Source: Lactococcus protaetiae (GTDB taxonomy: Bacteria > Bacillota > Bacilli > Lactobacillales > Streptococcaceae). From it: a stretch of DNA of 64,000 nucleotides. The notes below the pieces were generated by a model. It saw only the letters and a list, made by a program, of their open reading frames with translations, was not told the DNA's origin and made no database searches. The stretch spans positions 2,232,001 through 2,296,000 of the forward strand of contig NZ_CP041356.1 in NCBI RefSeq assembly GCF_006965445.1, written 5' to 3'. Of this stretch, positions 1-64,000 are shown one piece after another. Within the stretch, counting starts at the first letter, position 1; each line of letters opens with the position of its first letter. Made by a program: the position numbers and the translations under genes.

Positions 1-5
1 AAAAT

Positions 6-554
6 CTACAATTCTTTGCGATAACATACGTTATCTTTTAATTCTTCTTCGCTTAATATTGTTTGCGAAAATAATAGTCTATCTCTGGTTTGGTCACTTG
101 GATCATGTGAACCAGAATAGTCAATCTCACCTGTCTTGGTTCTCACTGGAATAACCACTCCCTTGGGATAAAAATAGAGCTGAGCAGTGTTGCGATGGGA
201 GTTTTCAGATTGCGTTTTCAAATAAGGGATATCTTCCACCGTTCGACCACCAAAACTTAAGAAATATCGCCTTTCTTTTACAAGAAGTATTCCCCCATCT
301 ACCGTCAATCCAGAGAGCGTTTTTTTCGCATCATTTTTCCAAACCCCTTGTAAAGCTGAATAATTACCATTTTCTAATTGTTTGTATTCTAATTCTCGAA
401 TCTCATCATCTGTGTAATCAACTCTATGGATGAGAGGATTATGAGAAGAACTTTCTACTTTTTTGGTTTGTTTATTATTTACAACAACTCCTAAAACGCT
501 CGGAATCATCACTATTAGTCCTATCATTAAAATGATTTTTACTATTATTTTCAT
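6..554 (-). CDS. Membrane-anchored DUF6287-like protein
   Basis: 182 residues. A hydrophobic N-terminal segment (about residues 4-24) is followed by a polar extracellular part, so the protein is probably a signal-anchored or secreted cell-envelope protein. The stretch LENGNYSALQGVWKND (about residues 60-75) resembles the NGxYSSLQGTW signature that I associate with DUF6287 proteins of lactococci and streptococci. No catalytic motif is visible. The stop codon is complete at the left edge and the start ATG is at 552-554. It is separated from mnmA by a minimal mosaic repeat and a terminator. Function unknown; the family call is from memory and moderate. Confidence 0.7.
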   Translation of the reverse strand: MKIIVKIILMIGLIVMIPSVLGVVVNNKQTKKVESSSHNPLIHRVDYTDDEIRELEYKQLENGNYSALQGVWKNDAKKTLSGLTVDGGILLVKERRYFLSFGGRTVEDIPYLKTQSENSHRNTAQLYFYPKGVVIPVRTKTGEIDYSGSHDPSDQTRDRLLFSQTILSEEELKDNVCYRKEL

Positions 555-641
555 TATTTACTTTCCTTTAACATTAGAAATAAATTATAAAATAATTATA
601 ACATCATCATTTTTGATTTCCTAATAAAATCTTTTAGAGTT

Positions 642-713
642 TTTATCAAAACAAGTGCTATCTCCGCTTAGCGAGGATGGTAAGCCTTGAATTTAGTCTC
701 GACTTCATTAAAG
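642..713 (+). repeat. Minimal copy of the mosaic hairpin element
   Basis: About 70 bp carrying the recurring left end (TATCAAAACAAGTGC, then TATCTCCGC) and right end (AGTCTCGACTTCATT) found on the longer mosaics elsewhere, with almost no interior. It shows the two ends as units independent of the variable middle. Confidence 0.6.
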
Positions 714-719
714 CGTCAA

Positions 720-752
720 AAAATCCGAAGCCTTTAGAACTTCGGATTTTAT
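720..752 (-). terminator. Rho-independent terminator of mnmA
   Basis: Perfect stem AAAATCCGAAG / CTTCGGATTTT with a short loop, 10 bp beyond the mnmA stop, with T residues on the minus strand. The A/T symmetry could also stop plus-strand transcription. Confidence 0.8.
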
Positions 753-761
753 TCTTTTGAT

Positions 762-1889
<1,128 letters not shown>

Positions 1890-2087
1890 TCACCATCTCT
1901 TTCTATTTTGATTTTACAAAATATCAGTTGAAGGCTGACTTTTGTGGTAACTTTCAGTTGAAGGCTGAAGTTAATAGGTAACTGATTAATTATAATTGAT
2001 TTTAGGAAAATTGTAAATATGTTCACTTCAAAAATTATTCTTTAAGTGAGTGGATAGGGAACGTCAATCTGTTCAAAGTCTAGCCAT

Positions 2088-2238
2088 TGAAGTGATTACT
2101 TCATTGGTGGGTTCCCACCAATGTTAAATAGAACGAAAGCAGAGCTTGCTACTTCGACTAGGCACGTTCGTGCCGTAGCGAGGATGGACAGCGTAGCCCA
2201 AAAGGGCGAAGATAGCACACACTTGCTAAGTTAAACCA
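2088..2238 (-). repeat. Mosaic hairpin element
   Basis: Contains the GAAGTGATTACTTC palindrome, a CATTGGTGGG/CCCACCAATG hairpin, GGCACGTTCGTGCC, and ends with the reverse of the common left end (GATAGCACACACTTGC). It lies between mnmA and the next gene, just upstream of that gene's promoter. Confidence 0.65.
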
Positions 2239-2268
2239 ATTGACTCTACGCTCCTTTGAGTTAGGGTA

Positions 2269-2283
2269 TGGTATAATAATTTT
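2269..2283 (+). promoter_or_regulatory. Extended -10 promoter, predicted leaderless start
   Basis: TGGTATAAT at 2269-2277 is followed by only 6 nt before the ATG at 2284. Transcription would start at or next to the A of the ATG, and there is no Shine-Dalgarno sequence. The same arrangement occurs at 4658, 31466 and 49858. Confidence 0.65.
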
Positions 2284-3060
2284 ATGATTGAACATACTGA
2301 AAATCCTTTAATTTTTAATACTGCTATTGGCGCCAAAAAGCGGGTTGAGACAATTTTACCTCCGACAAATTATTGCCCTTTTTGCGACGTAGAGCAGCTT
2401 ACTGATATTTTACGAATAGATCACAACAAAATTTGGTTGAAAAATAAATTTCCGACGATTGAGAAGGCTTTGATGACTGTGATTATCGAATCTGATAAAC
2501 ATTTAGGAGATGTTTCGACTTACTCTTTAAGTGAAAATCGGGAAGTTTTTCGTTTCGCTTTTGAGTGTTGGGATGAAATGATTAAATCTGGCGATTTCCG
2601 CTCTGTATTGATGTTCAAGAATTTTGGTCCACATTCTGGTGGGACTTTGCGGCATCCGCATTTACAGGTGGTTGGATTGCATGAGTTAGATGGCTATGAA
2701 CAAATCTCTCCTGAACATTTTGAAGGGATTGAGATAAAGAAAAATGGGTTGGCTGTGACCTTGTCTACTCGTCCTGTCATGGGCTTTGTTGAGTTTAATG
2801 TCATCATTTCAGAACTTGAGAATGTTGAAAAACTTGCGGATAGCGTGCATGAAATCACAAGTTATTTGATGACGGACTATATGGATGGTCGATGTGATTC
2901 TTATAATCTATTTTTCCATCATTTTAACGGAAAGTATATTTGTAAAATCGTTCCTCGCTTTATTACTTCTCCCTATTTTATCGGTTATAAGATTGCTCAG
3001 GTCAATAAATTAGAAAAACTTGAAGAAATCGCTGATGAAATTAAAATAAGATTGAAATAG
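2284..3060 (+). CDS. GalT/HIT-like DUF4931 protein
   Basis: 258 residues. The segment GGTLRHPHLQVVGL (about residues 119-132) carries an HPHLQ triad like the HPHxQ nucleotidyl-transfer motif of galactose-1-phosphate uridylyltransferases. An N-terminal CPFC (residues 36-39) could bind zinc, as in GalT. Overall it resembles DUF4931 proteins of the HIT-like superfamily, whose substrate is unknown. No gal genes are nearby. It appears to be expressed alone from a leaderless promoter and ends at a hairpin terminator. A nucleotide-sugar or dinucleotide activity is an inference. Confidence 0.75.
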   Translation: MIEHTENPLIFNTAIGAKKRVETILPPTNYCPFCDVEQLTDILRIDHNKIWLKNKFPTIEKALMTVIIESDKHLGDVSTYSLSENREVFRFAFECWDEMIKSGDFRSVLMFKNFGPHSGGTLRHPHLQVVGLHELDGYEQISPEHFEGIEIKKNGLAVTLSTRPVMGFVEFNVIISELENVEKLADSVHEITSYLMTDYMDGRCDSYNLFFHHFNGKYICKIVPRFITSPYFIGYKIAQVNKLEKLEEIADEIKIRLK

Positions 3061-3073
3061 GAGATTGACAGTT

Positions 3074-3098
3074 CTGTCAGTAACTGACAGGATTTTTT
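3074..3098 (+). terminator. Terminator built on the CTGTCAG palindrome
   Basis: CTGTCAGTAACTGACAG followed by GATTTTTT, 13 bp after the stop of the preceding gene. Confidence 0.6.
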
Positions 3099-3153
3099 AC
3101 TGGCTTAATTGATTATTGACTTACAAGTGATGTGAATATTTCTTATCAATCAT

Positions 3154-3189
3154 AAAAAAAATACTGACAGAAATCTGTCAGTATTTTTT
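3154..3189. terminator. Bidirectional terminator, CTGACAG type
   Basis: Stem ATACTGACAG / CTGTCAGTAT with an A-run on the left and a T-run on the right, lying between convergent genes (plus gene ending 3060, lipoprotein ending 3203). It can serve both strands. Confidence 0.75.
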
Positions 3190-3202
3190 CAATTTTATCC
3201 CT

Positions 3203-3817
3203 CTATTCTATCGTAATTTTAGAAATAATCTGAGCTGCTTTTTCATCAAAAGTAGTTGGAATTTCTAACGTCTGAGTGGTAGCAAGTAATTTTTTCGATT
3301 CACTCTTAACCCACGCAGCGTCATTCAAATACCGCGGGTCTTGATAGTGATTGGGATTTTTGTAAAAGTTAATAGAGCCGTCATGGTTGGAGCTGTAAGT
3401 GACAATTGTCGTGCCGGCCATCGTACCATCGGAGCTATAAGATAGAGTGACCGTAGTTTCAGGTTGAGTAATCGAGCCAGGATAGGAAAAGACAGCATGG
3501 TTTGATCCATTTTTAATGACAGTAATCGAAACTGGCTGGAAACTCTGATGATAATAAGCAAGCAAAGTCTCCGTGACTCTTGCATACTCAATTTGAGAAG
3601 TAGAATATCCAGCAAAAAGTGTTAAGCCACTAGAAGTTGTCTCGTTTTGTTGGTTGGTACTTTCTGGTACTTTAGTTTTTGTTTGAGATGAGCTTTTTTG
3701 TTGGCTACTTTGAGCTGATGCAGAGTTTTTCTCTTCTGAATGGTTGGAGTTTTTTGTACACGATATAAGTGAGAATACGGCTATTGTTGTCAATATTGTT
3801 AGGAGTAATTTTTTCAT
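3203..3817 (-). CDS. Putative lipoprotein of unknown function
   Basis: 204 residues. The signal peptide ends in the lipobox LISC (Cys20), so it should be lipid-anchored outside the membrane. Residues about 22-60 are a Ser/Gln/Lys-rich flexible spacer; residues about 66-204 look like a small folded domain with several Tyr/Ser-rich strands and no recognisable active site. The start ATG at 3815-3817 is the only sensible one. No operon partner. I do not recognise the C-terminal domain family. Confidence 0.75.
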   Translation of the reverse strand: MKKLLLTILTTIAVFSLISCTKNSNHSEEKNSASAQSSQQKSSSQTKTKVPESTNQQNETTSSGLTLFAGYSTSQIEYARVTETLLAYYHQSFQPVSITVIKNGSNHAVFSYPGSITQPETTVTLSYSSDGTMAGTTIVTYSSNHDGSINFYKNPNHYQDPRYLNDAAWVKSESKKLLATTQTLEIPTTFDEKAAQIISKITIE

Positions 3818-3902
3818 GTTTTTATTTTATCATAATAATATGAGAAGCATTCAGCAAAATAAAGGGTTCTGGATACTTTTTCACTTTAGCAAATATTGAA
3901 AC

Positions 3903-4079
3903 CTAAAATGGATTTTCCTCTGAAATTCCAAGTTGGAGTCGGTCAAGTGGTTCGCCAAACATACCTGCCCAACCATCAAAGCCAGCTATAGATGTACCAT
4001 CATCACAACAAACGTTTAGCCAACCAGTTCTGGCTGTAGTTTGAGAGCGGTAATAGCTTTGAGAGTAATGAGATGGAAT
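3903..4079 (-). pseudogene. 3' remnant of an exported W-rich domain protein
   Basis: An open frame of nearly 60 codons without a start, ending in a TAG at 3903-3905. It encodes WLNVCCDDGTSIAGF and then GWAGMFGEPLDRLQLGI, like the repeat units of secreted surface or hydrolase proteins (ChW-like, low certainty). The frame runs into the end of the adjacent mosaic element at about 4080 and hits a stop there, so everything upstream is missing. It is probably the C-terminal stump of a gene lost when the element arrived or by a later deletion. Confidence 0.55.
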
Positions 4080-4474
4080 GAAGTCAAGACTTATTCAGTG
4101 GGAGTTTCGACTCACCACTAAATTTAAGGTACAACCTCACATCTTCGATATGAGGTCACCTTGTCCAAGAAGTCTAGGCGCTAAAAGCGCCAACGCCCTA
4201 TGGCAGTCGGACGAAATTCGAAGCTTGCCATTCCGACTAGGTGCTTTGCCTTTTGCTCTTGCTGCTTTAGCAGCTAAGCAAACGGACAGCGTAGCAACGA
4301 AGTTGCGTAGACCGTTCGCAGAACGGCGTGCGAAGCACGTAGCACCTTAGCGAGGATGGACAGCTGCTTCATCCCCTACCTAAGACAGGATAGCCGTTGT
4401 TGTTTTAGCAACTTATGGATATGCTAGTTGTTATACCTAGGTAGGGGTGTTAGCACACACTTGCTTTGATAAAA
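4080..4474 (-). repeat. Long mosaic hairpin element
   Basis: About 395 bp bounded by GAAGTCAAGACTTATTCAG and TTGCTTTGATAAAAT, the two common ends. The interior is a chain of short hairpins (CGTGCGAAGCACG, CCGTTCGCAGAACGG, GCAACGAAGTTGC, GCTGCTTTAGCAGC). Any open frame inside it is repeat-derived. From 4475 to 4657 I see only AT-rich intergenic sequence leading to the next promoter. Confidence 0.7.
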
Positions 4475-4657
4475 TGTAATATCAATTCCCTAAACTTGTT
4501 TTAGGGTTTCATGAAAGACCATTCAACATATGTTATACCTATACCATCAGAATCCTCCTAATTTCCATAATGTTATGCAAATCAAAATATCATAGCAACT
4601 AATATATCATCATTCTCTCGTAAAAGATGGCTTCTTAAGCATTGATAAAAATGATTT

Positions 4658-4672
4658 TGGTATAATATAAAC
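4658..4672 (+). promoter_or_regulatory. Extended -10 promoter, predicted leaderless start
   Basis: TGGTATAAT at 4658-4666 then 6 nt to the ATG at 4673; no Shine-Dalgarno sequence before the ATG. Confidence 0.65.
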
Positions 4673-7317
4673 ATGAAGTTTATCAAAAATAATAAATGGG
4701 CACTGCTTGCAAGTTTCGTTCTTCCAATTCTACTAATGGCAGCAACACTTGCTATGACTGGAATTTACTGGGGCAGTGGAAGGTCTATTTTGGCTGGAGA
4801 TGCTTATCATCAGTATGTCGCCATTCATTCTCTTTATCGAAATATTCTACATTCTGGTGGTACGCAAGGATTTTTATATACCTTCACGAGCGGGCTAGGA
4901 TTAAATCTTTATGCTTTTTCCGCCTATTATATGGGGAGTTTTTTCATGCCCCTCACATTTTTCTTTAATGTTCATAATATGCCAGATGCTTTATATCTGA
5001 TTACCCTTTTAAAATTTGGTTTTATTGGTTTATCAGCTTTTGTCAGTTTCAAAAATATGTATAAAAAGCTGTCAGTAATAATAGTAGTTGCTGTCAGCAC
5101 TTCCTTTGCGCTGATGAGTTTTTTAACTTCACAACTTGAAATTATCATGTGGCTAGATGTTTTCATCTTGCTCCTCTAGTCATTTGGGGATTACATCGAA
5201 TGATGGATACTGGTCATCGGTGGTTATATTTTGTCACACTTCTCATTTTATTCATTCAAAATTATTATTTTGGATTTATGGTTGCGCTCTTCCTTGTTCT
5301 TTATTTCTCGGCTCGCAACCTAGCAAAATGGTCTTGGAAAAAGACCTTTGATTTTGTGATTACATCGGGATTAGCAGGCTTTTCTAGCCTTATCATGTTA
5401 CTGCCAATGTATCTTGATTTAAAGGCAAATAATTCTGACGCCCTATCAGTGCTGGCAGGAACTTTCACAGATAATTCTCATCCATTAGACATTTTTGCTA
5501 AGAACTTTGTTGGTTCTTATGATACGACTCAATTTTCTGCTGTACCAATGATTTATGTTGGTATGATGCCATTTGCGCTTGCTATTCTCTTCTTTTTTAC
5601 GCGTTCAGTACAGTTTAAAACAAAGCTGGCTTATCTTGGGATTATTGTATTCCTTATTGCCTCTTTTTACTTACAAGTTTTAGATTTATTTTGGCAAGGA
5701 ATGCACTCTCCCAATATGTTTTTGCACAGATATGCATTTTTGTTCAGTCTGATTATTGTACTGATGGCTTTAGAAAGCCTTGTCAGATGGCATGAATTTA
5801 AAACTTGGCACGTTATTTTACTGACAACTTTTCTGTCAGTAGGCTTTCTTGCCACAGTTATGTTTGGCAACTATAAATACCTTGAATCTAGCCCTGTCCT
5901 TTTGACTTTTCTCTTTGGATTAGCTTATTTTATCTTATCTATGAGTTCCATTAGAAATTGGATTCCTTCTCATCTGTTTGTTATTATTCTCTCAATTTTT
6001 ATGATTATCGAAAGTGGTATTAACAGTTTATATCAGATTCAAGGTGTTCAAAAAGAATGGAATTTTGCTAGTCGCGAATACTACAACACTCAGGTCAAAC
6101 TCCTCAATCCGATTGCTAAAGAAATCCAGAATCTGACCGGAACAACATTCGCCAGAGCAGATAACACAACACCAGATACCGCCAATGATGGCATGAAGTA
6201 TGGATTTAATGCCATCTCACAATTTTCATCAGTGAGAAATAGCAATTCTAGTAGAGTCATGCGGGAACTCGGTTTTCACACTGATGATACTTTTTTAAAC
6301 CTGCGCTACCCTGGTAACACGCTCTTAATGGATTCTCTGTTTGGTGTTACTTATAACATCAATCAATTTCAGCCCGATAAATATGGATTTTCTCTTGTTT
6401 CTACTGACAAAAACTTGTCAGCACTTACAAAGAATCGCTTGGCACAAAGCCTTGGAATTTTCGTTCCAGGCGGTTTCAAAGATGCCCAACTTTCAACTTC
6501 TGATCAAACATCAGACATTATAAAAAATCAAACCAACTTTCTGTCAGCACTGACAAAAACAAAATCATCTATTTTTAAAGAATTTTACACGACAAGTGAG
6601 CATACAGATGATAAAATCACAGGATATAGTAACTCAGTCACCCTGACGCGCAAGAAAACATCGACTGCAACAGATGTCTCGGTCACTTATGGCATTACTG
6701 CACCCGCTCATAGTCAAATTTATCTGTCTGTTCCAAATATCAGCTATATCAGTGATTCCGCAACAAATACGATGATTAACATCAGCTCAAGTAGCCAAGG
6801 TGTAACACACTCTTTGGCAAATTATTACGTTGGCACAAATGATACTGGTCGCTTTTTCAATTTAGGTGCTTTCTCAAATTCTACTCCACTCAAAGTGACA
6901 CTTTCATTCCCAGAAAATTCGCAAGTCAGCTTTGATACGACGTCATTTTGGAGCTTAAATACACAACTCTACACAAGCGAAATGAATAAATTAAAAGCAC
7001 ATAGCCCACAAGTACAACTCATTAAAAATGGTGCAAAATTAGCTTATTCTGAAAAAGAAGCTGGTGACATTTTCCTTACCCTTCCTTATGATAAGGGTTG
7101 GACTGCTCAACTCGACGGTAAAACAATCAGCATTACCAGAGCGCAAAATGGCTTCAGTAAAATCCATGTTCCCGCTGGAACCCATAGCTTAACTTTACGC
7201 TTTTTCCCACAAGGCTTGAAAGTAGGTATTATTTGCTTTATCAGCGGAATTTTGTTATTTATAACTTATGACCGTATCGCTAAGAAAAACAGAAAATCAG
7301 GAGGTTCAAAAAGATGA
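4673..7317 (+). CDS. YfhO-family multi-pass membrane protein (frameshifted)
   Basis: The gene reads in one frame from 4673 to about 5160 and in another from there to 7317. Joining them gives a continuous YfhO-like protein of about 880 residues with 12 or more membrane helices, a family implicated in glycosyl transfer to lipoteichoic acid or other envelope polymers. The N-terminal SGRSILAGDAYHQYV is typical of the family. The break lies at GATGTTTTCATCTTG: one extra base, for example in the TTTT run at 5160-5163, restores WLDVF-HLAPLVIWGLHRM. The last nucleotides overlap the next gene (ATGA). Either a sequencing slip or a real pseudogene; the long intact downstream frame favours a slip or a very recent mutation. 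Confidence 0.85.
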
Positions 7318-7469
7318 AAACTAAATCACTTATTCCAGCCGTACTCGGTATCTGCGTTGTTCTCGCTATCCCTATAAGTTACTCATTAAAAACCAAGTCT
7401 ATTGAAGTCAAATTCAATAAAGGTGGGTTATTGAATCCAGAATTATACAATAAGAAAAGTGTTGATTAA
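7314..7469 (+). CDS. 51-residue membrane-anchored protein coupled to YfhO
   Basis: ATG at 7314-7316 overlaps the YfhO stop codon as ATGA, and a good ribosome site (CAGGAGG) sits at about 7298-7304, so translation is coupled. The product starts MKTKSLIPAVLGICVVLAI, one membrane helix at about residues 5-25, followed by a short basic tail ending NKKSVD. The stop TAA (7467-7469) lies inside the terminator palindrome and overlaps the copA stop on the other strand. Function unknown; a small partner of the YfhO protein is an inference. Confidence 0.65.
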   Translation: MKTKSLIPAVLGICVVLAIPISYSLKTKSIEVKFNKGGLLNPELYNKKSVD

Positions 7470-7482
7470 TCAACACTTTTTA
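7455..7482. terminator. Bidirectional terminator containing two overlapping stop codons
   Basis: Palindrome AAAAGTGTTGAT / ATCAACACTTTT followed by T residues on both strands. Its centre, GATTAATC, supplies the TAA of the plus-strand small gene (7467-7469) and the TAA of copA on the minus strand (7466-7468). Confidence 0.8.
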
Positions 7483-9661
7483 TTTTTACTTTAGTCAGTA
7501 ACAATGAATTCAAAATCACAGAAACAGAGGATAAGCTCATCGCGGCAGCCGCAAGCATTGGATTTAATAAACCCAAAGCCGCCAGTGGAATTCCAATGAT
7601 ATTATAGACAAAAGCCCAAAAATAATTTTGCTTAATCTTCATCATCGTTCTTTTTGCTACTTCAAAAAATGATAACAATTTGTGAAGCTGACCACCAATA
7701 ACTGTCACATCTCCTGCTTCCATCGCAATGTCAGATCCTGTAGCCATCGCCATCCCAATAGTTGCCGAAGACAGCGCAATCGCATCATTGATTCCATCAC
7801 CAACCATCATAGATTGTGGTGTTTTTTGCACAATTTCTGCTTTTTGCTCTGGTGACAATCCTGCACTCACTTCATCAAGTTTTACAATTTCTTGAATTTT
7901 ATGAGCTGACACCTCATTATCCCCTGTCAGCATCACAGTTTTTAATCCTTGCTTGCGAAGTCTATCAATGACAGCTACACTCTCTGTTTTTACAGTAGAG
8001 GCAAATGTTGCAACAGCAAGCAGCTGCGTTTCATTCGCTAGATAAATCACTGTATCATCCGTTTCAAAAGGAATCGTTAAATTCAAATCATTCATTAACT
8101 TGTCATTACCTGCAAAATATTTTTGACCAGCAATTTCTGCTGACAAACCTCGTCCAGCGATTTCTGTCAGCGCTGACAACTCATACAATTCTCCATCAAA
8201 TTGAATGGATTGCGCTAACGGATGATTAGAATGTGCTTCAAGACTTGCAAGGATTTTGAAAGCATCATTACCACTCAAATCGTAAGAAGTTTCACTGACG
8301 AAAGTTTTTAAATTTCTGTCAGTACTGACAAAACTTCCGTCAGTAGCTGATGACACTTTAAAATCGGTTAATTCAAAATCTCCAGTCGTAATTGTACCCG
8401 TTTTATCAAAAAACACTGTTCCAATCATTCCTGCAAGCTCCAAAGCATTTGTATTTTTTATCAATAAACCATTCTTAGCCGCCAAGCCCGTTCCGGAAAT
8501 AATCGCTGTTGGAGTCGCTAACCCCAAAGCACATGGACACGCAATCACCAAAACCGCTACCGAATGCATAATCGCTGTCAACAACACGCCACCTATCAAC
8601 CAAGTTGCGATAAAAGCCATCAGAGCAATTCCAAGTACGATTGGCACAAAAATTCCCGAAATTTTATCCGCCAATTTTTGAATATTTGGTTTAGAACCTT
8701 GTGCCTCGCTCATCATCTCTACCATTCTAGAGATTGTCGAATCATTCAAATCATGCACAACAACAGCTTTAATCTCACCATCCAGATTAATTGCACCTTC
8801 AAAAAGCACATCATCATCTGCTTTCACAACAGGCAACGACTCTCCCGTCAAATGACTTTCATCAAAAGAAGCTTTCCCCGACAAAATCATTGCATCCAGT
8901 GGCACTTTCTCACCTGGAAGTATTTTGATAACATTACCAGTTTTGACCTGTTCAATTTCAAGGTCTCCATCCATTGTATGCACAAGTTTTGAACGCGTAG
9001 ACATCAGCCCAGTGATAGCAGAACTTGTTTTTTCTTTAGCATTTTGCTCAAGGAGTTTTCCCATCACCACTAAAGTAATAATTACCATCGAAGACTCAAA
9101 GTTCAATGCATTTTCCTGTCCCATAAACACAGCCAAAATCAAACTTGAAAAATAAGCAACAGATGTTCCTAGCGCAACCAAAACATCCATATTTGCTGAC
9201 TTATTTCGTAGCGCATGATAAGCACCAATATAAAAGCGACTTCCCACAATAAATTGCACAGGTGTAGCCAAAATAAATTGTAACACCGGATTGTGCAAAA
9301 ACATGACCCAAACCAAGTCATGAAGTCCAAATATTGAAGCAAACATGGCAATCACCAGTGGCAAAGTCAAAACGACTGCTCCCCAGAAAGAATAACGCAG
9401 ATTTCTCGCTTTTCTAGCCACCTCTTGAGCAATTTTTTCTTGATGCGCTTTATCATTTACAATCGCCCCATACCCAGCTTTTTCAACTAAAGCAATGATT
9501 TCTGCATCAGACATTGATTCATCAGCAACCACTTTTGCTTTCTCTGTTGCCAAATTTACTGTTGCCTCAGTAACTTTCTCTGAAGCATTCAGCGCCTTTG
9601 AAACCGTGTTAACACAATTTGCACAAGTCATTCCTGTAATAACGAAACTCTGACTTCTCAT
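7466..9661 (-). CDS. copA: Copper-translocating P1B-type ATPase CopA
   Basis: 731 residues, a complete heavy-metal P-type ATPase of the cell membrane. In order: one N-terminal HMA domain with MTCANC (CxxC at residues 13-16), eight predicted membrane helices, the actuator loop, the CPC ion-binding motif (CPCALGLATP), the phosphorylation site DKTGTIT, an HP motif (SNHPLA) and GDGIND. CPC plus HP indicates Cu+ export. The nucleotide-binding domain contains an extra Ser/Thr-rich stretch (ATDGSFVSTDRN) encoded by copies of the CTGTCAG palindrome at 8313-8350. It is transcribed from its own cop-box promoter about 140 bp upstream. Confidence 0.96.
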   Translation of the reverse strand: MRSQSFVITGMTCANCVNTVSKALNASEKVTEATVNLATEKAKVVADESMSDAEIIALVEKAGYGAIVNDKAHQEKIAQEVARKARNLRYSFWGAVVLTLPLVIAMFASIFGLHDLVWVMFLHNPVLQFILATPVQFIVGSRFYIGAYHALRNKSANMDVLVALGTSVAYFSSLILAVFMGQENALNFESSMVIITLVVMGKLLEQNAKEKTSSAITGLMSTRSKLVHTMDGDLEIEQVKTGNVIKILPGEKVPLDAMILSGKASFDESHLTGESLPVVKADDDVLFEGAINLDGEIKAVVVHDLNDSTISRMVEMMSEAQGSKPNIQKLADKISGIFVPIVLGIALMAFIATWLIGGVLLTAIMHSVAVLVIACPCALGLATPTAIISGTGLAAKNGLLIKNTNALELAGMIGTVFFDKTGTITTGDFELTDFKVSSATDGSFVSTDRNLKTFVSETSYDLSGNDAFKILASLEAHSNHPLAQSIQFDGELYELSALTEIAGRGLSAEIAGQKYFAGNDKLMNDLNLTIPFETDDTVIYLANETQLLAVATFASTVKTESVAVIDRLRKQGLKTVMLTGDNEVSAHKIQEIVKLDEVSAGLSPEQKAEIVQKTPQSMMVGDGINDAIALSSATIGMAMATGSDIAMEAGDVTVIGGQLHKLLSFFEVAKRTMMKIKQNYFWAFVYNIIGIPLAALGLLNPMLAAAAMSLSSVSVILNSLLLTKVKIKSVD

Positions 9662-9800
9662 CTCATAAACCTGAATTCACAACACTTTACATTAGTGAAC
9701 CCAATTCCTTTCTTCAAAAATTCTTCTCATAGAGCCTAACCAGTATCAGAAAAACTAATTAATATTTAACTTCGCATACGCTTGCTTTCGTTATAACCAT

Positions 9801-9829
9801 AGTTTACACTTGTAAACAAACATTGTCAA
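9801..9829 (-). promoter_or_regulatory. copA promoter with cop box
   Basis: TTGACA (9824-9829), a 17-bp spacer and TAAACT (9801-9806). The CopY/CopR operator TACACTTGTA (consensus TACAnnTGTA) at 9805-9814 overlaps the -10 box, so the copper-free repressor would block RNA polymerase. The stretch 9662-9992 otherwise holds only the roughly 140-nt copA leader and spacer DNA. Confidence 0.85.
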
Positions 9830-9992
9830 GCACAAACTCACCGCTTTTTCAAATGCTCAAAAAACACAAGCCCTAACTTTATCCAAATACAAAAATCACC
9901 TCTGTCAAAGTGACAAAAGTGATACTCTATTATTAATTTACTTCAGATTAGTCGACAAAATCAGTTGACTTTTCAACCCTTAAAAATGAAAA

Positions 9993-10202
9993 TTATAAAT
10001 TTACTTTATAACCTGCCTCAGCCACTGCAGCGCTCATCGCTTCAAGGGTTGCAGGAATATCAAATTTCACCAAAGCCTCATTCTTCTTTAAAGAAACCTT
10101 TGCTTTTGCCACTCCCTCAACTGACTCTAACGCCTTAGTCACGTGCATCACGCAATGTTCACAAGTCATACCTTCAATTTTTAATGTTTCTTTCATCGCC
10201 AT
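9993..10202 (-). CDS. copZ: Copper chaperone CopZ
   Basis: 69 residues consisting of a single HMA fold with GMTCEHCV (CxxC near residues 14-17), the Cu+ site that delivers copper to the CopR repressor and the CopA ATPase in related firmicutes. It follows copR by 73 bp and is probably in the same transcript. A second Met at residue 3 (MKETLKIEG) is an equally possible start. No clear terminator before copA. Confidence 0.92.
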   Translation of the reverse strand: MAMKETLKIEGMTCEHCVMHVTKALESVEGVAKAKVSLKKNEALVKFDIPATLEAMSAAVAEAGYKVNL

Positions 10203-10275
10203 AATTTACTTCTCTCTTCTAATTATTAACTGATTGTCTTAGCTTTCCAAACACTCATTGATAATCCTACAATTA

Positions 10276-10731
10276 TCATACAGCAATTTGTTCATGTTCG
10301 TGTCTACAAGCACAAGTTCCCGTTGTTTCCAAGCAGTTACAGTGCTTAATATCTACAACCTCTTTAGCCTCAAGTGCTGCTTTCAGCAACTCAACATCTT
10401 GTGCAGTTAATGTTGACTTTTCAACCATATCTTTTAACACATTCACATGCTTTGTAGCACAAACTTTTTCCAAAAGCCCATCTGCCATAAGATTGATTGC
10501 TGTGCATTCTTCCATCAAAGGTCTATAAACAAACTTGCGACCTTCTTTCTCGGTACTCAACATTTCTTTTTTTACTAAGCGACCAAGCAAAGTTTTTACC
10601 GTTGCAATAGACCAATCTAGATCTTGCGGAATTTGTCTATAAATCTCATCGACCCTTGCTTCCTCCAAAGACCAAATCACACGCATCACAATCAATTCTG
10701 CATTGGATACATTAAATTCTACGTCATTCAT
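10276..10731 (-). CDS. copR: CopY/CopR-family copper-responsive repressor
   Basis: About 151 residues. The N-terminal winged helix of the BlaI/MecI/CopY type (MRVIWSLEEARVDEIYRQI, then TVKTLLGRLVKKEML) binds cop boxes. The C-terminus carries the metal-sensing cysteines as CNC-LETTGT-CAC, i.e. CxC-x6-CxC rather than the usual x4 spacing, followed by a His/Glu-rich tail. I chose the ATG at 10731 because AAAGGAG lies 9 nt before it; the upstream in-frame TTG lies within this ribosome site. Expressed with copZ from the cop-box promoter at 11016-11044, autoregulated. Confidence 0.93.
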   Translation of the reverse strand: MNDVEFNVSNAELIVMRVIWSLEEARVDEIYRQIPQDLDWSIATVKTLLGRLVKKEMLSTEKEGRKFVYRPLMEECTAINLMADGLLEKVCATKHVNVLKDMVEKSTLTAQDVELLKAALEAKEVVDIKHCNCLETTGTCACRHEHEQIAV

Positions 10732-11015
10732 TTTGGCTCTCCTTTCCTGCAAAAGCTGAGTTCAACTCTATTATTTTATATTCTACTAAATTTCTTTACC
10801 TTTGATAAAAATTCAAAAATAATGAATCACTTGATGTTAAGTCTATCATTTTAGAGTCAATTTATATAAAATATAGCCCCAAATCAACAGTGAATCAAAA
10901 ACTTTAATAACCATACTATCCTAGCTTCAGTCACTAATAATATAATCCTATAGGATATTTAAAGCAGAACTAGTATAAAAATTGAACTCAATTCTATTTT
11001 CATTTTTATAGTACA

Positions 11016-11044
11016 AGTTTACAATTGTAAACAAAAAAAGTCAA
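11016..11044 (-). promoter_or_regulatory. copR-copZ promoter with cop box
   Basis: TTGACT (11039-11044), 17-bp spacer, TAAACT (11016-11021), with the cop box TACAATTGTA at 11020-11029. Same layout as the copA promoter. The start is about 280 nt upstream of copR, an unusually long leader that contains a possible 14-codon peptide starting just after the promoter (MKIELSSIFILVLL) but no obvious ribosome site for it. Confidence 0.82.
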
Positions 11045-11234
11045 GTAATATCGCTCATTATCAATAAAATCAATATCACCTATTCATTCCAGCAACAACT
11101 CGACATCCACTATGCTCACTCAAAACTAGTGTGAGTAGATTTCAAAGTAGGACCAATATGCATATCGAATTTGATTCCTCTAACTCATATAACAAAAAAT
11201 TTCCTATTAGTTAAACCAATCTATCCAAAACTGA

Positions 11235-12110
11235 TTAATTCTTATCTTCCCCAAAAATTTCTTCCATGATTCGTCTTCCTGTTGGAGTTTGGGCTAAGCC
11301 TCCTTCCGCGGTCTCACGAAAAGCAGCTGGTAAAGTGCGTCCCACATTATACATCGTATTAACAACCTCATCCACTGGAATCACTGTTTTTACACCTGCT
11401 AAGGCCATATCAGCAGAAATCATAGCCTGAGAAGCACCCATCGCATTTCGATGCACACATGGTATCTCAACCAAACCAGCGACAGGGTCACAAATCAACC
11501 CTAGCATATTTTGCAATACCAAAGCAACAGCAAAGCCAGCCTGTTCAGCAGTCCCACCAGCAGCTAAAACTAAGGCAGCCGATGCCATCGCTGAAGCTGA
11601 ACCCACCTCAGCTTGACATCCACCCTCAGCTCCAGAAATAGTCGCATTATTTGCAATAGCCAATCCAAATGCACCTGCTGCAAATAAAAACTCAATCTGA
11701 TTTTCGTGTGTCAAAGAAAGTTTAGCCGTTGCAGCTGTTAGCACTCCAGGCAAACAACCTGCCGAACCTGCAGTTGGAGTCGCGCAAATTAACCCCATTT
11801 GTGCATTTACCTCATTTACCGCCACAGCATCTCTTGCCGCACCCAAGATAATATCACCTGACAAAGCTTTTCCCGAAAGGATGTATTCATTCATTAATTT
11901 TGCATCTCCCCCAGTCAAACCTGTTAAAGACTTTTCTCCAAGCAAACCTTTATCAACAGAATTAAGCATTGTCTCCAAATTTCGTTCCATCAGGTCCCAA
12001 ATCTGTTTGCGCTCTCTTCCCGTTTGCTCCATCTCTATGGCAATCATTAATTCTGTTACAGATGAGTATTTTTTAGAGTCCTCAATCAATTCTGCAATAT
12101 TTTTAAACAT
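11235..12110 (-). CDS. sdaAA: L-serine dehydratase, alpha subunit
   Basis: 291 residues, full length for the alpha chain of the two-subunit Fe-S L-serine dehydratase, which converts L-serine to pyruvate and ammonia in the cytoplasm. The cluster-binding cysteines are visible in CATPTAGSAGCLPG, GLICDPVAG and EIPCVHRN. It lies 56 bp downstream of sdaAB in the same orientation, an operon. Between 11045 and 11234 I see no further gene. Confidence 0.95.
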   Translation of the reverse strand: MFKNIAELIEDSKKYSSVTELMIAIEMEQTGRERKQIWDLMERNLETMLNSVDKGLLGEKSLTGLTGGDAKLMNEYILSGKALSGDIILGAARDAVAVNEVNAQMGLICATPTAGSAGCLPGVLTAATAKLSLTHENQIEFLFAAGAFGLAIANNATISGAEGGCQAEVGSASAMASAALVLAAGGTAEQAGFAVALVLQNMLGLICDPVAGLVEIPCVHRNAMGASQAMISADMALAGVKTVIPVDEVVNTMYNVGRTLPAAFRETAEGGLAQTPTGRRIMEEIFGEDKN

Positions 12111-12166
12111 CTCTATTTTTCCTTATCATTTACGCTATCTTCAATCACAAGCAACATCACAAACTA

Positions 12167-12838
12167 CTAGTTAAAAAAGTTCACGGCATGAAGACGTGGA
12201 ATAGACTTCATTTCTTCAATTACCTCTTCCACATTTGGCGTATCTACTTCAAGAATCATAATGGCTTTTTCACCTCTTGCTTCTCGCGTGACATTCATTT
12301 GAGCAATATTTATTCCGTGTTCAGAGAGAACACTTGATACTTTAGCAATCATCCCAGGTACATCTTCATGAATGACGACAAATGTAGGAACTCCTGCAGA
12401 AATTGCAATATCGAAGCCATTCAATTCTGTCACTTGGATCATCCCACCACCAATAGAAATCCCTGTTACTGTCATTGTTCGCTCACCTTTTTTAGCAATC
12501 AAACGAGCCGTATTAGGATGTTCTGCTCTATCTTCTGGATGAGGAACATAACTTACCTCCATCCCCTGTTCATAAGCAATCTGTGGCGCTTGAGGTAATC
12601 GCTCGTCGTCAGTGTCCATTCCCAAAACCCCAGCAACTAACGCAACATCTGTCCCATGTCCCCGATAGGTTTTAGCAAATGATTCATAGAGATGAATTTC
12701 TAATTTTTCGGGAAGCTCACCAAAAATGGAGCGCACAATCTTACCTATACGCGCTGCTCCTGCTGTATGTGAGCTGGAAGGTCCAATCATTACAGGTCCA
12801 ATAATATCAAAAACACTTTTATATCTAAAATTATCCAC
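12167..12838 (-). CDS. sdaAB: L-serine dehydratase, beta subunit
   Basis: About 223 residues. The catalytic-side motif DIIGPVMIGPSSSHTAGAARIG is at the N-terminus and an ACT regulatory domain (PGMIAKVSSVLSEHGINIAQMNV) is at the C-terminus. I prefer the GTG at 12838, which gives VDNFRYKSVFDIIG and has GGTGA upstream. The longer frame would begin with a TTG at 12868 lying inside the neighbouring mosaic repeat. First gene of the sdaAB-sdaAA operon; its upstream region appears to be replaced by the repeat. Confidence 0.9.
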   Translation of the reverse strand: MDNFRYKSVFDIIGPVMIGPSSSHTAGAARIGKIVRSIFGELPEKLEIHLYESFAKTYRGHGTDVALVAGVLGMDTDDERLPQAPQIAYEQGMEVSYVPHPEDRAEHPNTARLIAKKGERTMTVTGISIGGGMIQVTELNGFDIAISAGVPTFVVIHEDVPGMIAKVSSVLSEHGINIAQMNVTREARGEKAIMILEVDTPNVEEVIEEMKSIPRLHAVNFFN

Positions 12839-12861
12839 TTCATTCACCGTTTTCTGAATTT

Positions 12862-12990
12862 TTATCAAATCAAGTGCTTGCTAACACTCCCACCTCTTTA
12901 GGCGGGAGATGAAGCAGCACTAACTTTGAATTTCGTCCGACTAAATTCAGCGAGAGTCAAAACTCTCACTGAATAAGTCTTGGCTTTATC
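12862..12990 (+). repeat. Mosaic hairpin element abutting sdaAB
   Basis: About 130 bp with both common ends (TATCAAATCAAGTGCTTGC and AAGTCTTGGCTTTATC). It begins about 25 bp from the sdaAB start, so it is likely transcribed as, or drives, the sdaAB leader. Confidence 0.65.
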
Positions 12991-13030
12991 TCCAAATATC
13001 ATACCATAAATTTGAGTGATTTTCAGTCGT

Positions 13031-13056
13031 AGAAAAAACGACTCCGAGGAGCCGTT
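13031..13056 (-). terminator. Terminator of the NDH-2/DoxX fusion gene
   Basis: Stem AACGGCTCC / GGAGTCGTT followed by TTTTTT on the minus strand, about 20 bp after the stop codon. Confidence 0.8.
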
Positions 13057-13076
13057 TAAATCTAAAGATTACAAGA

Positions 13077-15119
13077 TTAACGTCCTTTGTAAATAGAACG
13101 TGATTTACCATACCATAACTGTCCAAGCCATTTTTGAAGCCATGGTTGAATCCATCTATCAAGACCAAATGCACGACCTGAACCATTCATCAGGGCAATC
13201 GCAACTGGAATATACCAAAGTGATACCCAAGTTAACATACCAGTTGTTGCAAACATCAAAGTCAAACCAGCTGTTGCTGCAGAAGCAATAAATGTGAAAG
13301 CACCTGCAATGATAGCTAAGGCAAGAAGCAACTCAACAATCGACATGATCCGTTGCAGCCAAAGCGCTACTTCGTAATTTGGTACGAAGACTTTCATGAT
13401 AGGTTGCATCCAGTGAGGCACACCTGCTGTTGTTGTTTTTGGCATTGTACCGTATTCGTAAGTCAAGCCCCAAACATGTTTAACACCATTTGCATCTGTT
13501 GTAGTACGGAAAATACTATCCCAGAACCCAACATGTTGTGCTGCTGCATGAGTAGCTCCACTACCACCAGCTGCTGTAGTTGCTCCGGCCGCTGCATCTG
13601 CTACTGCTTTAGTTGTTGAGCTGGCAGCAGAACTTGTAGCTCCAGCTGCTGCATCTGCTGCTTTTGCAACAGGCTTTTCAAGCCAACCACCGTTTGATTT
13701 CAAGAATGTGGAAATTTTTACAGTATTTCCCATCCATGATTGTTCAGAATTACCGAATACTTTTGGTACAGCATCAAGCAACCAAATCAAACCGTAGAAC
13801 AAACGAAGTGGAAGTGACCAAAGGACATTACCACGACGTGAAGCGTGACCACGCATAAAGTTACGGTTATCTTCTGTACGGAAAACCTCATTCAAAGCAT
13901 AACGCCAGAAATAGTGAGCAGAACGAAGTTGCAATGTATAGATGAAATAAACGATGTTTTTCATCAACATTGCCCAAAAGCCTGTCAAACGAGCATTCCC
14001 AATTTTAGCAACACCCCAAGCTGAACCAACAGAAACCATTGTTCCTTGATACTTGCTTGTATGTTTTTGTTTGCTTGTACCATTGATATCAGCAATAATA
14101 TTTTTAGCTGCTGTACCTGCTGTTTGTTCTGCAGCTTCAACAATTTGTGGTGTAGGACGACCTGTATCTGGTTCAATATATCCTGACACGTCACCAGCAA
14201 CGAAAATGCCTTGTCCTTCAAAACCAACTGCCTCCATGAATTCATTGGCTTGAAGACGGTGACCGCGTTCTGTTTCATTTAGATTTGTTTTAGCTGCTGT
14301 ATTACCTTGAACACCCGTTGTCCAAATCAAAGTATGTGTTGGAATTTCTTTAGCGACTTTTTCTTCGTCACGTCCACCAACATTGACTTTGATATGGTCT
14401 TCTGCAACTTCAACAATGCCGTGATTTGTCAGTACGTGGACGTTTTTCTTTTCAAGGTAAGCATGAGCTTTATCGGCTTGTTTGCGGTCCAAAGTATTAA
14501 GAATAGTTGGCATCATTTCAACAACGTTGATTGTGATTTCTTCTTCAGGAATCTTCCAATCTGTTGAAACTTTTTTACGCCAGTCAATCAATTCGCCAGC
14601 CATTTCAATCCCAGTGAAGCCAGAACCTGCGACAGAAATAGTCAAGAGCGCACGACGTTTTTCATCATCAACTTCGGTAGAGCCATATTGTACAACTGTT
14701 TCCAATTGACGTTTAATTTTCATCGCATCTTCAAGTGACCAAAGTGTGAAGCCATGTTCTTTGACTCCTGGTACACCAAAGTCATTTGGTTCTCCACCGA
14801 GGGCAACGATGACGTAGTCATATTCGTAGCTACCATGTTTTGTGATGACTTTTTTGTTTTCTTTGTCAAGGCTGACAACAGAATCTGTTACAATGCTAAC
14901 ATTCTTGCGTTTTCCTAAAAGTTTTTGGAAATCGTATTGAACTGTTGTAAAAGGCACACGCCCTGCCGCAACTTCATGAAGCTGTGTCATCGTAGTGTGA
15001 TAGCTATGCTTGTCAATCAAAGTGATGTTTGCAGTTGCCTTAAGCTTTTTAGAAAGCTCACGTGTTGCATGAACCCCAGCAACCCCACCACCGATGACTA
15101 CGATTTTTTTCTTAGTCAT
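13077..15119 (-). CDS. Type II NADH dehydrogenase fused to a DoxX-like membrane domain
   Basis: 680 residues. Residues 1 to about 390 are an NDH-2-type flavoprotein: the FAD motif VVIGGGVAGVHA at the start, an NAD site near VAGSGFTGIEMAGEL, and a second FAD motif FVAGDVSG. Two membrane segments, an Ala/Thr/Ser-rich linker (about 490-530) and a C-terminal four-helix DoxX-like domain ending GSGRAFGLDRWIQPWL follow. Plain NDH-2 enzymes stop near 400 residues, so this is a fusion. It resembles one of the L. lactis noxA/noxB pair that feeds electrons from NADH to menaquinone. Own promoter at 15167-15195. Confidence 0.88.
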   Translation of the reverse strand: MTKKKIVVIGGGVAGVHATRELSKKLKATANITLIDKHSYHTTMTQLHEVAAGRVPFTTVQYDFQKLLGKRKNVSIVTDSVVSLDKENKKVITKHGSYEYDYVIVALGGEPNDFGVPGVKEHGFTLWSLEDAMKIKRQLETVVQYGSTEVDDEKRRALLTISVAGSGFTGIEMAGELIDWRKKVSTDWKIPEEEITINVVEMMPTILNTLDRKQADKAHAYLEKKNVHVLTNHGIVEVAEDHIKVNVGGRDEEKVAKEIPTHTLIWTTGVQGNTAAKTNLNETERGHRLQANEFMEAVGFEGQGIFVAGDVSGYIEPDTGRPTPQIVEAAEQTAGTAAKNIIADINGTSKQKHTSKYQGTMVSVGSAWGVAKIGNARLTGFWAMLMKNIVYFIYTLQLRSAHYFWRYALNEVFRTEDNRNFMRGHASRRGNVLWSLPLRLFYGLIWLLDAVPKVFGNSEQSWMGNTVKISTFLKSNGGWLEKPVAKAADAAAGATSSAASSTTKAVADAAAGATTAAGGSGATHAAAQHVGFWDSIFRTTTDANGVKHVWGLTYEYGTMPKTTTAGVPHWMQPIMKVFVPNYEVALWLQRIMSIVELLLALAIIAGAFTFIASAATAGLTLMFATTGMLTWVSLWYIPVAIALMNGSGRAFGLDRWIQPWLQKWLGQLWYGKSRSIYKGR

Positions 15120-15166
15120 TTTAAAATCAGTCTCCTAATAGTGATATAATAATAATGTCAGAAACT

Positions 15167-15195
15167 ATTATATCCTTTTTATAACAATTTGTAAA
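15167..15195 (-). promoter_or_regulatory. Promoter of the NDH-2/DoxX fusion gene
   Basis: TTTACA (15190-15195), 17-bp spacer, TATAAT (15167-15172), followed by a ribosome site TAGGAGAC before the ATG at 15119. Confidence 0.7.
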
Positions 15196-15209
15196 CTATT
15201 ACACAAGAA

Positions 15210-15247
15210 AAATCTTCTAATAAATCTAATTAGAAGATTTTTTATTT
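15210..15247 (-). terminator. Terminator between the two NDH-2 genes
   Basis: Stem AAATCTTCTAAT / ATTAGAAGATTT with T residues on either side; ends the upstream NDH-2 transcript, so the two genes are separate units. Confidence 0.75.
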
Positions 15248-15285
15248 TTATTCGTATTTACCTGATTTTTTGTGAGTTTAAAAGA

Positions 15286-16545
15286 TTAAACTGTTCCTTT
15301 ATGGAAGAGCTGGTCATTGATGTATTTAAAGAAATAGTGACCTGAATGAATTTCAAAAGTATAAACGAGGTAAACCATGTGTTTCATAAATGTCGCAGAG
15401 AAACCACTTAATTTTGATTTCCCAACTGTTCCGACAGCGTAATTTGAACCGATTGATACTAAGGTTCCTCGATAATTTCCTTCAAATCTCGCTTTCTCTC
15501 CGCCTTTGATCGCTGCAATAATATTTTTTGCTGCTGTACTTCCTGTTTGCTCTGCTGCTTCTGCAATCTGCGGTGTTGGTCGTCCATTTTCTGGAACGAT
15601 GTATCCTGATACATCTCCTGCCACATAAATTCCATGATTTTCATCGCCTATGGCTTCCATAAACTCGTTGGCTTGAAGTCGATGTCCACGTTCTGTTTCA
15701 GCTAATTTACAACCTTCTGCTTCCGTATTTCCTTGAACACCTGTCGTCCAGATGAGCGTGTACCCTGCAATTTCTTTAGTTACTTTTTCCTCATCACGTC
15801 CACCAACACTGACTGTGATATAGTTTTCTGCAACAGCTGTAATCCCATGATTTACAAGAACATTGATGTTCTTATTTTGTAGATAAGCCAGTGCTTTGTC
15901 CGCTAGACTTCGATCCAAGATATTCATAATCGTCGGCATCATTTCTACAACATTAATCGTAAATTCTGATTCAGGAATGTCGTATTTTTTAGAAACTTTT
16001 TTACGCCAGTCAATCAATTCACCAGCCATCTCAATACCTGTAAATCCTGAACCTGCGATACTGAAAGTCAATAAAGCTTTACGTTTTTCTGGATTTGTTT
16101 CTGATTTTGCAGCTTCAACCATTTTTTTCAATTGAGCTTTAATTTTCAAAGCGTCTTCAAGTGACCAGAGCGTGAACCCGTGTTCTTTGACTCCTGACAC
16201 ACCAAAATCATTGGGTTCTCCACCCATGGATACGATAATGTAGTCATAGTCATAACTACCTTTGGCAGTGATTGCCTTTTTATTTGCTTTATCAAGTTCT
16301 ACAAGACTATCTTTAACTAATTTTACATTATCAAACTTCCCTATTGTTTTACTCAATTGGTATTGTACGGCATCTGGTTCAACACGGCTTGCTGCAACTT
16401 CGTGAAGCTGTGTCATTGATGTCTGAAAATCATGTTTGTCAATAACCGTAATTTCTACTTCATTTTTAAGTGTTTTTGCCAACAGACGCGTTGCTGATAT
16501 ACCAGCAAATCCTGCACCTACAACAACTATTTTCTTCTTAGCCAT
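15286..16545 (-). CDS. Type II NADH dehydrogenase (NAD(P)/FAD oxidoreductase)
   Basis: 419 residues, standard NDH-2 length. FAD motif VVVGAGFAGISA at residues 6-17, NAD-binding region around IAGSGFTGIEMAGEL, second FAD motif YVAGDVSG, and a C-terminal amphipathic or membrane segment (HMVYLVYTFEIHSGHYFFKY). Peripheral membrane enzyme oxidising NADH with quinone. It is closely similar along its length to the N-terminal part of the neighbouring fusion protein, indicating tandem duplication, and corresponds to the noxA/noxB pair described in lactococci. Which of the two names applies I cannot tell. Confidence 0.92.
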   Translation of the reverse strand: MAKKKIVVVGAGFAGISATRLLAKTLKNEVEITVIDKHDFQTSMTQLHEVAASRVEPDAVQYQLSKTIGKFDNVKLVKDSLVELDKANKKAITAKGSYDYDYIIVSMGGEPNDFGVSGVKEHGFTLWSLEDALKIKAQLKKMVEAAKSETNPEKRKALLTFSIAGSGFTGIEMAGELIDWRKKVSKKYDIPESEFTINVVEMMPTIMNILDRSLADKALAYLQNKNINVLVNHGITAVAENYITVSVGGRDEEKVTKEIAGYTLIWTTGVQGNTEAEGCKLAETERGHRLQANEFMEAIGDENHGIYVAGDVSGYIVPENGRPTPQIAEAAEQTGSTAAKNIIAAIKGGEKARFEGNYRGTLVSIGSNYAVGTVGKSKLSGFSATFMKHMVYLVYTFEIHSGHYFFKYINDQLFHKGTV

Positions 16546-16658
16546 TTTTATTTGGCCTCCTACTAATAATTAATAAAGTCAAAGATATTATACAATTTAT
16601 TGCTTAAAATATACACTTTGTTGTTTATAAATTTAGATTTCCAAAAAAGCTAGAAAAG

Positions 16659-16682
16659 AAAAAGCCGTATTGTCACGACTTT
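16659..16682 (-). terminator. Terminator of the 121-residue hypothetical gene
   Basis: Stem AAAGTCGT / ACGGCTTT (one G-T pair) followed by TTTTC on the minus strand, just beyond the stop at 16691. Confidence 0.6.
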
Positions 16683-16690
16683 TGTGTGTT

Positions 16691-17056
16691 TTACTCCTCT
16701 GAGTAATTTTGCATGACCTGACCTTCAGTTACACCAAAACATTTTGTAAAAGGAAGGATGTATTCAATATCCTCAATGTTTTTGTTCTTCATCACAGTGA
16801 TTCTACTCATACCTTGGTGGACTTCTACTGTAATTTTGTGATTATTGTCAATAAAGAAGTGAACATTATCACAAGCTCCATGATGAATACTTACTCCAAG
16901 GATTTTCCCATCATGCAGTTCACAGGTCTGAGCTCCGTGCAAATAACCGTCAACAATGAGCTTCATCACCGCACTTTCTACTTTAGGACTGGTGTTTGAA
17001 ATTTCTTCAATATGTGGATGGTCAGTTTCTGGTATTTCCATTCTTTTATGTCTCAT
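16691..17056 (-). CDS. Conserved-looking hypothetical protein, His/Cys containing
   Basis: About 121 residues from the ATG at 17056, chosen because AGGAGG precedes it by 6-8 nt. The protein is soluble, with a His-rich N-terminus (ETDHPHIEE) and a central ISIHHGACD-like stretch (GVSIHHGACDNVHF), which might bind metal. I do not recognise the family. It is a single-gene unit with its own terminator, upstream of an NDH-2 gene. A Fur-like sequence lies about 95 bp before the start. Confidence 0.75.
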   Translation of the reverse strand: MRHKRMEIPETDHPHIEEISNTSPKVESAVMKLIVDGYLHGAQTCELHDGKILGVSIHHGACDNVHFFIDNNHKITVEVHQGMSRITVMKNKNIEDIEYILPFTKCFGVTEGQVMQNYSEE

Positions 17057-17151
17057 GAAACACCTCCTCTCTCTTATTACTTCTATTTTATCAAGTTTTT
17101 TCATTAGAACAAAATGAGATACAAATTAATTTTTACTTATACGATTTTATA

Positions 17152-17167
17152 CTATGATTATCATTCA
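17152..17167 (-). promoter_or_regulatory. Fur-family box-like sequence (weak)
   Basis: ATGATTATCATT resembles half to two-thirds of a Fur/PerR-type inverted repeat and sits upstream of the hypothetical gene ending at 16691. Tentative. The rest of 17057-17440 shows no gene; it holds the divergent upstream regions. Confidence 0.3.
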
Positions 17168-17440
17168 ACAAATTGATATTGCTTTATAAACTTCTGAACG
17201 TAGGAACGTTTATCATTAGTTATTAGCTGATTGGAGTTTGTTCTACACCGTCATGATGATACTACGACGATAAATTCAATTCTAACTTCAAAAAATATCT
17301 TAGAGATTAAAAAGTATGAGTTTTATCTCTTAAGCTGAACTAATAGAATTTCGCTGATAAGTTTGATAAAATAAAGTTGAATTTTGAAAGTAAGGCTCAT
17401 TCAGTTGAATTTGCCCTCCTTACAATTTATAGGAGAAAAA

Positions 17441-17794
17441 ATGAAAATTACATTTGATGATAGTATTACCAAACATCTGTCAGAACTGACAGAATCGAAA
17501 ACTGGGGATTTTGTCTTAGATTTTGACCACACGTTGAGCACAGAAATGATTGATAGTTCCTGCTGCGGAATTACACGCTATCGCATTGTTTTAGTTGATA
17601 AAGGCGCTGTACCTGCTGTGTTTGACGTACGTATTGATTCTCCAATGGGTGAGTTTTTCTGTAAAAAATGGGGGATGATGTATTTTGACGAAGAAATGAA
17701 TGTTCGTTTAACTGCTAATCATTTGATTGAAATTATGGGACGAGGTGAACAAATTGCTCCTCATATCGAAATTATTGATTATCGGCAAAAATAA
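17441..17794 (+). CDS. Iron-sulfur cluster biosynthesis family protein (HesB-like)
   Basis: 117 residues from the ATG at 17441, preceded by TAGGAGAAAAA, so a longer in-frame extension is not needed. It shows the small HesB/IscA-like fold organisation seen in firmicute YneR-type proteins, including a CC pair (DSSCCGITRYRIV) but not the three conserved cysteines of classical A-type carriers. The N-terminal LSELTES comes from an in-frame CTGTCAGAACTGACAG palindrome at 17476-17491. Function in Fe-S assembly is a family-level inference. Confidence 0.72.
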   Translation: MKITFDDSITKHLSELTESKTGDFVLDFDHTLSTEMIDSSCCGITRYRIVLVDKGAVPAVFDVRIDSPMGEFFCKKWGMMYFDEEMNVRLTANHLIEIMGRGEQIAPHIEIIDYRQK

Positions 17795-17828
17795 TGCTGA
17801 CAGATTTCTGTCAGTATGCTGACAGAAT

Positions 17829-17857
17829 AAAAAGACTGATAAAATCAGTCTTTTTTT
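17829..17857. terminator. Bidirectional terminator
   Basis: Stem AAAGACTGAT / ATCAGTCTTT with T-run; lies between convergent genes, preceded by a CTGACAG palindrome at about 17799-17825. Confidence 0.8.
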
Positions 17858-17899
17858 ATCAAGGCAAATGTTTGATTTGAATTTCGCTTAGCTAAATCT

Positions 17900-18697
17900 C
17901 TATTTTATTTTCTCAAGAAAGTGAAGGACACTTTGATTAAATTTTTTGCTGTCTTCCAAATGCAAAATGTGTCCGCAGCCTTCAAATATTTGGACTTCTG
18001 AGTCGGGATTAGGTTGCAGGTCACGTGCTGCTTGGGCATGACTTGATGGAAATATTGGCGATTGACTTCCTGCAAAGAACAAATGTGGAATCGCCTCTTG
18101 AGTAAGCTCCGCCCGCCAATCTTGCAAAATAACATTTTGTAAAAGTGAGCGATAACGCTTGAAATCAAAGGGTTTCATCCCTTTACCTAACTCACGTTTT
18201 ATATCATCGGAAAGTGGCTTCTGCGTCAGTCTTGTTTTAGGGAAATCATCAATAAAAGTTCCTAATGTTTCTAAAGTTCTACCAGCTTTACCATCAAGCC
18301 AATCTTTTGATTTTAAAAAAGTTGGAGCTTGATCCTCTGTAATCACTGCTGACAGGTTTCTGTCAGTAAATAATTCTTCATATGCCATGATTGTCGCAGC
18401 ACCCATAGAATGACCAATTAAGACAACATCTGACAGCTGTAAATACTCTATTAATTCATACAAATCAGTTGCAATACGATGCAAAGTCATTCCAAAGTCA
18501 ACTTTTTGAGAATCCCCATGTGAACGATGGTCGTAAGTAATCACACGGTAACCAGCCGCTACAAAATCATCAATTTGACAAATCCAAGTAACCTCGCTTG
18601 ATGAATATCCACCAATTAAAATCAGCGCTTGGTTATTTTTATCTCCGTAATCATGAAAATTTATTTTCACATTATCATTGGTTATAAAAAAAGACAT
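17900..18697 (-). CDS. Alpha/beta-fold hydrolase
   Basis: 265 residues from the ATG at 18697 (ribosome site TAGGAGAAAAA). Nucleophile elbow GHSMGA (Ser about residue 91), oxyanion region LIGGYSS, and a C-terminal catalytic His in GCGHILH, with an acid in between. A soluble esterase- or lipase-like enzyme; substrate cannot be read from the sequence. The cap region contains LFTDRNLSAVITE, where LTD/LSAVIT is encoded by CTGACAG/CTGTCAG units at 18349-18368. Single gene sharing a terminator with its convergent neighbour. Confidence 0.85.
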   Translation of the reverse strand: MSFFITNDNVKINFHDYGDKNNQALILIGGYSSSEVTWICQIDDFVAAGYRVITYDHRSHGDSQKVDFGMTLHRIATDLYELIEYLQLSDVVLIGHSMGAATIMAYEELFTDRNLSAVITEDQAPTFLKSKDWLDGKAGRTLETLGTFIDDFPKTRLTQKPLSDDIKRELGKGMKPFDFKRYRSLLQNVILQDWRAELTQEAIPHLFFAGSQSPIFPSSHAQAARDLQPNPDSEVQIFEGCGHILHLEDSKKFNQSVLHFLEKIK

Positions 18698-18761
18698 TTT
18701 TTCTCCTATACTGCTATAAATCCTTTGCACATTCACTTGAAAGTTGTTGAATGAGCAAATG

Positions 18762-19010
18762 CTTTTAACTTAGCATCACTATCTCCGCTTCGCTACGCTG
18801 TCCATTCGCTCTAAATCGCTAAAGCGATAAGGCGAAATGGCAAGCTCTGCTTTCGTTCTACTAACATTGGTGGGGGAGAAAGAATCCTCCACCAATGAAG
18901 TAATCACTTCAACTTTCTCATTGTACCAAAAAATCTGGCAGTAGTGCGATTTCGACTAGTCGCTTTAGCGACTTAGCGAGAATCGACATTCGGAGCAATA
19001 GTGGAGATGA
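18762..19010 (+). repeat. Mosaic hairpin element
   Basis: Starts CTTTTAACTTAGCATCAC then TATCTCCGC, and contains TCGCTAAAGCGA, a GGTGGGGGA...CCTCCACC hairpin, GAAGTAATCACTTC and TAGTCGCTTTAGCGACT. It fills the gap between the hydrolase and the GH1 gene. Confidence 0.6.
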
Positions 19011-19047
19011 CAGATTTTTGATTTATGACTATGAAATACTCCTGCTT

Positions 19048-20406
19048 TCATAACTCATCACCGTTGCTTCCAAAAACTTTTTTAAACCAATGAAATGACT
19101 TTTTGGGTACACGTTTGAGTGTTTCTGGCTCGACATATACAGCACCATAGCGTTTGTCAATATCTCCACCTGATGCTGGAATATCAATCAACCCCCAGCC
19201 TAAATACCCTATCACATCCACACCATCAAGGAACATTGCATTCTTCATTGCTTCGATATGCTTTTTATGATAGTTAATGCGCACATCGTCTTCAATCTCG
19301 TGTTCACCATCCCAAGATTCATCCTGCCCAATTCCATTTTCTATTGGAAAGACAGGCAATCCAAATTCACGATAAATTCGATTCAAAATATTTCTAAATC
19401 CCTCTGGGTCGATTGACCATCCCCAACGGTTATGTGAAAGAAGTGGATTTAATTTCATCGCTTTTGATAGATAAAAATTGGGGGTATCTTCGTCTGTTAA
19501 TGTTGTAGCATCAAGAAGTACTGAACGATAATAAGAAAACGAAATGAAGTCCGAAATCCCTCTCTCCAAAATCAGTTCATCCCCTTTTTGAAAGTCCATC
19601 TCAATCTTATGATTACGAATAAAAGTTAATACTTCATCTGAATAATGCCCGAAAGCATAAACATCACAGAGATTTCGATTGTAAAACTCATCAAATTTTC
19701 TCAAATACAAACTATCTTTTGGCGAAGTTGAAGCAGGATAAACCTCCGTTGTCGCCAACATTCCGCCAATTTTTGCATCAGAAATTTCATGAAGAAAATC
19801 AGCTAACTCACAGTGAGCAAGCATCGTATGATGAAATACAGTATAACAATCATTCACCGTTAATTCTTTTTTTAGAACACCAGAATAATGCTCAAATCCC
19901 TCTGCAAAATATAAATTATGCTCGTTGAACACAATCCAATACTTGACACGACTAGAAAAACGACGCATCATCTCTTTACCAAAGCGTACGAAGGCTTCTT
20001 CAACAGCGCGACTCAAAAAACCATTATATTTTTCTGCTAAAACCAGTGGCATATCAAAATGATAAAGACAAATCATCGGCTCAATCCCACGTGAAAGCAG
20101 TTCGTCAATCATTTCGCTATAAAAAGCAATGCCTTCCTCATTGAAATCACCATCCCCATCTGGCACTACACGTGACCAAGAAATTTGGAAACGATACATA
20201 TTCATGTTCATTTCCTTCATCAAATCAAAATCATGCTGGTAATCATGAAAATTATCAATTGTAATTTGCCAATTTTTAGCCGTTCGCCCTGCTGTATCAA
20301 CATCGTAGACGGATTGACCTTTACCTCCTTCATTCCAGCCTCCTTCTGTTTGCATGGATGAAGTTGAATTTCCCCAGAAAAAACCTTCTGGCATTTTATT
20401 TTCCAT
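19048..20406 (-). CDS. GH1 family (6-phospho-)beta-glucosidase
   Basis: 452 residues, complete GH1 barrel. The acid/base Glu is in VFNEHN and the nucleophile Glu in PIENGIG; the N-terminal FFWGNSTSSMQTEG is the family signature. Next to a cellobiose-type PTS permease, the substrate is most likely a phosphorylated beta-glucoside taken up by that PTS. Ribosome site AAAGGGGG before the ATG. It lies 87 bp downstream of the permease gene, with a CTGTCAG terminator-like hairpin in the gap that may reduce its expression relative to the permease. Confidence 0.92.
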   Translation of the reverse strand: MENKMPEGFFWGNSTSSMQTEGGWNEGGKGQSVYDVDTAGRTAKNWQITIDNFHDYQHDFDLMKEMNMNMYRFQISWSRVVPDGDGDFNEEGIAFYSEMIDELLSRGIEPMICLYHFDMPLVLAEKYNGFLSRAVEEAFVRFGKEMMRRFSSRVKYWIVFNEHNLYFAEGFEHYSGVLKKELTVNDCYTVFHHTMLAHCELADFLHEISDAKIGGMLATTEVYPASTSPKDSLYLRKFDEFYNRNLCDVYAFGHYSDEVLTFIRNHKIEMDFQKGDELILERGISDFISFSYYRSVLLDATTLTDEDTPNFYLSKAMKLNPLLSHNRWGWSIDPEGFRNILNRIYREFGLPVFPIENGIGQDESWDGEHEIEDDVRINYHKKHIEAMKNAMFLDGVDVIGYLGWGLIDIPASGGDIDKRYGAVYVEPETLKRVPKKSFHWFKKVFGSNGDEL

Positions 20407-20442
20407 TTTTCCCCCTTTATCATTAACTGACAGTTTTGTTAA

Positions 20443-20473
20443 AAAGTCTGTCAGTACTGACAGACTTTATTTT
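20443..20473. terminator. CTGTCAG hairpin between PTS permease and GH1 gene
   Basis: AAAGTCTGTCAG / CTGACAGACTTT around TACT, with T residues on both strands. Probably an attenuating, not absolute, terminator inside the operon. Confidence 0.65.
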
Positions 20474-20493
20474 TTATATCAATCATCAATTTT

Positions 20494-21903
20494 TCAATGT
20501 GCTTCTGCTTCAAGTTCTTCTTCATTTTCTGCTTCTTGTTGCAAAAGTAATTTATCATATTTACGCGCAAATGGTAGATAAATCAAAGTTGATTCTAGCA
20601 AAGCAACTGCTTGCAAAACAGCATATTGCCAACCACCAATCAAGAAACCTGAGATAATTGGAGGTGTTGTCCAAGGCGCAGCTACTCCGTTCATCGGTGG
20701 AACAATGTGGAAATAAATCGCACCATAAACCGTTGCTGAAACCACTACAGGTACAAGGAAGAATGGCAATGCTAAGATTGGATTCATGACCAATGGCAAT
20801 CCAAACAAGAATGGTTCATTAATATTGAATAACCCAGGAACCAACTCAACTTTACCAATTGACTTCATTTGTTGAGATTTTGCAAGGAAAATAGTGAAAA
20901 TAATCAAACCAAAAGTAATCCCAGATCCTGACAAGTTGATAAAGTTATTGTAAAATTCATTCGTTACAATATGTGCACCATTTGCCAACGACAACTTATG
21001 TGCTTGGTAAAGTGCTGCATTATCAAAAGTATTAGGAATCAAGAAAGCACCAGTAATCGCACCCATGATAATCCCACCATGCACACCAAAGAACCAGAAG
21101 AATGGCACTAAAAGTGAGATGATGATAATTCCACCAAATGAACCGCCAAGTCCTTGTAAAGGAACAGACAACCAGTGATAAATAAATGTTACAGCATCCG
21201 TATGACCAATCTTATTAAACAAAGCATAGACCACCGTTGCTCCAATAATAATCACACCCGTTGGAATCATTGATGTGAATTGATTAGCAACATTTGAAGG
21301 CACTTGCTCAGGCATGGTAATCTTCCAACCTGCTTTAATCATTGAACTATAAGCCCAACCGCTCAAAAGTCCAATCAATATAGCAGCAATCATCCCTTGT
21401 CCACCATTCCAAGTCAGATTAAGAACTCCTGTCACTGGACTATTCAAAAGGCTTTGTACAGCGCTTGGCAACTTGTCAAAAGCAGCTGTGACTTCTTTAC
21501 CTGTAAGCGTACCCGTACCATTTGCGAGTGCTGATGTCATGGGATTTGCAATCGTCAGCGATTGAATAATAAAGAATGCCGAAAGTGATGTCAAGCCTGC
21601 TTGCAAAGCAACATCGCCATGCCCAGCATCTTTGACATAACTGTAACCAATCCCAACCGCAGCCCAAATCGCCAAAATACCGAAGGACATACTGAAAGCT
21701 TGGCTGAAAACTTCAGACCAGCCATTAGTTGACAACCAATTTGCAACTGCAGGGATTGGAAGATTTGCCAAAATCAAGAAAATTGAACCTACAATGATGA
21801 ATGGCATCGCATAAAGCATCCCATTCTTCAGAGCTGTAATTGCTCGAGTGTTAACAAATTTCATGACTGGAGGCAAAATTTTATTATTTATAAACTCATT
21901 CAT
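20494..21903 (-). CDS. celB: PTS cellobiose/beta-glucoside transporter subunit IIC
   Basis: 469 residues with about ten membrane helices, an EIIC of the lactose/cellobiose family; the N-terminal KFVNTRAITALKNGMLYAMPFIIVGS is typical. It would need separate IIA and IIB proteins, which are not in this window. The C-terminus ends in an acidic tail (EAENEEELEAEAH). Transcribed from a promoter embedded in a perfect 34-bp palindrome, and followed by the GH1 gene. Confidence 0.93.
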   Translation of the reverse strand: MNEFINNKILPPVMKFVNTRAITALKNGMLYAMPFIIVGSIFLILANLPIPAVANWLSTNGWSEVFSQAFSMSFGILAIWAAVGIGYSYVKDAGHGDVALQAGLTSLSAFFIIQSLTIANPMTSALANGTGTLTGKEVTAAFDKLPSAVQSLLNSPVTGVLNLTWNGGQGMIAAILIGLLSGWAYSSMIKAGWKITMPEQVPSNVANQFTSMIPTGVIIIGATVVYALFNKIGHTDAVTFIYHWLSVPLQGLGGSFGGIIIISLLVPFFWFFGVHGGIIMGAITGAFLIPNTFDNAALYQAHKLSLANGAHIVTNEFYNNFINLSGSGITFGLIIFTIFLAKSQQMKSIGKVELVPGLFNINEPFLFGLPLVMNPILALPFFLVPVVVSATVYGAIYFHIVPPMNGVAAPWTTPPIISGFLIGGWQYAVLQAVALLESTLIYLPFARKYDKLLLQQEAENEEELEAEAH

Positions 21904-21944
21904 AAATAGTCTCCTTTAGATTTATTAAAATTGCTTACACAATA

Positions 21945-21980
21945 ATAATACCGTTTACAAATATATTTGTAAACGGTATT
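21945..21980 (-). promoter_or_regulatory. PTS operon promoter inside a 34-bp perfect palindrome
   Basis: Half-site AATACCGTTTACAAATA and its exact complement meet at 21963/21964. On the minus strand TTTACA (21968-21973), 17 bp, TATTAT (21945-21950) form the promoter, so a dimer bound here would cover the whole polymerase site. The RpiR protein encoded next door is the obvious candidate. The half-site TGTAAACGGT is also partly cre-like. The gap 21981-22266 holds no gene that I can see. Confidence 0.65.
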
Positions 21981-22194
21981 TTAGGCATTAGTTACATGTT
22001 ACAGCAATGGTTACAAGACAAGATACATCACTAATCATTGCTTGTTTAAAAGCTACTTAATCTCATGCAAAAAATCTCTTTTCATCTCTTAGCTGTTCTG
22101 CGATTGGTGTGTTCTGTTGCGCTGTGGAGAACAGGGATGAAGCACGTAATCCGCAATATTTTACCATAGTATAGACTCACCAATCAAAAAAATG

Positions 22195-22265
22195 TTTATA
22201 CTAGTTTACCTCTAAATCTGCTGCTTTGTGCTTGCGCAAGAAGTGGTTGACGTGGAGCGCAAATT
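22195..22265 (+). repeat. Copy A of a roughly 60-bp repeat pair
   Basis: GCGCAAGAAGTGGTTGACGT...GCGCAAATTTAAACTTCTAA resembles 51688-51750 (GCGCAAGAAGTGGTTTGCGT...). Both end in an AACTTCTAA/TTAGAAGTT stem. Confidence 0.45.
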
Positions 22266-22266
22266 T

Positions 22267-22296
22267 AAACTTCTAAACAATACGCTTAGAAGTTTA
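22267..22296 (-). terminator. Terminator of the RpiR regulator gene
   Basis: Stem AAACTTCTAA / TTAGAAGTTT just beyond the stop codon at 22303; part of the repeat described at 22195. Confidence 0.5.
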
Positions 22297-22302
22297 ATCA
22301 TT

Positions 22303-23109
22303 TTACTCTATCTTTTTGGCTTGCTCCACAGCCTTGTGTGCCAAAATCTCCAAAAAAGCAACAACAGGAAGTTGTGAAGTCAAGTTTTCCAGCGGATCAT
22401 AATTTGAATATTCTGTTTGGAAATTATAAGTAAGATTGATATTGGATAATTTAGATAAGGTAGTTTCTGGCTGATTTGTGATAGAGATAATCTTTGCAGA
22501 AGCTTCCTCACGCAATTTAACAACTCGCTCAATAATTTTATCAGTTTCTCCCGAAGCAGACAAAATTATACTCAGCACATCAGGTGCTCCCTTACCCTTA
22601 ACTGCTTGATAAGGGTCAGAAATAGCATAAGATTCTAAACCAATATTGGTAAAATATCTAGCACCATATTCCGCTAAAGCCCCAGATGAACCGACACCAA
22701 TAAAAATAATATATCTCGCTTGTTGAATTAACTCTACTGCCGCCTCAAGTTTCCTTGATGACTCTTTCGAGGTAATCTTTCTTAAAAACAAGTCAAGTTG
22801 TAGCAGATTTTCATAATAATTGACAGGAACTTCATCAACCTGATTTTGATTTTTCAGGTAATACTTCATCTCTACCCATCCATCAAAACCTAACTTTCTG
22901 GTCATTCTCATCACTGTTGCAGTTGAAACATGAACAGCCTGAGCAAGTTCTCTTACGGATAACCCTTCTGAAATACCAAGATTTGCCAATATAAAATTAA
23001 AGACTGAACTCTCTAATTCATTGAGTGTTCTGACTTGTTCTGGTGAAAAATTAATCATAAGCTTAATATCAGCACTTTCTATGACTGATAGCGTGCTGAC
23101 AAGACTCAC
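22303..23109 (-). CDS. MurR/RpiR-family transcriptional regulator
   Basis: 268 residues: an N-terminal RpiR winged helix (LSVRELAQAVHVSTATVMRMTRKLGF, about residues 50-75) and a C-terminal SIS sugar-phosphate sensor domain (FIGVGSSGALAEYGARYF). Such regulators respond to phosphosugars; here the adjacent beta-glucoside PTS and its palindromic promoter are the likely target. The start is uncertain: GTG at 23109, whose first codons come from a CTGTCAGC repeat, or ATG at 23058 (MINFSPEQV). It follows leuS by 24 bp with no clear terminator. Confidence 0.88.
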   Translation of the reverse strand: MSLVSTLSVIESADIKLMINFSPEQVRTLNELESSVFNFILANLGISEGLSVRELAQAVHVSTATVMRMTRKLGFDGWVEMKYYLKNQNQVDEVPVNYYENLLQLDLFLRKITSKESSRKLEAAVELIQQARYIIFIGVGSSGALAEYGARYFTNIGLESYAISDPYQAVKGKGAPDVLSIILSASGETDKIIERVVKLREEASAKIISITNQPETTLSKLSNINLTYNFQTEYSNYDPLENLTSQLPVVAFLEILAHKAVEQAKKIE

Positions 23110-23133
23110 TTTCCCGTCAGCACGCTGACAGAT

Positions 23134-25644
23134 TTATTTTACAACGATATTCACGAGTTTATTAGGCACCGCAATGACTTTGACAATATTTTTATCTGCG
23201 AGCGCCTCCGCAACTGCTTCTCTACCTACTATTTCAAGTTGTTCTCGTGGTAAATCTTTTTCAATCTTAATTTTTGCCTTGAGTTTACCATTAATTTGGA
23301 CAACAATTTCAACTTCAGATTCAATCAGCTTACTTGCGTCAAATGTTGGCCATGCAACATAAGAAATTCCAGCTTCATTCCTCAGTTTTACCCAGAGTTC
23401 TTCAGCAATGTGTGGTGCAAAAGGTGCTAACAATTGCACAAATCCTTTTGCATAATTAACAGGTAAAGTTTTTGCCTTGTTAACACTATTCACGAAAATC
23501 ATTAACTGTGAAATAGCAGTATTAAAGTACATATGGTCCAAGCGCTCAGTCACATTTTTGACGGTTTCATGATAAACTTTATCAAGTGTTCCATCATTTT
23601 CCTCTGTGAGTTCGCTATTTTCAATCATACGAACGGCACGATCAAGGAATTTACGTGCGCCTTCAAGACCTTCTTCTGACCAAGGGATACTTGCGTCTAA
23701 CGGTCCCATAAACATTTCATAAACTCGAAGAGTATCTGCACCGTAATGCTCAACTACATCATCTGGATTAACAACGTTTTTGAGCGACTTAGACATTTTT
23801 GCTGGAAGTTGAGTAAGCGCTTCGCCTGTTTCAATATGGAAATATCCACCATCACGCTTTTCAACTTTATCCGTTGCAACAAGTGCCCCACGATGGTCAC
23901 GATATGACGTTCCCAGAATCATTCCTTGATTAAAGAGTTTTTGGAAAGGCTCTTTTGTTGGAACGATGCCGAGGTCATAAAGCACTTTATGCCAAAAACG
24001 TGCATAGAGCAAGTGTAATACTGCGTGTTCTGCACCACCCACATAAATATCAACTGGAAGCCATTCTTTGAGAAGGTCTGGATCTGCAAGCGCCACTTTG
24101 TTGTGAGGGTCAATATAACGAAGATAATACCAGCTAGAGCCTGCCCATTGTGGCATCGTATTTGTCTCACGACGTCCTTTGACACCATCACGGCGTGTCA
24201 CAGTCAACCAATCCGTCAAATTTGCAAGTGGTGACTCACCTGTACCTGAAGGCTTGATGTCGCTTGTCACAGGCAATACAAGTGGTAAATCTCTTTCAGG
24301 AACTGCCGTTGATGTTCCATCTTCCCAATGAATGATTGGAATAGGCTCTCCCCAATAACGTTGGCGACTAAAAAGCCAGTCGCGCAAACGATAAGTGATT
24401 TTTCTCTTACCAATTTCTTTTTCTTCAAGATAATCAACAATTTTTTCTATTGCTGTGGCTTTGTCAAGCCCATTCAAGAATCCAGAGTTAATATGTAATC
24501 CATCTTCAGTATAAGCGGCTTGATTGACATCAAAAGATGCTCCATTTGCATCTTTTCCTTCTAACACCGGAATGATTTCAAGACCAAAAACTTTAGCAAA
24601 CTCCCAGTCACGTTCATCATGAGCAGGTACAGCCATGATCGCACCATGTCCGTAGCTGGCAAGTACATAGTCTGAAATCCAAATCGGCATCTTACGCCCA
24701 TTCACAGGATTAATGGCATAGGCTCCTGTCCAAACTCCTGTCTTATCTTTTGCAAGGTCAGTACGAGCAAGATCAGATTTAAGGCTAGCTTGACGTTGAT
24801 ATTCTGCAACGCTAGATGCTTGTTCATCTGTAGTGATACGATTTACCAAAGGATGTTCTGGAGCAAGTACAGCATAAGTCGCACCAAAAAGTGTATCTGG
24901 ACGTGTGGTAAACACTTCAAATGTTTGGCTTGTACCGTCAACAGCGAAAGTCACATCCGCACCTGTTGATTTACCAATCCAATTGCGTTGCATTTCTTTA
25001 ATTGACTCTGGCCAATCCACGAGTTCAAGGTCTTCAAGTAAACGTTCTGCATAGGCAGTAATTTTGAGCATCCACTGACGCATGGGTTTACGGACTACAG
25101 GAAATCCACCGCGTTCTGAGGTACCGTCTGGTAACACTTCTTCGTTGGCAATCGCAGTACCGAGTTCTTCTACCCAGTTTACAGCAACTTCTGCTTCATA
25201 GGCAAGCCCTTTTTCATAGAGTTTTGTGAAAATCCACTGCGTCCATTTATAGTAATCAGGGTCAGTTGTATTAACTTCACGCTCCCAGTCATAGCTAAAT
25301 CCTAAACTATTAATTTGACGTTTGAAGTTGGCAATATTTTCGGCTGTAAATTCTGCAGGATCATGTCCAGTATTCATAGCATATTGCTCTGCTGGTAGCC
25401 CAAAAGCATCCCATCCCATTGGATGAAGAACATTATAGCCTTGCGCGCGTTTATAGCGTGCAAGAATGTCTGTTGCAGTGTAACCTTCTGGATGCCCGAC
25501 GTGCAATCCTGCTCCAGATGGATAGGGGAACATATCAAGCGCATAAAATTTGGGTTTTTTCTTATCTGTTCCTGTGCGGAAAGTTTGATGTTCTGCCCAG
25601 AATTTTTGCCATTTTGCTTCTACTTCTTGGTGATTGTATTCCAT
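23134..25644 (-). CDS. leuS: Leucyl-tRNA synthetase
   Basis: About 836 residues from the ATG at 25644 ([16 protein letters not shown]), where homology to LeuS begins. Class I synthetase motifs: HVGH within [20 protein letters not shown] and KMSKS, plus the CP1 editing domain. The frame stays open 35 codons further upstream to a GTG, but that extension ([10 protein letters not shown]...) is unlike LeuS. The chosen ATG lacks a good ribosome site. I looked for a T-box leader in the 230 bp upstream and saw no convincing one. Confidence 0.95.
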
Positions 25645-25873
25645 AATTTTAAGATGTGAGACCGACTGCTCTGAAGTAACGAAAAGTGTCCTTTGGCGCT
25701 TTGCACCATAAATAAGAATATGAGGTTCTGAGCGTAACTCAGATTCCACCTTATCTATTTTCGTTTACTTCAAAGAAGGCGAACTCAGTTCCTTTCTTGA
25801 TATATAATACTAATTCCACTACCGTATTTTATGATGAACACCCTTTAGTTAGCTTACAAACTAGTGAACAGTA

Positions 25874-26548
25874 TTAGATTAAATTATAAGCGAGAACAAG
25901 GTCGCTTCCTGTAAGCTGAAGACCGTATTTTTGCTCGTATTTTTTAATTTTATTGAGTAAAGTATTTCTGTGAACATAAAGATTTTTTGCAGCTTGAGAT
26001 TGATTACCATTTGTCGCATACAGTGCAATGACAAGTTTTTGGTCTTCTACATTTTCCAATAATTCACGATGAATATCTTTTAAAATTTTGTTATCAGAAG
26101 TTCTCAAACTTTCTGTTAATATATATTCACTAAACGATTTTTTACTTTTAAAAATTGTGGACTCTTCAGCATAAATTTCAGAAAGCTGGGCTTTATCCAC
26201 AAACATCCCCACATAAGCAGAGATTTTTTCTCCCATATCTTGTGATAAAGTTTGAAAGATATCAAAAAGTTCCGACTTTGTCGGATTATCATTTGACAAG
26301 CGCTCAATGACAATTTTTTTATCAACATCACTACTTGCAAAGTCCGGAAGTAACAGTTTTAAAGTGCTTTCTAGCGGCTCAAAATCTGTTGCTGAAAACT
26401 GCAAAATACGGTAGCGCCCATTTGGTAACAATTCTGTGCTGACAGGATTTCTGTCAGTAAAAATTAATTCTGTCAGTAACTTTTCACGTTCTGAAAGTGT
26501 ACTGATATCAACATTTTCATAAAGTTTTCGAATTTTCTCTAGTTCCAT
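25874..26548 (-). CDS. PucR/CdaR-type helix-turn-helix regulator
   Basis: 224 residues. The C-terminal about 55 residues (YATNGNQSQAAKNLYVHRNTLLNKIKKYEQ) match the HTH of PucR/CdaR regulators. The N-terminal region is helical and acidic with no recognised sensor domain and is shorter than in full-length family members. Residues 27-37 (ELIFTDRNPVSTE) are encoded by CTGACAG/CTGTCAG units. Placed upstream of leuS with about 230 bp in between; target unknown. Confidence 0.75.
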   Translation of the reverse strand: MELEKIRKLYENVDISTLSEREKLLTELIFTDRNPVSTELLPNGRYRILQFSATDFEPLESTLKLLLPDFASSDVDKKIVIERLSNDNPTKSELFDIFQTLSQDMGEKISAYVGMFVDKAQLSEIYAEESTIFKSKKSFSEYILTESLRTSDNKILKDIHRELLENVEDQKLVIALYATNGNQSQAAKNLYVHRNTLLNKIKKYEQKYGLQLTGSDLVLAYNLI

Positions 26549-26723
26549 TTTTTAAAAAAGCGACCAGCGGCCGCTTGAAGTCTTATACTAGTTCAGCTAA
26601 TAATTTTTTTAGAAAAAGTTATTAGCTGAACTGCAAATAGACTGCTTTGCAACGATTGGGAAAAGCGATGCTTTTCTTATCCGTAGTTTGAGAAGTAACC
26701 TCAAGTGGGAAACCCAAGCTTCG

Positions 26724-27242
26724 ACTTTTAACTTAGTAAGTGCGTGCTGTCTCCGCCCTTTGGGCTACGCGATAAACATTTGTCCTTTTTATCTAGCCGC
26801 TAAAGCCTCTGATAAAAAGGCCGTCAATGCCCGCTGCGATGCTACGTGCTTCGCACACCGTTCTATGAACGGTCTTTGCAACTTCGTTGATCACTATCCA
26901 TTCGTTCCATCTCCGCTTTACTACGCTGTCAATTTCACTATCTACGCAACTTCGTTGCTCCGCTGTCCATGCTCGCTATGGTGCTACGTGCTTTGCACGC
27001 CGTTCTGCGAACGGTCTACGCAACTTCGTTGCTCCGCTGTCCGTTTGCTTAGCAAGCAAAGCTGGCAAGACGAAATGGTAAGAGCAAAAGGCACGCACCT
27101 GTGCGCCGTTCTTCAAACGGTCTACGCTCGATGTTCTCGCTCCGCTGTCCGTTTGCTTAGCAGGCGAAGCCTGCAAGAGCAAAAGGCAAAGCATCTAGTC
27201 GCAATCGCAATTCCCCACCAATGAAGTAACCACTTCAAACGT
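26724..27242 (+). repeat. Largest uninterrupted mosaic hairpin element
   Basis: About 520 bp made of modules found singly elsewhere: TTTTAACTTAGTAAGTGCG, CCCTTTGGGCTACGCGATAAA, TTTTTATCTAGCCGCTAAAG, repeated GCAACTTCGTTGC and CCGTTCTGCGAACGG hairpins, ending with CACCAATGAAGTAACCACTTC. Several modules occur two or three times in tandem, showing expansion within the element. The open frames over it have repeat-derived products and are not genes. Confidence 0.7.
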
Positions 27243-27256
27243 CCCGTTTAACCGTA

Positions 27257-28230
27257 TTAGATTTGCTCTGAAGGAAGATGCAATTCAAAAAGAGGTGAAA
27301 GAGGACGGCGTTCGTGGATACGAATGATTGCATCTGCAAGCAAGTGTGCAATCGAAAGTTCTACGATTTTCTCACTCTTACGTTCTTCTGGAATTTGAAT
27401 GGTATCCAAAACGACTAATTTAGTGATTGCTGAGTTATTGATACGTTCAATCGCTGGTCCCGATAGGACTGCATGGGTACATGAAGCGTAAACTTCAGTT
27501 GCTCCAAGTTCCTTGAGCGCATTGGCAGCGAGAGTAATTGTGCCTGCTGTATCAATCATATCATCAATCAAGATACATTTTTTACCTTTAACATCACCAA
27601 TAATATTCATAATTTCAGCGACATTTGCACGCGGACGGCGTTTGTCAATAATAGCAAGTGGTGTTTTGAGAAAATTTGCCAATTTGCGCGCACGACCAAC
27701 TCCTCCATGGTCAGGAGAAACAACGACAACATCATCGCCAGCCGATACAAAATGACGACGGAAATAATCTGCAATGAGCGGTGAACCCAAAAGATGGTCA
27801 ACTGGAATGTTAAAGAAACCTTGAATTTGAGGCGCATGAAGGTCAAACGTAATCAATCGATCTGCACCTGCAATTTGAAGCATATTTGCTACAAGTTTTG
27901 ATGTAATTGGCTCTCTAGCACGCGCTTTACGGTCTTGTCTAGCATAACCGTAATAAGGCATGACAATGTTAATTGATGCAGCGCTAGCCCTGCGAAGAGT
28001 GTCCATCATAATCAAAAGTTCCATCAGATTGTCATTGACAGGGCACTTGTTGATTGAAGGATAAAAACATGGTCACCACGAACTGATTCGTCAATGTGAA
28101 CTTCCGTTTCACCATCTGAGAAGGTGCGAACACTTACTTTTCCAAGCTCAATTCCGATTTCCTTAGCCACTTTTTGGGCCAATTCTGGATTGGAAGAGAG
28201 CGAAAACAGCTTCAAATTTGAGTACGACAT
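27257..28230 (-). CDS. prs: Ribose-phosphate pyrophosphokinase (frameshifted)
   Basis: Two frames joined at about 28041 give a normal-length Prs (about 323 residues), which makes PRPP from ribose 5-phosphate and ATP in the cytoplasm. The N-terminal part ([18 protein letters not shown], then [16 protein letters not shown]) shifts after QSTSA; adding one C to the CCC run (28041-28043) yields [14 protein letters not shown] and continues to the PRPP loop [11 protein letters not shown]. Because prs is normally essential, a base-calling error in the homopolymer is the likely explanation. Confidence 0.92.
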
Positions 28231-28369
28231 GAAGAGCCTTTCTTATAAATCGTTACGAACCTACTGGTTCAGTTAGATGCACTACTTATTTTACCTTAAA
28301 TTACTAATTTTTTCAAACACTCATTTGTTTTTGATACTGAAATTTGTACTGATAATCTAATACTGTTTG

Positions 28370-28530
28370 ACTTTTAACTTAGCAAGTGCGTGCTATCTCC
28401 GCCCTTTGGGCTACGCTATCCATCCTTGCTACGGTGCTACGTGCTTTGCACGCTGTTCTGCAAACGGTCTACGCAACTTCGCCGTTTGCTTAGCAAGCAA
28501 AGCTTGCAAGAGCAAAAGGCAGTGTATCTG
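28370..28530 (+). repeat. Mosaic hairpin element
   Basis: Starts GACTTTTAACTTAGCAAGTG, then TATCTCCGCCCTTTGGGC, CGTGCTTTGCACG, CAACTTCG, and AGCAAGCAAAGCTTGC. It lies upstream of prs and downstream of ftsY, followed by CTGTCAG units at 28553-28626. Confidence 0.65.
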
Positions 28531-28660
28531 CAGTTCATCTAATATAAGGAGTCTCTGTCAGTATCCCACCATTCACCTAAGCATGAAAGTGGGAGATAAA
28601 AATTCTGTCAGCATACTGACAGAATTCCCTTTACTTTATCTCAACTAATCAATCCTTAAT

Positions 28661-29860
28661 TTACAATAATTCTTTGAAAAGTCCTCGAACAAAAAACTCT
28701 TCATCAAAATCTTGCAAATCATCTATTTTTTCTCCAAGACCAATCAATTTGACGGGTATTTTCAAACTTTGTACGATTGATAAAACAATTCCTCCTTTGG
28801 CAGAACCATCAAGCTTGGTCAATGCAATCCCTGTAATCGGTGTAACTACACTAAATTCTTTTGCCTGTTGAATTGCATTTTGACCTGTTGTCGCATCAAG
28901 TGCAAGAATCGTTTCGTGAGGTGCATCTGGAATTTCACGTTTAATTACTTTCCCGATTTTTTCCAATTCCTTCATGAGATGGTCTTTATTTTGCAGTCGT
29001 CCTGCCGTATCCACAAGTAAAATGTCATAACTTTCAGCCTTAGCTTTAGCAACAGCGTCAAAAACGACACTCGCAGGGTCTGAACCAGCAGCTTTTGTTA
29101 CCACTTCCACACCAGAGCGATTTCCCCATTCAACCAACTGGTCAATGGCGCCAGCTCTAAAAGTATCCGCTGCTGCAAGCAGCACACGCTTTCCTTCATT
29201 TTTGTAACGCGCTGCCAATTTGCCAATCGTCGTTGTTTTACCAACACCATTTACACCAACAAACAAGAAAATCGAAAGTCCTGTTTCCTGAATATCAAGT
29301 GCTGATGGCAACTTCTCTCCATCAAACTTGTCAACAATCTTCTCAATAATTAATTGGCGTAAATCATCAGATGATTTTGCATGAGCAAGTTTTGCCTCAT
29401 GTCGAAGCTCCTCAGTAATTTCCATCGCCAAATCAACACCAACATCAGACATAATCAGCGTTTCTTCAAGTTCCTCAAAGAACTCCTCATCAACAGTTCT
29501 AAAGTTGGCAAACAACTCATTAAAGCCATCACTAAACGTTTTCCGAGTCAAACTTAAAGAATCTTCATATTTCTTTTCAGTTTCCTCACGCGACTTCGTA
29601 AAAATATCTGCCAAAGCATCAACATCAATGACAATTTCTTCCTCATCAGTGCTGACAACAGTGTTGTCAGTAACGTTTTCACTTTCTGTCAGTACTGACA
29701 AACTTTTATCACTATTTACAGGTTCTTCATTAGCCTCCTGCACTTCTGTCAGTGCTGACATAGTGCTAGATTCGATATTATCCTGTTTTTCCTCAATGAC
29801 AATATCATCAGCTACGTCTTCTTGCTTTTTTTTACCAAACAAACGGTCAAAAAGTCCCAT
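28661..29860 (-). CDS. ftsY: Signal recognition particle receptor FtsY
   Basis: About 399 residues from the ATG at 29860 (MGLFDRLFGKKKQ; ribosome site AAAGGAG). An acidic N-terminal A domain (about residues 15-90) is followed by the N and G domains: G1 GVNGVGKTTTIGKLAARY, DTFRAGA, DTAGR, TKLDGSAKGG. It docks SRP-bound ribosomes at the membrane. The A domain includes three SALTE/SVLTE/VVSTD segments encoded by CTGTCAG/CTGACAG units, i.e. the repeat has spread through the unconstrained part of the protein. Confidence 0.96.
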   Translation of the reverse strand: MGLFDRLFGKKKQEDVADDIVIEEKQDNIESSTMSALTEVQEANEEPVNSDKSLSVLTESENVTDNTVVSTDEEEIVIDVDALADIFTKSREETEKKYEDSLSLTRKTFSDGFNELFANFRTVDEEFFEELEETLIMSDVGVDLAMEITEELRHEAKLAHAKSSDDLRQLIIEKIVDKFDGEKLPSALDIQETGLSIFLFVGVNGVGKTTTIGKLAARYKNEGKRVLLAAADTFRAGAIDQLVEWGNRSGVEVVTKAAGSDPASVVFDAVAKAKAESYDILLVDTAGRLQNKDHLMKELEKIGKVIKREIPDAPHETILALDATTGQNAIQQAKEFSVVTPITGIALTKLDGSAKGGIVLSIVQSLKIPVKLIGLGEKIDDLQDFDEEFFVRGLFKELL

Positions 29861-30011
29861 ATTTTCTCCTTTAAAATGGCTCAATAAACGATGGGCAACA
29901 ACTCAACTCCCATGCTTCAATCGCTCAAGCTTGCATTTTCATTAACTTTCAGGCGCCCTAAACTCAATATCACATACCGAATCTTACTTCCCAAAAACGA
30001 CTCAGCCATTC

Positions 30012-30566
30012 TCATTTCAATTTTTTTCTAAGTAATGCAAGTCCAGCAATCAAAATTCCAACCGCCGAAAAATCAATAATCTTTGATACAATCATAAAAT
30101 TTGTTGTGTCCACCGAGAAAGCAAGCATCATCACAAGCAAAGCATGACTAGCAAATACTAACCCCATAAAACCAGTCAAAATCATAAATTTCTTATGACT
30201 TCCTTCACTCTCACCAGCCAACTCTAGCAAAGGCTTATTAAAAGCTACCGACAATAAAAAGATAATTCCAATCACTGCTGTCAAAATAGGATGCCAAAGT
30301 TTAAAAGCCAAATTATTTCCATGCGTCAAATAGACCGATAAAAGTGAAATCAAAAATCCCACAATCGCAACCAAACTAACGGGATTCAACGTCCGTTTTG
30401 TGAGCAATCCCCAAATCATATGGATGACAGGAAATGCTGTAGCCACGCCAAGTGCTAACGTATCAGACCAACCACACGTTTTTAAAATTAAATAAGCAAC
30501 AACAGGCAATATAATTGCAAAAATCAAGCTTGGTATAAACTTTTTCAACTGTAAATTTTGACTCAT
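30012..30566 (-). CDS. VC0807-like multi-pass membrane protein
   Basis: 184 residues with about six membrane helices and a basic C-terminus (LRKKLK). The early KTCGWSDTLALGVATAFPVIHMIWGL resembles small membrane proteins annotated as VC0807 or septation-protein-A-like; function unknown. Single gene between ftsY and a HAD phosphatase, with 85-150 bp gaps on either side. Confidence 0.65.
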   Translation of the reverse strand: MSQNLQLKKFIPSLIFAIILPVVAYLILKTCGWSDTLALGVATAFPVIHMIWGLLTKRTLNPVSLVAIVGFLISLLSVYLTHGNNLAFKLWHPILTAVIGIIFLLSVAFNKPLLELAGESEGSHKKFMILTGFMGLVFASHALLVMMLAFSVDTTNFMIVSKIIDFSAVGILIAGLALLRKKLK

Positions 30567-30649
30567 CCTTAATCCTTCTACAAATATTCAAAACCTATTT
30601 TACCATGATTTTACCTAGAAAAAATCAGGCGCAAGTCGGATAATCAAAA

Positions 30650-31459
30650 TTACAATACATACTTTTCAATCATATCTGCAACAGCATTTTGGTCATTCGT
30701 CAAACTCGAAATAATATTCGCTTGCTCTTTCACGCTATCTACTGCATTTCCCATTGCAACACCATAACCTGCCCAAGCAATCATTGACAAATCATTTGCC
30801 TCATCTCCCATCGCCATCACATTTTCTGGCTGTAAATCAAGCTGACCGATGAGTTGGGTCAATCCATAAGCTTTATTAATTCCCTTTGGCATAAATTCTA
30901 ATAATTTTGCCTGAGTTTTGAAAATCTCAAAACGACTAAAAAATTCAGCAGGAATCTGCTTTAAACTTTCATCCAAAAATTCTCTTTCCGTGCAAGAAAC
31001 AATTTTATTATAAACCACTTCACGCGGCACATCATTGAAATCCATCTTGATAAAGGTCAAAAGTTTATTCAAAGTTTCATATTCCGATACTCTTGCACTC
31101 TTTGTAACAAACACTTTTTCTTCACTCAAAATATCACAAGGAATATCAAGACGAGAAGTCAAAGTTTTTATTTCCTCAATTTCTTCATAAGAAAAACTTT
31201 TTTTCGATAGGATTTGTCCTGTATTTCGCTGAACCAATCCTCCGTTAAAAGTCACACTATAATCATCAAAATCAAGCATATTTAATCGTTTCAAAAACGG
31301 CTGAATCGCAATCAAAGGACGTCCAGTCGTCAACACGACATCAACTCCTTTATCTCTCGCAGCATCAATCGCTTCAATATTCTCGCGAGAGATTTCTTTC
31401 GACGAATTCAATAACGTCCCATCTAAATCAAGGGCAACCAATTTAATTTTGTTAGTCAT
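30650..31459 (-). CDS. Cof-type HAD-superfamily phosphatase
   Basis: About 269 residues from the ATG at 31459. HAD motif I DLDGTLLN (residues 9-16), motif II TTGRP, motif III Lys in KAYG, and motif IV GDEANDLSM; the C2B cap is of the Cof/YidA type. Probably a cytoplasmic sugar-phosphate or cofactor phosphatase; substrate unknown. An extended -10 box sits 6 nt before the ATG, so the message is likely leaderless. Confidence 0.88.
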   Translation of the reverse strand: MTNKIKLVALDLDGTLLNSSKEISRENIEAIDAARDKGVDVVLTTGRPLIAIQPFLKRLNMLDFDDYSVTFNGGLVQRNTGQILSKKSFSYEEIEEIKTLTSRLDIPCDILSEEKVFVTKSARVSEYETLNKLLTFIKMDFNDVPREVVYNKIVSCTEREFLDESLKQIPAEFFSRFEIFKTQAKLLEFMPKGINKAYGLTQLIGQLDLQPENVMAMGDEANDLSMIAWAGYGVAMGNAVDSVKEQANIISSLTNDQNAVADMIEKYVL

Positions 31460-31465
31460 GAATTT

Positions 31466-31474
31466 ATTATACCA
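31466..31474 (-). promoter_or_regulatory. Extended -10 promoter, predicted leaderless start
   Basis: On the minus strand TGGTATAAT occupies 31474-31466, followed by 6 nt and the ATG at 31459; no Shine-Dalgarno sequence. Confidence 0.65.
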
Positions 31475-31607
31475 CAACTCTCAAAATGACAAATGCTCCG
31501 AACAAATGATTTATCCCTCTTCAAAACCTTTGATCTAATTTTCTCTATCTAGTGGTTTTTATACTTTAAAAATCAGTAAGTATCGGCTACGTTAAACACT
31601 TACTTTT

Positions 31608-32495
31608 CTACCTTCTCACTCGTTTCAACTCTTTAATTTCTTTACTCATCAGTAAAGCATAGGAGTTACAATCACAATATTCAAAAACATCACGACATTT
31701 CTCCATTATCACTAATGCTGTATCATCTCCTCGATGAAAACGATAATTGGCTTTATTATACTTTAGAATATTTTTTTCAAAAGTATAATAATCTTCGATA
31801 TTCATATTTTCAAGATAACTAATATATTTTTCTGCTAACTCCCACTGCTTATTCCTAACAAATGCATTGACAATATTGAGTAAAGCTTGAATTTTTGCAC
31901 GTCGTATTTCTGGTAACTTTTTATTGAAATAATTAGCTTTTAACATCTGTTGAGTTAATTTTGAAAGTGTAACAGGGTCAAAAATATGATCACTTCGGGT
32001 TAGTGCATTAATATCATATATTCCCCAATCTTCTAATTCTAAAAGATAGGTTTTTAAAAATAAAATATCCTCTTCAGGTATTTTATACTCCCTATCAATT
32101 TTTGCAAGAACTGCCTCTGCTTGTACTTTATCTAACTTGTATTTCTTACTCTCAAACGTCAAAGATAGCATTTTTAGTTTTTCAATAAATTGACAAACCT
32201 TATCCTTATCATTAGACATATACGCTGCAATAAGTTCTGATTCGTAAAGCATAATATCTTTAGAATTCAACATCTGATTATATAAGTTCTGAAACTCAAA
32301 AGCTGAAACATTAATATTATTTATGATATTAAAGAAAGTTTCAACAGATGGACTAGAAATTCCATTTTCAAATTTAGATATATTAGCACTAGAGGTATCA
32401 TTTCCAGCTGCTTCTTTCAACGTAAACTTTTTTGAAGTTCTAAAAAGTTTAAAAGCTTCCCCATATAAGACTTTCTCAACATTTCCACTTTTCAT
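31608..32495 (-). CDS. Rgg/GadR/MutR-family transcriptional regulator
   Basis: 295 residues. An N-terminal XRE-like helix-turn-helix (FRTSKKFTLKEAAG, SSANISKFENG, about residues 18-50) with the Rgg-typical ISSPSVETFFNIINNINVS continuation is followed by an all-helical repeat domain (about 70-290) of the kind that binds short peptides. It is divergent from a 27-codon hydrophobic peptide gene starting 125 bp away, the layout of Rgg/SHP pheromone circuits in streptococci. The peptide is therefore its probable ligand and the divergent promoter its target. No conserved metal or enzyme residues. Confidence 0.9.
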   Translation of the reverse strand: MKSGNVEKVLYGEAFKLFRTSKKFTLKEAAGNDTSSANISKFENGISSPSVETFFNIINNINVSAFEFQNLYNQMLNSKDIMLYESELIAAYMSNDKDKVCQFIEKLKMLSLTFESKKYKLDKVQAEAVLAKIDREYKIPEEDILFLKTYLLELEDWGIYDINALTRSDHIFDPVTLSKLTQQMLKANYFNKKLPEIRRAKIQALLNIVNAFVRNKQWELAEKYISYLENMNIEDYYTFEKNILKYNKANYRFHRGDDTALVIMEKCRDVFEYCDCNSYALLMSKEIKELKRVRR

Positions 32496-32527
32496 CCATC
32501 CTCTCCTATATTACAAATAAATAATAA

Positions 32528-32590
32528 TTAACGATAGTTAAAAATTAACTCTATTTTATTTTTGTATTCTTTTATATAGTTTATTATACT
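32528..32590 (+). promoter_or_regulatory. Promoter and candidate Rgg operator of the peptide gene
   Basis: TTGTAT (32562-32567), 17-bp spacer, TATACT (32585-32590). Upstream lie three alternating half-sites TTAAC-GATA-GTTAA-AAA-TTAAC (32528-32549), a plausible operator for a dimeric activator placed next to the -35 box. Confidence 0.6.
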
Positions 32591-32619
32591 ACAAACATAA
32601 TTATGAGGGAGGAGAAGTT

Positions 32620-32703
32620 ATGAAAAAATCAAAATTCACATCACTACTAGTCGCTTTAGTATCCTTGGTCGTTGTCTTTGTTGAAGTTCTTCCTTGGGGA
32701 TAA
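32620..32703 (+). CDS. Short hydrophobic peptide (SHP-like pheromone precursor)
   Basis: 27 codons, ATG at 32620 with a strong ribosome site GGGAGGAG (32607-32614). The product starts MKKSKF (three lysines), has a hydrophobic core rich in Leu/Val, and ends FVEVLPWG. A basic N-terminus, hydrophobic middle and short C-terminus with an acidic residue followed by hydrophobic/Gly residues match SHP/ComS precursors that are exported, trimmed and re-imported by an oligopeptide permease. The mature form may be the last 6-8 residues (an inference). It is divergent from rgg and upstream of a membrane-protein gene that it may co-regulate. Confidence 0.75.
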   Translation: MKKSKFTSLLVALVSLVVVFVEVLPWG

Positions 32704-32829
32704 TTTTAATACTACTTATAAATAAAGTTTCACTGATGCGATAATGTCACTTATTATCTTTAGATTAAAATATTAACATATTGAAATTTTTCTCCATCTA
32801 GAACATACTAAACAAAAGGAAAAAACTAA

Positions 32830-33675
32830 ATGAATAATACGATTACTAACCTATTATCCAATCAATCTCAAAAGGAGATACGTACAGACCGACTACAAGT
32901 CCAAGGAAATGTGCTCAAAGTTGACAAAAACACTCTTCAATTAAGTAATATCTCCACGCTAAGTCACGGTCGCCTAAAAGTTAACATTCCATATCCGCTT
33001 ATTATCATATGGCTCTTAATCTCTCTTATCATCTTAAAGTTTTCTTTTATACTAGGGTTAATTTTAATCATTGCCTTAGGAGTTTATATCTACTATCTCT
33101 ATCAGAAAACTTTAAATACTAATTCTTATCTTTATATTCAGCTTAACTCTGGAATAATCTATCCTATTTATTTTAAAGAGGAATCTTTTTTACTTGAGGT
33201 TCAGGATGTGTTAGAAACTGCTTTTAATCAGCGAAATCAAAATATTAGCATTAATATCAAAGATCAGACAATTGTTGGAGATAATAACTCAATTGCTGAA
33301 CATTCTATTGGGAATAACAACATTATTGAATCAAACAATACTGATAAATCTTTCAGCATAGGAGAGATTAATAATAGCTCTCTTGAGCAGGTTCAACTCG
33401 GTCATGGCAATCACGCAAATATTGCTTCCAATGTTTCCGGTTATGACTGGGATGAAATCTCTAAAGAACTAGAGCGTGTTATTAATAACATCTCAATTTC
33501 CTCTTCAGTTAAGTCTGTTAGTATTGAAGCATTAGAAGCCGCTAAAAATAAAGATACTTCCACATTTGAAACCATTGTAAAGAGTCATAAAGCCGAGTTT
33601 CTTTCAGAGTTATTTGTAAATTTTGCAGGAAGTTTATTAACTCAAGTTGTCACTAAAATTTTAGGAATGGGATAA
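32830..33675 (+). CDS. DUF6232-like membrane protein, likely Rgg/SHP target
   Basis: 281 residues. An N-terminal part (VQGNVLKVDKNTLQLSNIS) resembles DUF6232 domains, followed by a membrane hairpin (about residues 57-92) and a long Asn/Ser/Ile-rich segment (about 130-200; SINIKDQTIVGDNNSIAEH), then a helical C-terminus with a hydrophobic end (FVNFAGSLLTQVVTKILGMG). The N-rich segment looks repetitive (GDNN, GNNN, ESNN). Ribosome site AAAGGAAAA. It is 126 bp downstream of the SHP gene with no strong terminator between, so co-transcription is plausible. Function unknown. Confidence 0.7.
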   Translation: MNNTITNLLSNQSQKEIRTDRLQVQGNVLKVDKNTLQLSNISTLSHGRLKVNIPYPLIIIWLLISLIILKFSFILGLILIIALGVYIYYLYQKTLNTNSYLYIQLNSGIIYPIYFKEESFLLEVQDVLETAFNQRNQNISINIKDQTIVGDNNSIAEHSIGNNNIIESNNTDKSFSIGEINNSSLEQVQLGHGNHANIASNVSGYDWDEISKELERVINNISISSSVKSVSIEALEAAKNKDTSTFETIVKSHKAEFLSELFVNFAGSLLTQVVTKILGMG

Positions 33676-33693
33676 CACATTTATCATTGAAAT

Positions 33694-33720
33694 AAAAAAA
33701 GCCCAAATGGGCTTTTTTTA
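33694..33720. terminator. Bidirectional terminator
   Basis: AAAAAAAGCCC / GGGCTTTTTTT around a 4-nt loop, between convergent genes. Confidence 0.9.
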
Positions 33721-33723
33721 TTT

Positions 33724-33963
33724 TTATTGGTCAACCAAAAGACGAACTTTTTTACCCTCAACAGGGACAAAATAAACAACTGTACGAATAGCTTGGATAA
33801 TACGCCCTTGGCGACCGATAATCCGACCGATATCACCATCAGCGACTTTGAGATGGTATTCCATAAATTCTTCACCTTCAATAAGTTCTAAAGATACTTC
33901 ATCGGGTTGTGTTACCAATGGTTTGACAATCGTCAAAACTAACTCTTTCACATCTGATTGCAT
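33724..33963 (-). CDS. khpA: KH-domain RNA-binding protein KhpA
   Basis: 79 residues, a single KH domain with the GxxG loop in IGRIIGRQGRIIQAIRTVV. KhpA (YlqC) pairs with KhpB/Jag in streptococci to bind small and messenger RNAs and affect cell elongation. Located directly downstream of rpsP, the common firmicute arrangement. An imperfect hairpin at 34017-34042 separates the two genes and may set their ratio. Confidence 0.92.
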   Translation of the reverse strand: MQSDVKELVLTIVKPLVTQPDEVSLELIEGEEFMEYHLKVADGDIGRIIGRQGRIIQAIRTVVYFVPVEGKKVRLLVDQ

Positions 33964-34016
33964 AACATTTCCTACTCTAACCAGAATTCTGGTTCAATTT
34001 TTTATGTGAATATCCA

Positions 34017-34042
34017 CGAAAAGCTGTCCAAAAGGGCAGCTT
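34017..34042 (-). terminator. Hairpin between rpsP and khpA (attenuator candidate)
   Basis: GAAGCTGCCC / GGACAGCTTTTC, imperfect, with few T residues; probably mRNA processing or partial termination. Confidence 0.4.
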
Positions 34043-34050
34043 CAAATTTC

Positions 34051-34323
34051 TTATTTAGAGAATTTTGATTCGTGGAATTTTTTCATAACTCCAGCTTTTG
34101 AAAGCAAGTTACGAACTGTATCTGATGGTTGTGCACCATTGTTCAACCATTCCAAGATGCGTTCTTCTTTAAGTGTGACTTGGTTTTCAGCTACGAGTGG
34201 GTTGTAAGTACCAACTGTTTCGATGAAACGACCATCACGTGGAGCGCGTGAATCAGCAATGTTAATACGGTAGTAAGGTTTTTTCTTAGAACCCATACGA
34301 GTCAAACGGATTTTTACAGACAT
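34051..34323 (-). CDS. rpsP: Ribosomal protein bS16
   Basis: 90 residues, full length. The N-terminal [20 protein letters not shown], then [13 protein letters not shown], is diagnostic of S16, a 30S assembly protein. First gene of rpsP-khpA. No rimM or trmD in the cluster here. Confidence 0.98.
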
Positions 34324-34380
34324 GTTTATCTATTCCTCTTCTTAATTTTTAATACTTGAATATTATAACATAGGTAAGGA

Positions 34381-34409
34381 AAGCTGTCAAGAAAAAATCT
34401 TGACAGCTC
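34381..34409 (-). terminator. Terminator-like hairpin after the MFS gene
   Basis: AGCTGTCAAGA / TCTTGACAGCT around an A/T loop, about 90 bp beyond the MFS stop; T-run weak. Confidence 0.45.
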
Positions 34410-34500
34410 TCATCTACCGATTTTTTACTCAATTCAATCGCAAAAAACGATCAAGAAACTTCTCAATAGTTTTGTATTATTTTTGGAGAAAAAGATATGT

Positions 34501-35709
34501 TTATAAAATATTTTCCTTTTCAGCGTTGTCTTCTCTCTTTCTTAGAGTGAATAAAGCAGCAACAAGCAAAATTATTCCCATAAGCGCAGGAGCTGAATGT
34601 CCAAAGAGAATATATATTTCACCACCGATTAAAGGTCCTGCAATGCGTGCAAGGGATTGTAAGGCTTGTGACCCACCTTGGAGCTTTCCCTGCTCGCTAT
34701 CGCTTGCTTGTTTGGATAAACGGCCGTTAAAAGCGGTACCAAATACCGAATCGCCAAAAGCATAGATAAACATTGCAAGGATAAAGATGGGCCAAAACTG
34801 AGTGATTGCTGAGAGAGCCATCAATGTGTACCCGATAAGCTCACTCACTATCGCGAGATTAATTAACTGCTTATCATTGAAGTGCTTGAGTAGATGTTTC
34901 ATTATCAATGTTTGAGTGACAATATCTTGTAGCCCCATGATAGAAAAGACGAGTCCGATAGCTACAGGTCTCCATGCAAAACTATCCCATGTAAACTGGC
35001 TAATGATGGCCTGCATTGCTCCTGCTGGAATCCACAGGAAAAAACCTACGATGAAAAGTTTTGAAAGATTACGCATAGTCAAAACATCAAAGAGTGCTGT
35101 AAAAGGATTAATCCGATTGAGCGGAAGTTTTGATAATCGCTTATCTACTGCTAAACTTTCTGGCATTGCAAAGAGACCATAAACAAGATTGAGCAAACAA
35201 ATAAAAGCACCGAAATAAAAAGGAACACTATTTCCAAAATGAGCAAGCAGTCCCCCAAACGTAGGGCCAGTAATCGTCCCAATACCAACGGCCGCTGCTG
35301 CCCAACCAAAGATTTTTGTACGTTCTTCAGCTTTTGTAATATCGGCAAAGTAGGCAAAAAGTGCAACAATATTTCCACCAGTCAATCCATCAATAATCCG
35401 ACCAAGAAACAGCATCCAAAGTGCGCCCGCCAGTCCAAAAACGAGATAACCGATGCTTGAACCCGCGAGACAAGTTAATAAAATGACTTTTCTACCATAT
35501 CGGTCAGAAAGAGCACCCATTGCTGGTGCAGCAAGAAAGGTACAGCCTGCATAAATCGCAGTTAGCGCAGTCACAATAAATGCTTGATTACTATGATTTG
35601 CAAAAGGAGCGACTAGAAACGGAACAACAGGAGCAATGATTGTAAAGCCCAGTCCTGTAAGAAATGTTGAGATAAGCCCAAAGGTTAGGGCATGATGATT
35701 AGGTTTCAT
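34501..35709 (-). CDS. TetA-type MFS multidrug or tetracycline-like efflux transporter
   Basis: About 402 residues from the ATG at 35709 (MKPNHHALTFGLISTFLTG; CGAGG upstream), 12 membrane helices. MFS motif A GALSDRYGRK lies in loop 2-3, and motif C-like glycine-rich VGIGTITGPTFGG lies in helix 5, typical of drug/H+ antiporters. It is controlled by the adjacent MarR gene through an operator at its start site. Substrate not deducible; a TetA-like sequence alone does not prove tetracycline export. Confidence 0.88.
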   Translation of the reverse strand: MKPNHHALTFGLISTFLTGLGFTIIAPVVPFLVAPFANHSNQAFIVTALTAIYAGCTFLAAPAMGALSDRYGRKVILLTCLAGSSIGYLVFGLAGALWMLFLGRIIDGLTGGNIVALFAYFADITKAEERTKIFGWAAAAVGIGTITGPTFGGLLAHFGNSVPFYFGAFICLLNLVYGLFAMPESLAVDKRLSKLPLNRINPFTALFDVLTMRNLSKLFIVGFFLWIPAGAMQAIISQFTWDSFAWRPVAIGLVFSIMGLQDIVTQTLIMKHLLKHFNDKQLINLAIVSELIGYTLMALSAITQFWPIFILAMFIYAFGDSVFGTAFNGRLSKQASDSEQGKLQGGSQALQSLARIAGPLIGGEIYILFGHSAPALMGIILLVAALFTLRKREDNAEKENIL

Positions 35710-35741
35710 ATTAGTTGACCTCGATTGAATATCTATATTTA

Positions 35742-35790
35742 GTTTCCTTAGAAACAATAATAGAATATCATCTTTTTGTTTCTTTGTCAA
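35742..35790 (-). promoter_or_regulatory. MFS promoter with MarR-type operator
   Basis: TTGACA (35785-35790), 17-bp spacer, TATTCT (35762-35767), then the palindrome GTTTCCTTAGAAAC at 35742-35755 overlapping the expected transcription start. Suited to repression by the upstream MarR protein. Confidence 0.7.
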
Positions 35791-35802
35791 CAAAAAGATG
35801 AT

Positions 35803-35840
35803 AAAAAAGAAACACTTTACGATTTCAAAGTGTTTCTTAT
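35803..35840 (-). terminator. Terminator overlapping the 3' end of the marR gene
   Basis: AAGAAACACTTT / AAAGTGTTTCTT spans the stop codon at 35817 and is followed by TTTTTTAT on the minus strand, separating marR from the MFS gene. Confidence 0.7.
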
Positions 35841-36278
35841 TGTTTTATCAAGGTGATTGTTATATTTTTCTAGAAAATTCAAAATAACTTGACTTTCTTT
35901 TTCAGATAAATCTTCAAATACTATTTCATCTTCTTTGAGAAATTTTTGATGCATCGCCTCATGACGATTATTGATTTCACTTCCAGCTTGTGTCAGCCGA
36001 AAATAAATTTCTTTTTTATTGTCAGGACTTTTGAAACTTTCTATGAGACCTTTCTTGAGCAATTTTTTGGTGACCTTACTGATTGCTCCGCGTGTGACAT
36101 AAAGTGCTTCTGCGAGCTTGGTAACATTGGGATACTCAAGTATGGCAATTATCTCAATTGACTCAATCTCTGACAAGCTTAACTCTGGGAAAACTTTTTC
36201 CATTTGTGGACGATAGTAGTAATTAATTTTATTAAATAAATCAGTTAAACTTGATAGGATTTCTGCTTGCTTGGACAT
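35817..36278 (-). CDS. MarR-family transcriptional regulator
   Basis: 153 residues with a central winged helix (YPNVTKLAEALYVTRGAISKVTKKLLKKGLIESF, about residues 50-83) and the wing DNKKEIYFRLT. Upstream of and in the same orientation as the MFS exporter, so it is probably its ligand-released repressor. It is separated from the exporter by a terminator and the exporter's own promoter. The start ATG at 36278 has AGAAGGTGG upstream. Confidence 0.9.
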   Translation of the reverse strand: MSKQAEILSSLTDLFNKINYYYRPQMEKVFPELSLSEIESIEIIAILEYPNVTKLAEALYVTRGAISKVTKKLLKKGLIESFKSPDNKKEIYFRLTQAGSEINNRHEAMHQKFLKEDEIVFEDLSEKESQVILNFLEKYNNHLDKTIRNTLKS

Positions 36279-36309
36279 TTTACCACCTTCTTTTTTTAAA
36301 TCTTTTCTT

Positions 36310-36751
36310 TTATCAAAGTAAGTGCGTGCTATCTCCGCCTTACGGCTACGCTGTCGATGCTCGCTACGCCACTAAAGTGGCTAGTCGCAATCGCAATACT
36401 CCGACCTCTTAGGTCGGAGATAAAGCAGCACTATCTCCGCTTTGCTACGCTGTCCATCCTCGCTAAGGTGCTGAAGTACCTAGTCGGAATGGCAAGCTTT
36501 GAATTTCGTCCGACTGCCATAGGGCGTTGGCGCTTTTAGCGCCTAGGCTTCTTGGACAAGGTGACCTCATATCGAAGATGTTAAGCAGACTGTTGCAGCT
36601 TTAGCTGCGTACAGGTCGCTTAGTTGTTACACCTAGAGGTTGTACCTTAAATTCAGTGGGGAGTTGCCTTTTTATCAGTCGCTTCGGCGACTAGAGAAAA
36701 TGGACAAATGTTTTATGAAACTCCTACTGAATAAGTCTTGACTTCATTTTA
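36310..36751 (+). repeat. Mosaic hairpin element with both ends
   Basis: About 440 bp from TATCAAAGTAAGTGCGTGC to AAGTCTTGACTTCATTTTA. Interior modules: GTCGATGCTCGCTACG, CCACTAAAGTGG, TCCGACCTCTTAGGTCGGA, GGCGCTTTTAGCGCC, GCAGCTTTAGCTGC, AGTCGCTTCGGCGACT. It sits between the marR gene and the reductase gene. Confidence 0.7.
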
Positions 36752-36795
36752 CATTCCAAGGAATCAAAAGTCAATTTGTGATTAGAAAAATGATA

Positions 36796-37821
36796 TTAAA
36801 TTATTTCAAGATCTATCATGCTTTGTACAGTAGCTATAATAGCTTCTTTTGCTGGGCGAGGTTTCCACCCAAGTAGTTTTCTCGCTTTTTCATTACTACA
36901 ATTGGTATTTTGTCCGAGAAATGTAGCAGGCATTTTAAGACTTTCATTAAAATGCGAGAGAAATCTAACAACAAAATCTGGAATTTCTCTGATAGAAACT
37001 TTACTTGCTCGCGAGTGAAATTCTTGTTTTAACCATTCTGCTAGTTGTTTGTAGGTGATGTTTTCGTTTGTCGTTGCTAAAAATCTTTCTCCTACAGCAC
37101 TTTCAGATTCCATAGCAAGAATATGAAGTTCCGCCACGTCTCGCACATCAACATAATCAAAACCCATTTTTAATAAAAAAGGCATTTTCCCATCAAACAT
37201 AGATTTAATGATTTGATTAGAATGAGAAAAATCTTTCCCTAACACAGGTCCCATTACTGCTACTGGCAAAATGCTTGTCAACTCAATGTTTTGTTCTTTA
37301 GCAAATTTCCATGCTTCTTGCTCCGCTCTTGTTTTAGAACGCTGATAGGCATTTATTGAAGCGGCCAAATTAGTCCAATCTTTTTCTGTAAATGTTCCTG
37401 GATGATTTTTGTGACCTGCAAGTACCGCCCCCGATGCAGAGGTCAATACAATCCGTTTTACTCCTGCTTGTTTAGATGCTTTAAAAACATTGAGTAGTCC
37501 TTCTACTGCCATTTTGACCATCTCTGATTCTTCTTTTGGTCTTGTGGCCGGAGTTGGCGAAGCAACATGAATGACATAGCCTACTCCCTGAGCTGCTGTT
37601 ATCCAACTTTCTTTGTCCAATAAATCTGCTTGAACAAACTCTAACATTTCTAAATTTATTGCACCTGCTTGGTTTATCATTGCTTTGACTTCGTCTTGAC
37701 GGCTCATCGTGCGCAAAGTCGCTCTCACCTGATAACCTTTTTTCAACAGTTTTGCTATCGTATGCACAGCGATAAATCCACTACCACCTGTAACGAGTAC
37801 TAATTCTTTTTTATCCATCAT
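36796..37821 (-). CDS. NAD(P)-dependent extended SDR (aldehyde/dihydroflavonol-reductase-like)
   Basis: 341 residues. Rossmann motif VTGGSGFIAVHTIAKLL at the N-terminus (TGGSGFI for the usual TGxxGxx); the active-site region has Ser in LTSASGAVLAG and YQRSK (Tyr-x3-Lys, about residues 160-164). It resembles cinnamyl-alcohol or methylglyoxal-type aldehyde reductases. Divergent from a TetR regulator that probably controls it. Soluble enzyme; substrate unknown. Confidence 0.85.
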   Translation of the reverse strand: MMDKKELVLVTGGSGFIAVHTIAKLLKKGYQVRATLRTMSRQDEVKAMINQAGAINLEMLEFVQADLLDKESWITAAQGVGYVIHVASPTPATRPKEESEMVKMAVEGLLNVFKASKQAGVKRIVLTSASGAVLAGHKNHPGTFTEKDWTNLAASINAYQRSKTRAEQEAWKFAKEQNIELTSILPVAVMGPVLGKDFSHSNQIIKSMFDGKMPFLLKMGFDYVDVRDVAELHILAMESESAVGERFLATTNENITYKQLAEWLKQEFHSRASKVSIREIPDFVVRFLSHFNESLKMPATFLGQNTNCSNEKARKLLGWKPRPAKEAIIATVQSMIDLEII

Positions 37822-37931
37822 TTCCCTTCAACTTACGTTTCACTTGTAACTTATGCTTTCTTAATATATAATATTTTCAAATAGAAAACAAGAAAAAAAC
37901 TAGCTTATGTGACAATAAAGGAGCTTTTGTA

Positions 37932-38441
37932 ATGGCAGCTACAGACTATGCGCAAACGGTGAAAAATGATACACGGGAATTTATTTCTCTTGCCATCTTA
38001 CAACTTTTAAAAAAAGAAAAACTATCAACTTTGAGTGTTTCCAAAGTTTGCAAACGTGCAGGTGTAAGCCGTATGGCATTTTATCGAAATTTTTCAGACT
38101 TATCTCAAGTTTTGCATGAGTATTATCAACCTAAGATTTCCGCTGAATTTGATGTTGTGCGGAATCAACCGTTGGCCTCTGTTAAGATTGAGCGTCAAGA
38201 AATATTTTTTGAGCGATTTGGTGATGATTTTATCTTAGCGGAGCAAGGGGAGTTTGAACCAATTATTCGGAGCATTTTTACAGAAGAAATTAAAAAGTTT
38301 TATGTAAACTCTGAAGATGATTATTGGGTAGCTTTCATGGCTGCAGGTGTTTATGCCATTTGGCATAAATGGCTATTGGAAGACAAAAAGCGTCCGTTAA
38401 AAGAGGTTCATGCTTTAATCAAAAACTTTGGTATAAAATAA
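37932..38441 (+). CDS. TetR/AcrR-family transcriptional regulator
   Basis: 169 residues. N-terminal HTH (TLSVSKVCKRAGVSRMAFYRNFSDLSQVLHEYY, about residues 35-68) is typical of TetR proteins; the short C-terminal domain suggests a DhaS-like subgroup. Ribosome site AAAGGAG. Divergent by 110 bp from the SDR reductase gene, its likely target. No clean operator palindrome was identified between them. Confidence 0.87.
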   Translation: MAATDYAQTVKNDTREFISLAILQLLKKEKLSTLSVSKVCKRAGVSRMAFYRNFSDLSQVLHEYYQPKISAEFDVVRNQPLASVKIERQEIFFERFGDDFILAEQGEFEPIIRSIFTEEIKKFYVNSEDDYWVAFMAAGVYAIWHKWLLEDKKRPLKEVHALIKNFGIK

Positions 38442-38489
38442 TAATAAAAACTTACTGACAAGATTATCAGTAAGTTTTTATCAGTTTTG

Positions 38490-39721
38490 TCAGTGATTTC
38501 TGAGTTCTGTCAGTAATTTTTCTGCTGTCGCTTGATTCATTAGTTTTGATTGATGAAGAAGTTGAGTCAACTGAGCGATTTCTTCACCTTTTGCACCGAC
38601 CGAAAGCGCTAGAGAGCGAGTTTGTAAGCTCATGTGTCCTTGCTGGATGCCCTCAGAAACAAGCGCACGCAAGGCTGCGAGATTTTGTGCCAAGCCAACA
38701 GCAGCAATAACTTTCGCCAACTCCTGAGCTTCTGTAATTTGCAAAATTTCCATCGCTGCTTGCGCTTTAGGTAAAACTTTGACACCTCCACCGACCGTAG
38801 CAACAGGAAGTGGTAATTCTAGCTCCCCAAAAGCATATCGCCTGAAACCCACCATGTCGCAAGCCCACGATATTTTCCATCATGGCTTGCAAACGCGTGG
38901 ATTCCGGCAGCAATGGCGCGAGTGTCATTTCCCGTTGCAAGCACAACTGCATTAATTCCATTCATAATCCCTTTATTATGCGTAGCTGCACGATAAGGAT
39001 CAAGCTTTGAAAAACGTGAGGCAGCAGAAATCTTATCTGCGACATCTGCTCCATTTCCTGTCTTGGATAACTTTTCGACTGGAATCTCACAAGACACTTT
39101 AACTAGAGACTCTGTCGCAAAATTTGACAAAATACTGAACAGAATTTTTTCCTCAGGGAACCATAGTCTAAAGCGTTCTGCAATGCTTTCCAAAATAGAA
39201 TTGACGATGTTTGCGCCCATAGCATCTCTGACATCAATCTTAAAATCTACTGACAGAAAATTTTCATCAAAAAGTCGAGTAGAAATATCACGTAAACCTC
39301 CACCTCTTTTGACAATAGAGGGGTAAGCTGTTTGCGCTACTGACAAGATTTCGTCAGTACTGACAGAAATTTTGTCAGCGATTTTTGAAGCATTTTGTAG
39401 ATCATAAAAAACGATTTGTCCACGCATTAGCCGTTCCGTAATCTTTGCAGTAAAGTTCCCAGCCATTTTGGCACCGTTACTTGCTGCAGCGATAACTGAT
39501 GGTTCTTCTGTTGCAAAAGGAATCATATATTTTTTGTCATTAATGACAAAATTTTGAGCGAGTCCCATCGGTAATTCAAACTCCGAGATTTGATTTTCAA
39601 TCAAATTATTTGCGACATCTTCATCTAGTGTTATCTGACGCAAAATCTCTTGTGTTTGCTCCTTTAAGTCAAGCGTCTGACGTCTTTCTTCTGGCGTCAT
39701 CTGATAGAATTTCTTTTCCAT
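38490..39721 (-). CDS. mvaA: Hydroxymethylglutaryl-CoA reductase, class II (frameshifted)
   Basis: Two frames joined at the CCCC run 38825-38828 give a complete reductase of about 410 residues, which converts HMG-CoA to mevalonate. The N-terminal part runs to WWVSGDMLLG; adding one G continues as GELELPLPVATVGGG. Motifs: ENQISEFELPMGLA, DAMGANIVN, HNKGIMNGIN and the catalytic His in QQGHMSLQ. It starts 2 bp after the thiolase stop, so it is co-translated in one operon. The frameshift is probably a homopolymer error. Residues DKISVSTDEILS are encoded by CTGACAG/CTGTCAG units (39341-39380). Confidence 0.93.
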
Positions 39722-39723
39722 TT

Positions 39724-40868
39724 TTAGCTCTCAAATTTTGGATTTTTCAACAAGACGGCAAGCCCTAGACCACCGCCAATACAAAGACTTGCAATACCGT
39801 AACGTTTGTTTTCACGATTGAGCGCGTAGCTCAAGGTTGTGATAATCCTTGCTCCAGTTGAGCCGATGGCATGCCCAAACCAATTGCTCCACCATAAATG
39901 TTTACTTTTGTCTCATCAAGTGCCAGTTCACGATTGACCGCAACACTGGATGCTGCAAAGGCTTCATTGATTTCGAAAAGGTCTATTTCTGATTGATTCA
40001 ACTTTGTTTTAGTGAGCAATTTTGTGATTGCTTCAATCGGTGAAACACCCATGATGGCTGGATTAATTCCGATTTCTACTGAATCAACTAACTCCGCAAG
40101 ATATGGAATTTTGTGTCGTGTGGCATAATCTTTCGTTGCCAAAATGACTGCCGAAGCACCATCATTCACTGGTGAAGAATTCCCAGCAGTTACCGTTCCA
40201 TCCTCTTTGAAAACCGTACGCAAAGTGCTTAATTTCTCTAAACTTGAGTTTGGACGTGGAGCTTCATCGTCTACCAGCGCTCCAATTGGGATAATTTCAT
40301 CTTTAAAAATTCCTGCACTTCTGGCTGCAACCGACTTTTCCTGTGAACTTTGCGCAAAGACATCTTGACTTTCTCTAGAAATTTTAAATTTCTCGGCAAT
40401 GGTTTCGCCAACATTTCCCATATGAATCCCTGAAAAAGCATCAATCAGACCATCAGAGAGCATCGAAAGTGTTTCCTTACCAGTCTTTTGATTTTTCAGG
40501 ATTGGTGCATTAGACATTGACTCAGTCCCGCCTGCAATCACAAGCTCTGCCTCTCCAAGTTGGAGGAGTTGTTTTGCTAAAATGATGGCTTTCATCCCTG
40601 ATCCGCAGACTTCATTGATTGTTGAAGCAGGTACAGTGGCGCAAAGTCCACTATTCATCGCGATTTGCCGAGCGACGTTTTGACCATTGCCGGCTTGAAG
40701 CACATTACCAAAAATGACTTGAGCCACATCTGATTTTATCGCTTCATGTCGAGTCAGAAGCTGTTTTACGACAGATGTTCCAAGCTCTGTTGCTGAATAT
40801 TTAGAAAGTGCGCCGTCATATTTACCGACCGGCGTACGTAAGGCGTCAATGATTACAATTTCTTTCAC
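39724..40868 (-). CDS. thiL: Acetyl-CoA acetyltransferase (thiolase; frameshifted)
   Basis: About 381 residues when the shift at the CCC run 39874-39876 is repaired: the frame then continues GHAIGSTGARIITT through CIGGGLGLAVLL to a stop at 39724. First active Cys in NEVCGSGMKA, NEAFAAS, and the second Cys in CIGGG. It condenses two acetyl-CoA to acetoacetyl-CoA, the first step of the mevalonate route. I chose the GTG at 40868, with GGAGG 7 nt before. Operon with mvaA; divergent from mvaS. Confidence 0.93.
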
Positions 40869-41081
40869 GAGTGAACCTCCGAAAGCCATTATAGCATAAT
40901 TTCGAGTCCTTTTTGTAAAGAGAGTTTATCCCTTGGAGATGGTGAGCTATGAAAATCTTGTTAAATGTGCTAAAATGATATCATTCAAAAATAAGGTTGT
41001 GAAATCAACTTTTTTTGTTTTTCTTAAAGCAAAAATATGATTTAAACTCACAAAGCGATGATAATGAGGGAATTTTTAAAA

Positions 41082-42233
41082 ATGAAAGTCGGTATAGATA
41101 AAGTTGCTTTTTTTGTGCCAAATACATATGTTGATATGACAGAGTTGGCGCTTGCTAGAGGGGTTGACCCTGCAAAATTTCATATTGGAATTGGACAAGA
41201 TGAAATGGCAATCAATCCTGCTACTCAAGACATTATTACTTTTGCAACAAATGCTGCTGCAAGTATTTTGACAGATGAAGATAAAAAATCAATAGATATG
41301 GTGATTGTCGGCACAGAATCCAGTGTTGATGAATCTAAAGCTTCTGCTATTGTAGTTCATGGTCTTCTTGATATTCAACCCTTTGCACGTAGTATCGAGA
41401 TGAAGGAAGCTTGCTACGCAACAACAGCAGGGCTTGCTGCTGCTCGTGACCATGTACTTCTTCATCCTGAGTCGAAAGTCCTTGTCATTGCCTCCGATAT
41501 TGCAAAATATGGTTTAAATACAGGCGGAGAACCAACACAAGGGGCTGGTAGCGTTGCTATGCTGGTTACTAGCGCCCCTCATCTTTTGGTATTAAATAAT
41601 GATAATGTTGCACTTTCGCAAGATATTTATGATTTTTGGCGTCCTTTTGGGCAGGCCTATCCTTCTGTTGATGGAAAATTTTCAAATGAAACTTATATCA
41701 ATGCCTTTGCAAAAGTTTGGGATGAATACACTAGCCGCACTGGTTTGACTTTTGAAGATTTTAAAGCGGTCGCTTTTCATACGCCTTATACCAAAATGGG
41801 TAAAAAAGCTTTATTGCCAAAACTTGAGGCTGAAAATCCTAAAAATGCTGATGATTTGATGAAACAGTTTGAATATGGAATTGCTTATAATCGTCGTGTC
41901 GGCAATCTTTACACGGGTTCACTTTATTTGAGTTTAATCTCTCTTTTAGAAAACTCAACTGACCTATCCGCTGGTGATAAAATCGGATTATTTAGTTATG
42001 GTTCTGGAACTGTCGCTGAATTTTTCTCTGGTGAATTAGTAGATGGTTTTGAGAAATATTTGCGTGCAAAAGACCACCAAGCATTACTTGATGGACGTTC
42101 AAAATTGGCAATTTCTGAGTATGAAACAATGTTTAATGAAAAGTTAGATTTGAATCATCATGCAGAATATCATGATGAAATGCCTTTCTCAATTAGTGAG
42201 ATTCGTGATAATCATCGTCTTTACAAAAAATGA
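41082..42233 (+). CDS. mvaS: Hydroxymethylglutaryl-CoA synthase
   Basis: 383 residues from the ATG at 41082 (MKVGIDKVAFFVPN; ribosome site GAGGGAA). Catalytic Cys in MKEACYATTAG, acid Glu near GTESSVDESK, and His in AFHTPYTKMGKKAL. It adds acetyl-CoA to acetoacetyl-CoA, the step between the divergently encoded thiolase and reductase. The three genes together supply HMG-CoA and mevalonate for isoprenoids. An upstream -10-like GCTAAAAT lies at about 40970. Confidence 0.96.
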   Translation: MKVGIDKVAFFVPNTYVDMTELALARGVDPAKFHIGIGQDEMAINPATQDIITFATNAAASILTDEDKKSIDMVIVGTESSVDESKASAIVVHGLLDIQPFARSIEMKEACYATTAGLAAARDHVLLHPESKVLVIASDIAKYGLNTGGEPTQGAGSVAMLVTSAPHLLVLNNDNVALSQDIYDFWRPFGQAYPSVDGKFSNETYINAFAKVWDEYTSRTGLTFEDFKAVAFHTPYTKMGKKALLPKLEAENPKNADDLMKQFEYGIAYNRRVGNLYTGSLYLSLISLLENSTDLSAGDKIGLFSYGSGTVAEFFSGELVDGFEKYLRAKDHQALLDGRSKLAISEYETMFNEKLDLNHHAEYHDEMPFSISEIRDNHRLYKK

Positions 42234-42235
42234 AG

Positions 42236-42515
42236 CCAAGACATACGCAGTAGAGAATGGACAATGCTTATCCTAAAGCGCTGCGGGTAAATAAGGTGAC
42301 CTCAATCTTTGATATTAAGCAGACTGTTTGCATACAGGTCGATTGCGATTTGAACTTGCCACTTTATAGGATAACCGTTGGCGCTTCAGCGCTTACGGAT
42401 ATGCTAGTTGTTTCACCTAGTGGCTTAGTGAAATCGACAGCGTAGCAAAGCGGAGATAGTTGTTACACCTAGAGGTTGTGCCTTAGGTTCGCCGTCAATG
42501 AGTTGACTTCACAAT
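42236..42515 (-). repeat. Mosaic hairpin element
   Basis: Starts 3 bp after the mvaS stop (GAAGCCAAGACATACG...) and runs to GAGTTGACTTCACAATC. It contains ATGCTAGTTGTTTCACC, GCGCTTCAGCGC and TTGCATACAGGTCG modules. It is followed by CTGACAG-rich DNA at 42527-42650, which likely contains the real mvaS terminator. Confidence 0.6.
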
Positions 42516-42659
42516 CTTAATAAATGCTGACAGAAATTTCGTCAGTAATTTTTCCAACCTCTACTCCCTGCCATGATACTGACAGAGAGTAGAAGATTGA
42601 GGTAAGTAATGAATCAGTAAATAATGAAACCTGTCAGCGTACTGACAGGTCTTTCTTTT

Positions 42660-43246
42660 TTGAAGTGATTACTTCATTGGTGGGGATTCTTCCCCCCCCC
42701 ACCAATGTTAGGGCACAACCTCACATCAAAGATATGAGGTCACACCTCCGCTTTGCTTCGTTATCCATTCGCTCTAAGCGACTAAAGTCGCAAGGCGAAG
42801 TGGTCTTGTCCCTGAAGTCTAAGCGCTGAAGCGCTAAGACCCTAGGGCAGTAGAACGAAAGCAGAGCTTGCCATTTCGCCTTGTCGCTTTAGCGAGTTGC
42901 GACTTCGACTAGGCACGTTCGTGCCGTAGCGAGAATCGACAGCGCAGTGAAACGGAGATAGAGCGAATGGACAGCGGAGCGAAGCGGAGATAGTGCTGCT
43001 TATCCCACCACCTTATAGAGGTGGGGGGAATTGCGATTGCGACTAGACACTTTGCCTTTTGCTCTTGCAAGCTTTGCTTGCTAAGCAAACGGACAGCGGG
43101 ACCGTTCGCAGAACGGCGTGCAAAGCACGTAGCGCCTTAGCGAACCATTTCGCCTTGCTGCTTTAGCAGCTTAGAGCGAATGGATACCCGTGGTTCATCG
43201 ACAACGTAGCCCAAAGGGCAGAGATAGCACGCACTTGCTAAGTTAA
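42660..43246 (-). repeat. Mosaic hairpin element, long
   Basis: About 590 bp from TGAAGTGATTACTTC to GATAGCACGCACTTGC. It includes a nine-C run inside a CACC/GGTG hairpin (42690-42712), TCGCTTTAGCGA, GGCACGTTCGTGCC, CCACC...GGTGGGG, and CCGTTCGCAGAACGG. It ends at the stop codon of the aldo-keto reductase gene. Confidence 0.7.
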
Positions 43247-44091
43247 AACTGAACATTATCAGGATATTTGTGTGGCAAAAGGGCACCATGCAACTGGTCA
43301 ATAAACACCATATCTTCATCTGTCAGTTCAAAATCAAAGATTTGAGCATTTTCTTTGATTCGATTAGGTGTGATAGATTTAGGTAGGGGAAGGTATCCTT
43401 TTTGTAGATGCCATCTCAGCACTGTTTGCGCCACTGTCTTATCATATTTTTCGGCAATTTCACCCAAGGCTAATATTTTAAAAATTTCACCTGTTCCAAG
43501 CGGAGAATACGCTTCTGTCAGCAAATCATGCGCTTTATTATAAGCTACAATATCTTCTTGTTGATCACTTGGATTGCTATAAATCTGATTGACAACAGGC
43601 TTGATTTTTGCTGTTTCAAACAAAGCATCCAGATGATGAGGTTGAAAATTGGCTACACCCAACGCTCTAATTTTTCCCGCCTCATGAGCTTCTTCCATCG
43701 CACGCCATAGTTCACTATTTCGCAGCTTAAAGTTAGGACGTGTTTTCACTGGATTTGGCCAATGAATCAGTAGAAGGTCAATGTATTCTAAACCTAACTT
43801 CTCCAAACTTTCATCAATACTGCTGACAGCTTCTTCATAAGTACTGACAAAATTCCATAATTTTGTTGTAATGAAAAGTTCATCACGTGCTATCCCTGAA
43901 TCTTTTATTGCTTCTCCTATAGATTGTTCATTGCCATAAGCCTGAGCCGTATCAATATGACGATAACCTGTAACAAGTGCAGTTTTCACTGCTTCATAAG
44001 CAACCTCTCCATCTGGACTTTGCCAAGTTCCAAAGCCAACTTTGGGAATTTGCACACCATTTGCGAGTTGATAAGTGTCTGATAACCCCAT
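43243..44091 (-). CDS. Aldo/keto reductase
   Basis: About 282 residues from the ATG at 44091 (GGAGGAGGA upstream). AKR tetrad: Asp and Tyr in DTAQAYGNE, Lys in TTKLW, His in LLIHWP; the C-terminal signature LPKSITPNRIKEN binds NADPH. Related to 2,5-diketogluconate or methylglyoxal reductases; a soluble carbonyl reductase of uncertain substrate. Its last codons touch the end of the mosaic element at 42660-43246, so the extreme C-terminus (PHKYPDNVQF) may have been rewritten by the insertion. Confidence 0.93.
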   Translation of the reverse strand: MGLSDTYQLANGVQIPKVGFGTWQSPDGEVAYEAVKTALVTGYRHIDTAQAYGNEQSIGEAIKDSGIARDELFITTKLWNFVSTYEEAVSSIDESLEKLGLEYIDLLLIHWPNPVKTRPNFKLRNSELWRAMEEAHEAGKIRALGVANFQPHHLDALFETAKIKPVVNQIYSNPSDQQEDIVAYNKAHDLLTEAYSPLGTGEIFKILALGEIAEKYDKTVAQTVLRWHLQKGYLPLPKSITPNRIKENAQIFDFELTDEDMVFIDQLHGALLPHKYPDNVQF

Positions 44092-44117
44092 CCTGTCCTC
44101 CTCCAAACTTTTCTTTC

Positions 44118-44434
44118 TATCAAAGCAAGTGCGTGCTATCTCCGCTCTTTGGGCTACACTGTCGATGCACCACGGGTATCCATTCGCTCTAAGCTGCTAA
44201 AGCAGCAAGGCGAAATGGTTCGCTAAGGCGCTACGTGCTTCGCACGCCGTTCTGCGAACGGTCTACCTCCGCTGTCCGTTTGCTTAGCTGCTAAAGCAGC
44301 AAGAGCAAAAGGCAAAGCGCCTAGTCGCAATCGCAAGCCCCTCAGGGGAAGCAGCATTATAACTTTGAATTTCGTCCGACATAAACTCAGTAGCGAGTTT
44401 CTCGCCACTGAATAAGTCTCGACTTCATTTTATC
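44118..44434 (+). repeat. Mosaic hairpin element with both ends
   Basis: Runs from TATCAAAGCAAGTGCGTGC to AAGTCTCGACTTCATTTTATC, just upstream of the aldo-keto reductase ribosome site. Interior: GCTGCTAAAGCAGC, CCGTTCTGCGAACGG, TTGCTTAGCTGCTAAAGCAG. Confidence 0.7.
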
Positions 44435-44540
44435 AAAATTTTAGAAAAAATGATTTCTGTCAGTACTGACAATTGTATTAGATTTTCTTTAAAGTTCGTT
44501 CAGTATAGAAAAAAACTGTCAGTACGCTGACAGATTTTTT

Positions 44541-45245
44541 TCATTTAAGTAATGATGCAGCTGCTTCATCAGCAATCACTGTGACATTATCACGAGTTTG
44601 CAAGATAGATGCTGGCAAATCAAGTGTAACTTCGCCTTCAATCATTCCTTTGACAGCCTCAGCTTTCTCTTTTCCATAAGCCATCAAAACAATATTTTTA
44701 GATTTCATAATACTGGCAAGCCCCATAGAAATTGCTTGACGTGGCACATCAGCTTCTGACGTGAAGAAACGCGCATTTGCTTTGATTGTACTTTCTTCAA
44801 GGTCAACAACATGAGTTGTAATATCAGTAGGTGTCCCTGGTTCATTAAAGCCAATATGACCATTTTGACCGATACCAAGAATTTGCCAATCAATAGGATG
44901 TTCTGCGATAATTTGATCGTAATGTTTCACTTCAGCATCAAGATCTGCGGCTTTACCATTTGGCAAGAAATTTTCTTTAAAAGGTTTTTCTTCAAACAAA
45001 TGTTTGTTCATGAAGTAGCGATAAGACTGGTCATTTGAACCATCAAGACCTACATATTCGTCCAAGTTAACTGAAGTCATGCCAGTAAAATCAAGGTCAG
45101 AATTAATGATTTGATTATAAAATTCTACTGGAGTTGAACCTGTCGCAAGTCCAAGTGTCTTAGCACCATTTTCCATTGCTTCTTTAAGAAGATTGAAACC
45201 GATTTTTCCACCTTCAAGTTGATTTTTAACTACGATAACTTTCAT
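44541..45245 (-). CDS. nagB: Glucosamine-6-phosphate deaminase
   Basis: 234 residues from the ATG at 45245 (AAAAGGAG upstream). Motifs [21 protein letters not shown] and [13 protein letters not shown] of NagB, which converts glucosamine 6-phosphate to fructose 6-phosphate and ammonia. Monocistronic, with a promoter about 200 bp upstream carrying a NagR-like site. CTGTCAG units flank the 3' end (44459-44533). Confidence 0.97.
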
Positions 45246-45420
45246 TTTTCTATGCTCCTTTTTAAAATGTAAACTCACCCAATCACTGTGAAATTAGTCA
45301 TACTACAGATAATCCGTTGTAACAATCAGCAACAGATTGACCTCGTTACAAAAAACATCACTATGATAAGCAAATTCAGTTATAAAGTAGACCCTGATTT
45401 CAGATGTCTGAATCACTTTT

Positions 45421-45480
45421 AAATTGGTATATATCAATTTATCTACACTTTTATTATAGCATAAAATGACGTCATGTCAA
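45421..45480 (-). promoter_or_regulatory. nagB promoter and GntR/NagR-type operator
   Basis: TTGACA (45475-45480), 16-bp spacer, TATAAT (45453-45458, with TGC before it). Just downstream is AAATTGGTATATATCAATTT (45421-45440), an inverted repeat resembling NagR/YvoA dre sites. The rest of 45246-45660 shows no gene. Confidence 0.6.
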
Positions 45481-45660
45481 CCAAAATTTATCAACAAAAC
45501 TCATTTTTTTACTCTTCATGATGATTTGTAAAATTTACTTTTACAAGCTGAAGTTTGCACTTCACATTTGATGTCGTGATAAATCCTCACAAGGCAGTAT
45601 ATCTAATTTGCCATTCAGTGCAGCACAGCCACTCACTAATTTTACGATCTGCGAGCAAAG

Positions 45661-45700
45661 AAAAAATTCTAGCTAGATACTAAATAGCTAGAAACTTTTT
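45661..45700 (-). terminator. Terminator of the Ser-rich lipoprotein gene
   Basis: TTCTAGCTA / TAGCTAGAA with TTTTTT on the minus strand, about 170 bp past the stop codon. Confidence 0.6.
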
Positions 45701-45864
45701 CGTTTAATGCTCTAATGAAATTTCTTATTTATTTTTTAATGCTTAAATCTGCTAAAATTATGAAATCGCAGACTTTAAAATACTCTATCGGTTTCAAGTA
45801 ATAGCAAAATAATTAACTGACAATCCGAGTAAGTATTTTTGTCAAAAACTCTACAGATATAGAA

Positions 45865-46389
45865 TTATTCGGTTTTTGAGTGATACAACCCTCTAGCCAA
45901 TGCTTCCCCCTCAGTCATAGAAATCACAGGATTTGTTGGTTTAGGATGAATAGCATATTCATTGTACCAATACACTTTAGTAGTACCATTATCTACAACA
46001 TATACAGTTCGACTATTTGGATCACTAGCAGTAGTGGTCTGTGAGTCTTGTTTATTTTGTTCGGCCACTGCAGCTGCTGCTTGTGAAGAAGCTTCTTCAG
46101 ATGCTTGGTTAGCTTTAGAAATACTGACAGACTTATTATGCGAACTCTCAGCAATGGATTTTGACTCAGACTGACTTTCAGCAATGGACTGTGATTCAGA
46201 TTGTCTTGACAGGCTTTCAGATTGTGAAATAAACTGGCTTCTGCTAATTGATTGTGATTCAGATTGTTTTATCTTTGCTTCTTGTAAAGAACTGGATTTG
46301 GTAGAACTATCATTTGCTGAAGTTGACGAACAAGCAGAGAATGAGAAAACCGCTAGTATGGTTAATAATAGTAATGGAAATTTTTTCAT
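45865..46389 (-). CDS. Ser-rich lipoprotein
   Basis: 174 residues. Signal peptide with lipobox FSAC (Cys about residue 20); residues about 40-90 are dominated by SESQS/SRSQS-type repeats, a flexible wall-spanning stalk; the C-terminal about 50 residues (VYVVDNGTTKVYWYNEYAIHP...MTEGEALARGLYHSKTE) form a small conserved-looking module found at the ends of other firmicute surface proteins. No enzyme motif. Located next to the LXG cassette but with its own terminator. Confidence 0.72.
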   Translation of the reverse strand: MKKFPLLLLTILAVFSFSACSSTSANDSSTKSSSLQEAKIKQSESQSISRSQFISQSESLSRQSESQSIAESQSESKSIAESSHNKSVSISKANQASEEASSQAAAAVAEQNKQDSQTTTASDPNSRTVYVVDNGTTKVYWYNEYAIHPKPTNPVISMTEGEALARGLYHSKTE

Positions 46390-46413
46390 AAATTATCTCC
46401 TTATAATATATTT

Positions 46414-46551
46414 TTAAATTTTTTCTTGATTTATTTTGGAAGATAAATTTCTCAAGAAAATTCCTCTCCCATACGACAGTAAGTTATCTGAGATAAGCAA
46501 ATCTTTTATTTCCGTAATAATCTTACTTTCAAATTCTTTTTTATTATCCAC
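46414..46551 (-). pseudogene. Truncated second copy of the LXG-associated immunity-like gene
   Basis: About 45 codons from a GTG: DNKKEFESKI...EIKDLLISDNLLSYGRG, clearly paralogous to the N-terminus of the intact 138-residue gene at 47015-47431 (MDDKIEFENN...IKSIIISDSALSYGER). It then loses similarity and stops. Just upstream GKPVTLGF-stop matches the GNPATLGS-stop end of the LXG protein, so an LXG/immunity junction was duplicated and has decayed. Confidence 0.6.
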
Positions 46552-46620
46552 AAAATTTAAAACCCTAATGTTACAGGCTTCCCTTATAGTTTTATACTTT
46601 TACAGCCTATGTAAATACGT

Positions 46621-46990
46621 TAAAGTATTGTAGGTGTGTTAATGATTGGCAAGGTGCCTTCCATATTATGAGAGTGGTCAAGTTCTACACCTGCTCGTAG
46701 ACGGAAAATTGGTTCTCCATATATTTCAATCAAATCATTTGATAATTTTTCGATTTCCAAGCTCAATATTTTCTTCTTACGTTCTTTCAGAGTTTTAACA
46801 AGAGAAAAATTTAAATCATTAATTGCTTCCTGAAATTTTACTCCTTCTTGAATTTCAGTGATACTTTTTTTTAATATACTCTCTATTTATCTGTCACACT
46901 TGAATTTTCTTTGCTTAGTTGAATCATTCGAATTTAAAATTTGTTCTGTCTATCTGTTAGCATATTAATTTCCAAACTAAACTGTACCTC
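46621..46990 (-). pseudogene. Degraded gene in the LXG locus
   Basis: An open stretch ending at TAA 46621-46623 encodes ITEIQEGVKFQEAINDLNFS, then a Lys/Glu-rich helix and FRLRAGVELDHSHNMEGTL. Upstream, stops interrupt what reads as MEVQFSLEINMLTDRQNKF, so there is no usable start. Probably a broken immunity or accessory gene; family not recognised. Confidence 0.5.
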
Positions 46991-47014
46991 CATTTGACAT
47001 GGTCTGTAAGTTTT

Positions 47015-47431
47015 TTATTTTAGATACTTTTCTAAGAAATCAAAAAGAAAATTTAGTCTGCCTGTCCATGCTAAAACAATCAGCAAAGTAAAGAATAGCA
47101 TCGTCCAAAACCATTGAGTATTACTAAGTTTTCTGTAACCACCATTGTAGAAGACATGAGTTTCTTTTTTTTCTGGAATACCATATCTTTCAATTAATTC
47201 ATCATATATTTTTTTTGAATTAGGACTAAGACTGTACTCTTGATTTTCTTCTAGTCTATGGAAATTTGTTAATAATTGTTCTACGGCTTCTTCAAAGCTT
47301 TCTCCACGGTCTAATCGAACAATAAATTTTTCAAAAGAGTTTCTTTCCCCATAGGACAATGCACTGTCTGAAATAATTATACTTTTTATTTTGATAGTTA
47401 TATTGTTCTCAAATTCTATTTTATCGTCCAT
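47015..47431 (-). CDS. Putative immunity protein of the LXG effector
   Basis: 138 residues, soluble and acidic for the first 105 residues, then one membrane helix near the C-terminus (WFWTMLFFTLLIVLAWTG). It starts 6 bp after the LXG frame ends and has a decayed paralogue downstream, the pattern expected of an effector-immunity pair. Family not recognised; immunity role inferred from position only. Confidence 0.6.
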   Translation of the reverse strand: MDDKIEFENNITIKIKSIIISDSALSYGERNSFEKFIVRLDRGESFEEAVEQLLTNFHRLEENQEYSLSPNSKKIYDELIERYGIPEKKETHVFYNGGYRKLSNTQWFWTMLFFTLLIVLAWTGRLNFLFDFLEKYLK

Positions 47432-47436
47432 AAATT

Positions 47437-48827
47437 TTACGACCCCAATGTTGCTGGATTTCCTCCATCTGAAATTTTTTGTTGCGCTTTTATTATTTCT
47501 TCTTGACGTTTCTTCTCTTTTTCCTTCGCTATTTTATCCAAATATTCTTTTCCACTCATATCCTCTTTTTCTTCGGAATGATATGATTTTTTAAAAGCAA
47601 AAGAATCCATCAAACCGTCCAATCCACCTTTAACAGTATCAGCATAGCCAAGTGTATGACTTTGTTCTTGTTTGTATTTTGGAGCCTTTCCCTCCCAAAC
47701 TCCAGCATATTCAACTCCTTTTGCCTCTTCAGAAGTCCCACTAATACCATTAAAACTAGCAAGATTATCCATGAAGCTTCCCCATTAACTGAAAGAACAA
47801 CATTCTTAGTTTCATCATAGACAACTTCTAAATTACCTTGATTAGTGTAATAGATTATCGTTTTAATCACGTCATCAGCTGAAACCTTATTTTCTGTATG
47901 AAGTTTAGAAAATTCCCCTGTAATAAAATTCCAGACATTTTTAACACCTTGACCCGCATCTGAAATCTTTTCTTTTTGATTTTGAGCATATATGGCGAAC
48001 ACTTCCGCTAAAGTCATCCCTGTTACTTTAGCTAGTTTTTTCAACTGCTCTACTGTAGCTTGGTTCTCTTTTGATACGTTGTCAGTTAAAATATCCTCTA
48101 AAGTCAAATCATTATGTTTTTTAGACACGAGTGATTCATCTAAATCTTTTCCAGTTAACTTTTTATACCAAGCCATGTCAATATTTTTACTCACTGTGAA
48201 ATTACCTTTTGAATCAAAAGAGCCACGTCTCAAACTTTTTGCTCCTAATAAAGCATAGCGAAAATCTTGCAAACTATCTGAAAACAACGAACTTGTTCGA
48301 CTTTCTACATCTTCCAAGATATGTATTTTGTCCTCTAGTTCTTGAATCTCTTTTTCGTAGTGATTTAAGACACTCTCTAAACCTTTTCCCTCAAAAAATA
48401 AATTTTCCGTTGCTGTTTGTGATAGGCTTGTTGCTAACAGTTGACTAAAAACAGTGAGTTGATTTTCTGTTAAGGCTTTTTGTTGACGCTTGATTTCAAG
48501 CAAGTGTTCAAAATACGTTTTATCATAAACACTATCAGAATAACGGTCAAATGCTTCAATCGCTGATTTATAGGTATTTAACTCTGATTTAATTGTAGTC
48601 GTTGCATTTTTTAGTTCATTAAGCATGGGGACAACGAGTTGTCTAAAAAGCGTGTCTGCCGCATGATAAGCTTGACCTGATAAACCAGCAAAAGGGGCTC
48701 CGATGCAAGAAACTAACCGCTCAACTCCCTCTTGCAAGTCACTGATGATTTGGTCGGCAGTTGAAAGATTATGGTCTAATGCTGAAACCAAGGCTTGACC
48801 GTCTGCTTTGGTATATTTTAATCCCAC
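47437..48827 (-). CDS. LXG-domain type VII secretion effector (frameshifted)
   Basis: The N-terminal about 200 residues form an LXG domain (MGLKYTKADGQALVSALDHN, all-helical, with coiled coils), which directs polymorphic toxins to the type VII secretion system. The frame changes at about 47770: SVNGEAS continues in another frame as MDNLASFNGISG...GGNPATLGS, giving about 463 residues in total; without the shift the protein would end in an unrelated hydrophobic tail. The C-terminal toxin-like part is not recognised. The GTG start at 48827 overlaps the upstream gene by 10 nt. Confidence 0.78.
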
Positions 48828-49177
48828 GGTAACTGATTCCTTTCTTGATGTGTCATTTCTATCTCCTCTTGAATTCGATTACTTTCATTACGGTAATCTT
48901 GTTCTAATTGCCCTAGTTGACGTTCTGAAACATTTTGAATCTCACGACGGACTTCGCGAAAAGTCTCGGCACTCCAACCTAATTTTTGTCCGCCTTGTTC
49001 TGCTTGATAATAAGTTTCTTCTTCCTCACGAAATAAGTGGTTCATTTGGTTTTGATACGCTTCAATTTGGCGTTGAATATTTTTCTTTTCTTGACTAAAC
49101 TCATCTAACTGATTTTCTTTATAACTAATCAAGCGATTCAATTCTAAACGTTGGTCTGCACTTCTATCTCTTTGCAT
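48818..49177 (-). CDS. DUF3958-like type VII secretion partner
   Basis: 119 residues, almost entirely coiled-coil helix (RLISYKENQLDEFSQEKKNIQRQ...). The position between an Esx-like gene and an LXG gene, and the size, match DUF3958 family partners that accompany LXG effectors as targeting factors. The ATG at 49177 overlaps the previous stop (TAATG), so translation is coupled. Confidence 0.75.
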   Translation of the reverse strand: MQRDRSADQRLELNRLISYKENQLDEFSQEKKNIQRQIEAYQNQMNHLFREEEETYYQAEQGGQKLGWSAETFREVRREIQNVSERQLGQLEQDYRNESNRIQEEIEMTHQERNQLPWD

Positions 49178-49449
49178 TAAAACCCCCAACTTTGAGCATC
49201 CGTTTGGTCGCGGTATTCAATAATTTGAGCTAAACCAGTTACTTTGTGCGCCTGCGTTTGAATCGTTTCAACCAATTCTTCTACATCTTTAAGCATATCG
49301 TTAGTTAAATTTTGGGCAGAACTCATACATTTTAAACTACTTCCTGAAAATTCAACTTGTTTACCTTGAGTTGAACTTGTCACACTCGTCAATTTTGAAA
49401 CAGCACTTTGTGCCACTCCAATGTCCGAACTGATCCTTGATGTTCCCAT
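49177..49449 (-). CDS. TIGR04197-like WXG100-type effector or chaperone
   Basis: 90 residues, helical hairpin type, starting MGTSRISSDIGVAQSAVSKL. Its size and position match the TIGR04197 (SACOL2603-like) small Esx-related proteins that head LXG operons. First gene of the cassette; ribosome site AAGGAG. No WxG is seen. The secretion ATPase EssC and other machinery are not in this window. Confidence 0.75.
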   Translation of the reverse strand: MGTSRISSDIGVAQSAVSKLTSVTSSTQGKQVEFSGSSLKCMSSAQNLTNDMLKDVEELVETIQTQAHKVTGLAQIIEYRDQTDAQSWGF

Positions 49450-49533
49450 TAAGTAAAATTCTCCTTAAATTTTCATGTGATTCTAATTAAGTTTATTTTA
49501 CAGTTTTTAGAATACATTTGCAAGATGTAAAAA

Positions 49534-49567
49534 GAAAAAGCTAGACTTACTCTAGCTTTTTTATTTC
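49534..49567. terminator. Isolated terminator hairpin
   Basis: AAAAGCTAG / CTAGCTTTT followed by TTATTT, placed between the divergent Esx-like gene and queA, where no converging transcript is visible. Perhaps a remnant of a lost gene. The rest of 49450-49857 is AT-rich with no gene that I can see. Confidence 0.5.
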
Positions 49568-49857
49568 AATTTCTAATACCTCTCAGCAAATACCGCTAGT
49601 TCTACTATTTTCAAACCTAACTCCGATTCATAAGTGCTAGCCATAACTAGTTTAATAAATTGTTCTCCAAGAGCTCAAAATATTTCCCTAAAAGTTTTCC
49701 TTTTGATAAAACATGAATAATTTCCGAATTATAGCAAAATCAAACTCTTGACAAAATAACATTTTATCTTGCATAAAAAACCATTAGGCCTTATCATTAT
49801 TGCCGAGATGAACCACCATAAAAACTCACATCAAAATACGCTGCCTGAGTGAAATTT

Positions 49858-49873
49858 TGCTATAATTGTCTTT
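49858..49873 (+). promoter_or_regulatory. Extended -10 promoter, predicted leaderless queA
   Basis: TGCTATAAT at 49858-49866 then 7 nt (TGTCTTT) before the ATG at 49874; no Shine-Dalgarno sequence. Confidence 0.65.
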
Positions 49874-50911
49874 ATGAATATTAACGAATTTGATTTTGAT
49901 TTACCAGAAGAACTTATTGCTCAAACCCCTTTAGAAAAGCGTTCTGAGTCACGTCTTTTGGTCCTTGACCCTAAAACTCACCAAATGCAAGATAAGCATT
50001 TTTATAATATTATTGACGAGCTTGAAGCTGGAGATGCTTTAGTGCTTAATAACACTCGTGTCTTGCCTGCTAGGTTGCATGGTATGCGCAGTGAAACAGG
50101 AGGGCATATTGAACTGCTTTTACTCAAGGATTTGGGTGAAAATCGCTGGGAAACTCTTGCAAAACCTGCTCGGAAGATGAAAGTCGGTGAGCAAGTTATT
50201 TTTGGTGATGGTCGTCTGAGCGCTGTTGTTATCGAAATACTTGAGCATGGTGGACGCATTGTTGAATTTCATTACGACGGAATTTTTCTTGAAATTTTGG
50301 AAAGTTTAGGTGAAATGCCACTTCCACCCTATATTCACGAACAACTTGAAGACCAAGAACGTTATCAAACGGTTTTTGCCAAAGAAAATGGCTCTGCTGC
50401 AGCTCCAACAGCAGGTTTACACTATACACCAGAACTTTTGCAAGCCATCGAAGATAAAGGCGTAAAAATTGTTGAACTGACACTCCACGTAGGTCTTGGT
50501 ACTTTCAGACCTGTCAGCGTAGATAATGTTGACGAGCATCATATGCATAGTGAATTTTATCAACTTTCAGAAGAGGCAGCAAGAACCCTCCGCGAAGTTA
50601 AGGCCTCTGGTCACAAGGTTGTTGCCTGTGGGACAACATCTATTAGAACTTTAGAAACAATCGGAAGCAAGTTTAAAGGAGATATACAAGCAGATTCAGG
50701 CTGGACAGACATTTTCATCAAACCTGGCTATGAATGGAAAGTTGTTGATGCTTTCAACACAAACTTTCACCTTCCAAAGTCAACATTAGTCATGCTTGTT
50801 GCTGCATTTGCTGGACGCGATTTTGTACTTGAAGCTTATCAACACGCCGTTGATGAAAAATATCGCTTTTTCAGTTTTGGTGATGCAATGTTTGTACGAA
50901 CAAAAGCATAA
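49874..50911 (+). CDS. queA: S-adenosylmethionine:tRNA ribosyltransferase-isomerase
   Basis: 345 residues, full-length QueA, which transfers the ribose of SAM to 7-aminomethyl-7-deazaguanine at tRNA position 34 to form epoxyqueuosine. Motifs: [18 protein letters not shown] at the N-terminus, [21 protein letters not shown] and [13 protein letters not shown]. Transcript probably leaderless. It is followed by a CTGACAAAAACTTTGTCAG hairpin that grades into the 72-bp repeat array. Confidence 0.97.
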
Positions 50912-50929
50912 AATTCACTGACAAAAACT

Positions 50930-51450
50930 TTGTCAGTTCAACGCAACTAAAACGAGCATTGAATCCACCAAATAAAGGAATTATCAGCCCAGCTGATAAT
51001 TCTGTCAGTTCAATGCGACTAACGCGAGCATTGAATCCACCAGATAAAGGAATTATCAGCTGGACTAATAATTCTGTCAGTTCATGCGACTAACGTGAGC
51101 ATTGAATCTACCAGATAAAGGAATTATCAGCCCAGCTGATAATTCTGTCAGTTCAATGCGACTAACGCAAGCATTGAATCTACCAGATAAAGGAATTATC
51201 AGCTGGACTGATAATTCTGTCAGTTCAATGCGACTAACGCGAGCATTGAATCTACCAGATAAAGGAATTATCAGCCAAGCTGATAATTCTGTCAGTTCAA
51301 TGCGACTAACGCGAGCATTGAATCTACCAGATAAAGGAATTATCAGCCAAGCTGATAATTCTGTCAGTTCAATGCGACTAACGCGAGCATTGAATCTACC
51401 AGATAAAGGAATTATCAGCCAAGCTGATAATTCTGTCAGTATACTGACAG
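50930..51450 (+). repeat. Seven 72-bp tandem repeats with paired hairpins
   Basis: Units start with CTGTCAG at 50930 (as TTGTCAG), 51002, 51074, 51145, 51217, 51289 and 51361, with a final CTGTCAGTATACTGACAG at 51433. Each unit holds two hairpins: TTCAATGC...GCATTGAA and GAATTATCAGC...GCTGATAATTC. The loop of the second alternates (CCA, TGGAC, CAA types). One unit is 71 bp. The 72-bp period keeps a frame open, but there is no ribosome site; I do not call a gene. Confidence 0.9.
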
Positions 51451-51462
51451 AAAAAAACTATT

Positions 51463-51668
51463 GCATACAAGGACCGCTTAGTTGTTATACCTAAAGGTTG
51501 TGTCTTAGGTTCGCCGTCAAAAACAATACGAGTTGACTTCACAACCTTAATAAATAGGCTTTTTAATACTAGTTCACCTAGTCGTAGTGGCAACAACAAC
51601 TAGCATATCCGTTGCTGCTTTAGCGCAAACGGCTATCCTATAAAGTCGGAAGTTCAAATCGCAATCCA
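51463..51668 (-). repeat. Mosaic hairpin element
   Basis: Adjoins the 72-bp array. Modules TTGCATACAAGGACCGCTTAG, AAAGGTTGTGTCTTAGG, GAGTTGACTTCACAACC, CTAGCATATCCGTT and TATCCTATAAAGTCGG recur in the element at 42236-42515. Confidence 0.6.
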
Positions 51669-51683
51669 GCAGAGCTGGCAAGG

Positions 51684-51752
51684 CGAAATGGTAAGCGCAA
51701 GAAGTGGTTTGCGTAGGATGCAAACTTTAACTTCTAAGCGATAGTTTAGAAG
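51684..51752 (+). repeat. Copy B of a roughly 60-bp repeat pair
   Basis: GGCGAAATGGTAAGCGCAAG then AAGTGGTTTGCGTAGGATGC, resembling 22195-22265, ending in an AACTTCTAAGCG/TTAGAAGT hairpin, directly before the ribosome site of the next gene. Confidence 0.45.
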
Positions 51753-51773
51753 TCAAACAATATAAGGAGCAAA

Positions 51774-52406
51774 ATGAGCTTTCTCAACCTTGTTATGACA
51801 CCTGATTTTATCAGCATTATCTCAGATGGACAAATTACAACTGACCAACACATCACACAAAGTCACTTTAAAAAATTTGAAACTAGCCCAAATGGTTTTG
51901 TTGTCGGTATAACAGGATTTGAACTTATTACAAATGAGATTAGAAAAAAATTTTACTATCAGCCAAAATTGACCTTTGATGAAGCACAGCTTTTTTTAAG
52001 AGATGAATTAGAAAAATATAAAAATAAGCAAGCTACTTTTGGTCAGTTTATCCAATTCAATGCTATCATTGCTGGATACCCAAATTTACTGACAGAGCCC
52101 CTTTCCTCTAAGCATGAATCTTCTACCCTGTCAGTGCCAGAAGCCACGACATTCCACATTGAAAATCAAAGCATTACAGAAACACATTATCAAAATTCGG
52201 CAGTTCTTTCTCTCATACCCGATGATATTTCATTTAATCCTAATCGTCTCATCAGCGATAACCTTGCCAATTTTTCCTCTCAAACACTCTTACCTCATCT
52301 TCAAAATCTCCAACGCAACGCTCTCTACAAAGTCGCTGACGAATCTAAAACTGTAAATCGTGTCATTTTTCAAGAAACGATTACCCCTACCAATCTCATT
52401 AGGTGA
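51774..52406 (+). CDS. Hypothetical protein, possible Ntn-hydrolase-like fold
   Basis: 210 residues, ribosome site TAAGGAGC. The N-terminus (MSFLNLVMTPDFISIISDGQITTD, then GFVVGITGFELIT) resembles the first strands of proteasome-like Ntn hydrolases by pattern only; no catalytic N-terminal Thr is evident. Residues about 103-125 (LLTEPLSSKHESSTLSVPEA) are an insertion encoded by CTGACAG/CTGTCAG units at 52090-52138. Single gene ended by a strong terminator. Family uncertain. Confidence 0.65.
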   Translation: MSFLNLVMTPDFISIISDGQITTDQHITQSHFKKFETSPNGFVVGITGFELITNEIRKKFYYQPKLTFDEAQLFLRDELEKYKNKQATFGQFIQFNAIIAGYPNLLTEPLSSKHESSTLSVPEATTFHIENQSITETHYQNSAVLSLIPDDISFNPNRLISDNLANFSSQTLLPHLQNLQRNALYKVADESKTVNRVIFQETITPTNLIR

Positions 52407-52491
52407 CTCCCAATGAGAAATTGTTTACTGACAACCTTCTGTCAGCACTGATAATGTTTGTAGATTTGGAGTTGAGCTGGTATGACAAAAC

Positions 52492-52522
52492 AAAAAGACT
52501 GAGTTACTCAGTCTTTTTTTCA
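52492..52522. terminator. Bidirectional terminator
   Basis: AAAAGACTGAG / CTCAGTCTTTT followed by TTT; overlaps the stop codon of the small minus-strand gene and ends the plus-strand gene. Confidence 0.8.
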
Positions 52523-52704
52523 TCATGTTTTTCTTGATTGGCTTTGGATAATGTTAATTTGCCCTTTGGATTATATTTTTTTAACAATGTATCAATCCGT
52601 GCATCCGTCCAATAATCTGCAGAAGCAATAAAATTACCATCTTTATCTCGGTCACCAATAATTTTAAATCCCATTCTTGTTCTCCAAAATCGCTTATTGC
52701 TCAT
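52504..52704 (-). CDS. Small basic hypothetical protein
   Basis: About 66 residues from the ATG at 52704 (MSNKRFWRTRMGFKIIGDRD; AAGG upstream); a start nine codons earlier is possible. Lys-rich C-terminus (LSKANQEKHDEKKTE). No family recognised. Upstream DNA to 52936 contains a partial mosaic element and no other gene. Confidence 0.5.
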   Translation of the reverse strand: MSNKRFWRTRMGFKIIGDRDKDGNFIASADYWTDARIDTLLKKYNPKGKLTLSKANQEKHDEKKTE

Positions 52705-52794
52705 TCGTTGCCTTGCAACTTCACCATACAAAATTAAGCTTTATCGCCTTCATTTGAGTTTCAATCTCGATGAATCTAATACTGTTTAATTTCT

Positions 52795-52880
52795 AAATAT
52801 TCCATTTAGAAATTACTTCGCTTTGCTCTGCTTCCGATTTCACTATCTCCGCAACTTCGTTGCTCCGCTGTCCTTTTGCA
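52795..52880 (+). repeat. Partial mosaic hairpin element
   Basis: Short block with ACTATCTCCGCAACTTCG, TTGCTCCGCTGTCC and CTTTGCTCTGCTTCCG modules downstream of obgE; both canonical ends are missing. Confidence 0.5.
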
Positions 52881-52936
52881 GTTGATCCAATAATCTTACT
52901 GCATAAAATTAAAGATAAACTAGTATAAATCTTATG

Positions 52937-54250
52937 TCAATCCACAAATTCAAACTCAAATTTACGAATTCTTACATAATCGCCATCACGAGCGCCCATT
53001 TTCCGAAGGGTTTCATCAACACCCATAGAACGCAGCTGACGAGCAAACTTCATAACAGATTCATCATGGTCAAAGTTTGTCATAATGAATAATTTTTCAA
53101 TCTTCTCACCAGACAAGCGCCATCCTCCATCATCATCTCTAGACACACTAAAAGGTTGCTCCTCTTCTTCAAATCCGTAGTACGCAGCTTCATTCGCAAT
53201 CTCGTCTTCATCATAAAGCAAGAACTCAGGCGTTTCGGAAAGTAGTTCACTCGTGCGAGCCAACAGACCTTGAAGACCTGTTTTCGTTAAACCAGAAACT
53301 TCAAAGATTTCAGGCATTTGCTCGTCATCTTTCAAATCTGCCGCTAATTTTTCTTTAAACTCTGCCAGACGTTCAGGAGCTTCAGGCATATCCATTTTAT
53401 TTGCTACAATGATTTGTGGGCGTTCCATCAAGCGCAGATTATAAGATTCCAACTCATCATTAATCGTTTTATAATCTTCATAAGGGTCACGTCCTTCAAG
53501 TTCAGACATATCTAAGACATGAAGCAAGACGCGCGTCCGCTCAATATGTCTAAGAAATTGAATACCAAGACCCGCACCTGAATGCGCTCCTTCAATCAAA
53601 CCAGGCATATCCGCCATAACAAAGCTATCGCCATAGCCGACTTGTACCATCCCAATATTTGGAGTAATTGTCGTAAAATGATAAGCTCCGATTTTTGGTC
53701 TAGCGTTTGATACTACAGAAAGTAAAGTTGATTTACCCACAGATGGAAATCCAACCAAACCAACATCTGCAAGAACACGAAGTTCCAACAACAAAATCTT
53801 ATCCTCACCAGGCTCACCATTTTCGGCAACCTCTGGCGCAGGATTGCGTGGTGTTGCAAAACGAATATTTCCTCGTCCTCCACGTCCTCCTTTAGCTACA
53901 ACAAATTCTTGATCCTTTTCAATCAAGTCAGCAAGTACGTTACCTGTTTCATTATCTTTGACCGTTGTTCCTTGAGGAACGCGCACAATTAAATCTTCAG
54001 CGCCACGTCCATGCATTCCCTTATTCATCCCCTTTTCGCCAGCTTTAGCACGAAAAATACGATTATAACGGAAATCCATCAATGTAGACATTCCTTCATC
54101 TACCTTGAAAATAACTGAACCACCTTTTCCGCCATCACCGCCTGCGGGGCCTCCGTCTGGGACATATTTTTCACGACGAAAAGCAACTGCTCCATCGCCA
54201 CCTTTCCCAGCTTTTACCTCAATTTTAGCTGTATCTAAAAATAAGCTCAT
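52937..54250 (-). CDS. obgE: GTPase ObgE
   Basis: 437 residues: the Gly-rich Obg domain ([31 protein letters not shown]...), the G domain with G1 [24 protein letters not shown] and NKMD, and a C-terminal OCT domain (about residues 355-437). An essential ribosome- and stress-associated GTPase. Upstream of the small hypothetical gene with a mosaic fragment between. Confidence 0.97.
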
Positions 54251-54290
54251 TTTATTTTTTCCTCTGTTTTCCTATTTTTCAGCACTTCCT

Positions 54291-54325
54291 AAAAAAAATA
54301 GGAGCTTTGAACTGCTCCTATTTTA
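54291..54325 (-). terminator. Terminator of the murD-murG-divIB operon
   Basis: AAAATAGGAGC / GCTCCTATTTT followed by TTTT on the minus strand, about 55 bp after divIB. Confidence 0.85.
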
Positions 54326-54380
54326 TCATATTTTGTTAATTATCTCAAAAGCTGGTTTTAACTCGGTCATATTTTTTATT

Positions 54381-55484
54381 CTAGTTACTAGTAGTCGTAC
54401 TGCTCGCTGATGTTCCTGTATTTTCCGCTGCTTTTTTGGCTTTTTCTGCCGCGAGTGATGATGATTGAGCACTAGCTTGTTTGCTTAGGGCAGCAAGATA
54501 GGCAGCTTTAGGTTTTGTATAAATTCCTGCTTCCATATCAACGACTTGGGGTGCCTTGACCTGTTTGGCAACACTTGGATAATAGGGGAGTTTTTCAGCG
54601 ATTTGACTCAAAGGCACCCGAACTTGATTGCCATCGCTCATGTCAAGAGCAATAAAATCTTTGCTTGCGCTAGTTGGAGTTTTTGTCACATTGGTAATCA
54701 GAGCTTTTAAAGCGGGTTTCAATGTTTCATATGCTCTTACAAACTCCTGAACCTCAGCATTTGAAAAATTTTGTAGAGTAGGAAGCTTATTTTCTTGTAC
54801 TTGTTTTGAATCAACTGGTGTTGTGATAATATATCCATTACTCAAAACAAGATAGGTTTTATTACTTTGTTTGACATAGACACTATTTGCATATTCTTGG
54901 ATTTGAGCTTCAAAATTATTGGGAAAATGGTAGCTCAACTTTACAGTAGATACGCGTGGAAATTGAGCTTTTATTGTATTTTCAATATTTTGTTTTGTGT
55001 TCAAAATTTGAAAAATACTGTCACCCGTTTTAATTTTAGAAGCCAAAGCGATTTGTTCTGCACTTTCATTTTGGTTTCCAGATACAGTAAAGTTTCCGAT
55101 TTTGCTTAATGGAGAAACTGCGTAAACAGAGCCAAAGAAAATAAGTAGCGCAAAAGCCAAACCAATCCACATTTTTTTGAGGAGAGCCCCACTGCCCGCA
55201 AAAATAGATGGTCTAGTTTCTCTTAAACTTTCAACATCTTGAGCAATATTTTCTAGCTCACTCAGGATTGTTTCTTGGCCTTCTACATTTTCTGTTTCTT
55301 CTAAAATGTCTTTCCTGTTCTTAGCTTCTTCCTTCTTTGAGACTGTTTTGAGGAATGGAGAAGAGAAACGAGCAATTTTGGGTTGATTTTTCTTAGCTTC
55401 TTGTCTGGCTTCCTCAGCTTTTTTTTGCCGATATTCGAGATTTTTTTCTTGCCAGGGTGTTAGATTTTTATCTTTTTCACTCAT
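54381..55484 (-). CDS. divIB: Cell division protein DivIB/FtsQ
   Basis: 367 residues: a long charged cytoplasmic N-terminus (Lys/Glu-rich, to about residue 105), one membrane helix (MWIGLAFALLIFFGSVYAV), an extracellular POTRA domain (SKIGNFTVSGNQNESAEQIALAS) and beta domain, and an Ala/Ser-rich tail. It binds FtsL/FtsB at the septum. It overlaps the murG stop by 4 nt (ATGA), the standard dcw order murD-murG-divIB. Confidence 0.94.
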   Translation of the reverse strand: MSEKDKNLTPWQEKNLEYRQKKAEEARQEAKKNQPKIARFSSPFLKTVSKKEEAKNRKDILEETENVEGQETILSELENIAQDVESLRETRPSIFAGSGALLKKMWIGLAFALLIFFGSVYAVSPLSKIGNFTVSGNQNESAEQIALASKIKTGDSIFQILNTKQNIENTIKAQFPRVSTVKLSYHFPNNFEAQIQEYANSVYVKQSNKTYLVLSNGYIITTPVDSKQVQENKLPTLQNFSNAEVQEFVRAYETLKPALKALITNVTKTPTSASKDFIALDMSDGNQVRVPLSQIAEKLPYYPSVAKQVKAPQVVDMEAGIYTKPKAAYLAALSKQASAQSSSLAAEKAKKAAENTGTSASSTTTSN

Positions 55485-56574
55485 TTAATTATTTCTTTCA
55501 CAAGATTGTAAAGTCGCTCACTTGCATCTGGTACGCCTGCTTTGCGACTATTTTCTGCCATTTGCTGGTAGTTGTTCTCGTCCTTGAAAATTTCATTGAT
55601 GGTTTCAATCATCACTTCACCTGTTAACTCACTGTCTGGAATCATTTTGGCAGCATTTATTTTGACTAGTGCCTGAGCATTCTTGGTTTGATGGTCAGCA
55701 GTCACGTTAGGACTAGGTACAAAAATCGTCGGTAAACCTAATGCTGTAATCTCCGCAATGGTCGTCGCTCCAGCACGGCAAAGAATTAAATCCGAAGCTG
55801 AAAGAACTTCAAGCATATTTGAAATATATGGACGTATTGCTATATTTTGGCTATTTTCGTAAGGGGCGAAGTACTCGTGGTCTTCATCATAGTAAATTTG
55901 ACCCGATGCATAAATCACTTGATAGTCTTGTTCAACAAACTGAGGGAGGGCTTGTTTTACTGCTTCATTTATCGTCATAGCACCACGTGAACCACCAAAA
56001 ATCACGACTGTTTTCTTACCTTTTTGTAGATGATATTCACTTTCTAAAACATCTGAGTGTTTCAAGTCTGCAACTTCTTGAGCCCGTGGATTTCCAGTGA
56101 AAACTGTCTTTTCGGCTGGAAAGAACGGTTTTGCAGCTTCAAATGCAACCGCAATTTTGGTCACATGTTTACTTAGAAATTTATTTGTAATTCCTGGAAT
56201 TGAGTTTTGCTCGTGAATAAGTGTCGGAATTCTCAATTTTTCTGCGGCATAGAGTACAGGTCCTGCGACATATCCCCCGTACCAATAACGACGTCTGGCT
56301 GAAATTCTTGGATTAATTTTTTAGCATCACGCGCTGATTTGAGAAATTTCGCAATTGTTCTGAAATTATCTAAACTTAGCGAACGCTTGAATCCTTGCAC
56401 GTCTACCGTTTGGAAATCTATTCCTGCTGCTGGAACAATTTTATTTTCCAGTCCACGCGTCGTCCCAACATATAGAATTTTTGAGTCCGGCTCAACTGTT
56501 TTAAGGTAATTAATGAAAGCAAGCGCTGGATAAATATGTCCACCCGTCCCGCCGCCTGTAATGATAATTCGCAT
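55481..56574 (-). CDS. murG: UDP-GlcNAc:undecaprenyl-PP-MurNAc-pentapeptide transferase (frameshifted)
   Basis: About 364 residues after repair of a one-base loss in the CCCCC run 56274-56278: VIGTGG then [25 protein letters not shown]-terminal [11 protein letters not shown] binds the lipid phosphate; the C-terminal donor site includes [11 protein letters not shown] and [15 protein letters not shown]. It makes lipid II at the inner membrane face. Start at the ATG 56574 with TTGGAG upstream. The frameshift hits an essential gene in a homopolymer, so a sequencing error is likely. Confidence 0.94.
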
Positions 56575-56704
56575 TTTGTTCTCCAATTTTAACTTGGGGT
56601 TTTTGGCTCACTGACAGAATCCTGTCAGTTTTATTTTTTCTACATTAGATGTGTATTTATAGACTAGAACCTCGTCAGCACAGACCTTTTCACTGATGAG
56701 GTCG

Positions 56705-58054
56705 TCATTTCAATTTTTCAAAGGTAGTGATGAACAGGTCGCCTCGCTCTTCAAACGTTTTGTATTGGTCCCAACTTGCACAAGCAGGGCTCAATAGAAT
56801 GATATCTCCTCTTTCTGTTTGTGGCAGAATTTCTTCCAGTGCTGTAGCAACATTTTCACTGTGAAAGACTGGAATGTCTAATTTTTCTGCAGTTTTCTGC
56901 AATTTTGATGCAGTCTCCCCAAAAACAACCATTCCTTTTAAACCAATCAAGTCTGGTTCAAGTGTGTCAAATCCATTTCCACGGTCTAAACCACCCGCAA
57001 GTAGCCAAAGTTTACTATTATCGAAACCTGAAAGTGCTTTCTGAGTGGCCAAGATATTTGTCGCTTTGCTGTCGTTATAAACTTTGCGTCCATCAAGTTC
57101 TCCGAGATATTGAAGACGATGTTTCACACCAGCAAATGTTGTCAGTACTGACAGAATGGAAGTATTGCTGACAGCACGCAGTTTTGCTACCGCAATTGCA
57201 GCAAGTGCATTTTCCACATTATGCTCACCTGGAAGAGCGAGCTGCTCAACATTCATGATGAATTCGTCTTTAAAATAGATTTTACCATCAAGAACATAAG
57301 CTCCTGCCACTTTTTCTTTTGTTGAAAATGGAACAACTGTCGCTTTTGTAGCCGAACTCAAGGCTTTACATTTTTCTTGATTAAAATTCAAAATCAAGAA
57401 ATCATCTGCCGTCATATTCTCTTGAATTCGCCATTTTGCAGCTTCATAAGCTTCTTGTGAACCATGATAATCCAAATGTGCTGAAAAAAGATTGGTAATC
57501 ACAGCGATTTTGGGTTTAAATGTCTTGATTCCCATCAATTGGAAACTTGAAAGCTCCATAACAAGGCTGTCAGTACTGACAGCTTTTGACGCTACTCCTG
57601 ACGCAGGAAAACCAATATTTCCTGATAGTTTAGAGAACTGACCGTCAGCATTTAAGATGTCTGCAATCAGCGTTGTTGTTGTTGTTTTTCCGTTTGTCCC
57701 AGTTATACCAATAATCGGTGCTTCGCTTACCAAATAAGCTAATTCAACCTCGGTGATGACAGGAATATTTAGAGAAATTGCCCGTTCAACCATTGGATTA
57801 TCATAACGAATGCCTGGATTTTTTACCATCAGTGCAAAATCTTCATCTAACAAATCCAATGGATGACTGCCACAGATGACTTTAACTCCCTCTTCGAGCA
57901 ATTCCTGCGCTTCTTTATTTTCCGCGAAAGGTTTGCCATCGTTGACTGTAACAATCGCGCCTAAATCATGTAAAAGTCTGGCCGCAGCCAAACCTGATTT
58001 TGCTAAACCAAGTACCAAAATTTTTTTATCTTCAAACGTTGTGATTTTTTTCAT
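56705..58054 (-). CDS. murD: UDP-N-acetylmuramoylalanine--D-glutamate ligase
   Basis: 449 residues, complete MurD: N-terminal Rossmann ([16 protein letters not shown]), ATP P-loop [15 protein letters not shown], and the C-terminal domain with DSKATN and [13 protein letters not shown]. It adds D-Glu to UDP-MurNAc-L-Ala. First gene of the cluster; 130 bp separate it from murG, including a CTGACAGAATCCTGTCAG hairpin at 56611-56628. Residues SILSVLTTF and KAVSTDSL are encoded by CTGTCAG/CTGACAG units (57138-57160, 57567-57585). Confidence 0.96.
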
Positions 58055-58253
58055 TTTTATTCCCTTTTTGGATTCAACACATCATCGTATTTGAGATGAC
58101 TTTATCCAAAGTTGCAAGCTCAATCTTTCCATCTTTCATTGCAAAATTTTGCTTCTGCTCCTTACAACTTTATCTCATCTATTTTACCCCTAATTCCGCT
58201 TTTTTTCAACAGTCTTACCACTCACCCTTTCTGTCAGTGAATTTTTTGCTGAC

Positions 58254-58280
58254 AAAAACGACTTACAAATTGTAAGTCGC
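58254..58280 (-). terminator. Terminator of glnB, beyond a mosaic element
   Basis: CGACTTACAA / TTGTAAGTCG followed by TTTTT on the minus strand. It lies 210 bp past glnB, with the element 58292-58441 in between. Confidence 0.7.
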
Positions 58281-58291
58281 TGACAGATTTT

Positions 58292-58441
58292 ATCAAAGCA
58301 AGTGCGTGCTATCTCCGCTTCGCCACGGTGTGGCTCCATAAAGATGTCAAGCAGACTGTTGTACAGGTCGCTTAGTCACTGGGTTGTACCTCAAATTCAG
58401 TGACGAGTCAGAACTCTCACTGAACAAATCTTGACTTTATC
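58292..58441 (+). repeat. Compact mosaic hairpin element with both ends
   Basis: About 150 bp, from TATCAAAGCAAGTGCGTGC to AATCTTGACTTTATC; interior CCACGGTGTGG, AAGCAGACTGTTGTACAGG, CACTGGGTTGTACC. It separates glnB from its terminator. Confidence 0.7.
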
Positions 58442-58488
58442 ACCTCTGCATCATGACAAATTATCAGATTAACATTGCGACGTCAAGC

Positions 58489-58830
58489 TTACAAAGCCTC
58501 TCCATCTTCCTCACCAGTACGAATACGAATGACACGCTCAACAGGTTGAATAAAAATTTTTCCATCACCCACTTCTCCTGTCTGAACAGCTGTGGCAATA
58601 ACAGCAACAATCTCGTCCACTTCTTGATTAATACAGACAATCTCTATCTTTATTTTTGAAAGTAATGTTGTTTCAATTTTTTGCCCACGGACATATTCTG
58701 TAAAACCTTTTTGTTGACCATAACCAAGAACTTGAGAGACTGTCATACCATGCACAATTCCATTTTCGACCAATGCTTTTTTTAAATCTTCTAGCTTATC
58801 TCCTCGAATGATTGCTTCTATTTTTTTCAT
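58489..58830 (-). CDS. glnB: Nitrogen regulatory protein P-II
   Basis: 113 residues. Core motifs [12 protein letters not shown], the T-loop ([11 protein letters not shown]) and [21 protein letters not shown] are those of GlnB/GlnK. The usual uridylylated Tyr51 (TExYRG) is replaced: the loop reads TEYVRG, so position 51 is Val. Signalling is then probably by ATP/ADP and 2-oxoglutarate binding alone. Function: binds and gates AmtB. It is downstream of amtB but separated by a 490-bp mosaic element; ribosome site AAGGAGG. Confidence 0.93.
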
Positions 58831-58892
58831 CTTTTCCTCCTTATATTTTCATTGACAACTGACAGAAATTCTGTCAGTAGATTTCTTTGATT

Positions 58893-59379
58893 TTATCAAA
58901 AAAAGTGCGTGCTATGTCCGCCCTCTGGGCTACGCGATAAACATTTATCCGTTTTATCTAGCTGCTAAAGCGTCTGATAAAAAGGTTGTCGATGCTCGCT
59001 ACGGTGCTACGTGCTTCGCACGCCGTGCTGTGAACGGTCTACGCAACTTCGTTGTTCCGCTGTCCGTTTGATTGCCATTTGGCGTTGCCTCTATTCTTGT
59101 CACTTTAGTGACTTAGAAATAGAGGACAAATGTTCATTGGCACTTTAGTGCTTACGGATATGCTAGTTGTTTCACCTAGTGGCTTAGTGAAATCGACAGC
59201 GGAGCAAAGCGGAGATAGAGCGAATGGATAACGAAGCTTTGCTACTGTGTGACCTCATATCTTTGATGTTAAGCAGACTGTTGCAGCTTTAGCTGCGTAC
59301 AGGTCGCTTAGTTGTTACAACTAGAGGTTGTACCTTAAATTCAGTAGGAGTCAAAACTCCCGCTGAATAAGTCTTGAAT
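58893..59379 (+). repeat. Mosaic hairpin element splitting amtB-glnB
   Basis: About 490 bp from TTATCAAAAAAAGTGCGTGC to CTGAATAAGTCTTGAATG. Interior TTTATCTAGCTGCTAAAG, CGTGCTTCGCACG, GCAACTTCGTTG, CACTTTAGTG, GCAGCTTTAGCTGC. It fills the whole amtB-glnB gap. Confidence 0.7.
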
Positions 59380-59432
59380 GTATCCATAGAAATAATGATT
59401 AGTTCATCATTAATTTGTCGCAACCACTAAAA

Positions 59433-60674
59433 TCAAGAATCCAGTCCCAAAAACGTAGGATATGCAGTTTCTTCATGTTCACTGTCATCAAGTCCAATTG
59501 CCTCAGCGCGGTCAGTGACACGAATCGGCATAAACAAAGTAATCACTTTGATGATCACAAAACTCATCACAGCAGAGAAAACAATTGTAAAAATTACTGC
59601 TAATAAATTAGCCAAAAGTAGCTTACCAGAGCCATAAATCAAGCCAACATAATCTTTATCAGGAGAAAGCGCAGGTGTGGCAAAAATTCCTGTCATAATT
59701 CCACCAAACATCCCACCAATTCCATGACATCCAAAAGCATCCAAAGCGTCATCATAACCAAATTTTTTCTTCACAACACTAATCATGAAAAAGCAGATAG
59801 GACTCACCAAAAATCCAATAATAAGAGATGACCAGAGCGAAACATATCCTGCACCAGGAGTAATCGCAACTAGTCCAACAACCGCTCCAGAGCAAGCCCC
59901 AACTACAGATGGCTTACCAATGATAAGTTTTTCCAGCAACATCCAAGATAACATCGCACTTGCTGCCGCAGTATTAGTTGTCATAAAAGCATTAATAGCC
60001 ACACCATTTGCTGCAAGCGCTGAACCAGCATTAAATCCAAACCATCCAAACCATAAAAGTCCAGCTCCTAGTACTACAAAAGGAATATTGTGCGGCCGAT
60101 ATTCTAAGCGCTCATAATCACGACGTTTTCCAAGAACAATTGCCAATACAAGCCCTGTCACACCACTCGAAATATGCACAACATCACCGCCAGCAAAATC
60201 AATCGCATGAATCTGGGCCAAAAATCCACCGCCCCAAACCATATGTGCCAAAGGATAATAAACTAGAAGTAGCCAAACAACCATAAAAATCAATAACGGA
60301 GTAAAACGCATTCTACCAACCACAGCACCCGTAATCAACGCTACCGTAATAATTGAGAACATCATTTGAAAACCGCTGAACAATCCGTCAGGAATGTGAC
60401 TAGCTGGAAATAACGAATTTTTTGCCATATCCACACCATTCATGAATAAATGCTGAAAATCTCCAATAAAACTACCACCACCAGAAAAAGATAAACTAAA
60501 TCCAGCAATCACCCAAAGTATTGAAGCAAGTGCCATCGGCGCTAAGGACATCATCATGTTATTCAAAACATTCTTTCGACGTCCCAGTCCCCCATAGAAA
60601 AAAGCAAGTGCGGGTGTCATTAATAAAACTAGTGCAGAACAAATTAAAATAAAAGCAATTGAGCCCGTCTCCAT
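59433..60674 (-). CDS. amtB: Ammonium transporter AmtB
   Basis: 413 residues from the ATG at 60674 (METGSIAFILIC; AAAGGAGG upstream), 11 membrane helices. The twin pore histidines are in GGDVVHISSG and FGCHGIGG, and the substrate region ALAFFYGGLGRRKN is intact. It imports ammonium and is gated by the P-II protein encoded next. Two GlnR boxes lie about 390-460 bp upstream, so expression is probably repressed when glutamine is plentiful. Confidence 0.96.
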   Translation of the reverse strand: METGSIAFILICSALVLLMTPALAFFYGGLGRRKNVLNNMMMSLAPMALASILWVIAGFSLSFSGGGSFIGDFQHLFMNGVDMAKNSLFPASHIPDGLFSGFQMMFSIITVALITGAVVGRMRFTPLLIFMVVWLLLVYYPLAHMVWGGGFLAQIHAIDFAGGDVVHISSGVTGLVLAIVLGKRRDYERLEYRPHNIPFVVLGAGLLWFGWFGFNAGSALAANGVAINAFMTTNTAAASAMLSWMLLEKLIIGKPSVVGACSGAVVGLVAITPGAGYVSLWSSLIIGFLVSPICFFMISVVKKKFGYDDALDAFGCHGIGGMFGGIMTGIFATPALSPDKDYVGLIYGSGKLLLANLLAVIFTIVFSAVMSFVIIKVITLFMPIRVTDRAEAIGLDDSEHEETAYPTFLGLDS

Positions 60675-61063
60675 ATCAACCTCCTTTAAAATGCGTGAAA
60701 TACTCATCATGAAATCACTAATTTCCTCATGTCAAAGAGTTAACAAATAATTCAATCACTTGGAAAAGTCTGTACTATGGCTAATCCGTTGTAAAAATTA
60801 ACAACGAACCAACCTTCATGGCACGAACCCAGCACCATGAAGTGAAATAATCACTTCAAAATGGAACTAGTATATACAACATATATCACCAAAAATCAGC
60901 AGTCCATCCACTTTTCTCTGGAATAATATGTACCAAAGCTATAATACATCAAACTATCTCCAAGCAAATCACTTTGAGTGCTTCTTTACCAAAGTACCAA
61001 ATAATAGAATTTATAGTCATTTCAAACAGATAAAATTTACTCTATTTTCTGACAATTTATTCA

Positions 61064-61133
61064 TGTTATAAATTATAACATGAATTTATAAAAAAGCAAG
61101 TATTTTTTATGTTTGATGTCACAAAACATAACA
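61064..61133. promoter_or_regulatory. Two GlnR operator boxes upstream of amtB
   Basis: TGTTATAAATTATAACA (61064-61080) and TGTCACAAAACATAACA (61117-61133) both fit TGTNA-N7-TNACA exactly, with starts 53 bp apart, about five helical turns. The leader from here to amtB (60675-61063) shows no gene. Confidence 0.75.
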
Positions 61134-61163
61134 TTAACTTCTCGTGAATACCAGTCGGTATAC

Positions 61164-61196
61164 AAAAAAGAGCTGTCAGTGCCATGACAACTCTCT
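61164..61196 (-). terminator. Terminator of covRS, beyond a mosaic element
   Basis: GAGTTGTCA / TGACAGCTC followed by TTTTTT on the minus strand; covS stops at 61522 and the mosaic element 61239-61495 lies in between. Confidence 0.75.
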
Positions 61197-61238
61197 AATA
61201 TTCATTTATTTTCTAGTTTCCTAAATGGCAAGACATAT

Positions 61239-61495
61239 GAAGTCAAGACTTATTCAGTGGGAGTTTCAACTCACTACTGAATTTAGTCGGACGAAATTCA
61301 AAGCTTAGTGCTGCTTTATCTCCGCCCTTTGGGCTACGCGATAAACATTTGTCCTTTTTATCTAGCCGCTAAAGCGTCTGATAAAAAGGCTATCGATGCT
61401 TGAACAACTAGCATATCCGTAAGCGCTGAAGCACCAACGGCTACCCTATAAAGTGGCTAGTCGCAATCCTCACCAATGAAGTAATCACTTCGAAG
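61239..61495 (-). repeat. Mosaic hairpin element
   Basis: Starts GAAGTCAAGACTTATTCAG, contains GCCCTTTGGGCTACGCGATA, TTTTTATCTAGCCGCTAAAG and AAGCGCTGAAGC, and ends CAATGAAGTAATCACTTCG. It is the 3' UTR of covRS. Confidence 0.65.
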
Positions 61496-61521
61496 CACGA
61501 TTAATATAATGTCCATCACCA

Positions 61522-63000
61522 TTAGTCCAATTTCGGAATTTTTAATATGAAAGTTGAGCCAACACCAAGCTCAGACTCTACCTCAATTTTTCCTTTATAG
61601 TTCTCCGCTAGACGTGCCATGATTGACAAGCCGAGCCCTGTTCCACCAATATCTCTATTTCTTGCCTTATCTGCTCTGAAAAAGCGCTCAAAAAGGTGTT
61701 GAATATCTTCCTTAGAAATCCCTATTCCCTTATCAGAGACTTTCGTAATCACATAGTCTTCATCCTCAGCAATCGTGATTGTAATTGACTTTCTATCATC
61801 AGGTGAATACTTCGCTGCATTATCTAACAAAATACTTAAAGCTTGCTCATAATGATTTGGATAAATTTTTGCCTTAGTCTCATCACTCACTTTTTGAATC
61901 AGCTCAATTTCAAATTCTTGACGCACCAAAGCAAAATTTTTCACCGCATGTTTACAAACTTTTACCACGTCACAATCCAGTTCACTACTAGATAAGTCAA
62001 CATTTTCAAGTCTTGCAAGTGCAAGCATCTCCTCTAGCATCTTTTTCATTCTTGAAATTTCAAACTGACTTGCCTGCAAAGATTCATCCAAAATCTCAGC
62101 ATCATTCTTTCCCCAACGATTAAGCAGGTTAATATGACCATCCAACACAGCAAGCGGTGTCCTAAGCTCATGAGAAACATCTGAAACAAAGCGTTTTTGT
62201 TGCTCCACGTAAGCATTGGTTTTCATCATCATCTCATTATAAACATGGGCAAGTTCCTCAATTTCATCACCCGTCTTAATTTCAATCGGTTTAAATTCAC
62301 CTGTCGGATCTTCAGCAACTTCCTGCATTCCCTTATGTAACTTCTCTAATGGTCTCATAAAATAATGAGCCATGAAGTAACCAATAATCTGAGCTACAAT
62401 CAATGCTACAACTTCTAAAACCAAGAGGGAAATCAATAGAAGATTACTTACCTTATGATAAGAAGTTAAATCATAAAAGGCCTGTAAATATCCAATCACC
62501 TTACCCGTTGACTTAGAAACAATCTCTCTTTCAACCAAAAATCCAGGATTTTTACCATCAAACTGCTTAATTTCATTATTTTTTAAATTCATGAAACCAA
62601 ATGAACGAGGATGGGTTGAATAAAGCAAGTGTTTATCAATATCGTAGATATAAAAAGCTTTTCGACTACCAATCATACTCATCAATGTTTGCTCTTCAGC
62701 AGAATGGTTACCAGGCTTTATCGTTGCTGTATACTCAATATATTGGTGTAAATTTTCCGAAGTTAACGGCTCTTTTGCCTCGGAGAGTACATTTTCAATA
62801 TTTGTCATTGAATTTAATACAACGCTTTTCTCCTCATTGATAAAGGTTGTTATTGTCGCCTGATAAATCACAACTGCAAATACCGTAAAGGTGATAAAAC
62901 AAAAAACTGTATTAGCAAAAGCCCATCTAAGCATGATACTTCTTTTAGATGAGCTTTCATTTTTATTCTCTATTTCTTTGGGCGTTTTATTTTTTTTCAT
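61522..63000 (-). CDS. covS: Sensor histidine kinase CovS/CsrS
   Basis: 492 residues. A membrane helix near residues 25-48, an extracellular sensor (about 50-185), a second helix (about 187-210), a HAMP domain (FMRPLEKLHKGMQEV), H-box VSDVSHELRTPLAVL with the phospho-accepting His, N-box LDNAAKYSP, G1 DKGIGI and G2 GGTGLGLSI. It partners the CovR-type regulator starting 8 bp upstream. In streptococci CovS senses Mg2+ and host peptides; the signal here is unknown. Confidence 0.92.
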   Translation of the reverse strand: MKKNKTPKEIENKNESSSKRSIMLRWAFANTVFCFITFTVFAVVIYQATITTFINEEKSVVLNSMTNIENVLSEAKEPLTSENLHQYIEYTATIKPGNHSAEEQTLMSMIGSRKAFYIYDIDKHLLYSTHPRSFGFMNLKNNEIKQFDGKNPGFLVEREIVSKSTGKVIGYLQAFYDLTSYHKVSNLLLISLLVLEVVALIVAQIIGYFMAHYFMRPLEKLHKGMQEVAEDPTGEFKPIEIKTGDEIEELAHVYNEMMMKTNAYVEQQKRFVSDVSHELRTPLAVLDGHINLLNRWGKNDAEILDESLQASQFEISRMKKMLEEMLALARLENVDLSSSELDCDVVKVCKHAVKNFALVRQEFEIELIQKVSDETKAKIYPNHYEQALSILLDNAAKYSPDDRKSITITIAEDEDYVITKVSDKGIGISKEDIQHLFERFFRADKARNRDIGGTGLGLSIMARLAENYKGKIEVESELGVGSTFILKIPKLD

Positions 63001-63008
63001 CTTACATT

Positions 63009-63701
63009 CTACTTACGTTCACGCATCACGTATCCCAAACCACGTACCGTTTGAATATAGCTTTCATGTCCTTCAACATCAATTTTGTTGCGAAGATAAC
63101 GAATATAGACATCAACAACATTTGTTTCTGTTCCTTCTTCATATCCCCAAACTTGTGACACTAAATGTTCACGAGTCACAACATCACCAACATTTTGCAT
63201 CAAAGTCAAAAGCAAGTCGTATTCACGGCGAGTAAGGTCAATAACCTTTTTACCACGATGCACTGTACGATTTGTTTTATCAATCACTAAATCTCTGAAA
63301 GTCGTATTTTCTGATTGTTCTACCGCATGAGCATGATCTTCACGACGGAAGAATGCACGAACACGCGCCAATAGCTCTTCAATAGCAAATGGTTTAGTAA
63401 TGTAGTCATCTGCACCAATATCAAGACCGGCCACTCGGTCCATTGTAGAATCACGTGCCGTCATCATGATAATCGGTGTGTCTTTTTCTTTACGCAAACG
63501 ACGAGCCACCTCGAAACCATCAAGTTCTGGCAACATCAAGTCCAACAAAAGTAAATCGTAATCTTTTGCTAGAGCTTCTTCAAGACCTGAACGACCATTG
63601 TCTTTAATCTCTGTTGAATATCCCTCATGTTCCAATTCAAGTGAAACAAAGCGTGCTAAATTTTTTTCATCCTCTATAATCAATATTTTTTTCGATGTCA
63701 T
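63009..63701 (-). CDS. covR: Response regulator CovR/CsrR (LlrA-like), OmpR family
   Basis: 230 residues. Receiver domain with phospho-accepting Asp in LLLLDLMLPELDGF, acidic pocket EDEKN, Thr/Lys in MMTARDS and TKPFAIEEL; C-terminal winged helix (LTRREYDLLLTLMQ, then ETNVVDVYIRYLRNKID). First gene of covR-covS. It corresponds closely to streptococcal CovR and lactococcal LlrA. Ribosome site AGAAGGAG. An A/T-rich promoter region lies at 63702-63790. Confidence 0.95.
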   Translation of the reverse strand: MTSKKILIIEDEKNLARFVSLELEHEGYSTEIKDNGRSGLEEALAKDYDLLLLDLMLPELDGFEVARRLRKEKDTPIIMMTARDSTMDRVAGLDIGADDYITKPFAIEELLARVRAFFRREDHAHAVEQSENTTFRDLVIDKTNRTVHRGKKVIDLTRREYDLLLTLMQNVGDVVTREHLVSQVWGYEEGTETNVVDVYIRYLRNKIDVEGHESYIQTVRGLGYVMRERK

Positions 63702-63855
63702 ATCTTCTCCTTCTTAAAAAAATCTGTATAATTTGCTATCTTATAATGCTATTATAATATAAATTTAATTTATCTACAAACTATTTGCTGGAATTATTAA
63801 AATTGATTCCGCTTACCTTTACTCTGTTATCACTAACAGATAAAATGAGAAGCCT

Positions 63856-64000
63856 CTAATCAAATAATCCATCTAAGCCTGCGAACGGAGATTTCTTTTC
63901 ATCTTGTTTTTCTTCTTGTTGCTTTTTATAATCTTCTTCGGTGAGTACTGACCAAAATTTTCCCATTGGCATTGCTTCATCTTCTTCATTTTCCGCCAAT
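63856..64000 (-). CDS. C-terminal end of an unidentified acidic protein (partial)
   Basis: A minus-strand frame enters at the right edge and stops at TAG 63856-63858. The last residues include MGKFWSVLTEEDYKKQQ, a Lys/Glu-rich stretch, and SPFAGLDGLFD at the end. SVLTE again reflects a GTCAGTACTCAC sequence related to the dispersed palindrome. Too short to identify; the start lies outside the window. Confidence 0.6.
   Translation of the reverse strand, partial: LAENEEDEAMPMGKFWSVLTEEDYKKQQEEKQDEKKSPFAGLDGLFD

Follow-up and report, generated by a model that had tools for sequence, protein, structure and literature searches.

Rgg-based pheromone signalling is known mostly from streptococci (excerpts of PMC13361665). 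Among the closest described systems are the SHP/Rgg pairs of groups I and II (Rgg2/Rgg3, RovS, Rgg1358, Rgg1509), in which shp is divergent from rgg and codes for a hydrophobic precursor with a basic start, a terminal Gly and a single conserved Glu or Asp before the C-terminal end, which starts the mature form. In the group III pair SHP1299/Rgg1299 of S. thermophilus, the genes are convergent with shp downstream of rgg, and the precursor (MKKVIAIFLFIQTVVVIDIIIFPPFG) combines an acidic residue, hydrophobic residues, Pro, an aromatic residue and Gly in the end DIIIFPPFG, which contains no Trp. RtgS of S. pneumoniae has a PWG motif (AIIFPWGWPI) with Trp-Gly-Trp and no acidic residue; it is encoded divergently from RtgR, which is reported to be nearer to ComR, an inverted repeat is needed for induction, and the system controls a transporter of double-glycine peptides. 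SHP1518, the partner of Rgg1518 in the same species, is a 33-residue precursor with WxW motifs and the end FETWFWG. ComR/ComS also joins an RRNPP regulator to a short hydrophobic peptide, but comS is not divergent from comR (excerpts of PMC7018657), and the peptide of LCP/RopB is leaderless, with about 8–10 residues.

The locus analyzed here lies in a 64,000-nucleotide stretch of the Lactococcus protaetiae genome (the window). It shares with SHP/Rgg groups I and II the divergent layout, the basic-start hydrophobic precursor, one Glu before the C-terminal end, the terminal Gly and an SHP-receptor fold; it differs from them in that only Val-Leu-Pro stands between Glu and Trp-Gly, in a mature form that by the acidic-residue rule would have only six residues, and in its Lactococcus host. 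The peptide end FVEVLPWG is close in shape to that of SHP1518, although the downstream genes are different, and unlike RtgS the peptide has one Trp only and thus no Trp-X-Trp. It also differs from the leaderless peptide of LCP/RopB in its 27 residues and basic start. A preliminary description had likened this layout to both Rgg/SHP and ComR/ComS systems of streptococci; the likeness holds for SHP groups I and II but not for ComRS, and the host is not a Streptococcus.

The same description took the EVLPWG-like end for a pheromone form not met before. EVLPWG is indeed absent from the peptides in Table 1 of PMC13361665 (the nearest by eye being AIIFPWGWPI, DIIIFPPFG and SHP1518), and the string did not occur in a search of the main texts of open-access papers. 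However, the end is not wholly new in kind, as both PWG and ends that combine an acidic residue with a terminal Gly have precedents, within the excerpts compared, in RtgS, SHP1299 and SHP1518. The authors of RRNPP_detector foresee divergent SHP-like propeptides beside Rgg in Streptococcus, and therefore the general idea was already known. In L. lactis, ten rgg deletions had a less than two-fold effect on competence (excerpts of PMC11244767). Excerpts of PMC10075063, PMC10518010, PMC3679016 and PMC12445099 were also included in the comparison. The locus is notable because no Rgg pheromone pair of Lactococcus was described among the matches listed (titles and starts of abstracts on the genus together with Rgg, SHP, RRNPP, a pheromone or a bacteriocin). 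Judged from its sequence, it is probably an Rgg/SHP-like circuit with a code that Table 1 of PMC13361665 does not contain.

The regulator, the peptide and their promoter region

The minus-strand gene at 31608–32495 codes for a 295-residue protein that scored above cut-off in profile searches with both Rgg_C (76.3 bits, cut-off 27) and TIGR01716 (79.5 bits, cut-off 36.9), which bears out its earlier assignment to the Rgg family. Its N-terminal HTH_3 match (22.9 bits) is marginally below the cut-off of 23, and the protein has the N-terminal HTH and Rgg C-terminal domain of RRNPP regulators. The best structural neighbors of its model were Rgg144, Rgg3-SHP3 and Rgg2; as modeled, it has a pheromone-receptor fold that matches the SHP receptors, and we propose it as the receptor of this locus. 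The genome (2.70 Mb, a single contig) contains 10 Rgg_C genes above cut-off, and upstream regions were examined for eight, including this one.

On the plus strand, at 32620–32703, a 27-codon gene encodes the proposed pro-pheromone MKKSKFTSLLVALVSLVVVFVEVLPWG, which is strongly hydrophobic. The gene and its divergent orientation are as described before, except that the gap to rgg (32496–32619) is 124 bp rather than 125 bp, and the ribosome-binding site was located at 32607–32614 as the 8-base purine stretch GGGAGGAG. We filtered for ORFs of 18–36 residues that are preceded by a Shine-Dalgarno sequence and have a basic and then hydrophobic composition; 15 of 5000 dinucleotide shuffles of 32496–32829 yielded such a peptide, a figure that serves only as a guide because the filter was devised after the peptide was known. 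In the window, the peptide ORF and one other spot (53808–53820, minus strand, three nested starts) passed. The mature pheromone probably lies within the last 6–10 residues. If processing followed the rule for acidic residues, the product would be EVLPWG, which is shorter than every entry in Table 1 of PMC13361665 and counts against the SHP reading.

Promoters activated by Rgg2, RopB and ComR are reported to have a non-canonical -35 element with inverted repeats close by (excerpts of PMC4162386). The peptide gene had been credited with a good promoter. By eye, we placed it at 32562–32590 (plus strand), with a -10 of TATACT (5/6, 32585–32590) that fits this judgment, a spacing of 17 bp and a -35 of TTGTAT (3/6, 32562–32567) that does not, and a consensus promoter scan did not list it. 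The half-sites noted near this promoter were recovered as TTAAC-N4-GTTAA-N3-TTAAC (32528–32549, plus strand), in which the palindrome occupies 32528–32541 and the third TTAAC 32545–32549. This triple half-site is a candidate Rgg box. With up to one mismatch it occurred once in the window and in none of 100 shuffles of the window, whereas the palindrome of two half-sites is less distinctive by itself, being present in 11 of 100 shuffles. Two observations count against the Rgg-box reading: the genome contains no second exact copy, the element occurring without mismatch once in 2.70 Mb, and it is located farther upstream of the -35 than in reported class II promoters. As a whole, the observed arrangement of divergent Rgg gene, 27-codon peptide gene and half-sites was confirmed from the ORFs, profiles and motif positions.

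It is possible, though unlikely, that the peptide signals in a different way, with the Rgg protein being mainly an Rgg3-like repressor that the peptide relieves, or acting inside the cell that makes the peptide, with no export step. Rgg3 resembles the protein closely in structure and has been reported as a repressor (excerpts of PMC13361665), the half-sites are close to the peptide promoter, and a purely intracellular XIP pathway was reported in S. mutans (excerpts of PMC7018657). However, a poor -35 with half-sites upstream is a better fit to activation than to repression, and the related RtgS requires both PptAB and Ami in the excerpts compared, which argues against an intracellular route.

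The downstream gene and conservation of the unit

Downstream of the peptide gene and on the same strand, a gene at 32830–33675 codes for a 281-residue membrane protein with a single long hydrophobic stretch (about residues 49–92) and a weak match to DUF6232 (20.3 bits, below the cut-off of 27.4). The unit ends with a terminator-like inverted repeat, found by eye, at 33694–33719 (AAAAAAAGCCC-AAAT-GGGCTTTTTTT). A terminator scan listed none between the peptide and membrane genes, but as it also misses this clear repeat, that result speaks only weakly for read-through; no unusual RNA fold was seen (z 0.46). Homologs of the membrane protein (27–33% identity) were detected in 10 other genomes of the family, and none of the 10 had an Rgg match in the flanking sequence analyzed, which reached at most about 1.5 kb per side; thus, the protein is not tied elsewhere to a regulator of this kind. 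In seven of these genomes, the gene after the homolog starts like what we take to be adenylosuccinate lyase. From the common strand, the conserved spacer and the lack of a listed terminator, it is plausible that the membrane protein is the output of the circuit and is co-transcribed with the peptide gene.

Rgg matches at E 1e-30 or better were present in 14 of 18 Lactococcus genomes, L. protaetiae included, but a close copy (98%) was found only in L. protaetiae and one sister species (G001), and the same two were the only ones among the 18 with the membrane protein at E 1e-5. The preliminary description had called for a search for the peptide and its partner in relatives, and in the sister species both are kept with the frame intact. 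There, the unit is syntenic (Rgg 98%, membrane protein 94%), and the peptide (MKKLKFTLLLVALVSLVVGFVEVLPWG) is identical in 24 of 27 residues, including FVEVLPWG and therewith Glu22. The peptide genes differ by four base changes (three nonsynonymous, one synonymous), leaving the last eight codons untouched. Changes affected 2 of 124 positions of the rgg-peptide spacer and 4 of 126 between the peptide and membrane genes, compared with 33 of 178 in the two spacers just outside the unit (22/130 and 11/48, four gap columns counted; Fisher p 1.7e-6 and 2.6e-5, respectively). All three half-sites are kept, with one change in a spacer, and the -35/-10 promoter is unchanged. This conservation is shallow because only two species, about 95–96% alike at the locus, carry the EVLPWG code.

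The neighbors of the unit are presumably khpA and rpsP. The gene that we labeled khpA is present in all 18 genomes of the genus, and in only two of them do rgg and the membrane gene lie within 1.5 kb of it, and other ORFs stand beside it in genomes without the unit. By comparison of these sequences, the rgg-peptide-membrane gene unit looks like a lineage-specific insertion. Elsewhere in the window, a minus-strand gene that we take to be similar to ribose-phosphate pyrophosphokinase (27257–28230) is split between two frames (27257–28024 and 28024–28230), whereas the sister species has one open frame; the split may be an error of sequencing, or the frame may really have changed. On both sides of this gene (26720–27190 and 28366–28522) there are direct repeats, in families of 28 to 72 nt, that are perhaps a dispersed intergenic element.

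Related Rgg genes and their facing peptides

At E 1e-50, the Rgg profile matched in 61 of 335 genomes of the family. In a tree of 65 Rgg sequences, the L. protaetiae protein clustered with 29 others, from Lactococcus and further genera of the family, and this group of 30 separated from the remaining 35 with support 97/93; the tree contained no known reference Rggs, those of groups I and II included, and has several long branches that make its details unsure. ORFs below 230 residues, sequences below 60 bits and those contained in one another were left out.

A divergent hydrophobic peptide with a basic start faces 12 of the 30 group members, as found by filter or by eye (that of L016 was read by eye, and that of L023 passed the first filter but failed a stricter one). 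Their ends are EVLPWG (2), SYPIIIW (2), YLTSGF (2, TTG start), PLYALIMG or PLYAFIMG (2), LLYPVFGG (weak Shine-Dalgarno sequence), YYLISGLGM, LLYRIIDF and VIGGN. Common ends thus accompany related receptors, but those of L014/L015 (SYPIIIW) and L013/L016 (YLTSGF) say little because the receptors are near-identical; the informative case is L088/L025 (PLYALIMG/PLYAFIMG), whose receptor sequences are those of clearly different sisters. A related frame (ILTYPVITW) was read by eye in L058, but it lacks a normal start codon. Candidates considered weak and not counted were GTG-started ORFs before L031/L032, distant ORFs upstream of L026/L027 and an ORF that precedes L008 by 319 bp.

It is improbable that the short ORF codes for a small membrane peptide or holin-like toxin with no role in signalling, placed beside the Rgg gene by chance. 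This reading draws on the hydrophobicity of the peptide and a Hol_Tox match, which is insignificant (E 0.14, 12.5 bits, cut-off 23.3), and it is opposed by the divergent position, the conserved promoter spacer and the different short hydrophobic peptides opposite related Rgg genes. For the other 18 of the 30, no obvious peptide was found, although the upstream sequence was as short as 373 bp for L017 and 255 bp for L024. This counts against the pheromone reading and would agree with a stand-alone GadR/MutR-like regulator that controls the membrane-protein gene in response to another cue, the peptide ORF being untranslated, and an RRNPPA survey excludes Rgg homologs that have no peptide nearby (MutR, GadR), which it treats as not quorum-sensing (excerpts of PMC9765709). 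Such a role is improbable here as well, given the 8-base purine ribosome site, the rarity of such a peptide in shuffled sequence and the identity of its last eight codons in the sister species.

Several further arrangements were observed. A second divergent Rgg/peptide pair of L. protaetiae, outside the 30-member group (L004, G000:C1:304976-308467; also L144), has the peptide MKKRFFCFFAFIIMDVIITKYSLVIPIIQK ending in DVIITKYSLVIPIIQK; the same C-terminal end occurs in the sister species, and similar peptides in L022 and L029. The Rgg gene of L150 (G033) faces MKKYKLNLINLAVIIVSFAAFHHIWPV, another candidate containing Trp-Pro. At about 1263–1800 of L062, we noted by eye the peptide MRKFKLFQLVKVLTVLLLLYRIIDF and, after it, a sequence similar to a double-glycine leader, LTEEEILEIDGG, whose ATG is directly followed by an in-frame stop. 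Among relatives in the group, L037 and L088 have radical-SAM genes as neighbors (85.2 and 37.5 bits, respectively; cut-off 29.5), and L023 has a ThiF gene (165.7 bits; cut-off 28.1). In L. garvieae EP01 (L038 3291–3485 and 1028–1666 on the minus strand; also L016 and L040), the YLTSGF-ending peptide and its Rgg are near a 64-residue ORF, and an ABC transporter gene follows farther along (ABC_tran, 62.7 bits). We take this ORF to be similar to the circular bacteriocin garvicin ML, but no family or plasmid match confirmed the likeness. The start of this ORF recurs in L. ileimucosae, together with matching downstream ORFs.

The proposed circuit and its meaning

We think it likely that the locus is an Rgg/SHP-like autoinducing quorum-sensing cassette of Lactococcus that controls its own peptide and, by read-through, the DUF6232-like membrane protein. 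By analogy, the 27-residue precursor would be made, exported and trimmed, with PptAB/EcsAB and Eep, an M50 protease, acting on it; an oligopeptide permease would then re-import the resulting C-terminal fragment, for example EVLPWG or VFVEVLPWG. The divergently encoded Rgg would bind this fragment and, once loaded, act at the TTAAC/GTTAA site upstream of the poor -35 promoter, activating rather than repressing. Transcription of the peptide gene would thereby rise in positive feedback, and read-through would raise that of the membrane-protein gene. The genome does contain EcsB, M50 and six SBP_bac_5 matches above cut-off, at the level of families, but EcsB, M50 and OppA are common families, which counts against their weight as support. 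The interpretation given in the preliminary description is thus retained in its core, a divergent SHP-kind pair with a promoter conserved in a sister species and a receptor model like the SHP receptors, and given up for the ComRS layout and the wholly new end.

In a broader sense, there is about an even chance that lactococci and their close neighbors have an Rgg receptor branch of their own with fast-diversifying codes (EVLPWG, SYPIIIW, LLYPVFGG, YLTSGF, PLYAxIMG), some beside antimicrobial-type clusters, and that the locus is one such code. It would then be a first circuit of this kind for Lactococcus, and its signal would stand between SHP and RtgS in type. If this is true, the lactococcal peptide/Rgg family would give testable ligands to some orphan regulators, and its pairs could serve as inducible switches in food-grade bacteria.
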